Positions 1 to 39,512 of a stretch of DNA of 39,512 nt are shown here, in pieces. Position numbers and translations under genes: made by a program. Numbering within the stretch: position 1 is the first letter of the stretch; every line of letters starts with the position of its first letter. A model generated the notes under the pieces. That model was not told the DNA's origin and made no database searches. It worked only from the letters and a program-made list of their open reading frames with translations. The stretch lies in NCBI GenBank assembly GCA_017509155.1, contig JAFWQE010000059.1, positions 1 through 39,512 on the forward strand. Reading direction: 5' to 3'. The stretch comes from Prevotella sp. Lineage in GTDB: Bacteria; Bacteroidota; Bacteroidia; Bacteroidales; Bacteroidaceae.

Positions 1-206
1 CGTGTAGCGCCGCAGGCGAAAACACATGAATAGACATGAATGCATCATGTATTATTCTTGGAAAAGTATATGGGTATTCGCGCGTATTCGTGTAGCGCCG
101 CAGGCGAAAACACATGAATAGACATGAATGCATCATGTATTATTCTTGGAAAAGTATATGGGTATTCGCGCGTATTCGTGTAGCGCCGCAGGCGAAAACA
201 CATGAA
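1..206. repeat. 88-bp tandem repeat, 2.3 copies
   Basis: Positions 1-88 and 89-176 are identical, and 177-206 starts a third copy. The window begins at a unit boundary, so more copies may lie to the left. Each unit contains the words CACATGAATAGACATGAATG and CGCGCGTATTCGTGTAGCGC. No open frame of note crosses it. It lies downstream of the mfd stop codon. A looser relative of the ATGAAT/GCGGCGCC words is seen near 15030-15063. Confidence 0.95.
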
Positions 207-240
207 AGGCGATGTGTTTAGCAGACAGCTATATAAAAAG
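202..240. repeat. Dispersed intergenic repeat, copy 1 (second copy at 15243)
   Basis: The 39 bases starting ATGAAAGGCG and containing TTTAGCAGACAGC match 15243-15279 closely, with only a few substitutions and a 2-base indel. This copy sits at the end of the 88-bp repeat, just before the 3' end of mfd. Function unknown. Confidence 0.75.
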
Positions 241-247
241 AATCTCG

Positions 248-3200
248 TCAGTTCTGTATGTTCCGCATCACGGTCACGGCCTCAGCCACGGTTCTCACGT
301 CTTTCACCACCATGCTTCGCTTGCCGTTTTTCTCGCGCAGGTTGCAGAGTCGCGGATGCTGGGTCAGGTAGTTGATGATGCTATCGAACGACTTGCTCTG
401 ATAGTAGGCGCTCATGGGGTTGCTCACGAAGAACAGGGTCATCTGCCCTTGCTTCAGCATGATCTTCTCGCATCCCATCTGCTTGCCCATCCTGCGCAGC
501 GGCACCACCTGCAGCAACTCCTCGCCTTCGTGGGGAATGGGGCCGAACCGGTCGCGCAGCCGCAGCTTGTAGGCCTGCAGGTCGGCGTCGTCCTTGATGG
601 CATCGAGTTCGCGATAGAGCAGCATTCTTTCGGCACTTGAGGGCACGTAGAGGTCGGGGAAATACATCTCCAGGTCGCTCTCTATGGCACAGTCGTCCAC
701 GAATTCCGTCTGGTTGATGAGTTCCTGCGCATCGGCCGAAGGGCGGTTCTGCGCTGCCGACGTGGCTCGGCGAGAGCCGTCTTTGGGCAGGGCGGTGGCG
801 TAGAGGTCGGAAAACTCCTCGTTCTTCAGCTCAGTCACGGCCTGCGAGAGTATCTTCTGGTAGGTCTCGTAGCCCAGGTCCTCCATGAATCCGCTTTGTT
901 CTGCGCCGAGCAAGTTGCCCGCTCCGCGGATGTCGAGGTCCTGCATGGAGAGGTTGAAGCCACTGCCCAGGTCGGAGAAGGTCTCCAGCGCCTCGAGTCG
1001 TTTCTGCGCCTCGCGGGTGATATTGGCCATGGGCGGTGCCAGCAGATAGCAGAAGGCCTTGCGGTTGGAACGGCCCACACGGCCACGCATCTGGTGCAGG
1101 TCGGAGAGGCCGAAGTGGTGGGCGTCGTTTACGATGATGGTGTTGGCGTTGGGAATGTCCACGCCGTTTTCCACGATGGTAGTGGAGAGCAGCACGTCGT
1201 AGTCGTAGTTGATGAAGCCCATGATGATCTTCTCCAGGTCCTCGGGTTTCATCTGTCCGTGGCCGATGGCGACACGGGCGTCGGGCACATGTTTCCTGAT
1301 GAGCATCTGCAGTTCGGTGAGGTTGGAGATGCGGTCGTTTACAAAGAACACCTGACCATTGCGGCTCATCTCGAAATTAATGGCCTCTGCGATGACCTCG
1401 CTGCTGAAAGTGTGCACCTCGGTCTGAATGGGATAGCGGTTGGGCGGTGGCGTCTTGATGATGCTCATGTCGCGGGCTCCCATCAGCGAAAACTGCAAAG
1501 TGCGGGGGATGGGTGTGGCGGTCATGGTGAGCGTGTCGACGTTTGTCTTCATCTGGCGTAGCTTTTCCTTCACGGCAACACCGAACTTCTGCTCCTCATC
1601 GATGATGAGCAGGCCGAGGTCGCGGAAGTGCACTTGCTTGCCGATGAGCTTGTGTGTGCCGATGATGATGTCTATCTTTCCCTCGGCCAGGTCCTGCAAT
1701 ACGGCCTTTGTCTGCTTGGTGCTGCGCGCCCTCGACAGGTAATCCACGCGCACAGGCATGTCCTTCAGTCGCGACAGGAAGGTCTGGTAGTGCTGATAGG
1801 CCAGCACGGTGGTGGGCACCATCACGGCCACCTGCTTGCCGTCGGTGGCAGCCTTGAAAGCCGCGCGTATGGCCACCTCGGTCTTTCCAAAGCCAACGTC
1901 GCCACACACCAGACGGTCCATGGGCCGCGCCTTTTCCATGTCGGCCTTCACCTCGTTGGTGGCTCTCAGCTGGTCGGGCGTGTCTTCATACATGAAGCTG
2001 GCCTCCAGTTCGTGCTGCATATAGCTGTCGGGGCTGAAGGCAAATCCCTTCTCGCGCCGACGGGCGGCATAGAGCTTGATGAGGTCGCGGGCAATGTCCT
2101 TGATCTTCTTCTTGGTGCGCTCCTTGAGGCGTTCCCATGCTCCCGTGCCCACAGTGGAGAGCTGGGGCTGCTTGTCGGTGTCCTGGCGCTTGTATTTCGA
2201 GATCTTGTAGAGCGAATGAATGCTCACGTCGACCTTGGCATTGTTCGCGTAGATGATGCGAATCACCTCCTGATAGCTGCCGCTGTCGCCGGTCTGGCCG
2301 GGTTTGGGCGGTATGGGCACGCGCACCAGTCCGGCAAACTTGCCGATGCCGAAGTCAACATGCACCACGTAGTCGCCTACATCCATCTCCTGCAGTTCCT
2401 TGAGCGTGAGCGCCATCTTGCCACTGCGGGCGGCGTCGCTGCGGAGACTGTACTTGTGGAAACGGTCGAAAATCTGATGGTCGGTGAACAGACAGAGCTT
2501 CAGCTTTTCGTCGATGAAACCCGCATGAAGGGTCTTGTCGATGGGCTGGAAGGTCAGCCTTTCGGCAGGAGAATGGTCCTCGGCCTGCATGCTGGCAAAG
2601 ATTTCGGCCAGGCGCTCCTGTTGCTTCTGCGAGTCGGCCAGGATATACAGATGGTAGCCGCCGCGCTGATAGTCGGCCAAGGTCTGCATGAGCAGGTCGA
2701 AGTTCTTGTGGAACAGCGGCTGCGCCACGGTGTTGCAGCGAATGGTGGCCTGTGGAACGCCCGAGGCCTTCGGCCCGAACTCCAGGCGACGAAACGCCAC
2801 AAGCTCGTCGGTGAACTGGCGGCCGGTGATGAGCTGCGCCTCGGACTTCATCTCCTCGAGCAGCGACTGGCGGTCCATTTCGGTAAGACCTGCCATGCGC
2901 TCATTGAGGGCTTGCTGCGAGAAACCCGTCTCGTAGGTGCGGTCGATGATGTCGCGCAGGAAGAGCACATCCTTCGTGGCAACAAGCGTATTGGAGGGAA
3001 GAAAGCTGAGGAAGGAGATGCGACTGGTGGAGCTTTTCAGCTCGGGAACAATCTCGGCCGTCTTTCGCTTGTCGCGCGAAAGCTGGCTTTGCACCTCGAA
3101 AGTGCGTATGCTGTCCACCTCGTCGCCAAAGAAATCGAGGCGGAAAGGATATTCCGAACTGTAGGAAAACACGTCGACAATGCTGCCGCGAATGGCGTAC

Positions 3201-3769
3201 TGGCCCGGCTCATACACATAGTCAGACATCGTGAAGCCCAGTTCGCGCAGACGTTTTTCGAGGTCGGTGATGTCCTGAATGTCGCCCACGCTGAGCTGAA
3301 GTGAGCGCTCGTCGAGCTGTTTCTTGGAGATGACGAGTTCGGTAAGCGCCTCCGGGTGGGTGACGATAAAGAGGCTTTGCCCTTGGGGAAGCGACGGCTC
3401 CGAGGAGTCGTTTTCATGATGGCAAGCGGACAATCGGCTCAGCACTTCCGTGCGGAGTATCTCGTTGGCCGCGTCGCGCTGCCCATATTTCACCGAGCGA
3501 CGGAAACTCGACGGGAAGAAAAGCACACGTTCCGTGCCCATCATCTGGGTCAGGTCGTGATAGAAATAGCCCGCCTCCTCGGCATCGTTCAACACAAAAA
3601 GCACGGGTATACGCAACTGCGGGGCGGCCGATGCAAACAAAACGGGAGCGGCCGACGCCACGAGCCCCTGCACGAAAACGGTCTTCACCGACTCGTCCTC
3701 GAGACTTTTCGCCAGAGCCCGCACCTGCTGACTCTGGCCATATAATAGCAGCAAATCCTCTATCTTCAT
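248..3769 (-). CDS. mfd: Transcription-repair coupling factor Mfd
   Basis: An SF2 DNA translocase that removes stalled RNA polymerase and recruits UvrA to transcription-blocking lesions. The 1173 residues are close to the ~1150 of E. coli Mfd. From N to C there is a UvrB-like region, the RNA-polymerase-interaction domain (around residue 466, DVGDYVVHVDFGIGKFAGL), Walker A (GDVGFGKTE, about 622), Walker B (LLIIDEEQKFGV, about 720), the helicase C lobe with HGQM and QMRGRVGRS motifs, and the C-terminal TRCF domain (SSAERMLLYREL). The start at 3769 lies just downstream of a TAATTTTG promoter box. The gene is transcribed alone and divergently from the glycosyltransferase at 3883. No strong terminator was seen; the 3' side runs into the tandem repeat. 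Confidence 0.98.
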   Translation of the reverse strand: MKIEDLLLLYGQSQQVRALAKSLEDESVKTVFVQGLVASAAPVLFASAAPQLRIPVLFVLNDAEEAGYFYHDLTQMMGTERVLFFPSSFRRSVKYGQRDAANEILRTEVLSRLSACHHENDSSEPSLPQGQSLFIVTHPEALTELVISKKQLDERSLQLSVGDIQDITDLEKRLRELGFTMSDYVYEPGQYAIRGSIVDVFSYSSEYPFRLDFFGDEVDSIRTFEVQSQLSRDKRKTAEIVPELKSSTSRISFLSFLPSNTLVATKDVLFLRDIIDRTYETGFSQQALNERMAGLTEMDRQSLLEEMKSEAQLITGRQFTDELVAFRRLEFGPKASGVPQATIRCNTVAQPLFHKNFDLLMQTLADYQRGGYHLYILADSQKQQERLAEIFASMQAEDHSPAERLTFQPIDKTLHAGFIDEKLKLCLFTDHQIFDRFHKYSLRSDAARSGKMALTLKELQEMDVGDYVVHVDFGIGKFAGLVRVPIPPKPGQTGDSGSYQEVIRIIYANNAKVDVSIHSLYKISKYKRQDTDKQPQLSTVGTGAWERLKERTKKKIKDIARDLIKLYAARRREKGFAFSPDSYMQHELEASFMYEDTPDQLRATNEVKADMEKARPMDRLVCGDVGFGKTEVAIRAAFKAATDGKQVAVMVPTTVLAYQHYQTFLSRLKDMPVRVDYLSRARSTKQTKAVLQDLAEGKIDIIIGTHKLIGKQVHFRDLGLLIIDEEQKFGVAVKEKLRQMKTNVDTLTMTATPIPRTLQFSLMGARDMSIIKTPPPNRYPIQTEVHTFSSEVIAEAINFEMSRNGQVFFVNDRISNLTELQMLIRKHVPDARVAIGHGQMKPEDLEKIIMGFINYDYDVLLSTTIVENGVDIPNANTIIVNDAHHFGLSDLHQMRGRVGRSNRKAFCYLLAPPMANITREAQKRLEALETFSDLGSGFNLSMQDLDIRGAGNLLGAEQSGFMEDLGYETYQKILSQAVTELKNEEFSDLYATALPKDGSRRATSAAQNRPSADAQELINQTEFVDDCAIESDLEMYFPDLYVPSSAERMLLYRELDAIKDDADLQAYKLRLRDRFGPIPHEGEELLQVVPLRRMGKQMGCEKIMLKQGQMTLFFVSNPMSAYYQSKSFDSIINYLTQHPRLCNLREKNGKRSMVVKDVRTVAEAVTVMRNIQN

Positions 3770-3782
3770 AAGAAAAGTTCCG

Positions 3783-3790
3783 CAAAATTA
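3783..3790 (-). promoter_or_regulatory. Promoter -7 box for mfd
   Basis: On the minus strand this reads TAATTTTG, matching the Bacteroidetes TAnnTTTG element, 13 bases before the mfd start codon. No good TTTG at the -33 spacing. Confidence 0.6.
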
Positions 3791-3854
3791 CGAAAAAAAA
3801 CTCACAAAGAAAAGAAAGTCGCCAAGAAGATGCAGTCGTATCAACCTTTTTTCG

Positions 3855-3862
3855 TACTTTTG
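3855..3862 (+). promoter_or_regulatory. Promoter -7 box for the 3883 operon
   Basis: TACTTTTG matches TAnnTTTG and ends 20 bases before the glycosyltransferase ATG. With 3783-3790 it makes a divergent promoter region. The -33 element is weak. Confidence 0.65.
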
Positions 3863-3882
3863 CACTATAATTTCTGCAAATC

Positions 3883-4632
3883 ATGAACAACAGCGACAGC
3901 ATTGTCATCATCCCGACCTACAACGAGAAGGAGAACATTGAGAAAATCATCCGGGCTGTGTTTGGCCTGGAGAAGTGCTTCCACGTCCTTGTCATCGACG
4001 ACGGTTCGCCCGACGGCACGGCGCAGATTGTAAAGGGTCTGATGCAGACAGCGTTTTCCGACCGGCTGTTTATTCTTGAGCGCAGCGGCAAACTTGGACT
4101 GGGCACGGCCTACATAGCCGGTTTCAAGTGGGCTCTGGAACACGACTACGACTACATTTTTGAAATGGATGCCGACTTCAGTCACGACCCCAACGACCTG
4201 CCCCGGCTCTATGCGGCCTGCGCCGACGAGGGTTACGACCTGGCCATCGGCTCGCGCTACATCAGCGGAGTGAATGTCGTGAACTGGCCCATTGGCCGCG
4301 TTCTCATGAGCTATTTCGCCTCTAAATACGTCAGGTTGGTGACCGGCTTCAAGGTGCACGACACCACTGCAGGCTTCAAATGCTATCGCCGCCGCGTGCT
4401 TCAGACCATTGAGCTGGACAAGATACGCTTCAAGGGCTACGCTTTCCAGATAGAGATGAAGTTCACGGCCTACAAAATAGGGTTCAAGATCAAGGAAGTG
4501 CCGGTGATCTTCGTCAACCGCCGCGAAGGCGTTTCCAAAATGTCGGGCGGCATCTTCGGCGAGGCCTTCTTCGGAGTGATGCGCCTGCGCTGGGACGGAT
4601 GGACAAGGAAATACCCCAAGATTACCGAATAA
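3883..4632 (+). CDS. GT2 glycosyltransferase, polyprenol-phosphate mannosyltransferase type
   Basis: A DPM1-like enzyme expected to move a sugar from a nucleotide sugar to polyprenyl phosphate on the cytoplasmic face of the inner membrane. Seen in the 249 residues: a GT2 start (VIIPTYNEKENI), the first acidic pair (LVIDDGSPDGT), the metal-binding DAD (FEMDADFSHDP), IGSRYISG and the C-terminal VPVIFVNRREGVSKM typical of dolichol-phosphate mannose synthases. It has no C-terminal membrane helices, so it is the short single-domain type. The sugar cannot be read from sequence. The acyltransferase gene starts 5 bases after its stop, implying an operon. Confidence 0.9.
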   Translation: MNNSDSIVIIPTYNEKENIEKIIRAVFGLEKCFHVLVIDDGSPDGTAQIVKGLMQTAFSDRLFILERSGKLGLGTAYIAGFKWALEHDYDYIFEMDADFSHDPNDLPRLYAACADEGYDLAIGSRYISGVNVVNWPIGRVLMSYFASKYVRLVTGFKVHDTTAGFKCYRRRVLQTIELDKIRFKGYAFQIEMKFTAYKIGFKIKEVPVIFVNRREGVSKMSGGIFGEAFFGVMRLRWDGWTRKYPKITE

Positions 4633-4637
4633 GAACG

Positions 4638-5396
4638 ATGAAAATACTTTACCGCATCTACCAGCTCTGCATTGCCGTCCCACTGTTTCTGGTGTGGACC
4701 ATCTTCATTTCGCTCACCGTTGCCATCGGATGCACACTGTTTGGTGGCCATTGGTTTGGCTACTACCCTGGCAAGGCGTGGGCATGGGTGACCCTGAAAC
4801 TGTTTCTCATCCCCGTCAAGGTGGAAGGGCGCGAGAACCTGAAAGAGGGCGAATCCTACGTGTTTGTGAGCAACCATCAGGGCATGTTCGACATCTTTCT
4901 CATCTTCGGACACCTGGGCCGCCAGTTCAAATGGATGATGAAGCAGCAGCTGCGCAAGATGCCGTTTATCGGATTTGCTTGCGCCAGGTCACACCAGATA
5001 TTCGTTGACAAGCGCGGAGCCAGCAAAATCAAGAAGACATACGACCAGGCTCGCACCATCCTTCGCGGCGGAATGTCGCTCTGCGTCTTTCCAGAAGGCG
5101 CCCGCACATTCACCGGACACATGGGCGTATTTCGGCGAGGAGCCTTCATGCTGGCCGACGAACTGCAGCTGCCCGTAGTGCCACTTACCATCAACGGGTC
5201 GTTCGACATCATGCCCCGCACACGCGACTACCACTTCATCACATGGCACCCGATGACGCTCACCATCCACAAACCCATCAGGCCAGAAAGCCAGGGGCCT
5301 GACAACATCAAGCGAACCATGGAGGAGAGCTACGACACCATCATGTCGGCTCTGGTGCCCGAGTATCAGGGGTTTGTGGAGAACCCCGACCAATAG
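4638..5396 (+). CDS. PlsC-like 1-acyl-glycerol-3-phosphate acyltransferase
   Basis: A lysophospholipid acyltransferase family member, likely making phosphatidic acid at the inner membrane. The 252 residues start with a hydrophobic anchor (about 8-35). The catalytic HxxxxD box is in SNHQGMFD, and the glycerol-phosphate-binding box is FPEGART. A frame-open extension back to 4599 overlaps the upstream gene, so I chose ATG 4638, six bases past the previous stop. Family members can also act on other lysolipids or ornithine lipids, so the substrate is inferred. Confidence 0.88.
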   Translation: MKILYRIYQLCIAVPLFLVWTIFISLTVAIGCTLFGGHWFGYYPGKAWAWVTLKLFLIPVKVEGRENLKEGESYVFVSNHQGMFDIFLIFGHLGRQFKWMMKQQLRKMPFIGFACARSHQIFVDKRGASKIKKTYDQARTILRGGMSLCVFPEGARTFTGHMGVFRRGAFMLADELQLPVVPLTINGSFDIMPRTRDYHFITWHPMTLTIHKPIRPESQGPDNIKRTMEESYDTIMSALVPEYQGFVENPDQ

Positions 5397-5453
5397 AACT
5401 AACGTTTCATCGCCCAAGCAGGCTGCCATAGAGAGGGAAAAAGGCACGACACC

Positions 5454-5945
5454 ATGAGAGACTTTGCCGCCATCGACTTTGAAACCGCCAACAACAAGCC
5501 CACCAGCGTGTGTTCCGTGGGCGTGGTGGTGGTCAGAGACGGCGAGTTCGTTGACTCTTTCTACTCGCTCATCCAGCCAGAACCCAACTACTACAACTAC
5601 TGGAACACCCGCATTCACGGCCTCACCCGGTACGACACAGAGGAAGCGCCGGTCTTCCCATACGTCTGGGAGAAGGTGGAGCCCCTGATAGAAGGACTCC
5701 CTCTGGTGGCCCACAACAAAGCCTTCGACGAGACCTGCCTGAAGGCGGTTTTCCGCTGTTACCAGATGGACTATCCCGACTACCCCTTCTTCTGCACCTG
5801 CATCGCCTCGCGAAAGGCCTTTCCTTTCGCACCCAACCACCAGCTTCACACCATCGCAGAACTCTGCGGCTACCACATGGAACACCACCATCACGCCCTC
5901 GACGATGCCATCGCCTGCGCCTGGATAGCCCGCGACATCCTGTAA
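5454..5945 (+). CDS. DnaQ-like 3'-5' exonuclease (DEDDh)
   Basis: A single-domain exonuclease of 163 residues. The three Exo motifs are visible: Exo I with D and E in AAIDFETAN, Exo II in VAHNKAFDETCL, and Exo III in HHALDDAIACAWIA with the DEDDh histidine. HGLTRYDTEEAPVF after Exo I is typical of DNA polymerase III epsilon-like proteins. It has no BRCT or helicase extension. It could be a proofreading or repair nuclease or an oligoribonuclease-like enzyme. It follows plsC by 57 bases with no clear promoter between, so it probably shares that transcript. Confidence 0.88.
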   Translation: MRDFAAIDFETANNKPTSVCSVGVVVVRDGEFVDSFYSLIQPEPNYYNYWNTRIHGLTRYDTEEAPVFPYVWEKVEPLIEGLPLVAHNKAFDETCLKAVFRCYQMDYPDYPFFCTCIASRKAFPFAPNHQLHTIAELCGYHMEHHHHALDDAIACAWIARDIL

Positions 5946-6014
5946 CGGCCCCTTTTCCGACATAAAGAAACAGTCCCACCAACAACTGCTGGCAGGACTG
6001 TTTCCATACGTAAG

Positions 6015-6088
6015 TGATCCCGTTGGGATTCAAACCCAAGACCTTCAGAACCGGAATCTGACGCTCTATTCAGCTAAGCTACGGGACC
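6015..6088 (-). tRNA. tRNA-Arg (anticodon CCG)
   Basis: Read on the minus strand from 6088 it folds as a cloverleaf. The acceptor arm GGTCCCG pairs with CGGGATC (one G-U), with discriminator A at 6015. The anticodon stem TCAGA/TCTGA closes the loop TTCCGGT, giving CCG. The T arm contains GGTTTGAATCC. CCA is not encoded. It should read CGG arginine codons. A consensus promoter lies just upstream. Confidence 0.95.
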
Positions 6089-6107
6089 TTGCTTTGGTAA
6101 GCGAGTG

Positions 6108-6138
6108 CAAAGGTACAACTATTTTAGGGGAATGCAAA
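6108..6138 (-). promoter_or_regulatory. Consensus promoter for tRNA-Arg
   Basis: On the minus strand TTTG (6135-6138), 19 bases, then TACCTTTG (6108-6115), 19 bases before the tRNA 5' end. This is a perfect match to the Bacteroidetes -33/-7 arrangement. Confidence 0.85.
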
Positions 6139-6296
6139 ATTTTCGGGACGTTTTTTTCGGGGTTGCAACGATGGAGGGGATGAAGACAGACACGACGAAT
6201 GATGCATTGAGATATGGCAAGGGATGAGGAAATTGGGGATGACAGAAAACAGGTTCACGCGGTGGACAGGTGCTATTTCTGTAGGCCCAAGAGGTC

Positions 6297-6330
6297 ATAA
6301 TGCAAGCATTTTGCAACGATTTTGCATTAT
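6297..6330. promoter_or_regulatory. Dyad upstream of the asnA promoter
   Basis: ATAATGCAA (6297-6305) and TTGCATTAT (6322-6330) are perfect 9-bp inverted copies separated by 16 bases and followed by TTTTTGTG. It lies ~60 bp before the asnA -7 box. It could be an operator or a hairpin. The rest of 6119-6296 shows nothing I can name. Confidence 0.45.
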
Positions 6331-6366
6331 TTTTGTGTCAAAATGTACAATTTTCAGAAAATTTGC

Positions 6367-6396
6367 TTGCACATTAACAATAAATGTGTACCTTTG
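6367..6396 (+). promoter_or_regulatory. Promoter for asnA
   Basis: TTG (6367-6369), a 19-base gap, then TACCTTTG (6389-6396), ending 40 bases before the asnA ATG. Confidence 0.75.
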
Positions 6397-6436
6397 CAGT
6401 CAGTTTTGATTAAGGTATAGAAGAATTTAGGAAACA

Positions 6437-7474
6437 ATGAGCAAAGTCATCAAGCCCATCGTCTACCAGCCGTTGCTTGACATGCGTCAGACGGAACTGG
6501 GCATCAAGCTTATCAAGGAGTTCTTTCAGCAGAACCTGAGCACGGAACTGAGGCTTCGTCGCGTCACCGCTCCGTTGTTCGTGCTTCAGGGTCTTGGCAT
6601 CAACGACGACCTGAACGGCGTGGAGCGTCCCGTCACCTTCCCTATCAAGGACCTGGGCGATGCCAAGGCCGAGGTGGTGCATTCGCTGGCCAAATGGAAG
6701 CGGCTGACGCTGGCCGAGTACCAGGTGGAGCCTGGCTACGGCGTGTATACCGACATGAACGCCATCCGCGCCGACGAGGAACTGGACAACCTGCACTCGC
6801 TCTATGTGGACCAATGGGACTGGGAAGCCGTCATCACGCGCGACCAGCGCACGGTGGCATTCCTCAAGGACATCGTGAGACGCATCTACGCAGCCATCCT
6901 CCGCACCGAGTTCCTGGTGTGCGAGCGCTACCCCAAGCTGAAGCCTTTCCTGCCCCAGAACATCCACTTCATCCACAGCGAAGAGCTGCTGCAGATGTAC
7001 CCAGACAAGACAGTGAAGGAGCGCGAAGACCTGATAGCGCAGAAATATGGGGCAGTCTTCATCATCGGCATTGGCGGAAAACTGTCCAATGGCGAGCCAC
7101 ACGACGGCCGAGCACCCGACTATGACGACTGGACAACTCTGGGAGAAGACGGGCAGAAGGGCCTCAACGGCGACATTCTCATCTGGTATCCTGTGCTGGG
7201 GAGGTCGGTGGAACTATCGTCGATGGGCATCCGCGTAGACAAGGAGAGCCTGCTACGGCAGCTGGCGCTCTGCGGCAAAGAGGACCGCAAGGAACTGTAT
7301 TTCCACCAGAAGCTGCTGAACGACGAGCTGCCGCTGAGCATCGGCGGTGGCATCGGGCAGAGCCGTCTCTGCATGACGCTGCTGCACAAAGGCCATCTGG
7401 GCGAAATCCAGTCGAGCATCTGGCCATGCGACATGCGCCGGGAATGTGCGCAGCTGGGCATGACCCTTATCTGA
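6437..7474 (+). CDS. asnA: Aspartate-ammonia ligase AsnA
   Basis: Ammonia-dependent asparagine synthetase: aspartate + ATP + NH3 gives asparagine, via a class II aminoacyl-tRNA-synthetase-like fold. The 345 residues are slightly longer than E. coli AsnA (330). Family hallmarks are QTELGIKLIKEFF near the N terminus, RRVTAPLFVLQGLGINDDL, VTFPIKDLGDAKAEVVHSLAKWKR, LYVDQWDWEAVI and the C-terminal ATP-site motif GGGIGQSRLCMTLL. It is monocistronic, with its own promoter and a strong terminator 21 bases after the stop. An inverted repeat upstream (6297-6330) is a possible control site. Confidence 0.97.
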   Translation: MSKVIKPIVYQPLLDMRQTELGIKLIKEFFQQNLSTELRLRRVTAPLFVLQGLGINDDLNGVERPVTFPIKDLGDAKAEVVHSLAKWKRLTLAEYQVEPGYGVYTDMNAIRADEELDNLHSLYVDQWDWEAVITRDQRTVAFLKDIVRRIYAAILRTEFLVCERYPKLKPFLPQNIHFIHSEELLQMYPDKTVKEREDLIAQKYGAVFIIGIGGKLSNGEPHDGRAPDYDDWTTLGEDGQKGLNGDILIWYPVLGRSVELSSMGIRVDKESLLRQLALCGKEDRKELYFHQKLLNDELPLSIGGGIGQSRLCMTLLHKGHLGEIQSSIWPCDMRRECAQLGMTLI

Positions 7475-7495
7475 ACAATCGCAAGCCATAGATAC

Positions 7496-7538
7496 GGCAG
7501 GCAGGAGTGCATCGCGATGCATTCCTGCCTGCCTTTTT
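7496..7538 (+). terminator. Rho-independent terminator of asnA
   Basis: GGCAGGCAGG... from 7496 pairs with ...CCTGCCTGCC ending 7533 over about 19 bp, with a single G-U and almost no loop, followed by TTTTT. Confidence 0.9.
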
Positions 7539-7601
7539 GTATATTCAAGAGGGAGGGAAAAAGAGTCTGCACTCCCAATATGGACAGTGGAGGATGAAGC
7601 C

Positions 7602-7643
7602 TATAGACCGCGTAACGGTTCGCTGCAAGGTCTTTGGTCTATA
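7602..7643 (-). other. Inverted repeat downstream of dnaX
   Basis: TATAGACC (7602-7609) and GGTCTATA (7636-7643) flank a 26-base loop, 20 bases past the dnaX stop. There is no U-tract, so a terminator role is doubtful. Confidence 0.35.
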
Positions 7644-7662
7644 ATGAGGGCTGGAAATGGCA

Positions 7663-9441
7663 TCAGGCCAGCTCCATGTCGTAGAGGCTGCGCAGTCTCT
7701 CGATGGCAGGATTCTTCCTGCTCATCTCTTCAAAGAGTTCTTTCTTGGTGAGGATCTTCGTCACCTCCGAGGCTTCCGCCAGTCTCAGCGTGAGCTCTAT
7801 CTGGTTGTTGTGGAGGTCGCGCGCCAAGGTGTTGCGTATGCGTTTCTTAATGGCCGTCATCTGATTGAGCAAAATCTCGTTGTCGACCACCACCTCCACT
7901 ATCGGCATCTGCACGATGTGCGGCGTCATGTTCTTCATTCTTGCCGCCATGCCTGCCATCTCCTGCGGCATGCGGTTGCACATGCTTGTCCAATGGAACA
8001 GCAGGTCGTCGTCGGTGAACGCCTTTTGCTCACCGTTGTCCTTGAGTTCTGGTTCTACGGTCTGCTCGGTTTCCTGCCCCACCTTCCTCATGGTCGCGAA
8101 GGTGTGTCCGATGTTTGACAGTCTGAGTTTTCCTGCCTGAGGTGCCGGTGCGGCAGCCGTAGTGGCAGGCTTAGCGGCACTTTCCGTCGGCACAGAGGGA
8201 GCGACGGGCTCCTTCTGCCGGACGGTTCCTGCGTGCGAACGTTCGGCGGCACCCTGAGCAGCCGCCTTTGGCTGAACGTTCGTAATGAGTTTCCGAAACA
8301 GGGATTTCAAGCGCTTGGGGCTACGCCCCGCTGCGGGCGTATCGTCCTCCTGCGTGACCTGCGCTATCTGGATGAGCGTCAGTTCCACGAGCAAGCGCTT
8401 GTTGGAACTCTGCCGATAGTTGATATCGCACTGGTTGCAGAGCTTCAACGCCTGATAGAGAAACCGCGTGGGGCACTTCTTCGCCTGTTCGCTGAACCGC
8501 TCCATCTGCCGTTGGCTCACCTCCAGCAAGGGCAGTGTCTGCGGGTCCTTGGCCATGAGCACGTTCCTGATGTGCGTGGCCAGTCCGCCGATGAGGTGTC
8601 CGCCGTCGAAGCCGTTGGCAATCACGTTGTTGAGCAACACCATCACCTCGGGCACCTTGTTCTGCAGGGCGAGGTCCACGATGTTGAAGTAGTTCTCCGA
8701 GTCGAGCACGTTGAGGTCCTCGATGACCTTCTGGTAGGTGATGTTTCCCTGACAGAACGATGCAGCCTGGTCGAATACCGAGAGGGCGTCGCGCATGCCT
8801 CCGTCGGCCTTCTCGGCAATCACGTTGAGCGCCTCCTCCTCAAAGCTGATGCCCTCTTTCTGCGCCACCATCTTCAGGTGGTCGACGATATTGGGCACGG
8901 TCATTCGCTCGAAGTCGTAGATCTGGCATCGTGAGATGATGGTGGGCAGAATCTTGTGCTTCTCGGTTGTGGCCAGGATGAAGATGACGTGCGCTGGCGG
9001 CTCCTCGAGTGTCTTGAGGAAGGCGTTGAAGGCTGCCGTGGAGAGCATGTGCACCTCGTCGATGATGAACACCTTGTACTTGCCCACCTGCGGCGGAATG
9101 CGCGTCTGCTCCATGAGCGCCTTGATGTTTTCCACCGAGTTGTTCGACGCAGCGTCGAGCTCGAAGATGTTGAAGGAGCGCTGCTCATTGAACGCCTGGC
9201 AGCTCTCGCACTGGTTGCATGCCTCGCCCTCTTCGGTGGGATGCTGGCAGTTGATGGCCTTTGCGAAGATGCGCGCGCAGGTGGTTTTGCCCACGCCTCG
9301 CGGCCCGCAGAAGAGGTAGGCATGGGCCAGTTTGCCACTGCGCACGGCATTCTTGAGTGTAGTGGTCAGCGCTGTCTGGCCCACCACAGTGTCGAACGAC
9401 ATGGGCCTGTATTTGCGTGCTGAAACGATGTATTCTTTCAT
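7663..9441 (-). CDS. dnaX: DNA polymerase III subunits gamma/tau
   Basis: The clamp-loader ATPase of the replisome, 592 residues. AAA+ features are Walker A GPRGVGKT (46-53), a zinc site with Cys 65, 75, 78 and 81, Walker B FIIDEVH (125-131), the sensor region LATTEKHKILPTIISRCQIYDF around the arginine-finger SRC motif, and the gamma/tau domain III (to about 370). The remaining ~220 residues, with an Ala/Pro-rich linker followed by a folded-looking tail, correspond to tau. I saw no slippery run for a gamma frameshift product, but cannot exclude one. It is divergent from the divIC-like gene, with a TAACTTTG box 20 bases upstream. Confidence 0.97.
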   Translation of the reverse strand: MKEYIVSARKYRPMSFDTVVGQTALTTTLKNAVRSGKLAHAYLFCGPRGVGKTTCARIFAKAINCQHPTEEGEACNQCESCQAFNEQRSFNIFELDAASNNSVENIKALMEQTRIPPQVGKYKVFIIDEVHMLSTAAFNAFLKTLEEPPAHVIFILATTEKHKILPTIISRCQIYDFERMTVPNIVDHLKMVAQKEGISFEEEALNVIAEKADGGMRDALSVFDQAASFCQGNITYQKVIEDLNVLDSENYFNIVDLALQNKVPEVMVLLNNVIANGFDGGHLIGGLATHIRNVLMAKDPQTLPLLEVSQRQMERFSEQAKKCPTRFLYQALKLCNQCDINYRQSSNKRLLVELTLIQIAQVTQEDDTPAAGRSPKRLKSLFRKLITNVQPKAAAQGAAERSHAGTVRQKEPVAPSVPTESAAKPATTAAAPAPQAGKLRLSNIGHTFATMRKVGQETEQTVEPELKDNGEQKAFTDDDLLFHWTSMCNRMPQEMAGMAARMKNMTPHIVQMPIVEVVVDNEILLNQMTAIKKRIRNTLARDLHNNQIELTLRLAEASEVTKILTKKELFEEMSRKNPAIERLRSLYDMELA

Positions 9442-9461
9442 AATAATCTGAAAAGTTTCTG

Positions 9462-9469
9462 CAAAGTTA
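9462..9469 (-). promoter_or_regulatory. Promoter -7 box for dnaX
   Basis: TAACTTTG on the minus strand. It mirrors the plus-strand TAACTTTG at 9492-9499, with 22 bases between the boxes. Confidence 0.65.
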
Positions 9470-9491
9470 GCAAATTTCCAAGAATTATTAC

Positions 9492-9499
9492 TAACTTTG
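9492..9499 (+). promoter_or_regulatory. Promoter -7 box for the divIC-like operon
   Basis: TAACTTTG ends 22 bases before the ATG at 9522. The -33 region is poor. Confidence 0.65.
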
Positions 9500-9521
9500 T
9501 GGCCAAATAAACGTTTTTTAT

Positions 9522-9860
9522 ATGAGCAAGACCAATCCCATCTACGCTTTCCTGAGCCACAACAAGTACTGGCTGGTGCTCATCGTGGGCGTTCTCATCG
9601 TTGGTTTCTTCGACGAGAACAGCTTCGTGCAGCGCATCAAGTACGACATGGAGATCAGCGAACTGGAAGCCCAGATAGACAAATACAACGCCCAATATGA
9701 GCGCGACGAGCGACAGCTGAAGGAGCTGCGACGCAACCCGAAGGCCATCACGAAGATAGCCCGCGAGCGCTATTTCATGAAGGCCGACGACGAGGACATC
9801 TTCGTATTGAGCGACGACATGTACGAACCAACGCCACTGCCCCATGAAGCAGCTGAATAA
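9522..9860 (+). CDS. Septum formation initiator family protein (DivIC/FtsB-like)
   Basis: A small bitopic division protein of 112 residues. A short cytoplasmic start is followed by one membrane helix (about 16-29, WLVLIVGVLIVGFF). Next comes a coiled coil rich in E, K, R and Q (about 40-75) and the family signature NPKAITKIARERYFMKADDED. In the family these proteins pair with FtsL-type partners and FtsQ/DivIB in the divisome. The DivIC/FtsB assignment is by architecture. Its last 17 bases overlap the next gene. Confidence 0.88.
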   Translation: MSKTNPIYAFLSHNKYWLVLIVGVLIVGFFDENSFVQRIKYDMEISELEAQIDKYNAQYERDERQLKELRRNPKAITKIARERYFMKADDEDIFVLSDDMYEPTPLPHEAAE

Positions 9861-10272
9861 ATGGCAGAGCATTGTGCTCATGTGCGGCGGCGCACTGATG
9901 GTGGTTGGGGCCGGCATGGCCGTGCTTGGAAAGCTGGCCGCCGGCGGATGGCTGTTCCTGGTGGGCAGCCTGTTGTTTGGTGCCATGCAGTGGCAGCAGA
10001 CCTACGAGGGCAAGAGTGTGGTGGTGAGAAGGCTGAGGCGCATCATGCTGACAGCCGATGTGCTTCTCGTCGTGGGTGGACTCGACATGCTGGAGAGCTC
10101 CTACGGCGTGGCGCGCCAGTGGTTTCTCGACAATGTGCACAACGGCAGCATGACGTACATTACTTATATATATAACAAATGGGTGGTGCTGCTGCTCATT
10201 GGAGCCATCCTGCAAGTGTATACCACACAGCGAATATCCCACGAATTAGACAAAGAGGCAAAAAAACGCTAA
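9844..10272 (+). CDS. Small membrane protein of unknown function
   Basis: 142 residues with about four hydrophobic segments (about 10-32, 33-48, 67-80 and 108-124) and a basic C terminus ending KKR. I recognise no catalytic motif. ATG 9844 lies inside the 3' end of the divIC-like gene, so translation is probably coupled and the protein may act at the envelope with it. No function is claimed. Confidence 0.8.
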   Translation: MKQLNKWQSIVLMCGGALMVVGAGMAVLGKLAAGGWLFLVGSLLFGAMQWQQTYEGKSVVVRRLRRIMLTADVLLVVGGLDMLESSYGVARQWFLDNVHNGSMTYITYIYNKWVVLLLIGAILQVYTTQRISHELDKEAKKR

Positions 10273-10331
10273 AAGTGGCCTCATTTGTTTTAAATAGCAT
10301 AAAAATTTTTCCTTAGTTCAATAATACGTTG

Positions 10332-10339
10332 TACATTTG
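10332..10339 (+). promoter_or_regulatory. Promoter -7 box for the DUF4369 lipoprotein operon
   Basis: TACATTTG fits TAnnTTTG and ends 40 bases before ATG 10380. It overlaps the upstream TTG/ATG starts of the same frame (10329, 10341), which argues against using those starts. Confidence 0.6.
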
Positions 10340-10379
10340 CATGGTGTTCAAAACCACCAGAAGTATAACAAACATCTGT

Positions 10380-11177
10380 ATGATTAGATTTTTCTATGCG
10401 CTACTGACGATTGCTGCGCTTGCTTCGTGTGCTAACAGCTACAACATTCAGGGCTCGTCGGACGTTCAGATGCTCGACGGCCGAAAGCTGTATCTGAAGG
10501 TCTACAACAACAACAACATGAAGAACGTGGACTCTTGTGACGTCGTTCACGGGCAGTTCCGTTTCACAGGCAACGTAGACAGTGCACGTCTGGCCACGCT
10601 CTGCATCGACGACGAGGGCATCATGCCTGTGGTCATCGAAGGCGGCGACATCACCGTAAAGATACAGAACCTGCAGTGCCGCGCCAGTGGTTCGCCGCTC
10701 AACGACAAGCTCGCCACCTTTCTCGACGACTTCGGTCGCGTGCAAAGCGAGATTGCAGACCTCAGTCACAAGCAGACACAGGCCATCATGGACGGTGAAG
10801 ACGAGACCGTTACCAACCAGCGGCTGCAGATAGAATACGCCCAGCTGACACAGCGCACCGACAGTCTTGTTACCAGATTCATCGAAGAGAACTTTGACAA
10901 CGCGCTCGGACCGGGCGTCTTCTTCATGATGACCGCCGGCTATCCCCATCCCGAGCTGCAGCCATGGATTGAGGCGCTGATGGCCAAGGCCACCGACAAC
11001 TTCAAGAACGACCCATACGTTCACGACTACTACGAGAAGGCACAGCAAAACGAGGCCATCATGAATGGCATGGCCGAACAGCAGACGGTCTCGCCTGCGC
11101 CTGTGCAGCAGGCAGCACCACTGCCCAAACTGCCCACTCCCAACGAGCTGGCTCAGCCAGCCGACAGTCTGAAATAA
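10380..11177 (+). CDS. DUF4369-domain lipoprotein
   Basis: A 265-residue exported protein. The chosen ATG gives a lipoprotein signal peptide with lipobox LASC (Cys 17); longer in-frame starts would be cut off by the promoter box. After it, a DUF4369-like beta domain (about 20-120: DGRKLYLKVYNN, SCDVVHGQFRFTG, PVVIEGGDITVKI) resembles the N-terminal part of Bacteroidetes thiol-disulfide proteins, but there is no thioredoxin domain. A helical middle region and a Gln/Pro-rich tail follow. Role unknown. pyrC begins 14 bases after its stop. Confidence 0.8.
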   Translation: MIRFFYALLTIAALASCANSYNIQGSSDVQMLDGRKLYLKVYNNNNMKNVDSCDVVHGQFRFTGNVDSARLATLCIDDEGIMPVVIEGGDITVKIQNLQCRASGSPLNDKLATFLDDFGRVQSEIADLSHKQTQAIMDGEDETVTNQRLQIEYAQLTQRTDSLVTRFIEENFDNALGPGVFFMMTAGYPHPELQPWIEALMAKATDNFKNDPYVHDYYEKAQQNEAIMNGMAEQQTVSPAPVQQAAPLPKLPTPNELAQPADSLK

Positions 11178-11191
11178 ACCTGTCTGACAGA

Positions 11192-12511
11192 ATGAGACAC
11201 TACATAAAGAACGCAACAATCGTCAATGAGGGACGCACCTTTTCGGGAAACATCCTCATCGAAAACGACCGCATTGCTGAGATTACTGACAACACAGCCA
11301 CCCCGAGGCAAGCAGACCACACGGTCGATGCCTCGGGGTGCTTCGTTTTTCCGGGCGTCATCGACACCCACGTGCACTTTCGTGAGCCCGGCCTCACACA
11401 GAAAGCCGACATCGAGAGCGAAAGCCGCGCCGCAGCATGGGGAGGCGTCACGTCGTATTTCGACATGCCCAACACCGTGCCACAGACCACCACGAAAGAA
11501 GCCCTCTGTCAGAAACAACGGCTGGCCGCAGAGAAAAGCCACGTGAACTACGCCTTCTTCTTCGGTGCCACCAACGACAATGCCCACCTCTTCGCAGAAC
11601 TCGACCCGCACCAGGTTCCCGGCATCAAGCTCTTCATGGGCAGCAGCACAGGCAACATGCTGGTGGACAATTACGACTCACTGATAGAGATTTTCCGGTC
11701 GGCCAGACTACCCTTGGTGGCCCATTGTGAGGACACGGCCATCATCAACGAGAACATGAGACAGGCCAAGCTGTCGCATGGCGACGACCCTGACGTGCGG
11801 TTGCACCAGCTCATCCGCAGCGAAGAAGCCTGCTATGAGTCCAGTTTCCTGGCCGTTCAGATGGCCAAGGCCTTTGGCACAAGGCTGCATGTGGCCCACG
11901 TCTCCACCGCCAAGGAGCTCGAGCTTTTCGGCGAATTCAGCAACATCACGGCAGAAGCAGTCATTGCCCATCTGCTGTTTACCAACCGCGACTACGACAC
12001 TCTGGGCACGCGTATCAAGTGCAATCCCAGCGTGAAGTCGCCTCACGACCGCGACGCACTGCGTCAGGCTCTTGCCAGCGGACTTATAGAAACCGTAGCC
12101 ACCGACCACGCCCCGCACCTGCTGAGCGACAAGAAAGGCGGCGCGGCCAAGGCCGCCTCGGGCATGCCGATGATACAATTCTCGCTGCCCGTCATGCTCG
12201 AACTGGCCGACGAGGGCGTCATCACGCTGGAGCGACTGGCACAGCTGATGATGCACAATCCCGCACACCTGTTCAGCCTGCGCGACCGAGGCTACCTACG
12301 GCCAGGCTACAAGGCCGACCTCGTGGTGGTGAATCCCCACGACCCGTGGACCGTCACGACAGACGTCATACAGAGCCGCTGCGGATGGAGTCCGCTGGAG
12401 GGCCACACCTTCCAGTGGAAAGTGGTGCAGACATATTGCAACGGAAACCTCATCTTCGACCACGGCCGCTTCGACGAAAACGCACGGGGCGAACAGCTAC
12501 TGTTCAGATGA
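11192..12511 (+). CDS. pyrC: Class I dihydroorotase
   Basis: Amidohydrolase that interconverts carbamoyl-aspartate and dihydroorotate in UMP synthesis. The 439 residues fit the type I/PyrC-AllB-like branch. The metal-binding motif is DTHVHFREPG, a lysine sits in GIKLFMGSSTGNM, further histidines are in LVAHCEDT and LHVAHVST, and the catalytic aspartate is in ATDHAPH. The C-terminal KADLVVVNP is typical of the fold. AllB (allantoinase) is an alternative on motifs alone, but no purine-catabolism genes are nearby. The stop overlaps the next ATG (ATGA), so the pair is translationally coupled. Confidence 0.92.
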   Translation: MRHYIKNATIVNEGRTFSGNILIENDRIAEITDNTATPRQADHTVDASGCFVFPGVIDTHVHFREPGLTQKADIESESRAAAWGGVTSYFDMPNTVPQTTTKEALCQKQRLAAEKSHVNYAFFFGATNDNAHLFAELDPHQVPGIKLFMGSSTGNMLVDNYDSLIEIFRSARLPLVAHCEDTAIINENMRQAKLSHGDDPDVRLHQLIRSEEACYESSFLAVQMAKAFGTRLHVAHVSTAKELELFGEFSNITAEAVIAHLLFTNRDYDTLGTRIKCNPSVKSPHDRDALRQALASGLIETVATDHAPHLLSDKKGGAAKAASGMPMIQFSLPVMLELADEGVITLERLAQLMMHNPAHLFSLRDRGYLRPGYKADLVVVNPHDPWTVTTDVIQSRCGWSPLEGHTFQWKVVQTYCNGNLIFDHGRFDENARGEQLLFR

Positions 12512-13311
12512 TCAGAAAGCTCACATACACCATTGCCGACACTGCGCCCTACATCAACTGGCCCTATTTCGACTATGCCTGGGGCGTGGGCAGCAAAGGT
12601 CGCGAGCAGCGCGCAGGACTTCGGGCCGAAGCCGAGGACATGCTCAGCAAGCTCGACGGCCACTTCAGCGTGTATGCGCTGTTCGGACTGTTCGACGCCA
12701 ACAGCGACGGCGACGACATCATCGTAGGTTCCACGCGACTGCCCATGCTGCGCCAGCAACAGGTGGCACGCACTGGTGAGCCGTGCCTTTGTCTCGCCGA
12801 CTTCATCCGTCCGCTGTCGTCGGGCTGCGCCGACCGCATCGGCATCTTCGCCACCAGCACCGACCACGCCCTGACCGAACAGCATCGAGGCGACCCATAC
12901 ATGCAGATGCTCATGCAGACACTGGCCGACCGGCTGGCAGAAGCGGCAGCCGAGCGCATGCATGAAGAGGTGAGAAAGCACTACTGGGGCTATGCGCCCG
13001 ACGAGCATCTGACCATGCAGCAGCTGCACATCGAGGCTTTCCAAGGCATCAGACCCGCTGTTGGCTATCCCTCACTGCCCGACACCAGCCTGAACTTCAT
13101 CATCGACGACCTCATCGACTTGCGACAAATAGGCATCCGCCTGACCGAAAGCGGCATGATGATGCCTCATGCTTCGGTGAGTGGACTGATGATGGCCCAC
13201 CCCAAGGCGCGCTACTTCAGCATAGGAAAAATAGGCGAAGACCAGCTGCGCGACTACGCTCATCGGCGCGGCATTCCCGTGGAACTGGCCCGCCGTTTCC
13301 TCAACCAATAA
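12508..13311 (+). CDS. Free-standing methionine synthase activation domain protein
   Basis: 267 residues matching the C-terminal AdoMet-binding activation domain of cobalamin-dependent MetH. The family signature RPAVGYPSLPD is followed by IGIRLTESGMMMPHASVSGLMMAHPKA (given in two parts: IGIRLTESGMMM, PHASVSGLMMAHPKA) and YFSIGKIGEDQLRDYAHRRG. In E. coli this domain is fused to MetH and remethylates inactive cob(II)alamin using AdoMet and reduced flavodoxin. Here it stands alone and must act in trans on a MetH not in the window. The frame is open far upstream inside pyrC, but ATG 12508, overlapping the pyrC stop, is the sensible start. Confidence 0.88.
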   Translation: MIRKLTYTIADTAPYINWPYFDYAWGVGSKGREQRAGLRAEAEDMLSKLDGHFSVYALFGLFDANSDGDDIIVGSTRLPMLRQQQVARTGEPCLCLADFIRPLSSGCADRIGIFATSTDHALTEQHRGDPYMQMLMQTLADRLAEAAAERMHEEVRKHYWGYAPDEHLTMQQLHIEAFQGIRPAVGYPSLPDTSLNFIIDDLIDLRQIGIRLTESGMMMPHASVSGLMMAHPKARYFSIGKIGEDQLRDYAHRRGIPVELARRFLNQ

Positions 13312-13318
13312 CCCTCCC

Positions 13319-13371
13319 CCCCATCACCCATCACCCATCATCCATCACCCCTCATCCAACACCCATCACCC
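13319..13371 (+). repeat. CCCATCA short tandem repeat before the 13372 start codon
   Basis: The whole 60-base spacer is made of degenerate 7-10-base words (CCCATCA, CCATCACC, CATCATC) running up to the ATG. There is no promoter or Shine-Dalgarno sequence. Confidence 0.8.
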
Positions 13372-14550
13372 ATGATAGCCCGAATCATTGTCCTGCTCCT
13401 GTTGCTCATCGCCGTTCCCGACCTCTACTTCCACTGGCACTACCTGCGGCGGAAGAAAGGCTACGGCATGTGGAAACGCATCTTGTTCTGGCTTCCCGCA
13501 CTGGGAATGACGGCCTATGCACTGGCACTGACTACCGTCGACGGCTTTGCACCCACCGACATCAACTGGCTCTATCTGTTCTTGCTACTGCTCGGACTGA
13601 TTGTTGTTCCCAAAGCGCTGTTCGCCCTATGCAGCTGGCTGGGACTGATCGTCTGCCGCTTGCGCAAGTCGCGCCATAACTGGGGCAACGCCATCGGACT
13701 GGTGCTCGCCCTGCTGTCGGTCTACGTGATCGTCTACGGCAGCACACTGGGCGTGATGAACCTGAAGGTGCGCCACGTGGAAGTGGCCTTCGCCGACCTG
13801 CCACCTGCCTTCGACGGCTACCGCATTGTCCACATCAGCGACATCCATGCAGGCTCGCTCACCGGATTCCGCGACAGACTGCTCGACCGAGCCGTAGACA
13901 GCATCAACGCACAACAGGCGGACATGGTGGTCTTCACCGGCGACATCCAGAACATACTGCCGCAGGAACTCGACCACATACAGCCACGGCTGTCGTCGAT
14001 AAGCGCCGCCGATGGCGTGTTCGCTGTGTTGGGCAACCACGACTATGCCAACTATATTGTGACCGATGAAGATACGCGTCGACTGAACGAACAGCAGACG
14101 CAGAGCCGCATTCGCAGCATGGGATGGCAGCTGTTGATGAACGACAGCCGCGTGGTGAAGCGGCAATCCGACAGCATCGTCATTGCAGGCACCGAGGACA
14201 ACTGTCCGTCGCGCTACCGCAAGAATCCGCTTAACCGCAGCAACATCGGCCAGGCGGTGAAGGGCGCAGGCGAAGGTTCGTTCCTGGTCATGCTGCAACA
14301 TGCACCCAGACTCTGGACAGACAGCATTCTGGGAAAGACACACGCACAGCTCACTCTTTCAGGCCACACCCACGGTGGGCAGATAAGACTCTTCGGATGG
14401 GCGCCGGCACGAGTGGTTGAAAAACACGTGGCGGGCCTCGACAACGAAGGCAACCGTGCCCTCTATGTGAGCGCAGGCCTAAGTGGGCTCGTACCTTTCC
14501 GGTTTGGCGTGCCGCCCGAAATCGCCGTCATCACGCTGCGCAGGAAATAG
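13372..14550 (+). CDS. Membrane-anchored metallophosphoesterase
   Basis: A calcineurin-like phosphoesterase of 392 residues. Four hydrophobic segments occupy about 1-125 (for example IIVLLLLLIAVPDLYF and IGLVLALLSVYVIVYG). The metal-binding domain follows: ISDIHAGSL (DxH), FTGDIQN (GD), LGNHDYANY (GNHD), LQHAPRL and SGHTHGGQIRLFG (GHTHGG). This arrangement matches the YkuE/YaeI-type family, some of which hydrolyse UDP-diacylglucosamine or phosphodiester lipids. The substrate is unknown here. It follows the MetH-activation gene after a 60-base tandem-repeat spacer and is probably on the same transcript. Confidence 0.9.
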   Translation: MIARIIVLLLLLIAVPDLYFHWHYLRRKKGYGMWKRILFWLPALGMTAYALALTTVDGFAPTDINWLYLFLLLLGLIVVPKALFALCSWLGLIVCRLRKSRHNWGNAIGLVLALLSVYVIVYGSTLGVMNLKVRHVEVAFADLPPAFDGYRIVHISDIHAGSLTGFRDRLLDRAVDSINAQQADMVVFTGDIQNILPQELDHIQPRLSSISAADGVFAVLGNHDYANYIVTDEDTRRLNEQQTQSRIRSMGWQLLMNDSRVVKRQSDSIVIAGTEDNCPSRYRKNPLNRSNIGQAVKGAGEGSFLVMLQHAPRLWTDSILGKTHAQLTLSGHTHGGQIRLFGWAPARVVEKHVAGLDNEGNRALYVSAGLSGLVPFRFGVPPEIAVITLRRK

Positions 14551-14854
14551 TCATTCAGCACCTGTCATGGGCTGTTCCCACTTCTCCTCCCCTACTCTAT
14601 GACTATATGCCGTCTCGTTTGTGACGCGGCATTAAAAAAAACTAATGCTGTCCGCTCAGACATCGCCTTTCAGCCGAGCAGAGAGGGGAGCGGCTGCGCA
14701 TCGCATTTCCTTCATTTTCATCACGTGAACACGTGTTCAAGTGGACTCCAAATTCAAGTTTCGCAAGCTGTGAAGCGACGGCCAGCGAGGCCAGGACTGC
14801 CGGAAACGAACGGCGAAAACGACGGACTGAAGCAACAAAAGCGGCAGAATGGCT

Positions 14855-14942
14855 GGACAAATCCAATGGAATTGTTGAACGAATCCATTGAAATCGTTGA
14901 ACAAAATCAATGGAATCGTTGGACGAATCCAATGGATTCGTT
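14855..14942 (+). repeat. Array of four 22-bp units with internal dyads (locus A)
   Basis: Units start at 14855, 14877, 14899 and 14921 with no spacers. The last contains the perfect 19-bp palindrome ACGAATCCAATGGATTCGT (14923-14941); the others are degenerate versions with the same centre. A weaker unit can be aligned at 14833-14854, and perhaps 14943-14964. The same unit recurs in inverted orientation at 33727-33814. A period of 22 rules out coding. Confidence 0.9.
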
Positions 14943-15098
14943 TACAAAAACTGGCGGTTTTGCTTGCTGAAACTGGCAGACTGACGACTCAAAAACAGCA
15001 GAAGACAAGGGAAAAGACTTTGGTATGCCTGCGGCGCCACATGAATATGCACGAATAAACATGTAAGTAACGAATCAAAATTAACTTATATGATAAAC

Positions 15099-15165
15099 TG
15101 AACACAGAGACTCAGCGTTTTTTCTTTTTGCACAAGACCTCTGCGTCTCAGTGCCTCTGTGTTCA
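15099..15165. repeat. Inverted repeat, CACAGAG type
   Basis: TGAACACAGAGACTCAGCG (15099-15117) is mirrored by the segment 15141-15165 ending GCCTCTGTGTTCA. The right arm carries a few extra bases. It would form a long imperfect hairpin. Confidence 0.75.
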
Positions 15166-15242
15166 ATAAATCAACACCTAAACTTTGACAAACCCCATAT
15201 TCTACTTTTTGTCCGAAACACTGATGGACAAGAGCGTAGGAG

Positions 15243-15279
15243 ATGAAAGGCGGTGTTTTTAGCAGACAGCAATAAAAAG
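15243..15279. repeat. Dispersed intergenic repeat, copy 2
   Basis: Near-identical to 202-240 (shared TTTAGCAGACAGC and AAAAAG words). A 74-codon minus-strand frame runs through it but looks like repeat, not a gene. Confidence 0.75.
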
Positions 15280-15541
15280 CACGCAATATTTCAACCTGTA
15301 AGGAAAACAAAACATTTTCCTTACGTATTGTCGTTTACAAGATAGAATAACGGTTAAATAGTAAGAAGATTGATGTTTAATTGCAAAAACACGATGTTTT
15401 ACTTTCATGATGCCTGCCAAACCACTAATTTTGCATCATCAAAGTTCAAAGGCCATTGCCATTGCAATATCAAAAGAGCCTGCAAGCGGCAGGCACGTAC
15501 AACGCAACTGAACCCTTGACGACACAAGCACAAAAGTGGCC

Positions 15542-15591
15542 AAAAAAGAAAAGAGTTGCTGCTTGCCTCTGTTATTGGCGCAGCAACTCTT
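15542..15591 (-). terminator. Rho-independent terminator of the antiporter gene
   Basis: On the minus strand AAGAGTTGCTGC (15580-15591) pairs with GCAGCAACTCTT (15551-15562), followed by TTCTTTTTTG. Confidence 0.85.
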
Positions 15592-15611
15592 GCTGACTCA
15601 CTTTTCCGTTG

Positions 15612-17909
15612 TTATCTGCTCTTGGAAGGCGTTTCTTCCTTCTCACCTGCCTTTGCTGCCAGCAGTGCGTCGATGTTTTCCTCTTCGCCCACCACCCAGA
15701 TGATGTCTCCCTGCTGGAAACGGTATGAAGGCTTCACCTGCGAAAGGTTTTCCTCACCCTCCTCCAGACCAACCACCATGCAGTTGTATTGGTGGCGGAT
15801 GCCGCTTTCCTGTAAGGTCAGACCAATAAAGGGACTTGTCTTGGCAATGACCATCGAGCGCAGCTTCATCTCACGTTTCTCCAGTTCGTAGTCCTCCTCC
15901 AGCGTCTCGGTCTCCAGCGCGTGACGGAAAGCCGTCAGCTGGTCGTCGCTACCGATGACCTGAAGACGGTCTCCCGGGAACAGCACGTCGTCGCCGTCGG
16001 GAATGTTCAGCCGTCGGTTGGCACGCAAAATGCTGCTTACGTGGATGCCGAACTTACGTCCCAGAGCGAGTTCCTTCAGCGTGCACCCCATCCAGAGCGA
16101 GTCGGCAGGCACGTCAAAGTCGGCAATGTGGATGTCGCGGTCGAGCAAACGCCCTTCATAGAGCGGCCGCTTGTGTCCATACACCTGAGCCTCGATGTCG
16201 CGCGAGCGTAGGTTTTGTATGAAGAGACGTTCCAGCCTGATGCTGCGTTTCTTGGTGGTGCGCGACATAATAATGAGTATGACTGCCACGATGCCAATGG
16301 TGATCATCAGCGCGTTGGAGAATCTTGTCAGGTAGTTACAGATGTAGAATATGAGGGCCACAGCGATGACCAACCTCACCAAGATTGTAAAGATGAGTGG
16401 CACACGGTTGATGTTGCTCTCGTTCCATAAAGTGCGGAACTCCTCGCTGTGGTTCTTCTTCATCACCATGGCACGCAGGAATGGCGAGATGAACAGGACG
16501 GTGAGCATGCCCGTTATCGCGTTGGCATACCAGTGAAGTTCCCAGCCAGGCAGCAGCTTGCGCATGAACGGCAGCACAAAGGCGAACATCAACGTGATGA
16601 CGGCGGACGAGAGAATGCCATAGATAAGCGTGTTTCGGCCCATGGCTATCAGTAGTCGTTTCCACAGGCTCTTCTCCGTTGTGTCAGGATGATTGGTGGC
16701 GAAATGATTGAGCGATCGCACCCACCGGTCGGGCAGATGGCGCTCGAGTAGGTTGTAGGCTGGCGTGGCCAGACGAATCATGTAGGGAGTGAGGAACGTA
16801 GTAATGACGGAAACGGCCACCACAACAGGATAGAGGAAGTTGCCAATAACGCCCAGCGACAGGCCCAGCGAGGCAATAATGAACGAGAATTCACCTATCT
16901 GCGCCATGGAAAAGCCGCACCTCATGGCCGACTTCAGGCTCTCGCCACCCAGCATGAAGGCAAATGAACCGAACACAGCCTGACCAACGAGGATGGTCAT
17001 TACAAGCGTGACGATGGGGACAGCATAGTCTATGAGCACCTTGGGATCGACCAGCATGCCGACAGACACAAAGAAAATGGCACCGAAAAGGTTTTTAACT
17101 GGCTCCACCAGACGGATAATCTTCTCGGCCTCAATGGTCTCTGCCAGGATGCTGCCCATGACGAACGCTCCGAATGCCGACGAAAAACCGACCTTGGTAC
17201 TTAGCACGGCCATGGCACAGCACAAACCAAGCGAGACCACCAGAAGCACCTCGCTGTTCATCAGTTTACGGGTGCGGCGCAGGAACAAGGGTATGGCAAA
17301 GATGCCCACCACAAACCAAAGCACCAGGAAGAATCCTATCTTCAGCACCGAGCCAAGCATCTGTCCGCCGTCGGCACCACTTCCACTTGCAATGGCGCTC
17401 AACATCACCATCATGACGATGGCAAGGATGTCTTCCAGAATGAGAACGCTCATCACCAGTCCGGCAAACTGCTGCTGACGGAGACCAAGGTCGTCGAACG
17501 CCTTGTAGATAATCGTCGTCGACGACATGGCAAGCATACCACCCAGGAAGATGCAATCCATCTTGCTCCAGCCAAACAACTGGCCTACGCAGATGCCCAA
17601 CATCATCATACAGAAGATGATGGTCACTGTGGAGATGATGGGCGAGGCGCCCATTTTCAGAATCTTCTTGAACGAAAAGTCAAGACCAAGCGAGAACAAC
17701 AGGAACATCACTCCGATGTCTGCCCAGGTGTGAATGTCCTGATGGTCGACCACCGATGCCAAATAGGGCATGTGCGGACTCACCAGAAAGCCAGCCACCA
17801 CATAGCCCAGCACCAGCGGCTGTTTCAGTTTCTTGAAAACAAGTGTCACCACACCTGCCACCATCAGTATCAGCGCTAGGTCTTTTATCAAAGCAGGTAG
17901 TTCTCCCAT
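15612..17909 (-). CDS. CPA2-family cation:proton antiporter with tandem RCK_C domains
   Basis: A KefB/KefC-like exchanger of 765 residues. The first ~390 are the Na+/H+ exchanger membrane domain, with GYVVAGFLVSPH, a re-entrant LFSLGLDFSFKK region and MSSTTIIYKAFDDLG. A second hydrophobic block follows (about 425-545), then two TrkA-C/RCK_C domains (about 585-655 and 675-750; VLFPGDRLQVIGSDDQL and GDIIWVVGEEENID). No NAD-binding TrkA_N Rossmann motif is seen, unlike E. coli KefC. The RCK_C pair suggests ligand gating. The ion is not readable from sequence; K+ or Na+ is likely. It has its own promoter and terminator. Confidence 0.92.
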   Translation of the reverse strand: MGELPALIKDLALILMVAGVVTLVFKKLKQPLVLGYVVAGFLVSPHMPYLASVVDHQDIHTWADIGVMFLLFSLGLDFSFKKILKMGASPIISTVTIIFCMMMLGICVGQLFGWSKMDCIFLGGMLAMSSTTIIYKAFDDLGLRQQQFAGLVMSVLILEDILAIVMMVMLSAIASGSGADGGQMLGSVLKIGFFLVLWFVVGIFAIPLFLRRTRKLMNSEVLLVVSLGLCCAMAVLSTKVGFSSAFGAFVMGSILAETIEAEKIIRLVEPVKNLFGAIFFVSVGMLVDPKVLIDYAVPIVTLVMTILVGQAVFGSFAFMLGGESLKSAMRCGFSMAQIGEFSFIIASLGLSLGVIGNFLYPVVVAVSVITTFLTPYMIRLATPAYNLLERHLPDRWVRSLNHFATNHPDTTEKSLWKRLLIAMGRNTLIYGILSSAVITLMFAFVLPFMRKLLPGWELHWYANAITGMLTVLFISPFLRAMVMKKNHSEEFRTLWNESNINRVPLIFTILVRLVIAVALIFYICNYLTRFSNALMITIGIVAVILIIMSRTTKKRSIRLERLFIQNLRSRDIEAQVYGHKRPLYEGRLLDRDIHIADFDVPADSLWMGCTLKELALGRKFGIHVSSILRANRRLNIPDGDDVLFPGDRLQVIGSDDQLTAFRHALETETLEEDYELEKREMKLRSMVIAKTSPFIGLTLQESGIRHQYNCMVVGLEEGEENLSQVKPSYRFQQGDIIWVVGEEENIDALLAAKAGEKEETPSKSR

Positions 17910-17931
17910 AATTCATTGTCTTTTCTATGTG

Positions 17932-17962
17932 CAAAGATATAAATAAAGCGGGAGACAGCCAA
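17932..17962 (-). promoter_or_regulatory. Promoter of the antiporter gene
   Basis: On the minus strand TTGG (17959-17962), 19 bases, TATCTTTG (17932-17939). The -33 part lies in the loop of the preceding pepT terminator hairpin. Confidence 0.7.
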
Positions 17963-17972
17963 GCAATCTCCC
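17950..17972 (-). terminator. Likely pepT terminator
   Basis: GGGAGA on the minus strand pairs with TCTCCC across an 11-base loop, followed by a T-rich run GCTTTATTTATA. It starts ~40 bases after the pepT stop. Confidence 0.6.
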
Positions 17973-18012
17973 ACTTTTTTCTTTTCTGCTGAACTGACGG
18001 TTGAAAATGCCA

Positions 18013-19236
18013 TCAGTCGTTATAGCCTGCGGTCAGCTCGCATATCTTGACGATGGTCTGCATGGCTTTCTCCATCACCTGGACACTTACAAACTCAAAG
18101 GGACCGTGGAAATTGACTCCACCGGCGAAGATGTTCGGACACGGCAACCCGCGGAATGACAGCTGCGCGCCATCGGTGCCGCCGCGGATGGGCTTCACAC
18201 GTGGCGGAACGTCGCACGCCTGCATGGCTTTCAGCACGATGTCGATGACATGCATCTGCGGGTCAATCTTCTCCTTCATGTTGTAATACTGGTCCTTGAT
18301 TTCTGCCTTGACCGTTCCCTCACCATATTTCTCGTTCATCTGGTCCACGCAGCGCTGCACAAAGCGCTTGCGGTCTTCAAAACGGTCGCGGTCGTGGTCG
18401 CGGATGATATAGCTCAGCTTGGCCTTCTCAGTGCAGCTCTCCATACCGATGCAATGGTAGAAGCCCTCGTAGCCTTCCGTCTCCTCGGGTGTCTCGTCGC
18501 CGGGAAGCATTGTGGCAAACTCGGCTGCCAGACGGCTGGCGTTCACCATCTTGCCCTTGGCATAGCCCGGATGCACACTTACACCTTTTATATATATCTT
18601 GGCCGAGGCGGCGTTGAAGTTCTCAAACTCCAGCTCGCCAAGGTCTCCGCCATCGATGGTGTAGCCCCATTGGCAGCCGAACTTCTCTACGTCGAAGTGG
18701 TGCGCACCCATTCCAATCTCCTCATCAGGATTGAATCCCATGCGGATATCGCCGTGCGGAATCTCCTTATGGTCACGCAGATAGCACATGGCCTGCACGA
18801 TTTCGGCAATGCCGGCCTTGTCGTCGGCACCCAGAAGTGTCGTACCATTGGTCACAATCAGGTCCTCACCCTTGTGCAACAAGAGTTCCGGGAACTTCAC
18901 CGGTGACGAGACGATGCCTTCCGACAGCTCAATGTCGCCGCCGTCGTAGTTGTTCACGATGCGTGGTTTCACATCCTTGCCCGAGCAGTCGGGACTGGTG
19001 TCGTAGTGGGAAATGAAGCCGATGGTGGGCACTTCCTTCTTCATGTTCGACGGCAGTGTGGCGTAGATGTAGCCCATGTCGTCCATTTCCACGTCATCAA
19101 AGCCCTCGCGCTCCAGTTCTTCTTTCAGGTATTGGGCGAATATCATTTGTTTTGGCGTGCTCGGCACGCTCTGGGAATCCTCGCTCGACTGTGTGTCGAA
19201 CTTCACATAGTTCAGAAATCTTTCAGTCAGTTCCAT
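18013..19236 (-). CDS. pepT: Peptidase T (tripeptidase)
   Basis: M20-family zinc aminotripeptidase, 407 residues, the same size as E. coli PepT (408). Metal and catalytic residues: ISHYDTSPD (zinc His and catalytic Asp), [13 protein letters not shown] (bridging Asp), [10 protein letters not shown] (catalytic and zinc Glu), [10 protein letters not shown] (zinc Asp) and VNFHGPFEF (zinc His). [20 protein letters not shown] is the C-terminal family motif. A GTG start at 19257 would add seven residues, but ATG 19236 aligns with known PepT starts ([17 protein letters not shown]). It lies 45 bases after the GH9 stop, with no promoter between, so it is co-transcribed with GH9. Confidence 0.96.
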
Positions 19237-19246
19237 ATTATTACTG

Positions 19247-19284
19247 TCACTTTTCACTTATCACTTATCACTTTTATCTTATCA
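19247..19284 (-). repeat. Short tandem repeat upstream of pepT
   Basis: On the minus strand, degenerate copies of GATAAGTGA/AAGTGATA fill the spacer between the GH9 stop codon and the pepT start. Comparable arrays lie at 13319-13371 and 25152-25179. Confidence 0.75.
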
Positions 19285-20994
19285 TTTACTCTGCGCATCA
19301 AGCCATCCCACGAAGGCCACCAGTGCGGCATTCCAGTTGATGGCAATCTCATTGCTGGCGTAGGAAGCTTCTTGGTCAGCGTAGGACTCGTCGGGCTGGC
19401 TGGACGGATACTCAATCATGCTGGCCTTGTCCTGCTGTCCTGGGTTAGGACCACCGACGAGAAGACCCGGCACAGGAGCCTCAATGCCGTCGGCAGCCGA
19501 CAGACGATGATGGGGATGCATGGGCGACTTCTGGCCGAAGCCCGTCACGTAGCAATAGCCCATAGCGTTTCTACCCAGCAGGTAGTCGGCATTCTGCTGG
19601 GCGGCGGTCAGATATTTGGCATCGCCTGTCAGCCGGTGTGCAGCGAGCAAAGAGACGCCACTGATGCCGAAGGTCTCGGCCAGACAGCCCCAGCCAAAGT
19701 CGCGCGGCGAGTTGCCGTTGGGGGTCTGGAAGCAACTGCGTGCCGTGGTGGCCACTACGCTGTCGCAATAGGCCAGCAGCTTCTCACGGCTCTGGCGACC
19801 CAGTTCTGTCTCAGGCTTGCTGAGCGCCCACTCATACATGCCGAGCGGTGAGACGAAGCCCCATGTGGGCAGTGTGAACTTGCCGGGCAGAATGCCCTGG
19901 GCCATCTCCTTGAAACTGTCGTCGCCGGTAAGCAGATAGAGTTCGGTGGCGGCCCAGAAACGCTCGTCGCCGGCGAAGAAGTCGCCGTATGTGCCGGTCG
20001 ACACGTCGGGATCAAAGCTGCGGTTCATGGCATCCTGGTTATACAGCGCCTTCGGATTCTCCTCGGCCCAGTGGAAAGCGGCCATGGCTGCGCGGGCAGC
20101 CTGCTCCGAGAATCCCGGATAGTCGGCATTGCCTTTATACAGGCGAGAGGCCTGGGCCATGACGGCGGCAAAGTCATAGCTGGCCGTCACGCTCTTCTGA
20201 ACCACGTAGCGCTGCTGATGGCAGTCGGCAGGCATCACGAAGCCTTCGAAGTTCGGCGTTGTCAGTTTGTGGTAGACGCCACCGTCCCATGGGTCCTGCA
20301 TGGTGAGCATCCACTTCAGGTTCTCCATGAGTTCGTCGAGCAGGTCGGCAGTGCGATTGCCGCTCTCGGGTATGTTCACGTCCAGCTGATCAAAATATTC
20401 GCGGTTCTGCTCATAGCTCATCAGCATGATTGCGATGGAATAGGCTGAGTTGACAATGTACTTGTTATAGTCGCCTGCGTCATACCATCCGCCGGGTGAG
20501 CTGATGATAGTCCCCTCGGGACGTCCGGGAGAAACGGCCGAAGCATGCACCATCACATGGTCGTCCATGTGTCCTGCCGGCCGATTCCACTGCCCAGCAT
20601 AGCGTGCCTCGATGGGCTGTGCGGTGCGCTGGTAGTAGAATGCCTTCAGCGCTGCAACAGACAAGGGACGCAGTGCCTGCGGAGCGACATTGAGCGTGGC
20701 CGTTTCGGAACCTGCACTCACGGTGTAGCTTCCACTCTGCGTCAGGCCGGCGATGCTCACCACCGTGCGCTGACGTCCCGACCACGGCGACTTGACGGTG
20801 CGCAGCACCTTGGTCTTGCCAACCTTCTTGCCCTGGCTGTTCTTCACACTGACCGACTTACCCTGTCCGTCCAGCACCACCACTTTCTCTTGTCCAGGAT
20901 AGACACCCACCTGATTCAGGCGGATGTTCTGCTGGGCTTCTGCCTGGCCGAGGGCGCACAGGCCCAATGCCAGCATCCAAAATTTCTTCTGCAT
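19282..20994 (-). CDS. Glycoside hydrolase family 9 endoglucanase, secreted
   Basis: A 570-residue exported enzyme. Signal peptide about 1-20 (cleavage near AEA-QQ); N-terminal CelD_N Ig-like domain (about 22-105); then the alpha6/alpha6 GH9 barrel. Catalytic features: base and nucleophile-water aspartates in GGWYDAGDYNKY (172-175), the HPHHR motif (about 495) and the general acid Glu in SYASNEIAINWNAAL (about 548). GH9 enzymes hydrolyse beta-1,4-glucans, including cellulose and xyloglucan; the exact substrate is inferred. There are no dockerin, carbohydrate-binding module or T9SS tails. A perfect consensus promoter drives it, and pepT follows in the same operon. Confidence 0.95.
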   Translation of the reverse strand: MQKKFWMLALGLCALGQAEAQQNIRLNQVGVYPGQEKVVVLDGQGKSVSVKNSQGKKVGKTKVLRTVKSPWSGRQRTVVSIAGLTQSGSYTVSAGSETATLNVAPQALRPLSVAALKAFYYQRTAQPIEARYAGQWNRPAGHMDDHVMVHASAVSPGRPEGTIISSPGGWYDAGDYNKYIVNSAYSIAIMLMSYEQNREYFDQLDVNIPESGNRTADLLDELMENLKWMLTMQDPWDGGVYHKLTTPNFEGFVMPADCHQQRYVVQKSVTASYDFAAVMAQASRLYKGNADYPGFSEQAARAAMAAFHWAEENPKALYNQDAMNRSFDPDVSTGTYGDFFAGDERFWAATELYLLTGDDSFKEMAQGILPGKFTLPTWGFVSPLGMYEWALSKPETELGRQSREKLLAYCDSVVATTARSCFQTPNGNSPRDFGWGCLAETFGISGVSLLAAHRLTGDAKYLTAAQQNADYLLGRNAMGYCYVTGFGQKSPMHPHHRLSAADGIEAPVPGLLVGGPNPGQQDKASMIEYPSSQPDESYADQEASYASNEIAINWNAALVAFVGWLDAQSK

Positions 20995-21050
20995 ATCCTT
21001 TTTGTTTTCCGTAGGTTTTTACGGTTCTTTTGTTTACAGTATATTTGTTG

Positions 21051-21081
21051 CAAAGGTAATGAAAAGAATCTTTTTGACAAA
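21051..21081 (-). promoter_or_regulatory. Consensus promoter of GH9-pepT
   Basis: Minus strand TTTG (21078-21081), 19 bases, TACCTTTG (21051-21058). The untranslated leader is about 50 nt. Confidence 0.85.
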
Positions 21082-21132
21082 AGAAAAACACAAATTCTTT
21101 GCCTGTCTGCTCTTTAATTCAGGAAATATATG

Positions 21133-21140
21133 TAAATTTG
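21133..21140 (+). promoter_or_regulatory. Promoter -7 box for mgtC
   Basis: TAAATTTG ends 26 bases before ATG 21167. The -33 match is poor. The box supports the 21167 start over the longer frame from 20924. Confidence 0.6.
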
Positions 21141-21166
21141 CAGACAAGAAAATAAAACCATTAACC

Positions 21167-21829
21167 ATGACAACAGAATATATCATACGGCTTTTCATAG
21201 CGGCGCTGCTAGGCGGCGTCATTGGTCTCGACCGCGAATACCGTGCCAAGGACGCGGGATTCCGCACCCACTTCCTTGTTGCGCTGGGCAGTGCCATGTT
21301 CATGCTGGTGTCTCAGTTTGGCTTTCCCGACGTGGTAGGCACCAATGGCTATCGTCTTGACCCGTCGCGTGTGGCGTCTCAGGTGGTGAGCGGCATTGGT
21401 TTCATCGGCGCGGGCACCATCATTTTCCAGAAACACGTGCTGAAAGGCCTCACCACGGCGGCAGGCATCTGGTGCACGGCTGCCATCGGTCTGGCCTGCG
21501 GTTCGGGGCTCTACGTGCTGGCTGCGGTGGCCACGCTGCTGGCACTCATCTGTCTGGAGGCGTTCAACTTCTTTTTGCGCCGTTTCGGAGCACGCACTGT
21601 GTCGCTCCAGCTCACGGCAGCATCGAAGGAAAACGTACTCCACGTCATCGAGGTGCTGGAAAGGGCCGGACTAAAGCTTAGCTCTTACCACATGGAGCGC
21701 GTAGAGACTGCCACCGGACATAGCTATGCCGTGCAGATGGACATACGCGTCAGACGCGACCGATACATCACGCGTCTGCTGGAGCTGATGCGCGACTTCG
21801 ACGGCGTGAGCATCGATAATCTGGAATAA
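21167..21829 (+). CDS. MgtC/SapB family membrane protein
   Basis: 220 residues: an MgtC-type membrane domain with the signature LLGGVIGLDREYRAKDAGFR followed by THFLVALGSAMFML, the GIGFIGAGTII motif and LTTAAGIWCTAAIGLACG (about five helices), and a small C-terminal ACT-like cytoplasmic domain (about 148-220). In other bacteria MgtC proteins affect Mg2+ homeostasis, ATP synthase or virulence, but most homologues are unstudied. The frame extends upstream to 20924 through the GH9 promoter, so I start at 21167. Monocistronic. Confidence 0.93.
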   Translation: MTTEYIIRLFIAALLGGVIGLDREYRAKDAGFRTHFLVALGSAMFMLVSQFGFPDVVGTNGYRLDPSRVASQVVSGIGFIGAGTIIFQKHVLKGLTTAAGIWCTAAIGLACGSGLYVLAAVATLLALICLEAFNFFLRRFGARTVSLQLTAASKENVLHVIEVLERAGLKLSSYHMERVETATGHSYAVQMDIRVRRDRYITRLLELMRDFDGVSIDNLE

Positions 21830-21854
21830 AAGACATTTTTCGCAATCGGTTTAT

Positions 21855-22056
21855 TTAAGGTGGGTTCTATTAATTCGCTTTGTCAGATTTCTGAGCTGTT
21901 TTTGCTTTCAGTCTGTAAGTTGAAGAGGGAGTGTAGCGGGCTACACGACTGATGAGACTTACTGAATGGAACAAAAAGAGCCGGAAAAATGACAAAAGGT
22001 GAACAACCCCCAGCAATGTCAAACTTAACCGTGGGAATTAATAGAACCCACCTTAA
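21855..22056. mobile_element. MITE-like element, 202 bp including TTAA flanks
   Basis: Perfect 22-bp terminal inverted repeats at 21855-21876 and 22035-22056. Each starts (outermost) with TTAA followed by GGTGGGTTCTATTAATTC, so TTAA may be a target-site duplication around an element with 18-bp ends. The interior continues as an imperfect palindrome (TTTGTCA.../...TGACAAA; GAGCTGTTTTTG.../...CAAAAAGAGC) centred on GTGTAGCGGGCTACAC (21931-21946). It has no coding capacity. The parent transposase is not in the window. Confidence 0.85.
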
Positions 22057-22180
22057 GGAGTTCAGGAGTTACATGAGTTGCAGGAGTTACAGACGTTAGT
22101 TCTCTGAGCTTCTCATCGAGAGCATCAGCGCTTAGACTATCGTCTGTAACTCCTGCAACACCTGTAACTCCTGAAGCTCC
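22057..22180. repeat. AGGAGTT-type inverted repeat element, copy 1
   Basis: Left arm 22057-22095 and right arm 22141-22180 are imperfect inverted copies built from words like CAGGAGTTAC, each ending in AGACG at the loop. The loop (22096-22140) has a smaller nested pairing, TCTGAGC/GCTTAGA. It abuts the MITE and the lptD stop codon. See copies at 25226 and 34091. Confidence 0.85.
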
Positions 22181-22200
22181 CATGTAATAGACAATCCCTC

Positions 22201-25086
22201 TCAATACCAGCGCACGGCGTTGGAATAGCCCGAGCGCTTGTCGTACTTCAGTGCGTCGGTAAGCGTGGAGGCATTGCAACGGAATGAGAAATTATAGCTG
22301 GTATAGGGAGCCAGCACCACCGAGCACGACATGGAGAAGCAGTGCAGGTCGCGCGACAGCGAGGCCGTGGTCATGGAGAGCCGCTTCTGGTCGAAGTCGT
22401 AGCCGCTGGTGAAGTTGATGTTCCAGCCGTCTGACAGGCGGATGTTTCCGCTCAGGTTCAGGTTCTGCGAGAAGGCGTAGGGATAGCGCATGGTCTTCGT
22501 ATTGAACTTTCCACTCGTGTTTTCTCGCATCGTGATACCGTAGCTGAGGGTCAGGCTCCACGGCATGGAGAAGCCCATGTATCCGTCGTCGTCGGTCTCG
22601 GCCTTGCCGGCATTCTTCTTCGTAGCGCCGTGTTTGCCGCGCTCCAAGTCATCGTCGATGTTCGACTCCACACCCGTGTCTTCGTAGCCGTCGTCTTCAT
22701 CGTCTTCATCATCTTTGTCGCTGTCGTCTTTCTTCCCGAACCATTTCTTCAGGTTCTCTGGGTTCAGCGTGAGCGAGAAGCTCTGCGATGTGCCCTGGAA
22801 TCGGCCAAACCTGCCGTAGCCATATTCGGTATGCGTGCCCAGATATGGGTTGCCGTTCTCGTCAAGTTCGTAGGCGTATGTGGCAAAGACGGCGTTCATG
22901 TTGAATGTATAGTTCTTCCACCACTTCAGTCGCAGCCTCATGTTGAGGTCGCTGAGCGGTCTTTCGGTGGCCGACATGTTGTAAGACATCGACGCGCCAA
23001 GCTCATCGATGATGCTGATTTTGCGGTATCCGGTGGAGTCCTTGTCCGACTTTACCTTCATCTCAATGTTGTTTCCTATGTCGACAGAGATGCTTCCTGT
23101 CTTTCCCTTTCCCGGCACACCGAAGAGTCCGTTCTGATAGGGAGAATAGTCGACGAGGGTAACGTTGCCCTCAGCGTCTGTCTTCGTGTAGGTCTGGTAG
23201 TATCCATAACGGGCACTACCGAAGTCGGGCGCATAGCTATAGCTCACCGACGGCGTCAGCACGTGGCGCACGGCCTGCAGCTTATCACCGAAGATCTTGC
23301 GGTTAGGCGTCCACATACCGTAGAGCTTGGTGCTGGCCGAAAGGCTCAGGTTCCAGTTGTACACGTTGTAGAATCCGTAGACAGTGTCGGTCACTTCCCT
23401 GTTGGTGGCAGGGTCCCAGCGCTTCTCCACCCTGTCGCTATACATGCGGTCGGTGAAGTTGAACGACGGGGTGACGTTGACGTAGTCCAGTATTGTGAAA
23501 CTGCCGCTGATGGGAATGCTGTGGTTCATGCCGTTTTTCCAGTCCTTAATGAGGTTGGAGTGCATCAGCTGGTTTTCCTTTGTGTCGATGCTGTTTGAGA
23601 ACTGTCCGGTGTAGCTCATGGCTATTTTCTCGTACCAGCGTTCCTTGCCCGCGGAGTGCTTTCGACGGAAAGGATAGAAACGCGAGACAGAGATGTTCAG
23701 GTCAGGCAGCTTCAGGGCGATTGTGGTGTCACGCATGTTCTGGGCCACATTGGCGGTTCCGCTCAGCGACATGCCAATGCTACTGAACGTTGTCGACCAC
23801 GACACCGACGACGTTCTGGTGCTCTGCGTCATCGTCTGCGGGTTATACAGGCTGCTCAGATTGTTGCGCTCAAAGCTGCTGGTGGCGAAATTCACCTGCG
23901 CCGACAGCGTGTTATAGGGATTGGCCTTGGCATCCTGGCGATGACTCCACTGCAGTTTGAAGCTTTCCGACTGGGTAAAGTCGGGCATGCCTTTGTCTCC
24001 GTTCTTCGTGTTCTGATAGTTGAAATAGAACGAGCCGCTATACTTGTAGCGCTTGCGATAGTTCGATGCTGCACTGAGGCCCCACGACCCTTTGGTATAG
24101 ATTTCGCCCAGAAGCTTCAGGTCCCATTTGTCGCTTACGGCAAAGTAGTAGCCACCGTCGCGCAGGTAGAAGCCACGTGTCGACTCGTCGCCATAGGTGG
24201 GCATGATGAAGCCGCTTGAATAGCTCTTCGTAAACGGGAAGAAACCGTAGGGGATGGCCAGTGGCAGAGGCACGTCGCACACCACCAGATAGGCCGGACC
24301 GAAGACAACGTCCTTGCCTGGCCGCATCTTACCGCGGGAGATGGCAATGTAGAAATCGGGGTGCTCGGCATCGCACGTCGTGTAGCGTCCGTGCATGAAA
24401 TAGTTCACGCCTGAACTGTCGCGCTTGGCCTTCTCACTCCACAGGAAGCCTTCGTCTTGTTCGGTATAGACATTGGTGATAAGGCCTTTCTTGGTCTTGA
24501 AGTTGAACGCAATGGTGTCGTTCTCGTAGGTGTCGCCGCCCATCTTAAATACCGGTCTGCCCACTATCTCAGTCTGAGTTGAGTCCTTGTAAGAGCCCAT
24601 GGCATGCACAATGTTGCTGTCAAGACTGAGGTACATCTTGTCGCTCGTCAGGTTCATAATCTGATAGTCTACCGACGCCGAACCGTAGAGGTGGGCGGTC
24701 TTGGTCTTCGCATCATACACGATGGAGTCCTCGGCCGAGTAGTCCACGGGCGACTCTATGGCATTCTTCTTTCGCTTGTTCAGACTGTCCAGACGGATGC
24801 TGTCGTCGATGATTTTGTTGTGGCGGAACACCTCCAGCTGCAGCGAGTCCATGCCCATGGTGTCTTCGGGCGCCACGCCCTCAAACGCCTTCTGACGGTC
24901 CAGGTAGTCCTGATAGTCGGAAGGGAACAGGTCTATGTCGTCGAGGTTCCTCGGCCGGAAGGTCGTATCGGGCTCATCGGGCCGCACAGCATCCTGCCAG
25001 TTCTTCACGAAGAAGGGCAGGCGAACATCCGCCATCACAAACATGACGACGAACAGCATGACGAAAAGAACCCACTGTTTTCTCAT
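22201..25086 (-). CDS. LptD-like LPS assembly outer membrane protein
   Basis: A 961-residue envelope protein. An N-terminal membrane/signal segment (about 5-19) is followed by an OstA/LptA-like beta-taco region (about 110-260: AHLYGSASVDYQIMNLTSDK, FKTKKGLITNVYTEQDEG) and then the LptD C-terminal barrel (about 270-961), rich in alternating aromatic strands and ending with an aromatic (VRWY). This matches the Bacteroidetes putative LptD family, which inserts LPS at the cell surface. An acidic low-complexity stretch (about 785-805: KKDDSDKDDEDDEDDGYED) sits inside the barrel region, presumably in a loop. It has its own TACCTTTG promoter box. LptE is not in the window. Confidence 0.88.
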   Translation of the reverse strand: MRKQWVLFVMLFVVMFVMADVRLPFFVKNWQDAVRPDEPDTTFRPRNLDDIDLFPSDYQDYLDRQKAFEGVAPEDTMGMDSLQLEVFRHNKIIDDSIRLDSLNKRKKNAIESPVDYSAEDSIVYDAKTKTAHLYGSASVDYQIMNLTSDKMYLSLDSNIVHAMGSYKDSTQTEIVGRPVFKMGGDTYENDTIAFNFKTKKGLITNVYTEQDEGFLWSEKAKRDSSGVNYFMHGRYTTCDAEHPDFYIAISRGKMRPGKDVVFGPAYLVVCDVPLPLAIPYGFFPFTKSYSSGFIMPTYGDESTRGFYLRDGGYYFAVSDKWDLKLLGEIYTKGSWGLSAASNYRKRYKYSGSFYFNYQNTKNGDKGMPDFTQSESFKLQWSHRQDAKANPYNTLSAQVNFATSSFERNNLSSLYNPQTMTQSTRTSSVSWSTTFSSIGMSLSGTANVAQNMRDTTIALKLPDLNISVSRFYPFRRKHSAGKERWYEKIAMSYTGQFSNSIDTKENQLMHSNLIKDWKNGMNHSIPISGSFTILDYVNVTPSFNFTDRMYSDRVEKRWDPATNREVTDTVYGFYNVYNWNLSLSASTKLYGMWTPNRKIFGDKLQAVRHVLTPSVSYSYAPDFGSARYGYYQTYTKTDAEGNVTLVDYSPYQNGLFGVPGKGKTGSISVDIGNNIEMKVKSDKDSTGYRKISIIDELGASMSYNMSATERPLSDLNMRLRLKWWKNYTFNMNAVFATYAYELDENGNPYLGTHTEYGYGRFGRFQGTSQSFSLTLNPENLKKWFGKKDDSDKDDEDDEDDGYEDTGVESNIDDDLERGKHGATKKNAGKAETDDDGYMGFSMPWSLTLSYGITMRENTSGKFNTKTMRYPYAFSQNLNLSGNIRLSDGWNINFTSGYDFDQKRLSMTTASLSRDLHCFSMSCSVVLAPYTSYNFSFRCNASTLTDALKYDKRSGYSNAVRWY

Positions 25087-25131
25087 TCTTGAATGCTATG
25101 GATACATGGCGCCAAGGCCACATACGACGTG

Positions 25132-25139
25132 CAAAGGTA
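25132..25139 (-). promoter_or_regulatory. Promoter -7 box for lptD
   Basis: TACCTTTG on the minus strand, 45 bases before the start codon. No clear -33 TTTG. Confidence 0.65.
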
Positions 25140-25151
25140 CTCTTTTTAATT

Positions 25152-25206
25152 AAGAATGAAGAATGAAGAACGAAGAATTAACGTATTTAATTGATAATTA
25201 TCAATT
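25152..25206. repeat. AAGAATG short tandem repeat plus 18-bp palindrome
   Basis: 25152-25179 repeats AAGAATG/GAAGAA words about four times. 25189-25206 is the perfect palindrome AATTGATAATTATCAATT. Both lie upstream of the lptD promoter. The palindrome could be an operator. Confidence 0.65.
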
Positions 25207-25225
25207 GGAAAAGCACGCAAACAGA

Positions 25226-25388
25226 ATTAGGAGTTGCAGGAGATATATTTAGGAGTTACAGGAGTTCAGGAGTTGCAGACGATACGTTTGTACGCGCTTT
25301 TATGCTAATCTGCGGATAAAACTATCGTCTGCAACTCCTGTAACTCCTGAACTCCTGTAACTCCCAAACATCTCCTGCAACTCCTAAT
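25226..25388. repeat. AGGAGTT-type inverted repeat element, copy 2 (longest)
   Basis: Left arm 25226-25284, loop 25285-25322, right arm 25323-25388. The arms match nearly perfectly from ATTAGGAGTTGCAGGAGAT inwards to GAGTTGCAGACGATA. The right arm has one additional ~9-base repeat unit, so the element grows and shrinks by unit slippage. Confidence 0.9.
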
Positions 25389-25414
25389 ATACCTACTAAA
25401 GCAGAGTCTTTTGT

Positions 25415-25441
25415 GTCCCCCTCGGGGGACGAGGGGGGGGG
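25415..25441. repeat. G/C-rich hairpin with G9 tract
   Basis: GTCCCC-CTCG-GGGGAC (25415-25430) followed by a run of nine G (25433-25441), nine bases past the GH2 stop. Related in style to the CCCTCCCTTGGGGAGGG repeats near 29.8 kb. Confidence 0.6.
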
Positions 25442-25449
25442 CCTACTCC

Positions 25450-28257
25450 TCACTTCAGCTTCGGCTTCAGCTCATCGGGCGACTCATTCGTAAACATATT
25501 GACCGGCGGTGACTGCTTTTCAAACAGGTCTGTTATGGTCTGCACGTCGAGACGGATGGCGGGCTTGAAGCGGTCGCCCTGCATATAGCTGAGAATGGAC
25601 TGCCGGAGCTGGCGCGCCACTACGCGATGACTGAGGTCGCTGTCTATGTCGATGGTCGTCATGAGCAGCTGCCCGTTCAGCACGTTGGCCTCAATCATCA
25701 GGCCCAGTTTCCTGCTGACGTGCCAGGTGTCTATGGGTTGTACGATGGGCTGATAGTCGGACGGGAAAGCCGAAAGGTTCATCACCTGCACGTTGTTCAC
25801 CAGTTCCCACCAGTTCAGGTTCTGCCAATCGTCGGTGGGAAACAGCGCAAACACGGGGTGGGTGTTCTGAATGTAGGAGCCTGTGGTGTGGGGCGGCCTC
25901 ATCTTAAACCAGCTGGTGTTCCAGAAAACAGGCAGGTATCGGTGCTTCACATCGCTACCATAGCGCACCTTGCCGGCAGCGGTGATGAGCACGCGGCCAC
26001 CATTCTGCAGCACCTGAATGGCCTTGGCGTCGAGCGTATCGGTGATGTGGACGTCCGTCTGTCGCTGAGTTATGGGTGGCGTTGATGGCATCTTTCGGGG
26101 ATACACCCAGAGAGTCCAGCTGTTGCTGATGTCGCGACCGTATGCCTCGGCTGCCTTCGGGTCCACCGAAATAGTGAGGCGCAGCTTCTTGGGCAGACCG
26201 TCGTTCAGCACCTGGATGAGTGGTATCTCGAGGGTGGCGAAGTCTTTCGTCTTGCCCAAGGGGATGGGCTGCGTGGAGAGGACTCCCTTTCGGCTAAAGG
26301 CATCTTGGGCAGACGCGTTTCCGAAGGCTGCAAGCTGATAGGTTGTCTCTGTCCTTTGGCTGCCGATGGGTTGTGTCCATGCGTTGTACATATCGACCGC
26401 GAGGCGCAGCGTGTCGCCCTCTTCATAGACAAAGCGCGGCAGACGGGCGAGCGGAACCACGGGAGCACAGAAGCTCATCCAGTCGTTCTCGGTGGGCGGA
26501 GCGGCTTTCTCCTGCCAGAAGACATTGAGCGGCCCCACAAGGGCGGCACCCTGTCCGCTGTAGTCGTTCAGCCCGAGCAGCTGGAATCCGGCGTAGTCTC
26601 TCGTGCGCAGGTTCCGCTCCATCTCATACTTGTAGGCCACGTCTTGCAGCTCGCGACTGGCGTGGAGGAAACGCTGGGCCTGTGTCTGCATGCCGTTGTC
26701 GCGCAGCAGGTCGCGGAATATTTCGAAGTTGCGGGCCTTGTAGGCACCAGTGTAGAGGGGCATTTCGCTGAAGTCGGGGAAGGCGCACCACTGACCTTGC
26801 TCATGGGCGATGATGGGCGTGCGGTTGGGAACGGTGTCCTTATAGTTGCGCGGAAAGTCTATCTGTGACTCGTAGTCGTCGTCGCTATGGGGGATATGAT
26901 GGTCCCAGTCGAGGCCTCGGGCACCGCCTTTCACGTGGTATTGCGACCCGTTGTCCCACGCCCAACCACCTCCTACCGACGCTCCGCAGTAGACACGCGA
27001 GGGGTCATACGCCTTCATCGTTGCCACAAAGTCGTTGCACCACGCCACCCAGTCGCCGGCGGGCTCATTGCCGGCTGCCATCATCACGAACGAGGGGTGA
27101 TGGCCGTAGGTGTCGACAATACGCTTGCACTCTTCCAACAGGTATTCATCGATGGACTGTCCGCGGCGCAGGCGCACACCGTGATTAGGCCACGACGGAC
27201 CTTCAGGCTGCAGATAGAAGCCCAGACGGTCGGCTGCTGCGAAGGCGGCCTCGGGGGGACAGTAGGAGTGGAACCTCATGTGGTTCAGCCCGTATTGTGC
27301 GCATTGGATGAAAATAGCCTTCCACGACTCCTCGTCGGTTGGCGGATAGCCCGTCAGGGGGAAGCAGCAGTTCTCTACCGTTCCGCGAAGCCAGATGGGA
27401 CGCTTGTTGAGCATGAACTGCCGGTCCTGTATGCTGATTTCGCGCAGGCCGAAAGTCACGGGAATGGTGTCGCCCTTGTAAACCACGTTGCGTGTATAAA
27501 GCATAGGGTTGAACTCGTCCCACAGCTGCGCATCGCTGCCGAGCGAGAAGTGGTATTCCTGCTCGTTGATGACGATGGTCACCTCTTTCTTTTCCACGTC
27601 GGAGTAGACGCGCTTGCGCCAGATGATGGGCTGGGCGCGCAGTTCCAGCCGGCCCACCACGCCGTTCCAGTTGCCCTGCGTCTGGTCGGTGACGCTGTGG
27701 GAGTCCTGCCCCACACAGACGTTCTCGATGCCATTATATATAAGTAAGGTGATGTCGTTGTCCTTGCCGAAGCGAACAAAGTCGGTCACGTCGTATTGGT
27801 GGGGAGTGCTGAGCGACATCTGGTGACCCACCTCGCGGCCGTTCACCAGCAGTGTGGTCTCTATGTGGGGACGCTCCAGGAAGAGGGTGACGCGACGGCG
27901 ACGCCAGGCCTTCGGAATGCGCACCGTGCGCTGATAGCAGGCGCGGCCCACGTAGTGTTTGTCGGGGGTGAGAAAGAAGGGGAACTTCATGTTTCCCGCC
28001 ACGCGGTATTTCGCCATGTAGGGGTTGAAGTAGTAGGACGAGTCGTAGAGGCTGCCCGTCCACGGCGTATGGACGTCCACGGCGTTGCCCTTGCCGTTGG
28101 TGAGCATGGAGCCTGGCAGATGGATGGTTTCTGTGGGAGAAGACGGACCGCGGTCGGACATGGTGGCGAAAGTCCACTGGCCGCTCAGGTCGATGACCGT
28201 CTGGGCCGACAGCGCCCAGCTCATCAGGAGGAAGAGGGAAAGGATGGTTTTTCTCAT
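25450..28257 (-). CDS. Glycoside hydrolase family 2 exo-glycosidase, secreted
   Basis: 935 residues from ATG 28257, which gives a clean signal peptide (about 1-19, WALSAQ). The longer open frame upstream is antisense noise over the HD gene. Sugar-binding jelly-roll (about 25-215), a very short Ig-like segment (about 215-255), then the TIM barrel: the acid/base Glu in AAGNEPAGDW (about 397) and the likely nucleophile Glu in IIAHEQGQWCAFPDF (about 486). The C-terminal beta domains end with a ThuA/GATase-like region (GGRVLITAAGKVRYG). It is GH2 by motifs, but beta-galactosidase, glucuronidase or another specificity cannot be assigned. The HD gene lies 37 bases upstream. Confidence 0.9.
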   Translation of the reverse strand: MRKTILSLFLLMSWALSAQTVIDLSGQWTFATMSDRGPSSPTETIHLPGSMLTNGKGNAVDVHTPWTGSLYDSSYYFNPYMAKYRVAGNMKFPFFLTPDKHYVGRACYQRTVRIPKAWRRRRVTLFLERPHIETTLLVNGREVGHQMSLSTPHQYDVTDFVRFGKDNDITLLIYNGIENVCVGQDSHSVTDQTQGNWNGVVGRLELRAQPIIWRKRVYSDVEKKEVTIVINEQEYHFSLGSDAQLWDEFNPMLYTRNVVYKGDTIPVTFGLREISIQDRQFMLNKRPIWLRGTVENCCFPLTGYPPTDEESWKAIFIQCAQYGLNHMRFHSYCPPEAAFAAADRLGFYLQPEGPSWPNHGVRLRRGQSIDEYLLEECKRIVDTYGHHPSFVMMAAGNEPAGDWVAWCNDFVATMKAYDPSRVYCGASVGGGWAWDNGSQYHVKGGARGLDWDHHIPHSDDDYESQIDFPRNYKDTVPNRTPIIAHEQGQWCAFPDFSEMPLYTGAYKARNFEIFRDLLRDNGMQTQAQRFLHASRELQDVAYKYEMERNLRTRDYAGFQLLGLNDYSGQGAALVGPLNVFWQEKAAPPTENDWMSFCAPVVPLARLPRFVYEEGDTLRLAVDMYNAWTQPIGSQRTETTYQLAAFGNASAQDAFSRKGVLSTQPIPLGKTKDFATLEIPLIQVLNDGLPKKLRLTISVDPKAAEAYGRDISNSWTLWVYPRKMPSTPPITQRQTDVHITDTLDAKAIQVLQNGGRVLITAAGKVRYGSDVKHRYLPVFWNTSWFKMRPPHTTGSYIQNTHPVFALFPTDDWQNLNWWELVNNVQVMNLSAFPSDYQPIVQPIDTWHVSRKLGLMIEANVLNGQLLMTTIDIDSDLSHRVVARQLRQSILSYMQGDRFKPAIRLDVQTITDLFEKQSPPVNMFTNESPDELKPKLK

Positions 28258-28294
28258 TGCGTAGCGTTTGTTTCTAAGGGTTTGTCGTGGGAGC

Positions 28295-28846
28295 TCAGCT
28301 GTCAGTGCCTTCAAAGGCCCTGTGCCACTCGCGGAAGCGCTCCAGACCGGCCTCGCCAAACTTGGCCAGACTGCGCTCCGCCTGCTCGTAGGTCTTTTCC
28401 TGGTCGGGACGGGTCTTCGAAAAGAACTTGTCGGCATAGCAGATGAGTTTCTCCTCCATGGTCTCGGGCAGGAACGACTGGTGCGGAAGCGGGAGGTTCT
28501 GGCTGACGATGTCGTCGAGCGAGAGTCCGGCTCCGGTGTGGCGTTCACACACACGGGCGTGGCGCGGATAGCCTTCGGCGCGCAGCAGCTCGGCGCCCTC
28601 GCGGCCATGACAGATATAGGGCTCGGTGCCGAAACACGATATGCCGGGAGCATCGCAGCGGAAAATGCCGATGTCGTGGAGCATGGCGGCCTCCTCCAGG
28701 AAGCACAGGTCGAGGGACAGTTCGGGGTGGCGGCGCGCTATGAGCAGGGCCTTGTCGGCCACGGCACGGCTGTGGGTGAGAAGGATGCTGCGCAGCTCGT
28801 TGTCGTCGGGGTAGTATTTGTCGATGATGCCTTGGTAATTCATTGG
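28295..28846 (-). CDS. HD-domain phosphohydrolase
   Basis: 183 residues from ATG 28846 (MNYQGIIDKYYPDD). Metal-site residues in order: His in THSRAVADKAL, the HD pair in AAMLHDIGIFRC, His in CERHTGAG, and Asp in ICYADKFFSKT. This is the HDIG-type small hydrolase family, with nucleotide or phosphate-ester substrates, unassigned. The frame extends upstream to 29209 over the LytTR gene, but that part has no domain. It precedes the GH2 gene by 37 bases and follows the regulator gene by 38. Confidence 0.87.
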   Translation of the reverse strand, partial: PMNYQGIIDKYYPDDNELRSILLTHSRAVADKALLIARRHPELSLDLCFLEEAAMLHDIGIFRCDAPGISCFGTEPYICHGREGAELLRAEGYPRHARVCERHTGAGLSLDDIVSQNLPLPHQSFLPETMEEKLICYADKFFSKTRPDQEKTYEQAERSLAKFGEAGLERFREWHRAFEGTDS

Positions 28847-28884
28847 GGGTATAAGGTTATGGATGGTGGATAATGGCAGAGAGG

Positions 28885-29676
28885 CTATTTGCCGAAAGTG
28901 CGGGCACTGAGGAAGCGATGGAAGGCTTCGGCGTAGGCTTCGGTGACGTGTATCACCTCCTCGCCTATGTAGATGCAGTCGTTGCGGTCCACTTTCCTGA
29001 TGTGGTCGAGGGCAATAATGTAGCTGCGATGTACTCGCAGGAAACGGTCGGCGGGCAGCATGTCCTCCACCGACTTCATGGTGAGGTGGGTGATGAGCGG
29101 CCTCCGCTCGCCTTCCAGATAGAACATCACGTAGTCCTTCATGCCGCTCACATAGAGGATGCTTGCGAAAGGCAGCTGGCGCAGTTCGCCGTCGACACGG
29201 ATGAAACACGACGAGGACAACGGCCCACGGCCATGCCCTCCCTGTCCGCCTTCAGCGGAAGACAGCAAGCTGTCTGCAACGGCTGGCCCTCCATCGGGGA
29301 GCGTTGGAGGAACTGCCGCTGCTCTCCTTTTCCGCACTTTCTCCACAGCCATGAGGAACTTGTTGTAGCGAATGGGCTTCAGAAGAAAGTCCACAGCGCT
29401 CACCTCGTAGCTTTCGAAGGCATACTCCTTGAAGGCGGTGGTGAAGACGATGCTCGTTTCTTCGGGCACGATGTGGGCCAGGTCCATGCCGTTGAGGTCG
29501 GGCATCTGTATGTCGAGAAACACGATGTCGGGCTTTTTCTCGCGAATGGCCTCCACGGCCTCTACGCTGTCGGTGAACGAGGCGAGCAGTTCAAGACCGC
29601 TGGTGCGGCCAACGAAGGTCTCAAGCAGGCTGACTGCCAGCGGTTCGTCGTCTACTATGATGCAGGTAAGTGACAT
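28885..29676 (-). CDS. LytTR-family response regulator
   Basis: 263 residues. Receiver domain 1-118 with acidic pocket D9-D10, phospho-acceptor D55 (FLDIQMPDLNG), Thr in VFTTAF and Lys in FLLKPI. An unusually long Gly/Pro/Ser-rich linker (about 120-160), then the LytTR DNA-binding domain (RQLPFASILYVSGMKDYVMF; FLRVHRSYIIALDHIRKV). It is the natural partner of the LytS-type kinase at 29899-30936, though 222 bases of repeat-containing spacer separate them. No promoter box was found in that spacer, so read-through from the kinase is likely. Targets unknown. Confidence 0.93.
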   Translation of the reverse strand: MSLTCIIVDDEPLAVSLLETFVGRTSGLELLASFTDSVEAVEAIREKKPDIVFLDIQMPDLNGMDLAHIVPEETSIVFTTAFKEYAFESYEVSAVDFLLKPIRYNKFLMAVEKVRKRRAAAVPPTLPDGGPAVADSLLSSAEGGQGGHGRGPLSSSCFIRVDGELRQLPFASILYVSGMKDYVMFYLEGERRPLITHLTMKSVEDMLPADRFLRVHRSYIIALDHIRKVDRNDCIYIGEEVIHVTEAYAEAFHRFLSARTFGK

Positions 29677-29786
29677 ATTATTGTGGCACCGGGTGCCTTG
29701 ATGGTTATATAATGACTGATAATTATTTGAAGTTTCGGTCGTTCTAAACTCTATGGAGTTTGGGAGTTTAGAAGCTTAGGAGTACT

Positions 29787-29898
29787 CTGCAGACCCCCTC
29801 CCTTGGGGAGGGGCAGGGGTGGGTTCCACGTCCTCCGCTTCCTTTTCTCACCCTTCTGCAAACCCCTCCCTTGGGGAGGGGCAGGGGTGGGTTCCACG
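29787..29898. repeat. Two direct copies of a CCCTCCCTTGGGGAGGG hairpin repeat
   Basis: 29787-29830 and 29856-29898 are near-identical 43-44-base copies. Each carries the palindrome CCCTCCCTTGGGGAGGG followed by GCAGGGGTGGGTTCCACG. The second touches the kinase stop codon. Just before them, 29752-29786 has degenerate GGAGTTTGGGAGTTTAGAAG words like the AGGAGTT elements. Confidence 0.85.
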
Positions 29899-30936
29899 CT
29901 ACGCACTCTGAACAATCTTGATGTGCGAGTTAAAGGTCTGCCCGTCCTCGCTCGGTCCGTATTCCCAGGTGTAGCGGCCTGGATAAAGCAGGTCGAGGCG
30001 ACGGCGCGTGTTCTCGAGCCCGATGCCCGAACCGCTGCGGTCGGCATCGGTCTTGGGGAAGTTGGTATTGGTGCAGTCGAAGACCAAGGCGTCGCCATCC
30101 TGCCCCACACTGATGTCGATGAACGACGGACGGTTGGTGCTCGTGCCGTGCTTGAACGCGTTCTCGATGATGGAAATGAAGAGCAACGGCGCCACCTGAC
30201 GGTTGGCATCTTCAATGTGTTCCCAGTAGTTCACCTCGGTCTTGTTGTTGCAGCGCAGCCGCATCAGCTCAATATAGTTGCGCATGAACTCCACCTCGCC
30301 GCCTACTGGCACTTGCTCTTTGTTGGTCTCATACATGGCGTAGCGCAGCAGGTCGCTCAGTTGGGCTATGGCATCCTGGGCCTTGTCGGGGTCTATCTGG
30401 GTGAGACTCGAGATGTTGTTCAGCGTGTTGAACAGGAAATGGGGATTGATCTGGTTCTTCAGCCAGGCCAGCTCGGCCTCGGTGCGCTTGGCCTGCTCCT
30501 CGCGCAACTGCTGGCGCAGCCGGTTGGTGCGGATGAAATGGCGAAGGGCAATGGGCGCGGCTATCATGGCAAGGTTGAGCAACATGTAGACAAACAGGCC
30601 GGTATACATGTTGAGCTTTGCAAAATAGGGCAGGTCGTGGGTGAACGTTGGCAGGAACACCAGGCCGAAGTTGAGCCCGCCCACCAACACAAGATTGGCC
30701 AGCAAGAACCACACATAGCGCTTGCGGAAGAACAAGTGGTGGAGCAGGTAGAAGTTGACAAAGTAGATGACGATCGGCGACTGCAGCATGTAGCCCGACG
30801 TGAATGCCGTGGCGCGCACGTCGTCCCAGCTATGGGTGCTCACCAGCGCCGTCAGTGCTGGAAACAGCAGAATGACCAGCCAAACGGCCACCTGAACCAG
30901 CAACAAAAGCCAGTCTTTTCGTTCTATTTTCTTCAT
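29899..30936 (-). CDS. LytS-type sensor histidine kinase
   Basis: 345 residues from ATG 30936. Four hydrophobic segments in the first ~130, a short coiled linker, then the His_kinase (PF06580) motif WLKNQINPHFLFNTLNNISS, with the phospho-accepting His near 167, and an HATPase region with IENAFKHG (N box) and SGSGIGLENTRRRL (G box). There is no extracellular sensor domain, so signal input is probably through the membrane helices. A GTG start at 30969 is possible in frame, but a perfect promoter (30942-30972) covers that segment, so the 30936 ATG is preferred and the message would be nearly leaderless. Confidence 0.92.
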   Translation of the reverse strand: MKKIERKDWLLLLVQVAVWLVILLFPALTALVSTHSWDDVRATAFTSGYMLQSPIVIYFVNFYLLHHLFFRKRYVWFLLANLVLVGGLNFGLVFLPTFTHDLPYFAKLNMYTGLFVYMLLNLAMIAAPIALRHFIRTNRLRQQLREEQAKRTEAELAWLKNQINPHFLFNTLNNISSLTQIDPDKAQDAIAQLSDLLRYAMYETNKEQVPVGGEVEFMRNYIELMRLRCNNKTEVNYWEHIEDANRQVAPLLFISIIENAFKHGTSTNRPSFIDISVGQDGDALVFDCTNTNFPKTDADRSGSGIGLENTRRRLDLLYPGRYTWEYGPSEDGQTFNSHIKIVQSA

Positions 30937-30941
30937 TGTTG

Positions 30942-30972
30942 CAAATTTACATCTTATTTTTGAAACCACAAA
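30942..30972 (-). promoter_or_regulatory. Consensus promoter of the kinase-regulator pair
   Basis: Minus strand TTTG (30969-30972), 19 bases, TAAATTTG (30942-30949). Only five bases (CAACA) separate the box from ATG 30936. Confidence 0.85.
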
Positions 30973-30973
30973 A

Positions 30974-31004
30974 TCTCTCCCGCATTATCTCAACGCGGGA
31001 GAGA
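30974..31004 (-). terminator. Terminator of the receptor gene
   Basis: TCTCTCCCGC (minus, 30995-31004) pairs perfectly with GCGGGAGAGA (30974-30983) over 10 bp, followed on the minus strand by TTTTGTGG. On the plus strand the hairpin is followed by AAAAAA. Confidence 0.75.
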
Positions 31005-31079
31005 AAAAACTTAAGTATGATCGGAATATTCACTTCTGAGGTTGCTTTCGCGCGCTGCTACAGGGGTCTGGCCTTTCGC

Positions 31080-33542
31080 TTACTGCTGCTGCATGCCCGA
31101 GCCCACGCTGTTGAGCATCTCACCCTGCGACTGCTGCTCGATGTAGTCGTTCTGGATTCGGTTCTGATGCTGGCGCATCTGGCGCTTGGTGTTTCCGAAA
31201 CTGTAGCTCACGCTGAAGGTAATGCCGCTCATGGGAACCTTAATGGTCTGATGGCTCAGGAAGTTGTTGCCGTTGTTGTAGCTCTCCATCTTCAGGTTGC
31301 CGCCTTCCGAAAGGCCGACCATGCCTTGCAGGCTGAGGCTGAGCTTGTCGTCGAAGAAGGTCTTCGAGAGACTTGCCGTGAGCATGTTGAAACCGCTGGT
31401 CCAGCCCTGCAGCGAGTAGCTCTTCGACGAGTTGATGAGGTAACCGCCGAGCTTCAGGTCCCAGGGAAGGGTCTGCTGAAGTCCCACCATGGTGTTATAC
31501 TGCCAGCCGCCGTTGTCGATGTTGAGGGCCTTGCTGCTCATGTCGATGTAGTTGATGGCGCCGTTGAGCATGATGCGCGTCTTGGGGAACATCAGCCAGT
31601 TGGCAAAGGCGCTCAGACCGGTCTGGTGGCGGCTGGCCATGTTGCCGTAGGTGGTGTTCAGCAGCGAACCGTCGTAGAAGCTGTACTGCTCGATGGCGTT
31701 GTCGGTGAAATTGTGATGCAGATTCAGGTTGAGCATCAGCTTTGTCGAGTAAAGGTTGTAGACAAGGGCGATGTTATGGCTCTTCTCCACGTCGAGGTTG
31801 GTGTTGCCATACGACAGCGAGTTGGGGTCGGACTGGTTGACATAGGGGTTCAGATAGGTGATGCCGGGGCGCGAGATGCGCATGTTGTAGGTCAGACCGA
31901 TGTTGCTGGTCGGGGCCAGACTGTAGGAGAGGCTGGCGGCGGGCACCAGTGATCCGTAGTTCACGCTGAAGTCGGAGCCCTGGCCCAGGCGGTATTCCAC
32001 GTCCTGCCAGGTGTGCTCGTAGCGAAGGCCGGCCTTGGCGGAGAGACTGCCCCAGCGGTTCTCGAGCTCGGCATAGCCAGCCAGCACGGTGTTCTTGTAT
32101 GTATAGTCCATGCTGCCGTTGACGTCATACTGGCCACCGAAATAGTAGGTAGCGTCCGACGTGGCGTTGCGCATCATGAGCTTCGAGCCCAGATTGAGGG
32201 TGCGACCGGTGCCGAGGGGCATGGTGTAGTCGGCCTGGAAGGTGTGGTCGGTGGTGTGTTCCTTGTTGTCGCTGGTGCGGTCGGTGAGGTCGATGCTCGA
32301 TGCCACACCGTCCTGGAAGTTGTTCTCCTGCTCGGTCTTCATCGGACTGTAGCTGAGCTGATAGGTGAGAACGAGGCTCTGGGTGCGCTCCTTGTTGAAG
32401 AACCGCTGATAGTCTACGGTGCCGCTGAACGACGTGCGCTTGTTGCGCATCAGCATATCGGTGGTGTAGGAAAAGCCGTTACCATAGGCGCCGCCCTGCT
32501 GGGTGGTGGTCACCCGGCCGGTGTTCTTCATGTTCATGCTTGTCAATGAGAGGGTCATATTGATGCTGCTTTTGTCGTCGATGTCATAGCCCAGACCCAC
32601 GTTGCCCATCGTGAAGGGCAGCTTCACACTGGTAGAGGTGGTGGACAGAATGGTACCGGTGCCGTTCTGCTGTTCCATCTCCACGTCGGTGCTTCCGGGC
32701 TTCGAATAGTTCTCCATCACGTTGGCACTGTAGGAGAACTTGCCCTGCTGGCCGCTTACGAAGGCTCCGGCACCCAGACTGCGGTTGCCCACTGAGGCGC
32801 GCAGCGTGCCGGTGTAGCCGTTGAGACTCTGCGGGGCCATCGGGTTCTGCTTGTTCATCACGATGTTGAGCACGCCACCGGCGCCCTCGGCATCGTACTT
32901 CGCACCGGGGTTGGTCACCACTTCGATGTTCTGCACCATGCTGGCGGGCATGCTCTTGAAAACCATCGAGGGGTTGCTCTGGAACATGACGTTGGGCTTG
33001 CCGTCGACATATATCTTGAACGACGACGAGCCGTTCACCGAGATATTGTCCTGTCCGTCGACGGTCACCATGGGCACCTTGCGCAACATGTCGAGCACGG
33101 TGGCGGCCTTGGCGTCGGCATCCTCGGCCACGTTGTAGGTCATCTTGTCTACCTCCATCTTCACGAGAGGCTTCTGGGCCACCACTTCCACGGCTTCCAG
33201 CTGCTTCGAACTGTCGCTGATATAGATGGTGTCGAGGTCGACCACAGGCTGCTCTCCCAGCGTGATGGCTTTCTTCACATCTTCCTTGCCTACGCTGCTG
33301 AACACGATGTCGAACTGGCCCTTGCCGTTGACATCGCTGCTGAACTGGCCTTCGTCGCCCGTAAGGAACATGGCGACGGCGTTCTGGCTTTGTCCCTGAT
33401 GAAACACCCTAACGGTGGCAAAGGGCTCACCCTCGCCCGTGATCTTGTCCACTAACACGCCCTTCACGGTGGTGGTCTGGGCTACTGCTGCTGACGTCAG
33501 CATGGTCAGCAATGCTACGAATAGTACTCTTGCTCTTTTCAT
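31080..33542 (-). CDS. Outer-membrane beta-barrel receptor (TonB-dependent-type, OMP_b-brl_3)
   Basis: 820 residues from ATG 33542 (MKRARVLFVALLTMLTSAAV, a signal peptide). A carboxypeptidase-regulatory-like domain (about 22-100: KGVLVDKITGEGEPFATVRV) is followed by a plug domain (about 120-225: VLDMLRKVPMVTVDGQDNIS, IYVDGKP, IEVVTNPGAKYDAEGAGGVL) and a long barrel (about 240-800). The C terminus is Gln-rich (SVGSGMQQQ) rather than ending in an aromatic. This family resembles SusC/TonB receptors but often lacks a SusD partner, and none is here. The ligand is unknown. It has its own promoter and terminator and lies upstream of the LytS/LytTR pair. Confidence 0.88.
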   Translation of the reverse strand: MKRARVLFVALLTMLTSAAVAQTTTVKGVLVDKITGEGEPFATVRVFHQGQSQNAVAMFLTGDEGQFSSDVNGKGQFDIVFSSVGKEDVKKAITLGEQPVVDLDTIYISDSSKQLEAVEVVAQKPLVKMEVDKMTYNVAEDADAKAATVLDMLRKVPMVTVDGQDNISVNGSSSFKIYVDGKPNVMFQSNPSMVFKSMPASMVQNIEVVTNPGAKYDAEGAGGVLNIVMNKQNPMAPQSLNGYTGTLRASVGNRSLGAGAFVSGQQGKFSYSANVMENYSKPGSTDVEMEQQNGTGTILSTTSTSVKLPFTMGNVGLGYDIDDKSSINMTLSLTSMNMKNTGRVTTTQQGGAYGNGFSYTTDMLMRNKRTSFSGTVDYQRFFNKERTQSLVLTYQLSYSPMKTEQENNFQDGVASSIDLTDRTSDNKEHTTDHTFQADYTMPLGTGRTLNLGSKLMMRNATSDATYYFGGQYDVNGSMDYTYKNTVLAGYAELENRWGSLSAKAGLRYEHTWQDVEYRLGQGSDFSVNYGSLVPAASLSYSLAPTSNIGLTYNMRISRPGITYLNPYVNQSDPNSLSYGNTNLDVEKSHNIALVYNLYSTKLMLNLNLHHNFTDNAIEQYSFYDGSLLNTTYGNMASRHQTGLSAFANWLMFPKTRIMLNGAINYIDMSSKALNIDNGGWQYNTMVGLQQTLPWDLKLGGYLINSSKSYSLQGWTSGFNMLTASLSKTFFDDKLSLSLQGMVGLSEGGNLKMESYNNGNNFLSHQTIKVPMSGITFSVSYSFGNTKRQMRQHQNRIQNDYIEQQSQGEMLNSVGSGMQQQ

Positions 33543-33620
33543 ATCTTTAATCGGTTTTGTTATTCTTTTCTTTGTCGTTACCAATTATTGGTGCTCAGGG
33601 GCACCGTTTTGTTTTCGATG

Positions 33621-33651
33621 CAAAAGTACATTGTTTATTGTGCCACGCCAA
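33621..33651 (-). promoter_or_regulatory. Promoter of the receptor gene
   Basis: Minus strand TTGG (33648-33651), 19 bases, TACTTTTG (33621-33628). The ~75-nt leader contains a small hairpin, GGTGC/GCACC, near 33590-33606. Confidence 0.75.
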
Positions 33652-33726
33652 GAACCTTTCGACGACTTGCCGATTTTTCTTCGACGAATCATTTTTCTTC
33701 ATGACCCATTTCGACGGTTTCCGCAG

Positions 33727-33814
33727 ACGATTCCATTGGTTTCGTTCGACGAATCCATTGATTTCGTTCAACGATTCCATTGGATTCGTTCAACAATTCC
33801 ATTGGTTTCGTTCC
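33727..33814 (-). repeat. Array of four 22-bp units with internal dyads (locus B)
   Basis: Units start at 33727, 33749, 33771 and 33793, inverted relative to locus A (14855-14942). The third contains ACGATTCCATTGGATTCGT, a 19-bp dyad with one mismatch. Degenerate in-phase units (ACGA...TTCTTC) can be traced to about 33662. The array lies ~75 bp upstream of the receptor's -33 element. Confidence 0.88.
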
Positions 33815-33918
33815 ATCTTTCTGCCGTTTTAATTTCGTTTATCTGCCATTCTTTCTAATTCTTTTTGCCGTTTCTCCCGCGTGTCCCTCGCAGAGTCCTC
33901 GCGCGTTCATAACAAATA

Positions 33919-34070
33919 CTCTGCGAAACTCAGCCAACTCCGCGTGATATAACTCTCGCCGAGTTTGCTGAGTTGCGCAGAGCCTTCCCGCGTGCCAAAT
34001 AAAAAACTCTGCGAGACTCGGCCAACTCCGCGTGAGACATCACTCGCCGAGTAAGCAGAGTCGCGCAGAG
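33919..34070. repeat. Two tandem 88-bp-period hairpin units
   Basis: 33919-33982 and 34007-34070 are close copies exactly 88 bases apart. Each is an imperfect palindrome running from CTCTGCGA to TCGCGCAGAG (or TTGCGCAGAG) around CAACTCCGCGTGA. Linkers containing CCCGCGTG flank them, and a decayed partial unit precedes at about 33890-33918. Confidence 0.88.
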
Positions 34071-34090
34071 ATTTCCCGCGTGATTAAAGG

Positions 34091-34262
34091 TTCGGAAGTT
34101 GTGGTGTCCAGAAGTTCATGAGCTACAGGAGTGGCAGACGTCAGTTTTATTAGCTCCGATTAAAGAATCGCGCTAATAGTATCGTCTGCAACTCCTGAAC
34201 TTCTGCGCTCGGCCAAGGTCATCAGGCCTTGGACGCTCTGTTCGCAGAGAACTCCTGAACTC
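34091..34262. repeat. AGGAGTT-type inverted repeat element, copy 3, interrupted
   Basis: Left arm 34091-34140 and right arm 34183-34206 pair as ...GTGGCAGACG and CGTCTGCAACTCCTGAAC. The loop has a nested stem TATTAGC/GCTAATA. The right arm is interrupted at about 34205-34248 by a segment with its own hairpin (CCAAGG...CCTTGG), then resumes as AACTCCTGAACTCCC. Confidence 0.78.
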
Positions 34263-34280
34263 CCAAGAATAAAGCCAAGA

Positions 34281-34310
34281 ACAGGGACTTAGCGTCGCCC
34301 AAGCCCCTGT
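34281..34310 (-). terminator. Possible terminator after the OadA-like gene
   Basis: ACAGGGGCTT on the minus strand pairs with AAGTCCCTGT (one mismatch) across a 10-base loop. The downstream run is only moderately T-rich (TTTATTC). Confidence 0.4.
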
Positions 34311-34341
34311 CCTATATGATGTGAATATCTATTGAAGCCAC

Positions 34342-36120
34342 CTATTCTTTGTGGTCGCGCTCAATCCATGCGAGTGTCTGGCCCTTCATGACCTTCGCTC
34401 CCTGCTTGGCAGCTATCTCCACGAGCTTGCCGCCCAGGGCAGCGGGAATGGTCTGAATCTCGCCCCATGGCGTCTGGATGTAGCAGAAGGTCTGCCCTTC
34501 CTCGTATTTCTGTCCGATGAACGGCTCCACGCACGGCGCGCACTCGCCGTCGCCAGAGAACTCGTAGTAGATCTGTCCCTTGACAGGAGCCACCAGAGCG
34601 TCGGCCTTGGCGTGCTTGAACTCGGCAATCTTCTCGGGAGAGAGGCTGGCGCCAAGCTTCTGATCCTTCATCTTCTGCAGGTCGGCCAGGAAGTTCTTCT
34701 TGGCCTGTCCGCTCTTGAAGTTACGATACTGCTCGGGGTGCATGGCCAGTTCGTAGAGCTCTTCGTCGTCGGGTCCGTACTCCCATCCGTTCTCGTCCAT
34801 CTCCTTGCGGAAGTCCGGGAGGGCGTTAGGCAGCAGCGTGTGCGGGTCGGCATCGGTAAACTCGCGGCCCTGTTTCTTGGCCAGCTCCACCAGTTCGGCG
34901 TCGATGGTGCCCGGTATCTTTCCACTCTTTCCGAGGATCATGCCCCACATGGCATCGTCCATCATCACGAAGCGTCCCTTGCCCTGCGCCATGGTGAGCA
35001 GGTTCATCAGGGCGATGTTCTTCACGTATTGCGAGAACGGCGTGACGAGTGGCGGATAGCCCACCCGCGGCCATACGTAGGCCACCTCGTCGAAGAGCTT
35101 CACCAGCATGTCGTCGGTAGAGAGCTCCGGCTCGCCCTTGGCGGCCAGTGTCTTGTTGATAATGCTGTGGATGCCTGCCAGGTCGGCCATCATGGAGCCC
35201 ATCATGCCGCCGGGAAGACCGCAGCCAAGCAGCAGCGACGACATGAGCTTGTTGCCGGGATTGATGAAGTAGCCCAGCCAGTCGTCGATGAATTCCTGCG
35301 TGAGTGCACGGGCCTTCATGTAGGCACTCATGTTGATGCCCTTCACCTCGAAGCCTTCGTGCTTCAGCATGGACTGCACGCTGATGATGTCCGGGTGCAC
35401 CTTACCCCATGAAAGCGGCTCGATGGCGGTGTCGATGACGTCGGCGCCGTTGTTGCACACCTCCAGGATGCTGGCCATGGAGAGGCCCGGGCCCGAGTGT
35501 CCATGATACTGGATGATGACATCGGGGTGCTTGGTCTTGATGGCCTTGGTGAGCGCACCGAGCAGGGCGGGCTGACCGATGCCGGCCATGTCCTTCAGGC
35601 AGATTTCCTCGGCACCGGCCTCAATCACCTGGTCGGCAATCTCGGAATAGTACTCCACCGTGTGCACAGGCGAGTTGGTGATGCAGAGCGTGGCCTGCGG
35701 CGTCATGCCGGCTGCCTTGGCCCACTTCACCGAAGGTATGATGTTGCGCACATCGTTGAGGCCGCAGAAGATACGCGGAATATCCACACCCTGCGCGTGC
35801 TTCACCTTATACTGCAGTTCGCGAACGTCATCGGGCACAGGGTACATGCGCAATGCGTTGAGGCCGCGATCGAGCATGTGAGTCTTGATGCCCGCTTCGT
35901 TGAACGGCTTGCAGAAGGCACGCACGGCGGCGTTGGGGTTCTCGCCGGCAAGCAGGTTCACCTGCTCAAAGGCACCACCATTGGTTTCCACACGGTCGAA
36001 CACGCCCATGTCGATAATCACAGGTGCTATGCGCTCCAACTGGTCTTTGCGAGGCTGGAACTTGCCCGAGCTCTGCCACATGTCTCGGTAGACGAGACTG
36101 AACTGGATTTTTTTCTTCAT
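34342..36120 (-). CDS. OadA-like carboxyltransferase with degenerate biotinyl-like tail
   Basis: 592 residues of the oxaloacetate decarboxylase alpha/pyruvate carboxylase B family (HMGL-like TIM barrel). Seen: VYRDMWQSSGKF (the usual DxHQS, with Trp for His), ETNGGAFEQ, LKDMAGIG (catalytic Lys), IQYHGHSGPG (metal-binding HxH), VIDTAIEPLSWG and GLPGGMMGSMM. The conserved carboxylase domain runs to about 500. The C-terminal lipoyl/biotinyl-like fold (from about 515) reads YIQTPWGEIQTI where biotin carriers have (E)AMKM, so the biotinyl lysine is missing. It probably carboxylates or decarboxylates a 2-oxo acid using a separate carrier. It has its own TATATTTG promoter box. Confidence 0.85.
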   Translation of the reverse strand: MKKKIQFSLVYRDMWQSSGKFQPRKDQLERIAPVIIDMGVFDRVETNGGAFEQVNLLAGENPNAAVRAFCKPFNEAGIKTHMLDRGLNALRMYPVPDDVRELQYKVKHAQGVDIPRIFCGLNDVRNIIPSVKWAKAAGMTPQATLCITNSPVHTVEYYSEIADQVIEAGAEEICLKDMAGIGQPALLGALTKAIKTKHPDVIIQYHGHSGPGLSMASILEVCNNGADVIDTAIEPLSWGKVHPDIISVQSMLKHEGFEVKGINMSAYMKARALTQEFIDDWLGYFINPGNKLMSSLLLGCGLPGGMMGSMMADLAGIHSIINKTLAAKGEPELSTDDMLVKLFDEVAYVWPRVGYPPLVTPFSQYVKNIALMNLLTMAQGKGRFVMMDDAMWGMILGKSGKIPGTIDAELVELAKKQGREFTDADPHTLLPNALPDFRKEMDENGWEYGPDDEELYELAMHPEQYRNFKSGQAKKNFLADLQKMKDQKLGASLSPEKIAEFKHAKADALVAPVKGQIYYEFSGDGECAPCVEPFIGQKYEEGQTFCYIQTPWGEIQTIPAALGGKLVEIAAKQGAKVMKGQTLAWIERDHKE

Positions 36121-36182
36121 AACGATTAATAGTTAAACTGTTGATTACGTATGTTTTTTATGATTATGTTCTTTCAAACGTG

Positions 36183-36190
36183 CAAATATA
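36183..36190 (-). promoter_or_regulatory. Promoter -7 box of the OadA-like gene
   Basis: TATATTTG on the minus strand, 62 bases before the start. The -33 TTTG candidates are at off-spacings (12 or 22). Confidence 0.6.
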
Positions 36191-36233
36191 GCTAATTTTT
36201 CTCAAACACGAACAAAATAATCAGAAAAATCAT

Positions 36234-36241
36234 TATCTTTG
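36234..36241 (+). promoter_or_regulatory. Promoter -7 box of the 36259 lipoprotein
   Basis: TATCTTTG ends 17 bases before ATG 36259. It is divergent from the box at 36183-36190. Confidence 0.65.
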
Positions 36242-36258
36242 CCAAAAATTTTCTCAAA

Positions 36259-37011
36259 ATGAAAAAATACACCTTACTTACCTTGGCTTCGGCGGCTATC
36301 ATCTCCATGGCGTGCGGCAACAACGGCGGCCCAGGACTGGAAGAAGAGAAAAGCGTGGGCACAAGCACGCACATAGAAGGCGACTCCACCATCTACGGAC
36401 TGGCCTGCTACGGGTGCACAGACACCGTGCTGGTGTTCCTGCCCGGACGAGGTGGCGACCCCGTGGTATACAATATCCTGCAGGCAACCAAGGACGGACG
36501 AGTCATTGGACATCCAACGGTGGGCGACTGGGTGGCGGTCATCGTGAACGGCACCGACACCACGAAGGCCGACATGGTGATAGACCTGGACCAATTGAAG
36601 GGCACATGGGTGTCGCTGGTGTCGCCAATCCTGCGCGAACGCATTGAGCACGACTACGAAACAGCTGAAGGACAGGCGCACGAAGACTCGCTGCTGAAGG
36701 ATCTGATGCAGCCGGTGGAGATGGGATTCTCGCTCAAGCAGCACTACACGGCACAGGCCGTGGGAAGGCGACTGGCCGCAAGGGCAAGCGACGACAGTCC
36801 CGTCATACTGCCAACGCCACGCAACTACACCGAGTGGCATGTCATCAACGGACAGCTGGTGCTCACCGCCACCGACCCACAGGAGCAGAACGGAGTGAAG
36901 GATGCGGCAAAGAAAATAGATAACGACACCGCCGACTTCATCCTCATGACCCACGACTCCCTCCGCCTCCGCTTCCGCGACGGCGAGCGCGGCTACTACA
37001 GAAAACCCTGA
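36259..37011 (+). CDS. Lipoprotein of unknown function
   Basis: 250 residues with a lipoprotein signal peptide (KKYTLLTLASAAIISMAC, Cys 19) and a polar Gly/Glu linker. The first half has a CYGC pair (YGLACYGCTDTVLVFLPG) and beta-rich sequence. The second half ends with strands (ILMTHDSLRLRFRDGERGYY) reminiscent of lipocalin-like Bacteroidetes lipoproteins, a weak resemblance only. Surface or periplasmic anchoring is expected. It is monocistronic, with its own promoter and a hairpin terminator shared with the converging operon. Confidence 0.8.
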   Translation: MKKYTLLTLASAAIISMACGNNGGPGLEEEKSVGTSTHIEGDSTIYGLACYGCTDTVLVFLPGRGGDPVVYNILQATKDGRVIGHPTVGDWVAVIVNGTDTTKADMVIDLDQLKGTWVSLVSPILRERIEHDYETAEGQAHEDSLLKDLMQPVEMGFSLKQHYTAQAVGRRLAARASDDSPVILPTPRNYTEWHVINGQLVLTATDPQEQNGVKDAAKKIDNDTADFILMTHDSLRLRFRDGERGYYRKP

Positions 37012-37048
37012 CTCCCCCACCCCACAAACAAAGACACTATTGCGACTG

Positions 37049-37056
37049 CAAAGGTA
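37049..37056 (-). promoter_or_regulatory. Orphan TACCTTTG box, antisense to the lipoprotein gene
   Basis: Minus-strand TACCTTTG with GTTG about 20 bases upstream. It would transcribe into the 3' end of the 36259-37011 gene. There is no known product. The rest of the 37012-37130 spacer shows nothing else. Confidence 0.3.
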
Positions 37057-37131
37057 CAACGAGACTACAACTGTTACAACGTGAATTTCAACGAATGCTT
37101 ACCCCCAACTCCACATTCATCAAATTAAAAT

Positions 37132-37173
37132 GGCGGGATTCGCTTTCATCGCGAACCCCGCCGTTTCTTTTTA
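37132..37173. terminator. Terminator between convergent genes
   Basis: GGCGGGATTCGC (37132-37143) pairs with GCGAACCCCGCC (37151-37162), with one mismatch. It is followed by GTTTCTTTTTATTC for the plus-strand gene and ATTTTAATTTG for the minus-strand operon. Confidence 0.85.
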
Positions 37174-37182
37174 TTCTATATT

Positions 37183-37347
37183 TTACTCTTCTTCGTCGCC
37201 CCAAAGATCATTAATATCTTCCTCTCCGAATTCAAATTGATTTTCCTTAGCAAACGGAATGTTAGCCACACCGCTGTTCTCTTTCTGCATGCATTCAAAG
37301 GTATAGGGCATGACTATAGCTGAGGGCTTGATATATTTCTTTTTCAT
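37183..37347 (-). CDS. 54-residue small acidic protein, coupled to the LRR gene
   Basis: ATG 37347 to TAA 37183-37185, starting nine bases after the stop of the LRR surface protein. The N terminus is basic (MKKKYIKPSAIVMPY). The middle is neutral (TFECMQKENSGVANIPFAK). The last 20 residues are half acidic (EFGEEDINDLWGDEEE). It has no signal peptide or membrane helix, and one Cys. Codon use and base composition match the AT-rich LRR gene, not the GC-rich neighbours. MKKKYIKP-type starts recur, in my experience, in short uncharacterised Bacteroidetes proteins; that is recall, not a search. Function unknown. Its spacing and the shared terminator argue that it is real. Confidence 0.75.
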   Translation of the reverse strand: MKKKYIKPSAIVMPYTFECMQKENSGVANIPFAKENQFEFGEEDINDLWGDEEE

Positions 37348-37356
37348 AACAACACT

Positions 37357-39252
37357 TTAATAATTTCTGATAATTACCTTCTTTCCATTCTTCACGTAGA
37401 TGCCCTGCGTAGGATTAGAAACTCTCTGACCAGATAACGTGTAATAGTCATTTTCATTTTCAACTTGGGCATTCACTTCCTGAATATCTGTGGCAATATT
37501 GTCTGTTTCTTCAATGAATAAATCATCTCCTGCAAACTTAGCCGTAAGAACCCCGGTTGATTCGGCACGCTTACCCCAGTTTCCTGTATCAGGAAAAGAC
37601 AAATTCCATTCAGCAGAACGGAATATTTGTGCTGACTCAGTTGGTTTCACAACAAGAGCCTCAGCACCCTCGGCAGATTTAAATACATCAACTGGCAGAC
37701 TCAAGTAAGCTTTGTTGGGACCGCAGTTCACACCTGGCTTAACACGGAATAATCCAACGTAGTCTTCTGCTTGTGCGCCAGCCAATGAAGTACCCTTTAA
37801 GTTTGTCAAGATAAAGTTGCGGTCAGTAACATTTGAGCCTGTATAATAGTCAGCCATGCTGCTTGGAGGATTTGCCGACCAGATAGTAGCCCACTTTGAT
37901 GCAGTCATATCCTTATAGTAAGGATAGATTGTTGTTTTTGCAACTGTTGGAACCATGTAGTTCTTAACATATACAGGCTTTCCTTCGGCATCATTTATTT
38001 TATCAGACTCACGGTTGTAAGGAGCAACATAACCTTCCTTGGTTGGATCGCTTTCCCAATATGGAATCTTAGTAAGCACATAGCCGGCGTTCTTATCTTT
38101 AACCTCACCATACAGAATCACGCCTGTATTAGCAGGGATAGCAAATATCTGCTGCAGTTTCACTGTGTACTGTGTCTTTCCTTCTACAGTAGTTCCTGTA
38201 ACACCTGTTACAAGATAAGCGCGGAAACCGGTAGGAACTATACATGCAACGTTGTCACTGAAAGTTCTCAATACCACCTTTTTGGATGGCTTTTCTGGGT
38301 CGCCACCACCTGCACTAATAAACTCTTTCCATCCGTTAGGATCAGAACAATTTGCAGCATTTTCATAATGCTGGCCAAGCCATTCCTGGAATTTACCTTT
38401 ATTCAACGATGTAGCTACGCTCAGTTTGTGCTGAGTATTCGTGAAATATTCTTCCGCTCCCTTTGGGAAATGCAATGTGGCATAATCTGGGTAGTCAGCG
38501 TTTGTCTGGCCTACTGTATTCTGCTTGTCGAATGCTCCATTAGCAGCTGCAGTATAACCATTAACAGTTACATCGATAAGAGCCTTGATAGCCGCATTCT
38601 GAAAAGCCTGAGTATTGATGTACTCGAGATCCTCAGGAATAGTGATCCGTGAAATAGGAGTGTTGATAACTGCCTGCGTTGCGATATATTTTACAGTTGC
38701 AGGAATCTCAAAAGTGGTTGTAAGTTGGTCATTTTCATCAAAAGTCTTCATGCAGATGCTCTCCAGGCAATGCTTGGGAAGAATTGCTTCTGTTACACCA
38801 TCGAAATAATAGAAAGCCATCACATTCTTCATGTATGTCCGGGTAACCACAGAAGTGGTTTTAGAAATCGGGTCATACTTACGATAATTGACAGTCTCGG
38901 TACTATTCCTGTTCTGTTGGAAATGAGCCCCACTCATATCAACAGTTTTAACATTTGCAAGTTGTGCACGCATGGCTTGGAATGCCTTCATGTTGTCAAT
39001 GTAACCAGTGAGTTTAATTTTGGTTGCACTTGCAATTAAAGCAACTTCATCAGCAGTAAAACTATCAGGCAGACCCGCACCAGAAGCACCAGAAACCTCT
39101 GTGTGACTAATACCATCATCTATCCATGTGGAGTGGTTAGCCGTTCCACCATCAATCGTTACGCTACCATCATTGTTGACGGTAACGGTATAAGCCTTTG
39201 CACCAATCGCAGCTAGAGTGCATATTAAAAGCGTAAATAGTCTTTTCATCAT
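37357..39252 (-). CDS. BspA-like leucine-rich-repeat secreted surface protein
   Basis: 631 residues, signal peptide about 1-20 (LICTLAAIGAKA). An N-terminal LRR_5-like part (about 90-260) has IPATVKYIATQAV, ITIPEDLEYINTQAFQNAA and similar repeats. A long beta-rich middle follows. The C-terminal ~30 residues (YYTLSGQRVSNP, GIYVKNGKKVIIRNY) resemble the C-terminal sorting-type tails of Prevotella exported proteins; type IX secretion is an inference. Two adjacent ATGs (39252, 39249) are possible starts. Composition is clearly AT-richer than the rest of the window. The operon promoter is at 39354, and a small acidic protein gene follows. Confidence 0.85.
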   Translation of the reverse strand: MMKRLFTLLICTLAAIGAKAYTVTVNNDGSVTIDGGTANHSTWIDDGISHTEVSGASGAGLPDSFTADEVALIASATKIKLTGYIDNMKAFQAMRAQLANVKTVDMSGAHFQQNRNSTETVNYRKYDPISKTTSVVTRTYMKNVMAFYYFDGVTEAILPKHCLESICMKTFDENDQLTTTFEIPATVKYIATQAVINTPISRITIPEDLEYINTQAFQNAAIKALIDVTVNGYTAAANGAFDKQNTVGQTNADYPDYATLHFPKGAEEYFTNTQHKLSVATSLNKGKFQEWLGQHYENAANCSDPNGWKEFISAGGGDPEKPSKKVVLRTFSDNVACIVPTGFRAYLVTGVTGTTVEGKTQYTVKLQQIFAIPANTGVILYGEVKDKNAGYVLTKIPYWESDPTKEGYVAPYNRESDKINDAEGKPVYVKNYMVPTVAKTTIYPYYKDMTASKWATIWSANPPSSMADYYTGSNVTDRNFILTNLKGTSLAGAQAEDYVGLFRVKPGVNCGPNKAYLSLPVDVFKSAEGAEALVVKPTESAQIFRSAEWNLSFPDTGNWGKRAESTGVLTAKFAGDDLFIEETDNIATDIQEVNAQVENENDYYTLSGQRVSNPTQGIYVKNGKKVIIRNY

Positions 39253-39353
39253 AACTAGAGGAGTTTAAAAGTTTTATATTTCAATTTAATATTTTTTTCG
39301 CTCTCTATGTAAGATTTCGACATTAAAAGCACAATACATGCTATAATTCGGCG

Positions 39354-39361
39354 CAAAGTTA
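39354..39361 (-). promoter_or_regulatory. Promoter -7 box of the LRR operon
   Basis: TAACTTTG on the minus strand, about 100 bases before the start codon. The leader is AT-rich. The -33 match is weak. Confidence 0.6.
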
Positions 39362-39413
39362 AACAATTTATCCTAAATTCCGCAGTACTTTAGTTTAACT
39401 TTCTTTATAAGTT

Positions 39414-39512
39414 CCTGAGCAACAAAAAGTTGCCCAGGATTTTGCCATGTCAGAAATTTCACTTATCTTAGTACTGCAATTCAAAACAAGCAAATTCATC
39501 AATGACATGGCA
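39414..39512. repeat. Hairpin and inverted repeat at the window edge
   Basis: CCTGAGCAAC-AAAAA-GTTGCCCAGG (39414-39438) is a 10-bp stem with one mismatch. TGCCATGTCA (39443-39452) is repeated inverted as TGACATGGCA (39503-39512), the last bases of the window. This could be the end of a mobile element or an operator pair, and it is cut by the window end. Confidence 0.5.

Follow-up and report, generated by a model that had tools for sequence, protein, structure and literature searches.

An evenly spaced family of four-dyad arrays on a rumen Prevotella chromosome and a HU-HIG protein that may read it

Arrays A and B, two sets of 22-bp units in the window (the whole stretch of DNA that was analysed, 39,512 nucleotides), are two of about 118 copies of one chromosomal site array in a rumen Prevotella. 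Judging from sequence comparisons, a sequence-specific protein of the HU-HIG family, encoded on contig C50 of the same genome, probably binds the arrays, regulates the gene that encodes it and marks sites at even intervals along the chromosome. The evidence comes from the architecture of the elements, their copy number, spacing and divergence between copies, the presence of species-specific 22-bp families in other Prevotella, and the enrichment of such arrays upstream of HU-HIG genes. The arrays and their neighbours in the window are as follows.

14785..15004, minus strand: element A, ten in-phase 22-bp units (3 flank + 4 core + 3 flank), placed by the ungapped stack; model R1 113.9 bits
14856..14942, minus strand: core of A, four abutting 21-bp dyads AACRAWWYCAWTGRWWTYGTT in 22-bp steps, including the perfect dyad at 14923-14941
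33664..33883, plus strand: element B, ten in-phase 22-bp units (3 flank + 4 core + 3 flank), placed by the ungapped stack; model R1 106.8 bits
33726..33812, plus strand: core of B, four abutting 21-bp dyads in 22-bp steps
13372..14550, plus strand: calcineurin-like phosphoesterase gene (PF00149, PF12850), neighbour of A, convergent with the exchanger gene
15612..17909, minus strand: Na+/H+ exchanger gene with TrkA-C domains (PF00999, PF02080), neighbour of A
31080..33584, minus strand: TonB-dependent receptor-like outer membrane barrel gene (domain match), neighbour of B
34342..36120, minus strand: carboxylase-domain (PYC_OADA/HMGL-like) gene (domain match), neighbour of B

The initial annotation described four 22-bp units of one family at each of two loci, in opposite orientation, and TRF, a pattern search and the strands of the matches bear this out: the 22-bp TRF rows on A and B hold 3.9 and 4.0 copies with zero indels, and a 21-mer pattern allowing up to 3 mismatches matches the window 11 times (some units being counted on both strands), against 0.01 expected from 100 shuffles. 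Its placement of A between convergent genes and of B upstream of the receptor-like ORF is likewise correct. The annotation also proposed spacerless units centred on a 19-bp dyad. A perfect 19-bp case exists in A, where ACGAATCCAATGGATTCGT at 14923-14941 is symmetric about its central base, but over the 472 core units of the family the full dyad is 21 bp long, with the consensus AACRAWWYCAWTGRWWTYGTT; the steps are exactly 22 bp, with a single spacer base between dyads, so that each core holds four complete dyads.

In the window's genome (G000, a 3.44-Mb draft in 229 contigs), a 17-base pattern with up to 2 mismatches occurs at 222 forward and 216 reverse places, against none for the reversed control and 0 to 16 places per strand in 39 relatives. 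A sequence-only model built from 24 elements and used to score 150 of 878 first-look candidates yielded 115 deduplicated sites, to which the 17-base pattern added three that the model had missed, giving 118 elements on 69 contigs; 1.38 Mb on element-free contigs was left out of the fetched sequence. Of the 438 pattern matches, 429 fall inside these elements, and the set is thus nearly complete.

When the 118 copies are stacked, signal extends across ten 22-bp units, three flank, four core and three flank, at 9.8, 10.2 and 20.3 bits, then 30.3, 34.2, 30.7 and 26.1, then 16.7, 11.7 and 10.5 bits per unit, before dropping to about 2; the stack is ungapped by construction and could hide small indels in single flanks. 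The degenerate in-phase flanking units noticed in the window are therefore real, with roughly 10–20 bits per unit for three units per side. The number of core units is nearly fixed, at four in 112 of the 118 copies, five in five copies and three in one; a four-unit counterpart in another genome, G261, matches one of the five-unit copies.

The elements are evenly spaced. The 49 gaps on contigs with at least two elements range from 7.4 kb to 25.8 kb with a median of 12.9 kb and a coefficient of variation (CV) of 0.33; random placement of the same number of elements per contig (5000 runs) gives a mean CV of 0.94, with a minimum of 0.60. No gap is shorter than 5 kb, against a null mean of 16.75 such gaps, and the largest minimum gap in any null run is 3.0 kb (2.3 kb with another seed), against the observed 7.4 kb. 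Adjacent elements are oppositely oriented in 33 of the 49 gaps (p 0.02). The initial annotation had singled out an inverted pair some 19 kb apart; with 116 further copies in the genome, A and B turn out to be mere neighbours in an evenly spaced series. Element-bearing contigs average 17.4 kb per element. Density is uneven, and one 109-kb contig holds a single element. Contig ends show an excess of elements, 21 of the 118 lying 1 kb or less from an end where 7.9 are expected. Assembly breaks could hide some close pairs, although they seem too few to explain all the missing short gaps. Perhaps another repeat nearby breaks the assembly at these ends.

Tandem repeats are common in bacterial genomes, and A and B might be such repeats in functionless decay, a reading that is hardly credible for 118 copies with fixed phase, near-fixed unit number, conserved dyads and even spacing. 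The initial annotation had reserved it for arrays confined to two loci, freely variable in period and with unconserved dyads; the arrays occupy many more loci, free variation of the period is not seen, and copies within the genome keep the dyad.

The divergence between copies indicates what is conserved. Mean identity is 0.60 over 220 bp and 0.47 in the flanks. The 33 unconstrained flank columns are saturated (identity 0.285, with a median of 0.52 for nearest neighbours and of 0.48 after column shuffling), the core departs from its 84 consensus positions by 0–4 mismatches in 103 of the 118 copies and by more than 12 in none, and no decayed relics are found at the pattern level in the genome. 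Saturated flanks, kept cores and the absence of pattern-level relics point to purifying selection on each copy. Within the core, the doubly weak combination of the inner half-site pair is avoided (5 observed vs. 25.9 expected in 472 core units), which fits a threshold for dimer binding and is the opposite of what hairpin pairing predicts.

A long RNA or DNA hairpin as the selected feature would account for the stable folds, a single hairpin of −74.9 kcal/mol in A (z −6.7) and a fold with z −2.95 in B. It is nevertheless highly improbable, as no antidiagonal shows complementary covariation across the 118 copies, the within-unit pair 7-13 departs from base pairing (z −6.5), and neither array matches Rfam, the sole match in the window being a tRNA. 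The whole-element hairpin was rejected on the missing covariation and on this pair, the sole informative one within the unit, which goes the wrong way. Base-pair covariation being absent, the conserved feature is DNA sites rather than hairpins. The dyad-symmetric degenerate motif, the fixed 22-bp phase, the half-site avoidance and the lack of covariation together favour a protein-binding dyad array, as the initial annotation suggested; the iteron or parS identity that it offered gains no support. The four genes next to A and B carry other domains and include no replication initiator, no plasmid match was found for locus A, and the spread over 69 contigs argues against parS.

Few other genomes carry this family. 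Among 398 genus genomes searched, a pattern of two adjacent units is present only in G000, G261 (three elements by the model) and G187 (one element). Identical coordinates and scores suggest that G187 and G429 are the same genome, RUI529, whose exchanger (90%) makes it the nearest relative among the 80 loci listed.

Further 22-bp families, each with a sequence of its own, occur in other Prevotella. When 80 Prevotella loci (1.03 Mb) are scanned by lag at the middle threshold, lag 22 gives five arrays, and the other lags between 14 and 40, multiples of 3 excluded, give three in total. Among eight genomes searched with each pattern, that of a G421 array has 241 matches (139+102) in G421 and 3–13 in the other seven, that of a G431 array 105 (45+60) in G431 and 0–15 elsewhere, the 15 being in G433, and that of a G432 array 64 (28+36) in G432 and 1–5 elsewhere. 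De novo scans at lag 22 recover 13 arrays from G421 (384 kb scanned) and 15 from G431 (341 kb), where any other single lag gives 0–3 per contig; the sister species G429 has 16 in 316 kb at the 0.56 threshold, against at most four at any other lag. The core of the main G429 family resembles the flank units of the G000 family. The G421 elements have a conserved leader and tail, and the G429 arrays have recurring flanks. In G421, three different 22-bp array families follow one another within about 300 bp at one locus (L295, contig C4).

How even the spacing is varies among these genomes. Gaps below 8 kb number 0 of 13 in G421, against 3.5 expected (100 of the 241 matches used), 2 of 35 in G431, against 10 (100 of the 105 matches used), and 1 of 15 in G432, against 4.2, where the CV is not significant. 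On contig C41 of G421, arrays lie at 23.5, 48.9, 84.5, 115.2 and 145.5 kb; close pairs 0.4–2.9 kb apart in the de novo scan of G431 break the evenness. Array position is mostly not conserved between sister species, since of the six G000 array loci whose mapping exceeded 900 summed bits only one falls on a G429 array. At locus A, G429 lacks an array and carries an extra ORF, which by eye looks like a PAP2-type phosphatase.

A candidate reader is suggested by the genes that follow some of these arrays. In G000, an array of the type seen in the window lies 228 bp upstream of a HU-HIG gene (PF18291) at G000:C50:3637-3966, whose protein has 150 aa (L437:1501-1950), and a G421-type array lies upstream of the HU-HIG gene on contig C24 of G421. 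In all, genome-wide families lie near a HU-HIG gene of their own genome in G000 (C50, 228 bp), G421 (C24 and C31, two families at 147 and 80 bp) and G432 (C5, 404 bp), with a weak pairing at C207 in G429. The genome-wide G429 type comes only weakly near a HU-HIG gene, at L402 (lag score 0.48, 1.06 kb away). L402 had been considered as the orthologue of the C50 gene and was dropped, being about 80% identical to the HU-HIG gene on G000 contig C94 (L395); a close C50 relative is absent among the three family-type G429 HU-HIGs compared (L393, L402, L436), a tentative result in a draft that is 89% complete.

The association also appears when loci are chosen without regard to arrays. Of thirty HU-HIG loci, the best family matches listed from 150 genus genomes and picked by family score alone, 11 carry a lag-22 array within 600 bp upstream. 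Such arrays occur in 4 of the 558 windows that precede other ORFs in 80 different loci (Fisher p 1e-12), and in 2 of 86 other windows taken from the thirty HU-HIG loci themselves (p 4e-6). Close relatives among the 11 (L403/L404, L409/L410) leave fewer independent cases. Nine other lags give no array upstream of HU-HIG genes at the 0.6 threshold and one (lag 26) at 0.55. At the threshold used, the remaining 19 of the 30 genes lack an array in the upstream 600 bp, and in G000 three of the five family-type loci examined (L395, L434, L440) score below 0.5. As dyads, 7 of 21 arrays beside HU-HIG genes reach p<0.05, and those at L403, L404 and L436 are clearly non-dyad. PF18291 is present in all 11 genomes searched, with 4–19 genes each, and these counts do not separate array genomes from others. 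A profile built from 26 HU-HIG proteins finds the structures of HU and IHF (best E 1.3e-9); the weak PF18291 matches, to frames about 100 aa long, probably represent ordinary HU. In G432, four GC-rich dyads close to GCCGACCAAGGTCGGC stand in 22-bp steps 38 bp past the stop codon of a HU-HIG gene (L400, 2186-2274); they are unrelated in sequence to the main array family of that genome.

The arrays could instead be ordinary operators of a global transcription factor that regulates adjacent genes, their spacing being incidental. B, about 80 bp upstream of the listed start of the receptor-like ORF, and the arrays at promoter distance from HU-HIG genes would suit this reading. A lies between convergent genes, however, and by rough gene calls the 118 elements fall in convergent gaps in 11 cases, in tandem gaps in 48, in divergent gaps in 21, inside called ORFs in 29 and at contig edges in 9; 25 of the in-ORF elements lie in frames of 100–200 aa, which may be spurious, and four in longer frames (L088, L091, L095, L184). 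As regulons also have no reason to keep sites at least 7.4 kb apart, we regard operators as an improbable explanation.

A stronger competitor, if still an unlikely one, is a miniature mobile element with an internal phased minisatellite, like BrickBuilt, whose array-recognising transposase shuns targets near an existing copy; such immunity would produce even spacing. Target immunity is known in Mu and Tn7, and their transposases bind sites of about 22 bp. Copying does occur, as a subfamily that includes A is more recent, with 0.88–0.95 identity over 220 bp and ends at −66 or +154 or with longer extensions. The conserved leader and tail in G421, the recurring flanks in G429, the different positions in sister species and the lack of the locus A array in G429 also suit mobility. 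Against it, no convincing target duplication appears in the 118 copies at 5625 offset pairs for each k = 3, 4, 5, 6, 8 and 9, the largest excess being a 4-bp match in 7 copies (0.9 expected) whose offset falls within the element. Outside the motif most copies have reached saturation, and pattern-level relics are missing, whereas dead transposons would leave relics; the units are symmetric, unlike the MuA and TnsB sites, which are not; and arrays upstream of HU-HIG genes go unexplained.

BrickBuilt itself, in the part of its description available to us, is a miniature inverted-repeat transposable element (MITE) of Porphyromonas gingivalis that contains tandem copies of a 23-nt unit; its 19 copies hold 1 to 22.8 units each, some of them have terminal inverted repeats, and target duplications are seen in some cases (PMC4596501). 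As far as that description goes, the two share spacerless tandem units of 22–23 bp, an intergenic location (here for most copies, by rough gene calls), multiple copies, restriction to a species or its close kin and, in G421, leader and tail flanks; they differ in that the arrays here have a period of 22 bp, four units in 112 of 118 copies, 118 evenly spaced copies and no target duplications found. The kinship with BrickBuilt that the initial annotation raised finds no support as one of descent, given the period of 22 rather than 23, the near-fixed unit number and the target duplications that were not found. One of the 19 copies, BrickBuilt_14, adjoins a gene for a PF00216 (HU-type) DNA-binding protein in the same partial source, which may be chance (PMC4596501).

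The explanation that we prefer remains the HU-HIG protein. Dimers of a HU/IHF paralogue encoded at G000:C50:3637-3966 would occupy adjacent dyads. With four abutting dyads repeating every two helical turns (22 bp, at about 11 bp per turn), the dimers would line up on one face of the DNA and would bend or wrap the array. Sharp bending of DNA is a property of HU, a DNA-packaging protein, and of IHF, both of which act as dimers; in well-studied species HU-family proteins bend DNA with little sequence preference, which counts against the proposed binder. The array at promoter distance from the HU-HIG gene suggests autoregulation, in which the protein would control its own gene through the upstream array, and the regular intervals between the other copies point to an architectural role, in which they would form nucleoprotein anchors with a median gap of about 13 kb that organise the chromosome. 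We infer direct binding, wrapping, autoregulation and this organising role from the arrangement of sites and genes. Other candidate binders considered were the Lrp/AsnC octamer, ParR and gyrase.

Different Prevotella species have different array sequences, apparently matched to different HU-HIG paralogues. More tentatively, the arrays may be an evenly spaced multi-dyad bar-code in which each family is read by its own sequence-specific HU-type protein, protein and array changing together from species to species while the 22-bp geometry stays, i.e., a fast-evolving HU-based loop-anchor system that sets domains of about 10–30 kb.

Several known systems resemble the arrays in part. Like matS/MatP, parS/ParB and the sites of SlmA and Noc, they comprise many chromosomal dyad sites for what would be one nucleoid-organising protein; the sites of those systems are single, short, and clustered in or kept out of one region, whereas here long multi-dyad arrays are evenly spread and species-specific in sequence. 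The REP/BIME elements of enterobacteria, in the portion of the literature available, are also intergenic palindromic repeats in more than 100 copies that serve as protein-binding sites, but REPs form hairpins, are tied to RAYT transposases and lack a fixed 22-bp step, unlike the arrays described here. The proposed binder belongs to PF18291, whose profile matches HU and IHF structures; a 2017 paper on HU clades is reportedly the source of the HIG name. In the accessible parts of the open-access literature we found no description of evenly spaced multi-dyad arrays, nor of a DNA target or 22-bp array for PF18291. Among described elements BrickBuilt comes nearest, and the function of the arrays is a proposal.

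If the proposal is right, a large and little-characterised family, PF18291, gains a DNA target and a testable role, and a bacterial chromosome turns out to carry architectural sites that are defined by sequence and set at even intervals. It would also be a case in which a nucleoid protein and some hundred sites have changed specificity together, and what sets the size of bacterial chromosome domains would become directly testable in common gut bacteria.

Other repeats occur in the window and near some arrays. The window begins with a perfect 88-bp tandem repeat of 2.3 copies (1-206), part of which, GCGCCGCAGGC, occurs 41 times in 116 fetched G000 loci, so that the repeat belongs to a further dispersed family; a second, different 88-bp tandem repeat (1.9 copies, 83% matches) lies just past element B at 33914-34082. 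A dispersed 23-bp palindrome-like repeat, CGGATACGCCGATCCGCCCCTAC, has three copies in the fetched loci and lies near some arrays (L003 and L007, contigs C6 and C12 of G000). Paired runs of the 9-bp repeats AGGAGTTAC and CTGTAACTC occupy 22056-22173 and 25251-25364 of the window, and GAACTCCTGAACTCC occurs 21 times in the fetched loci.
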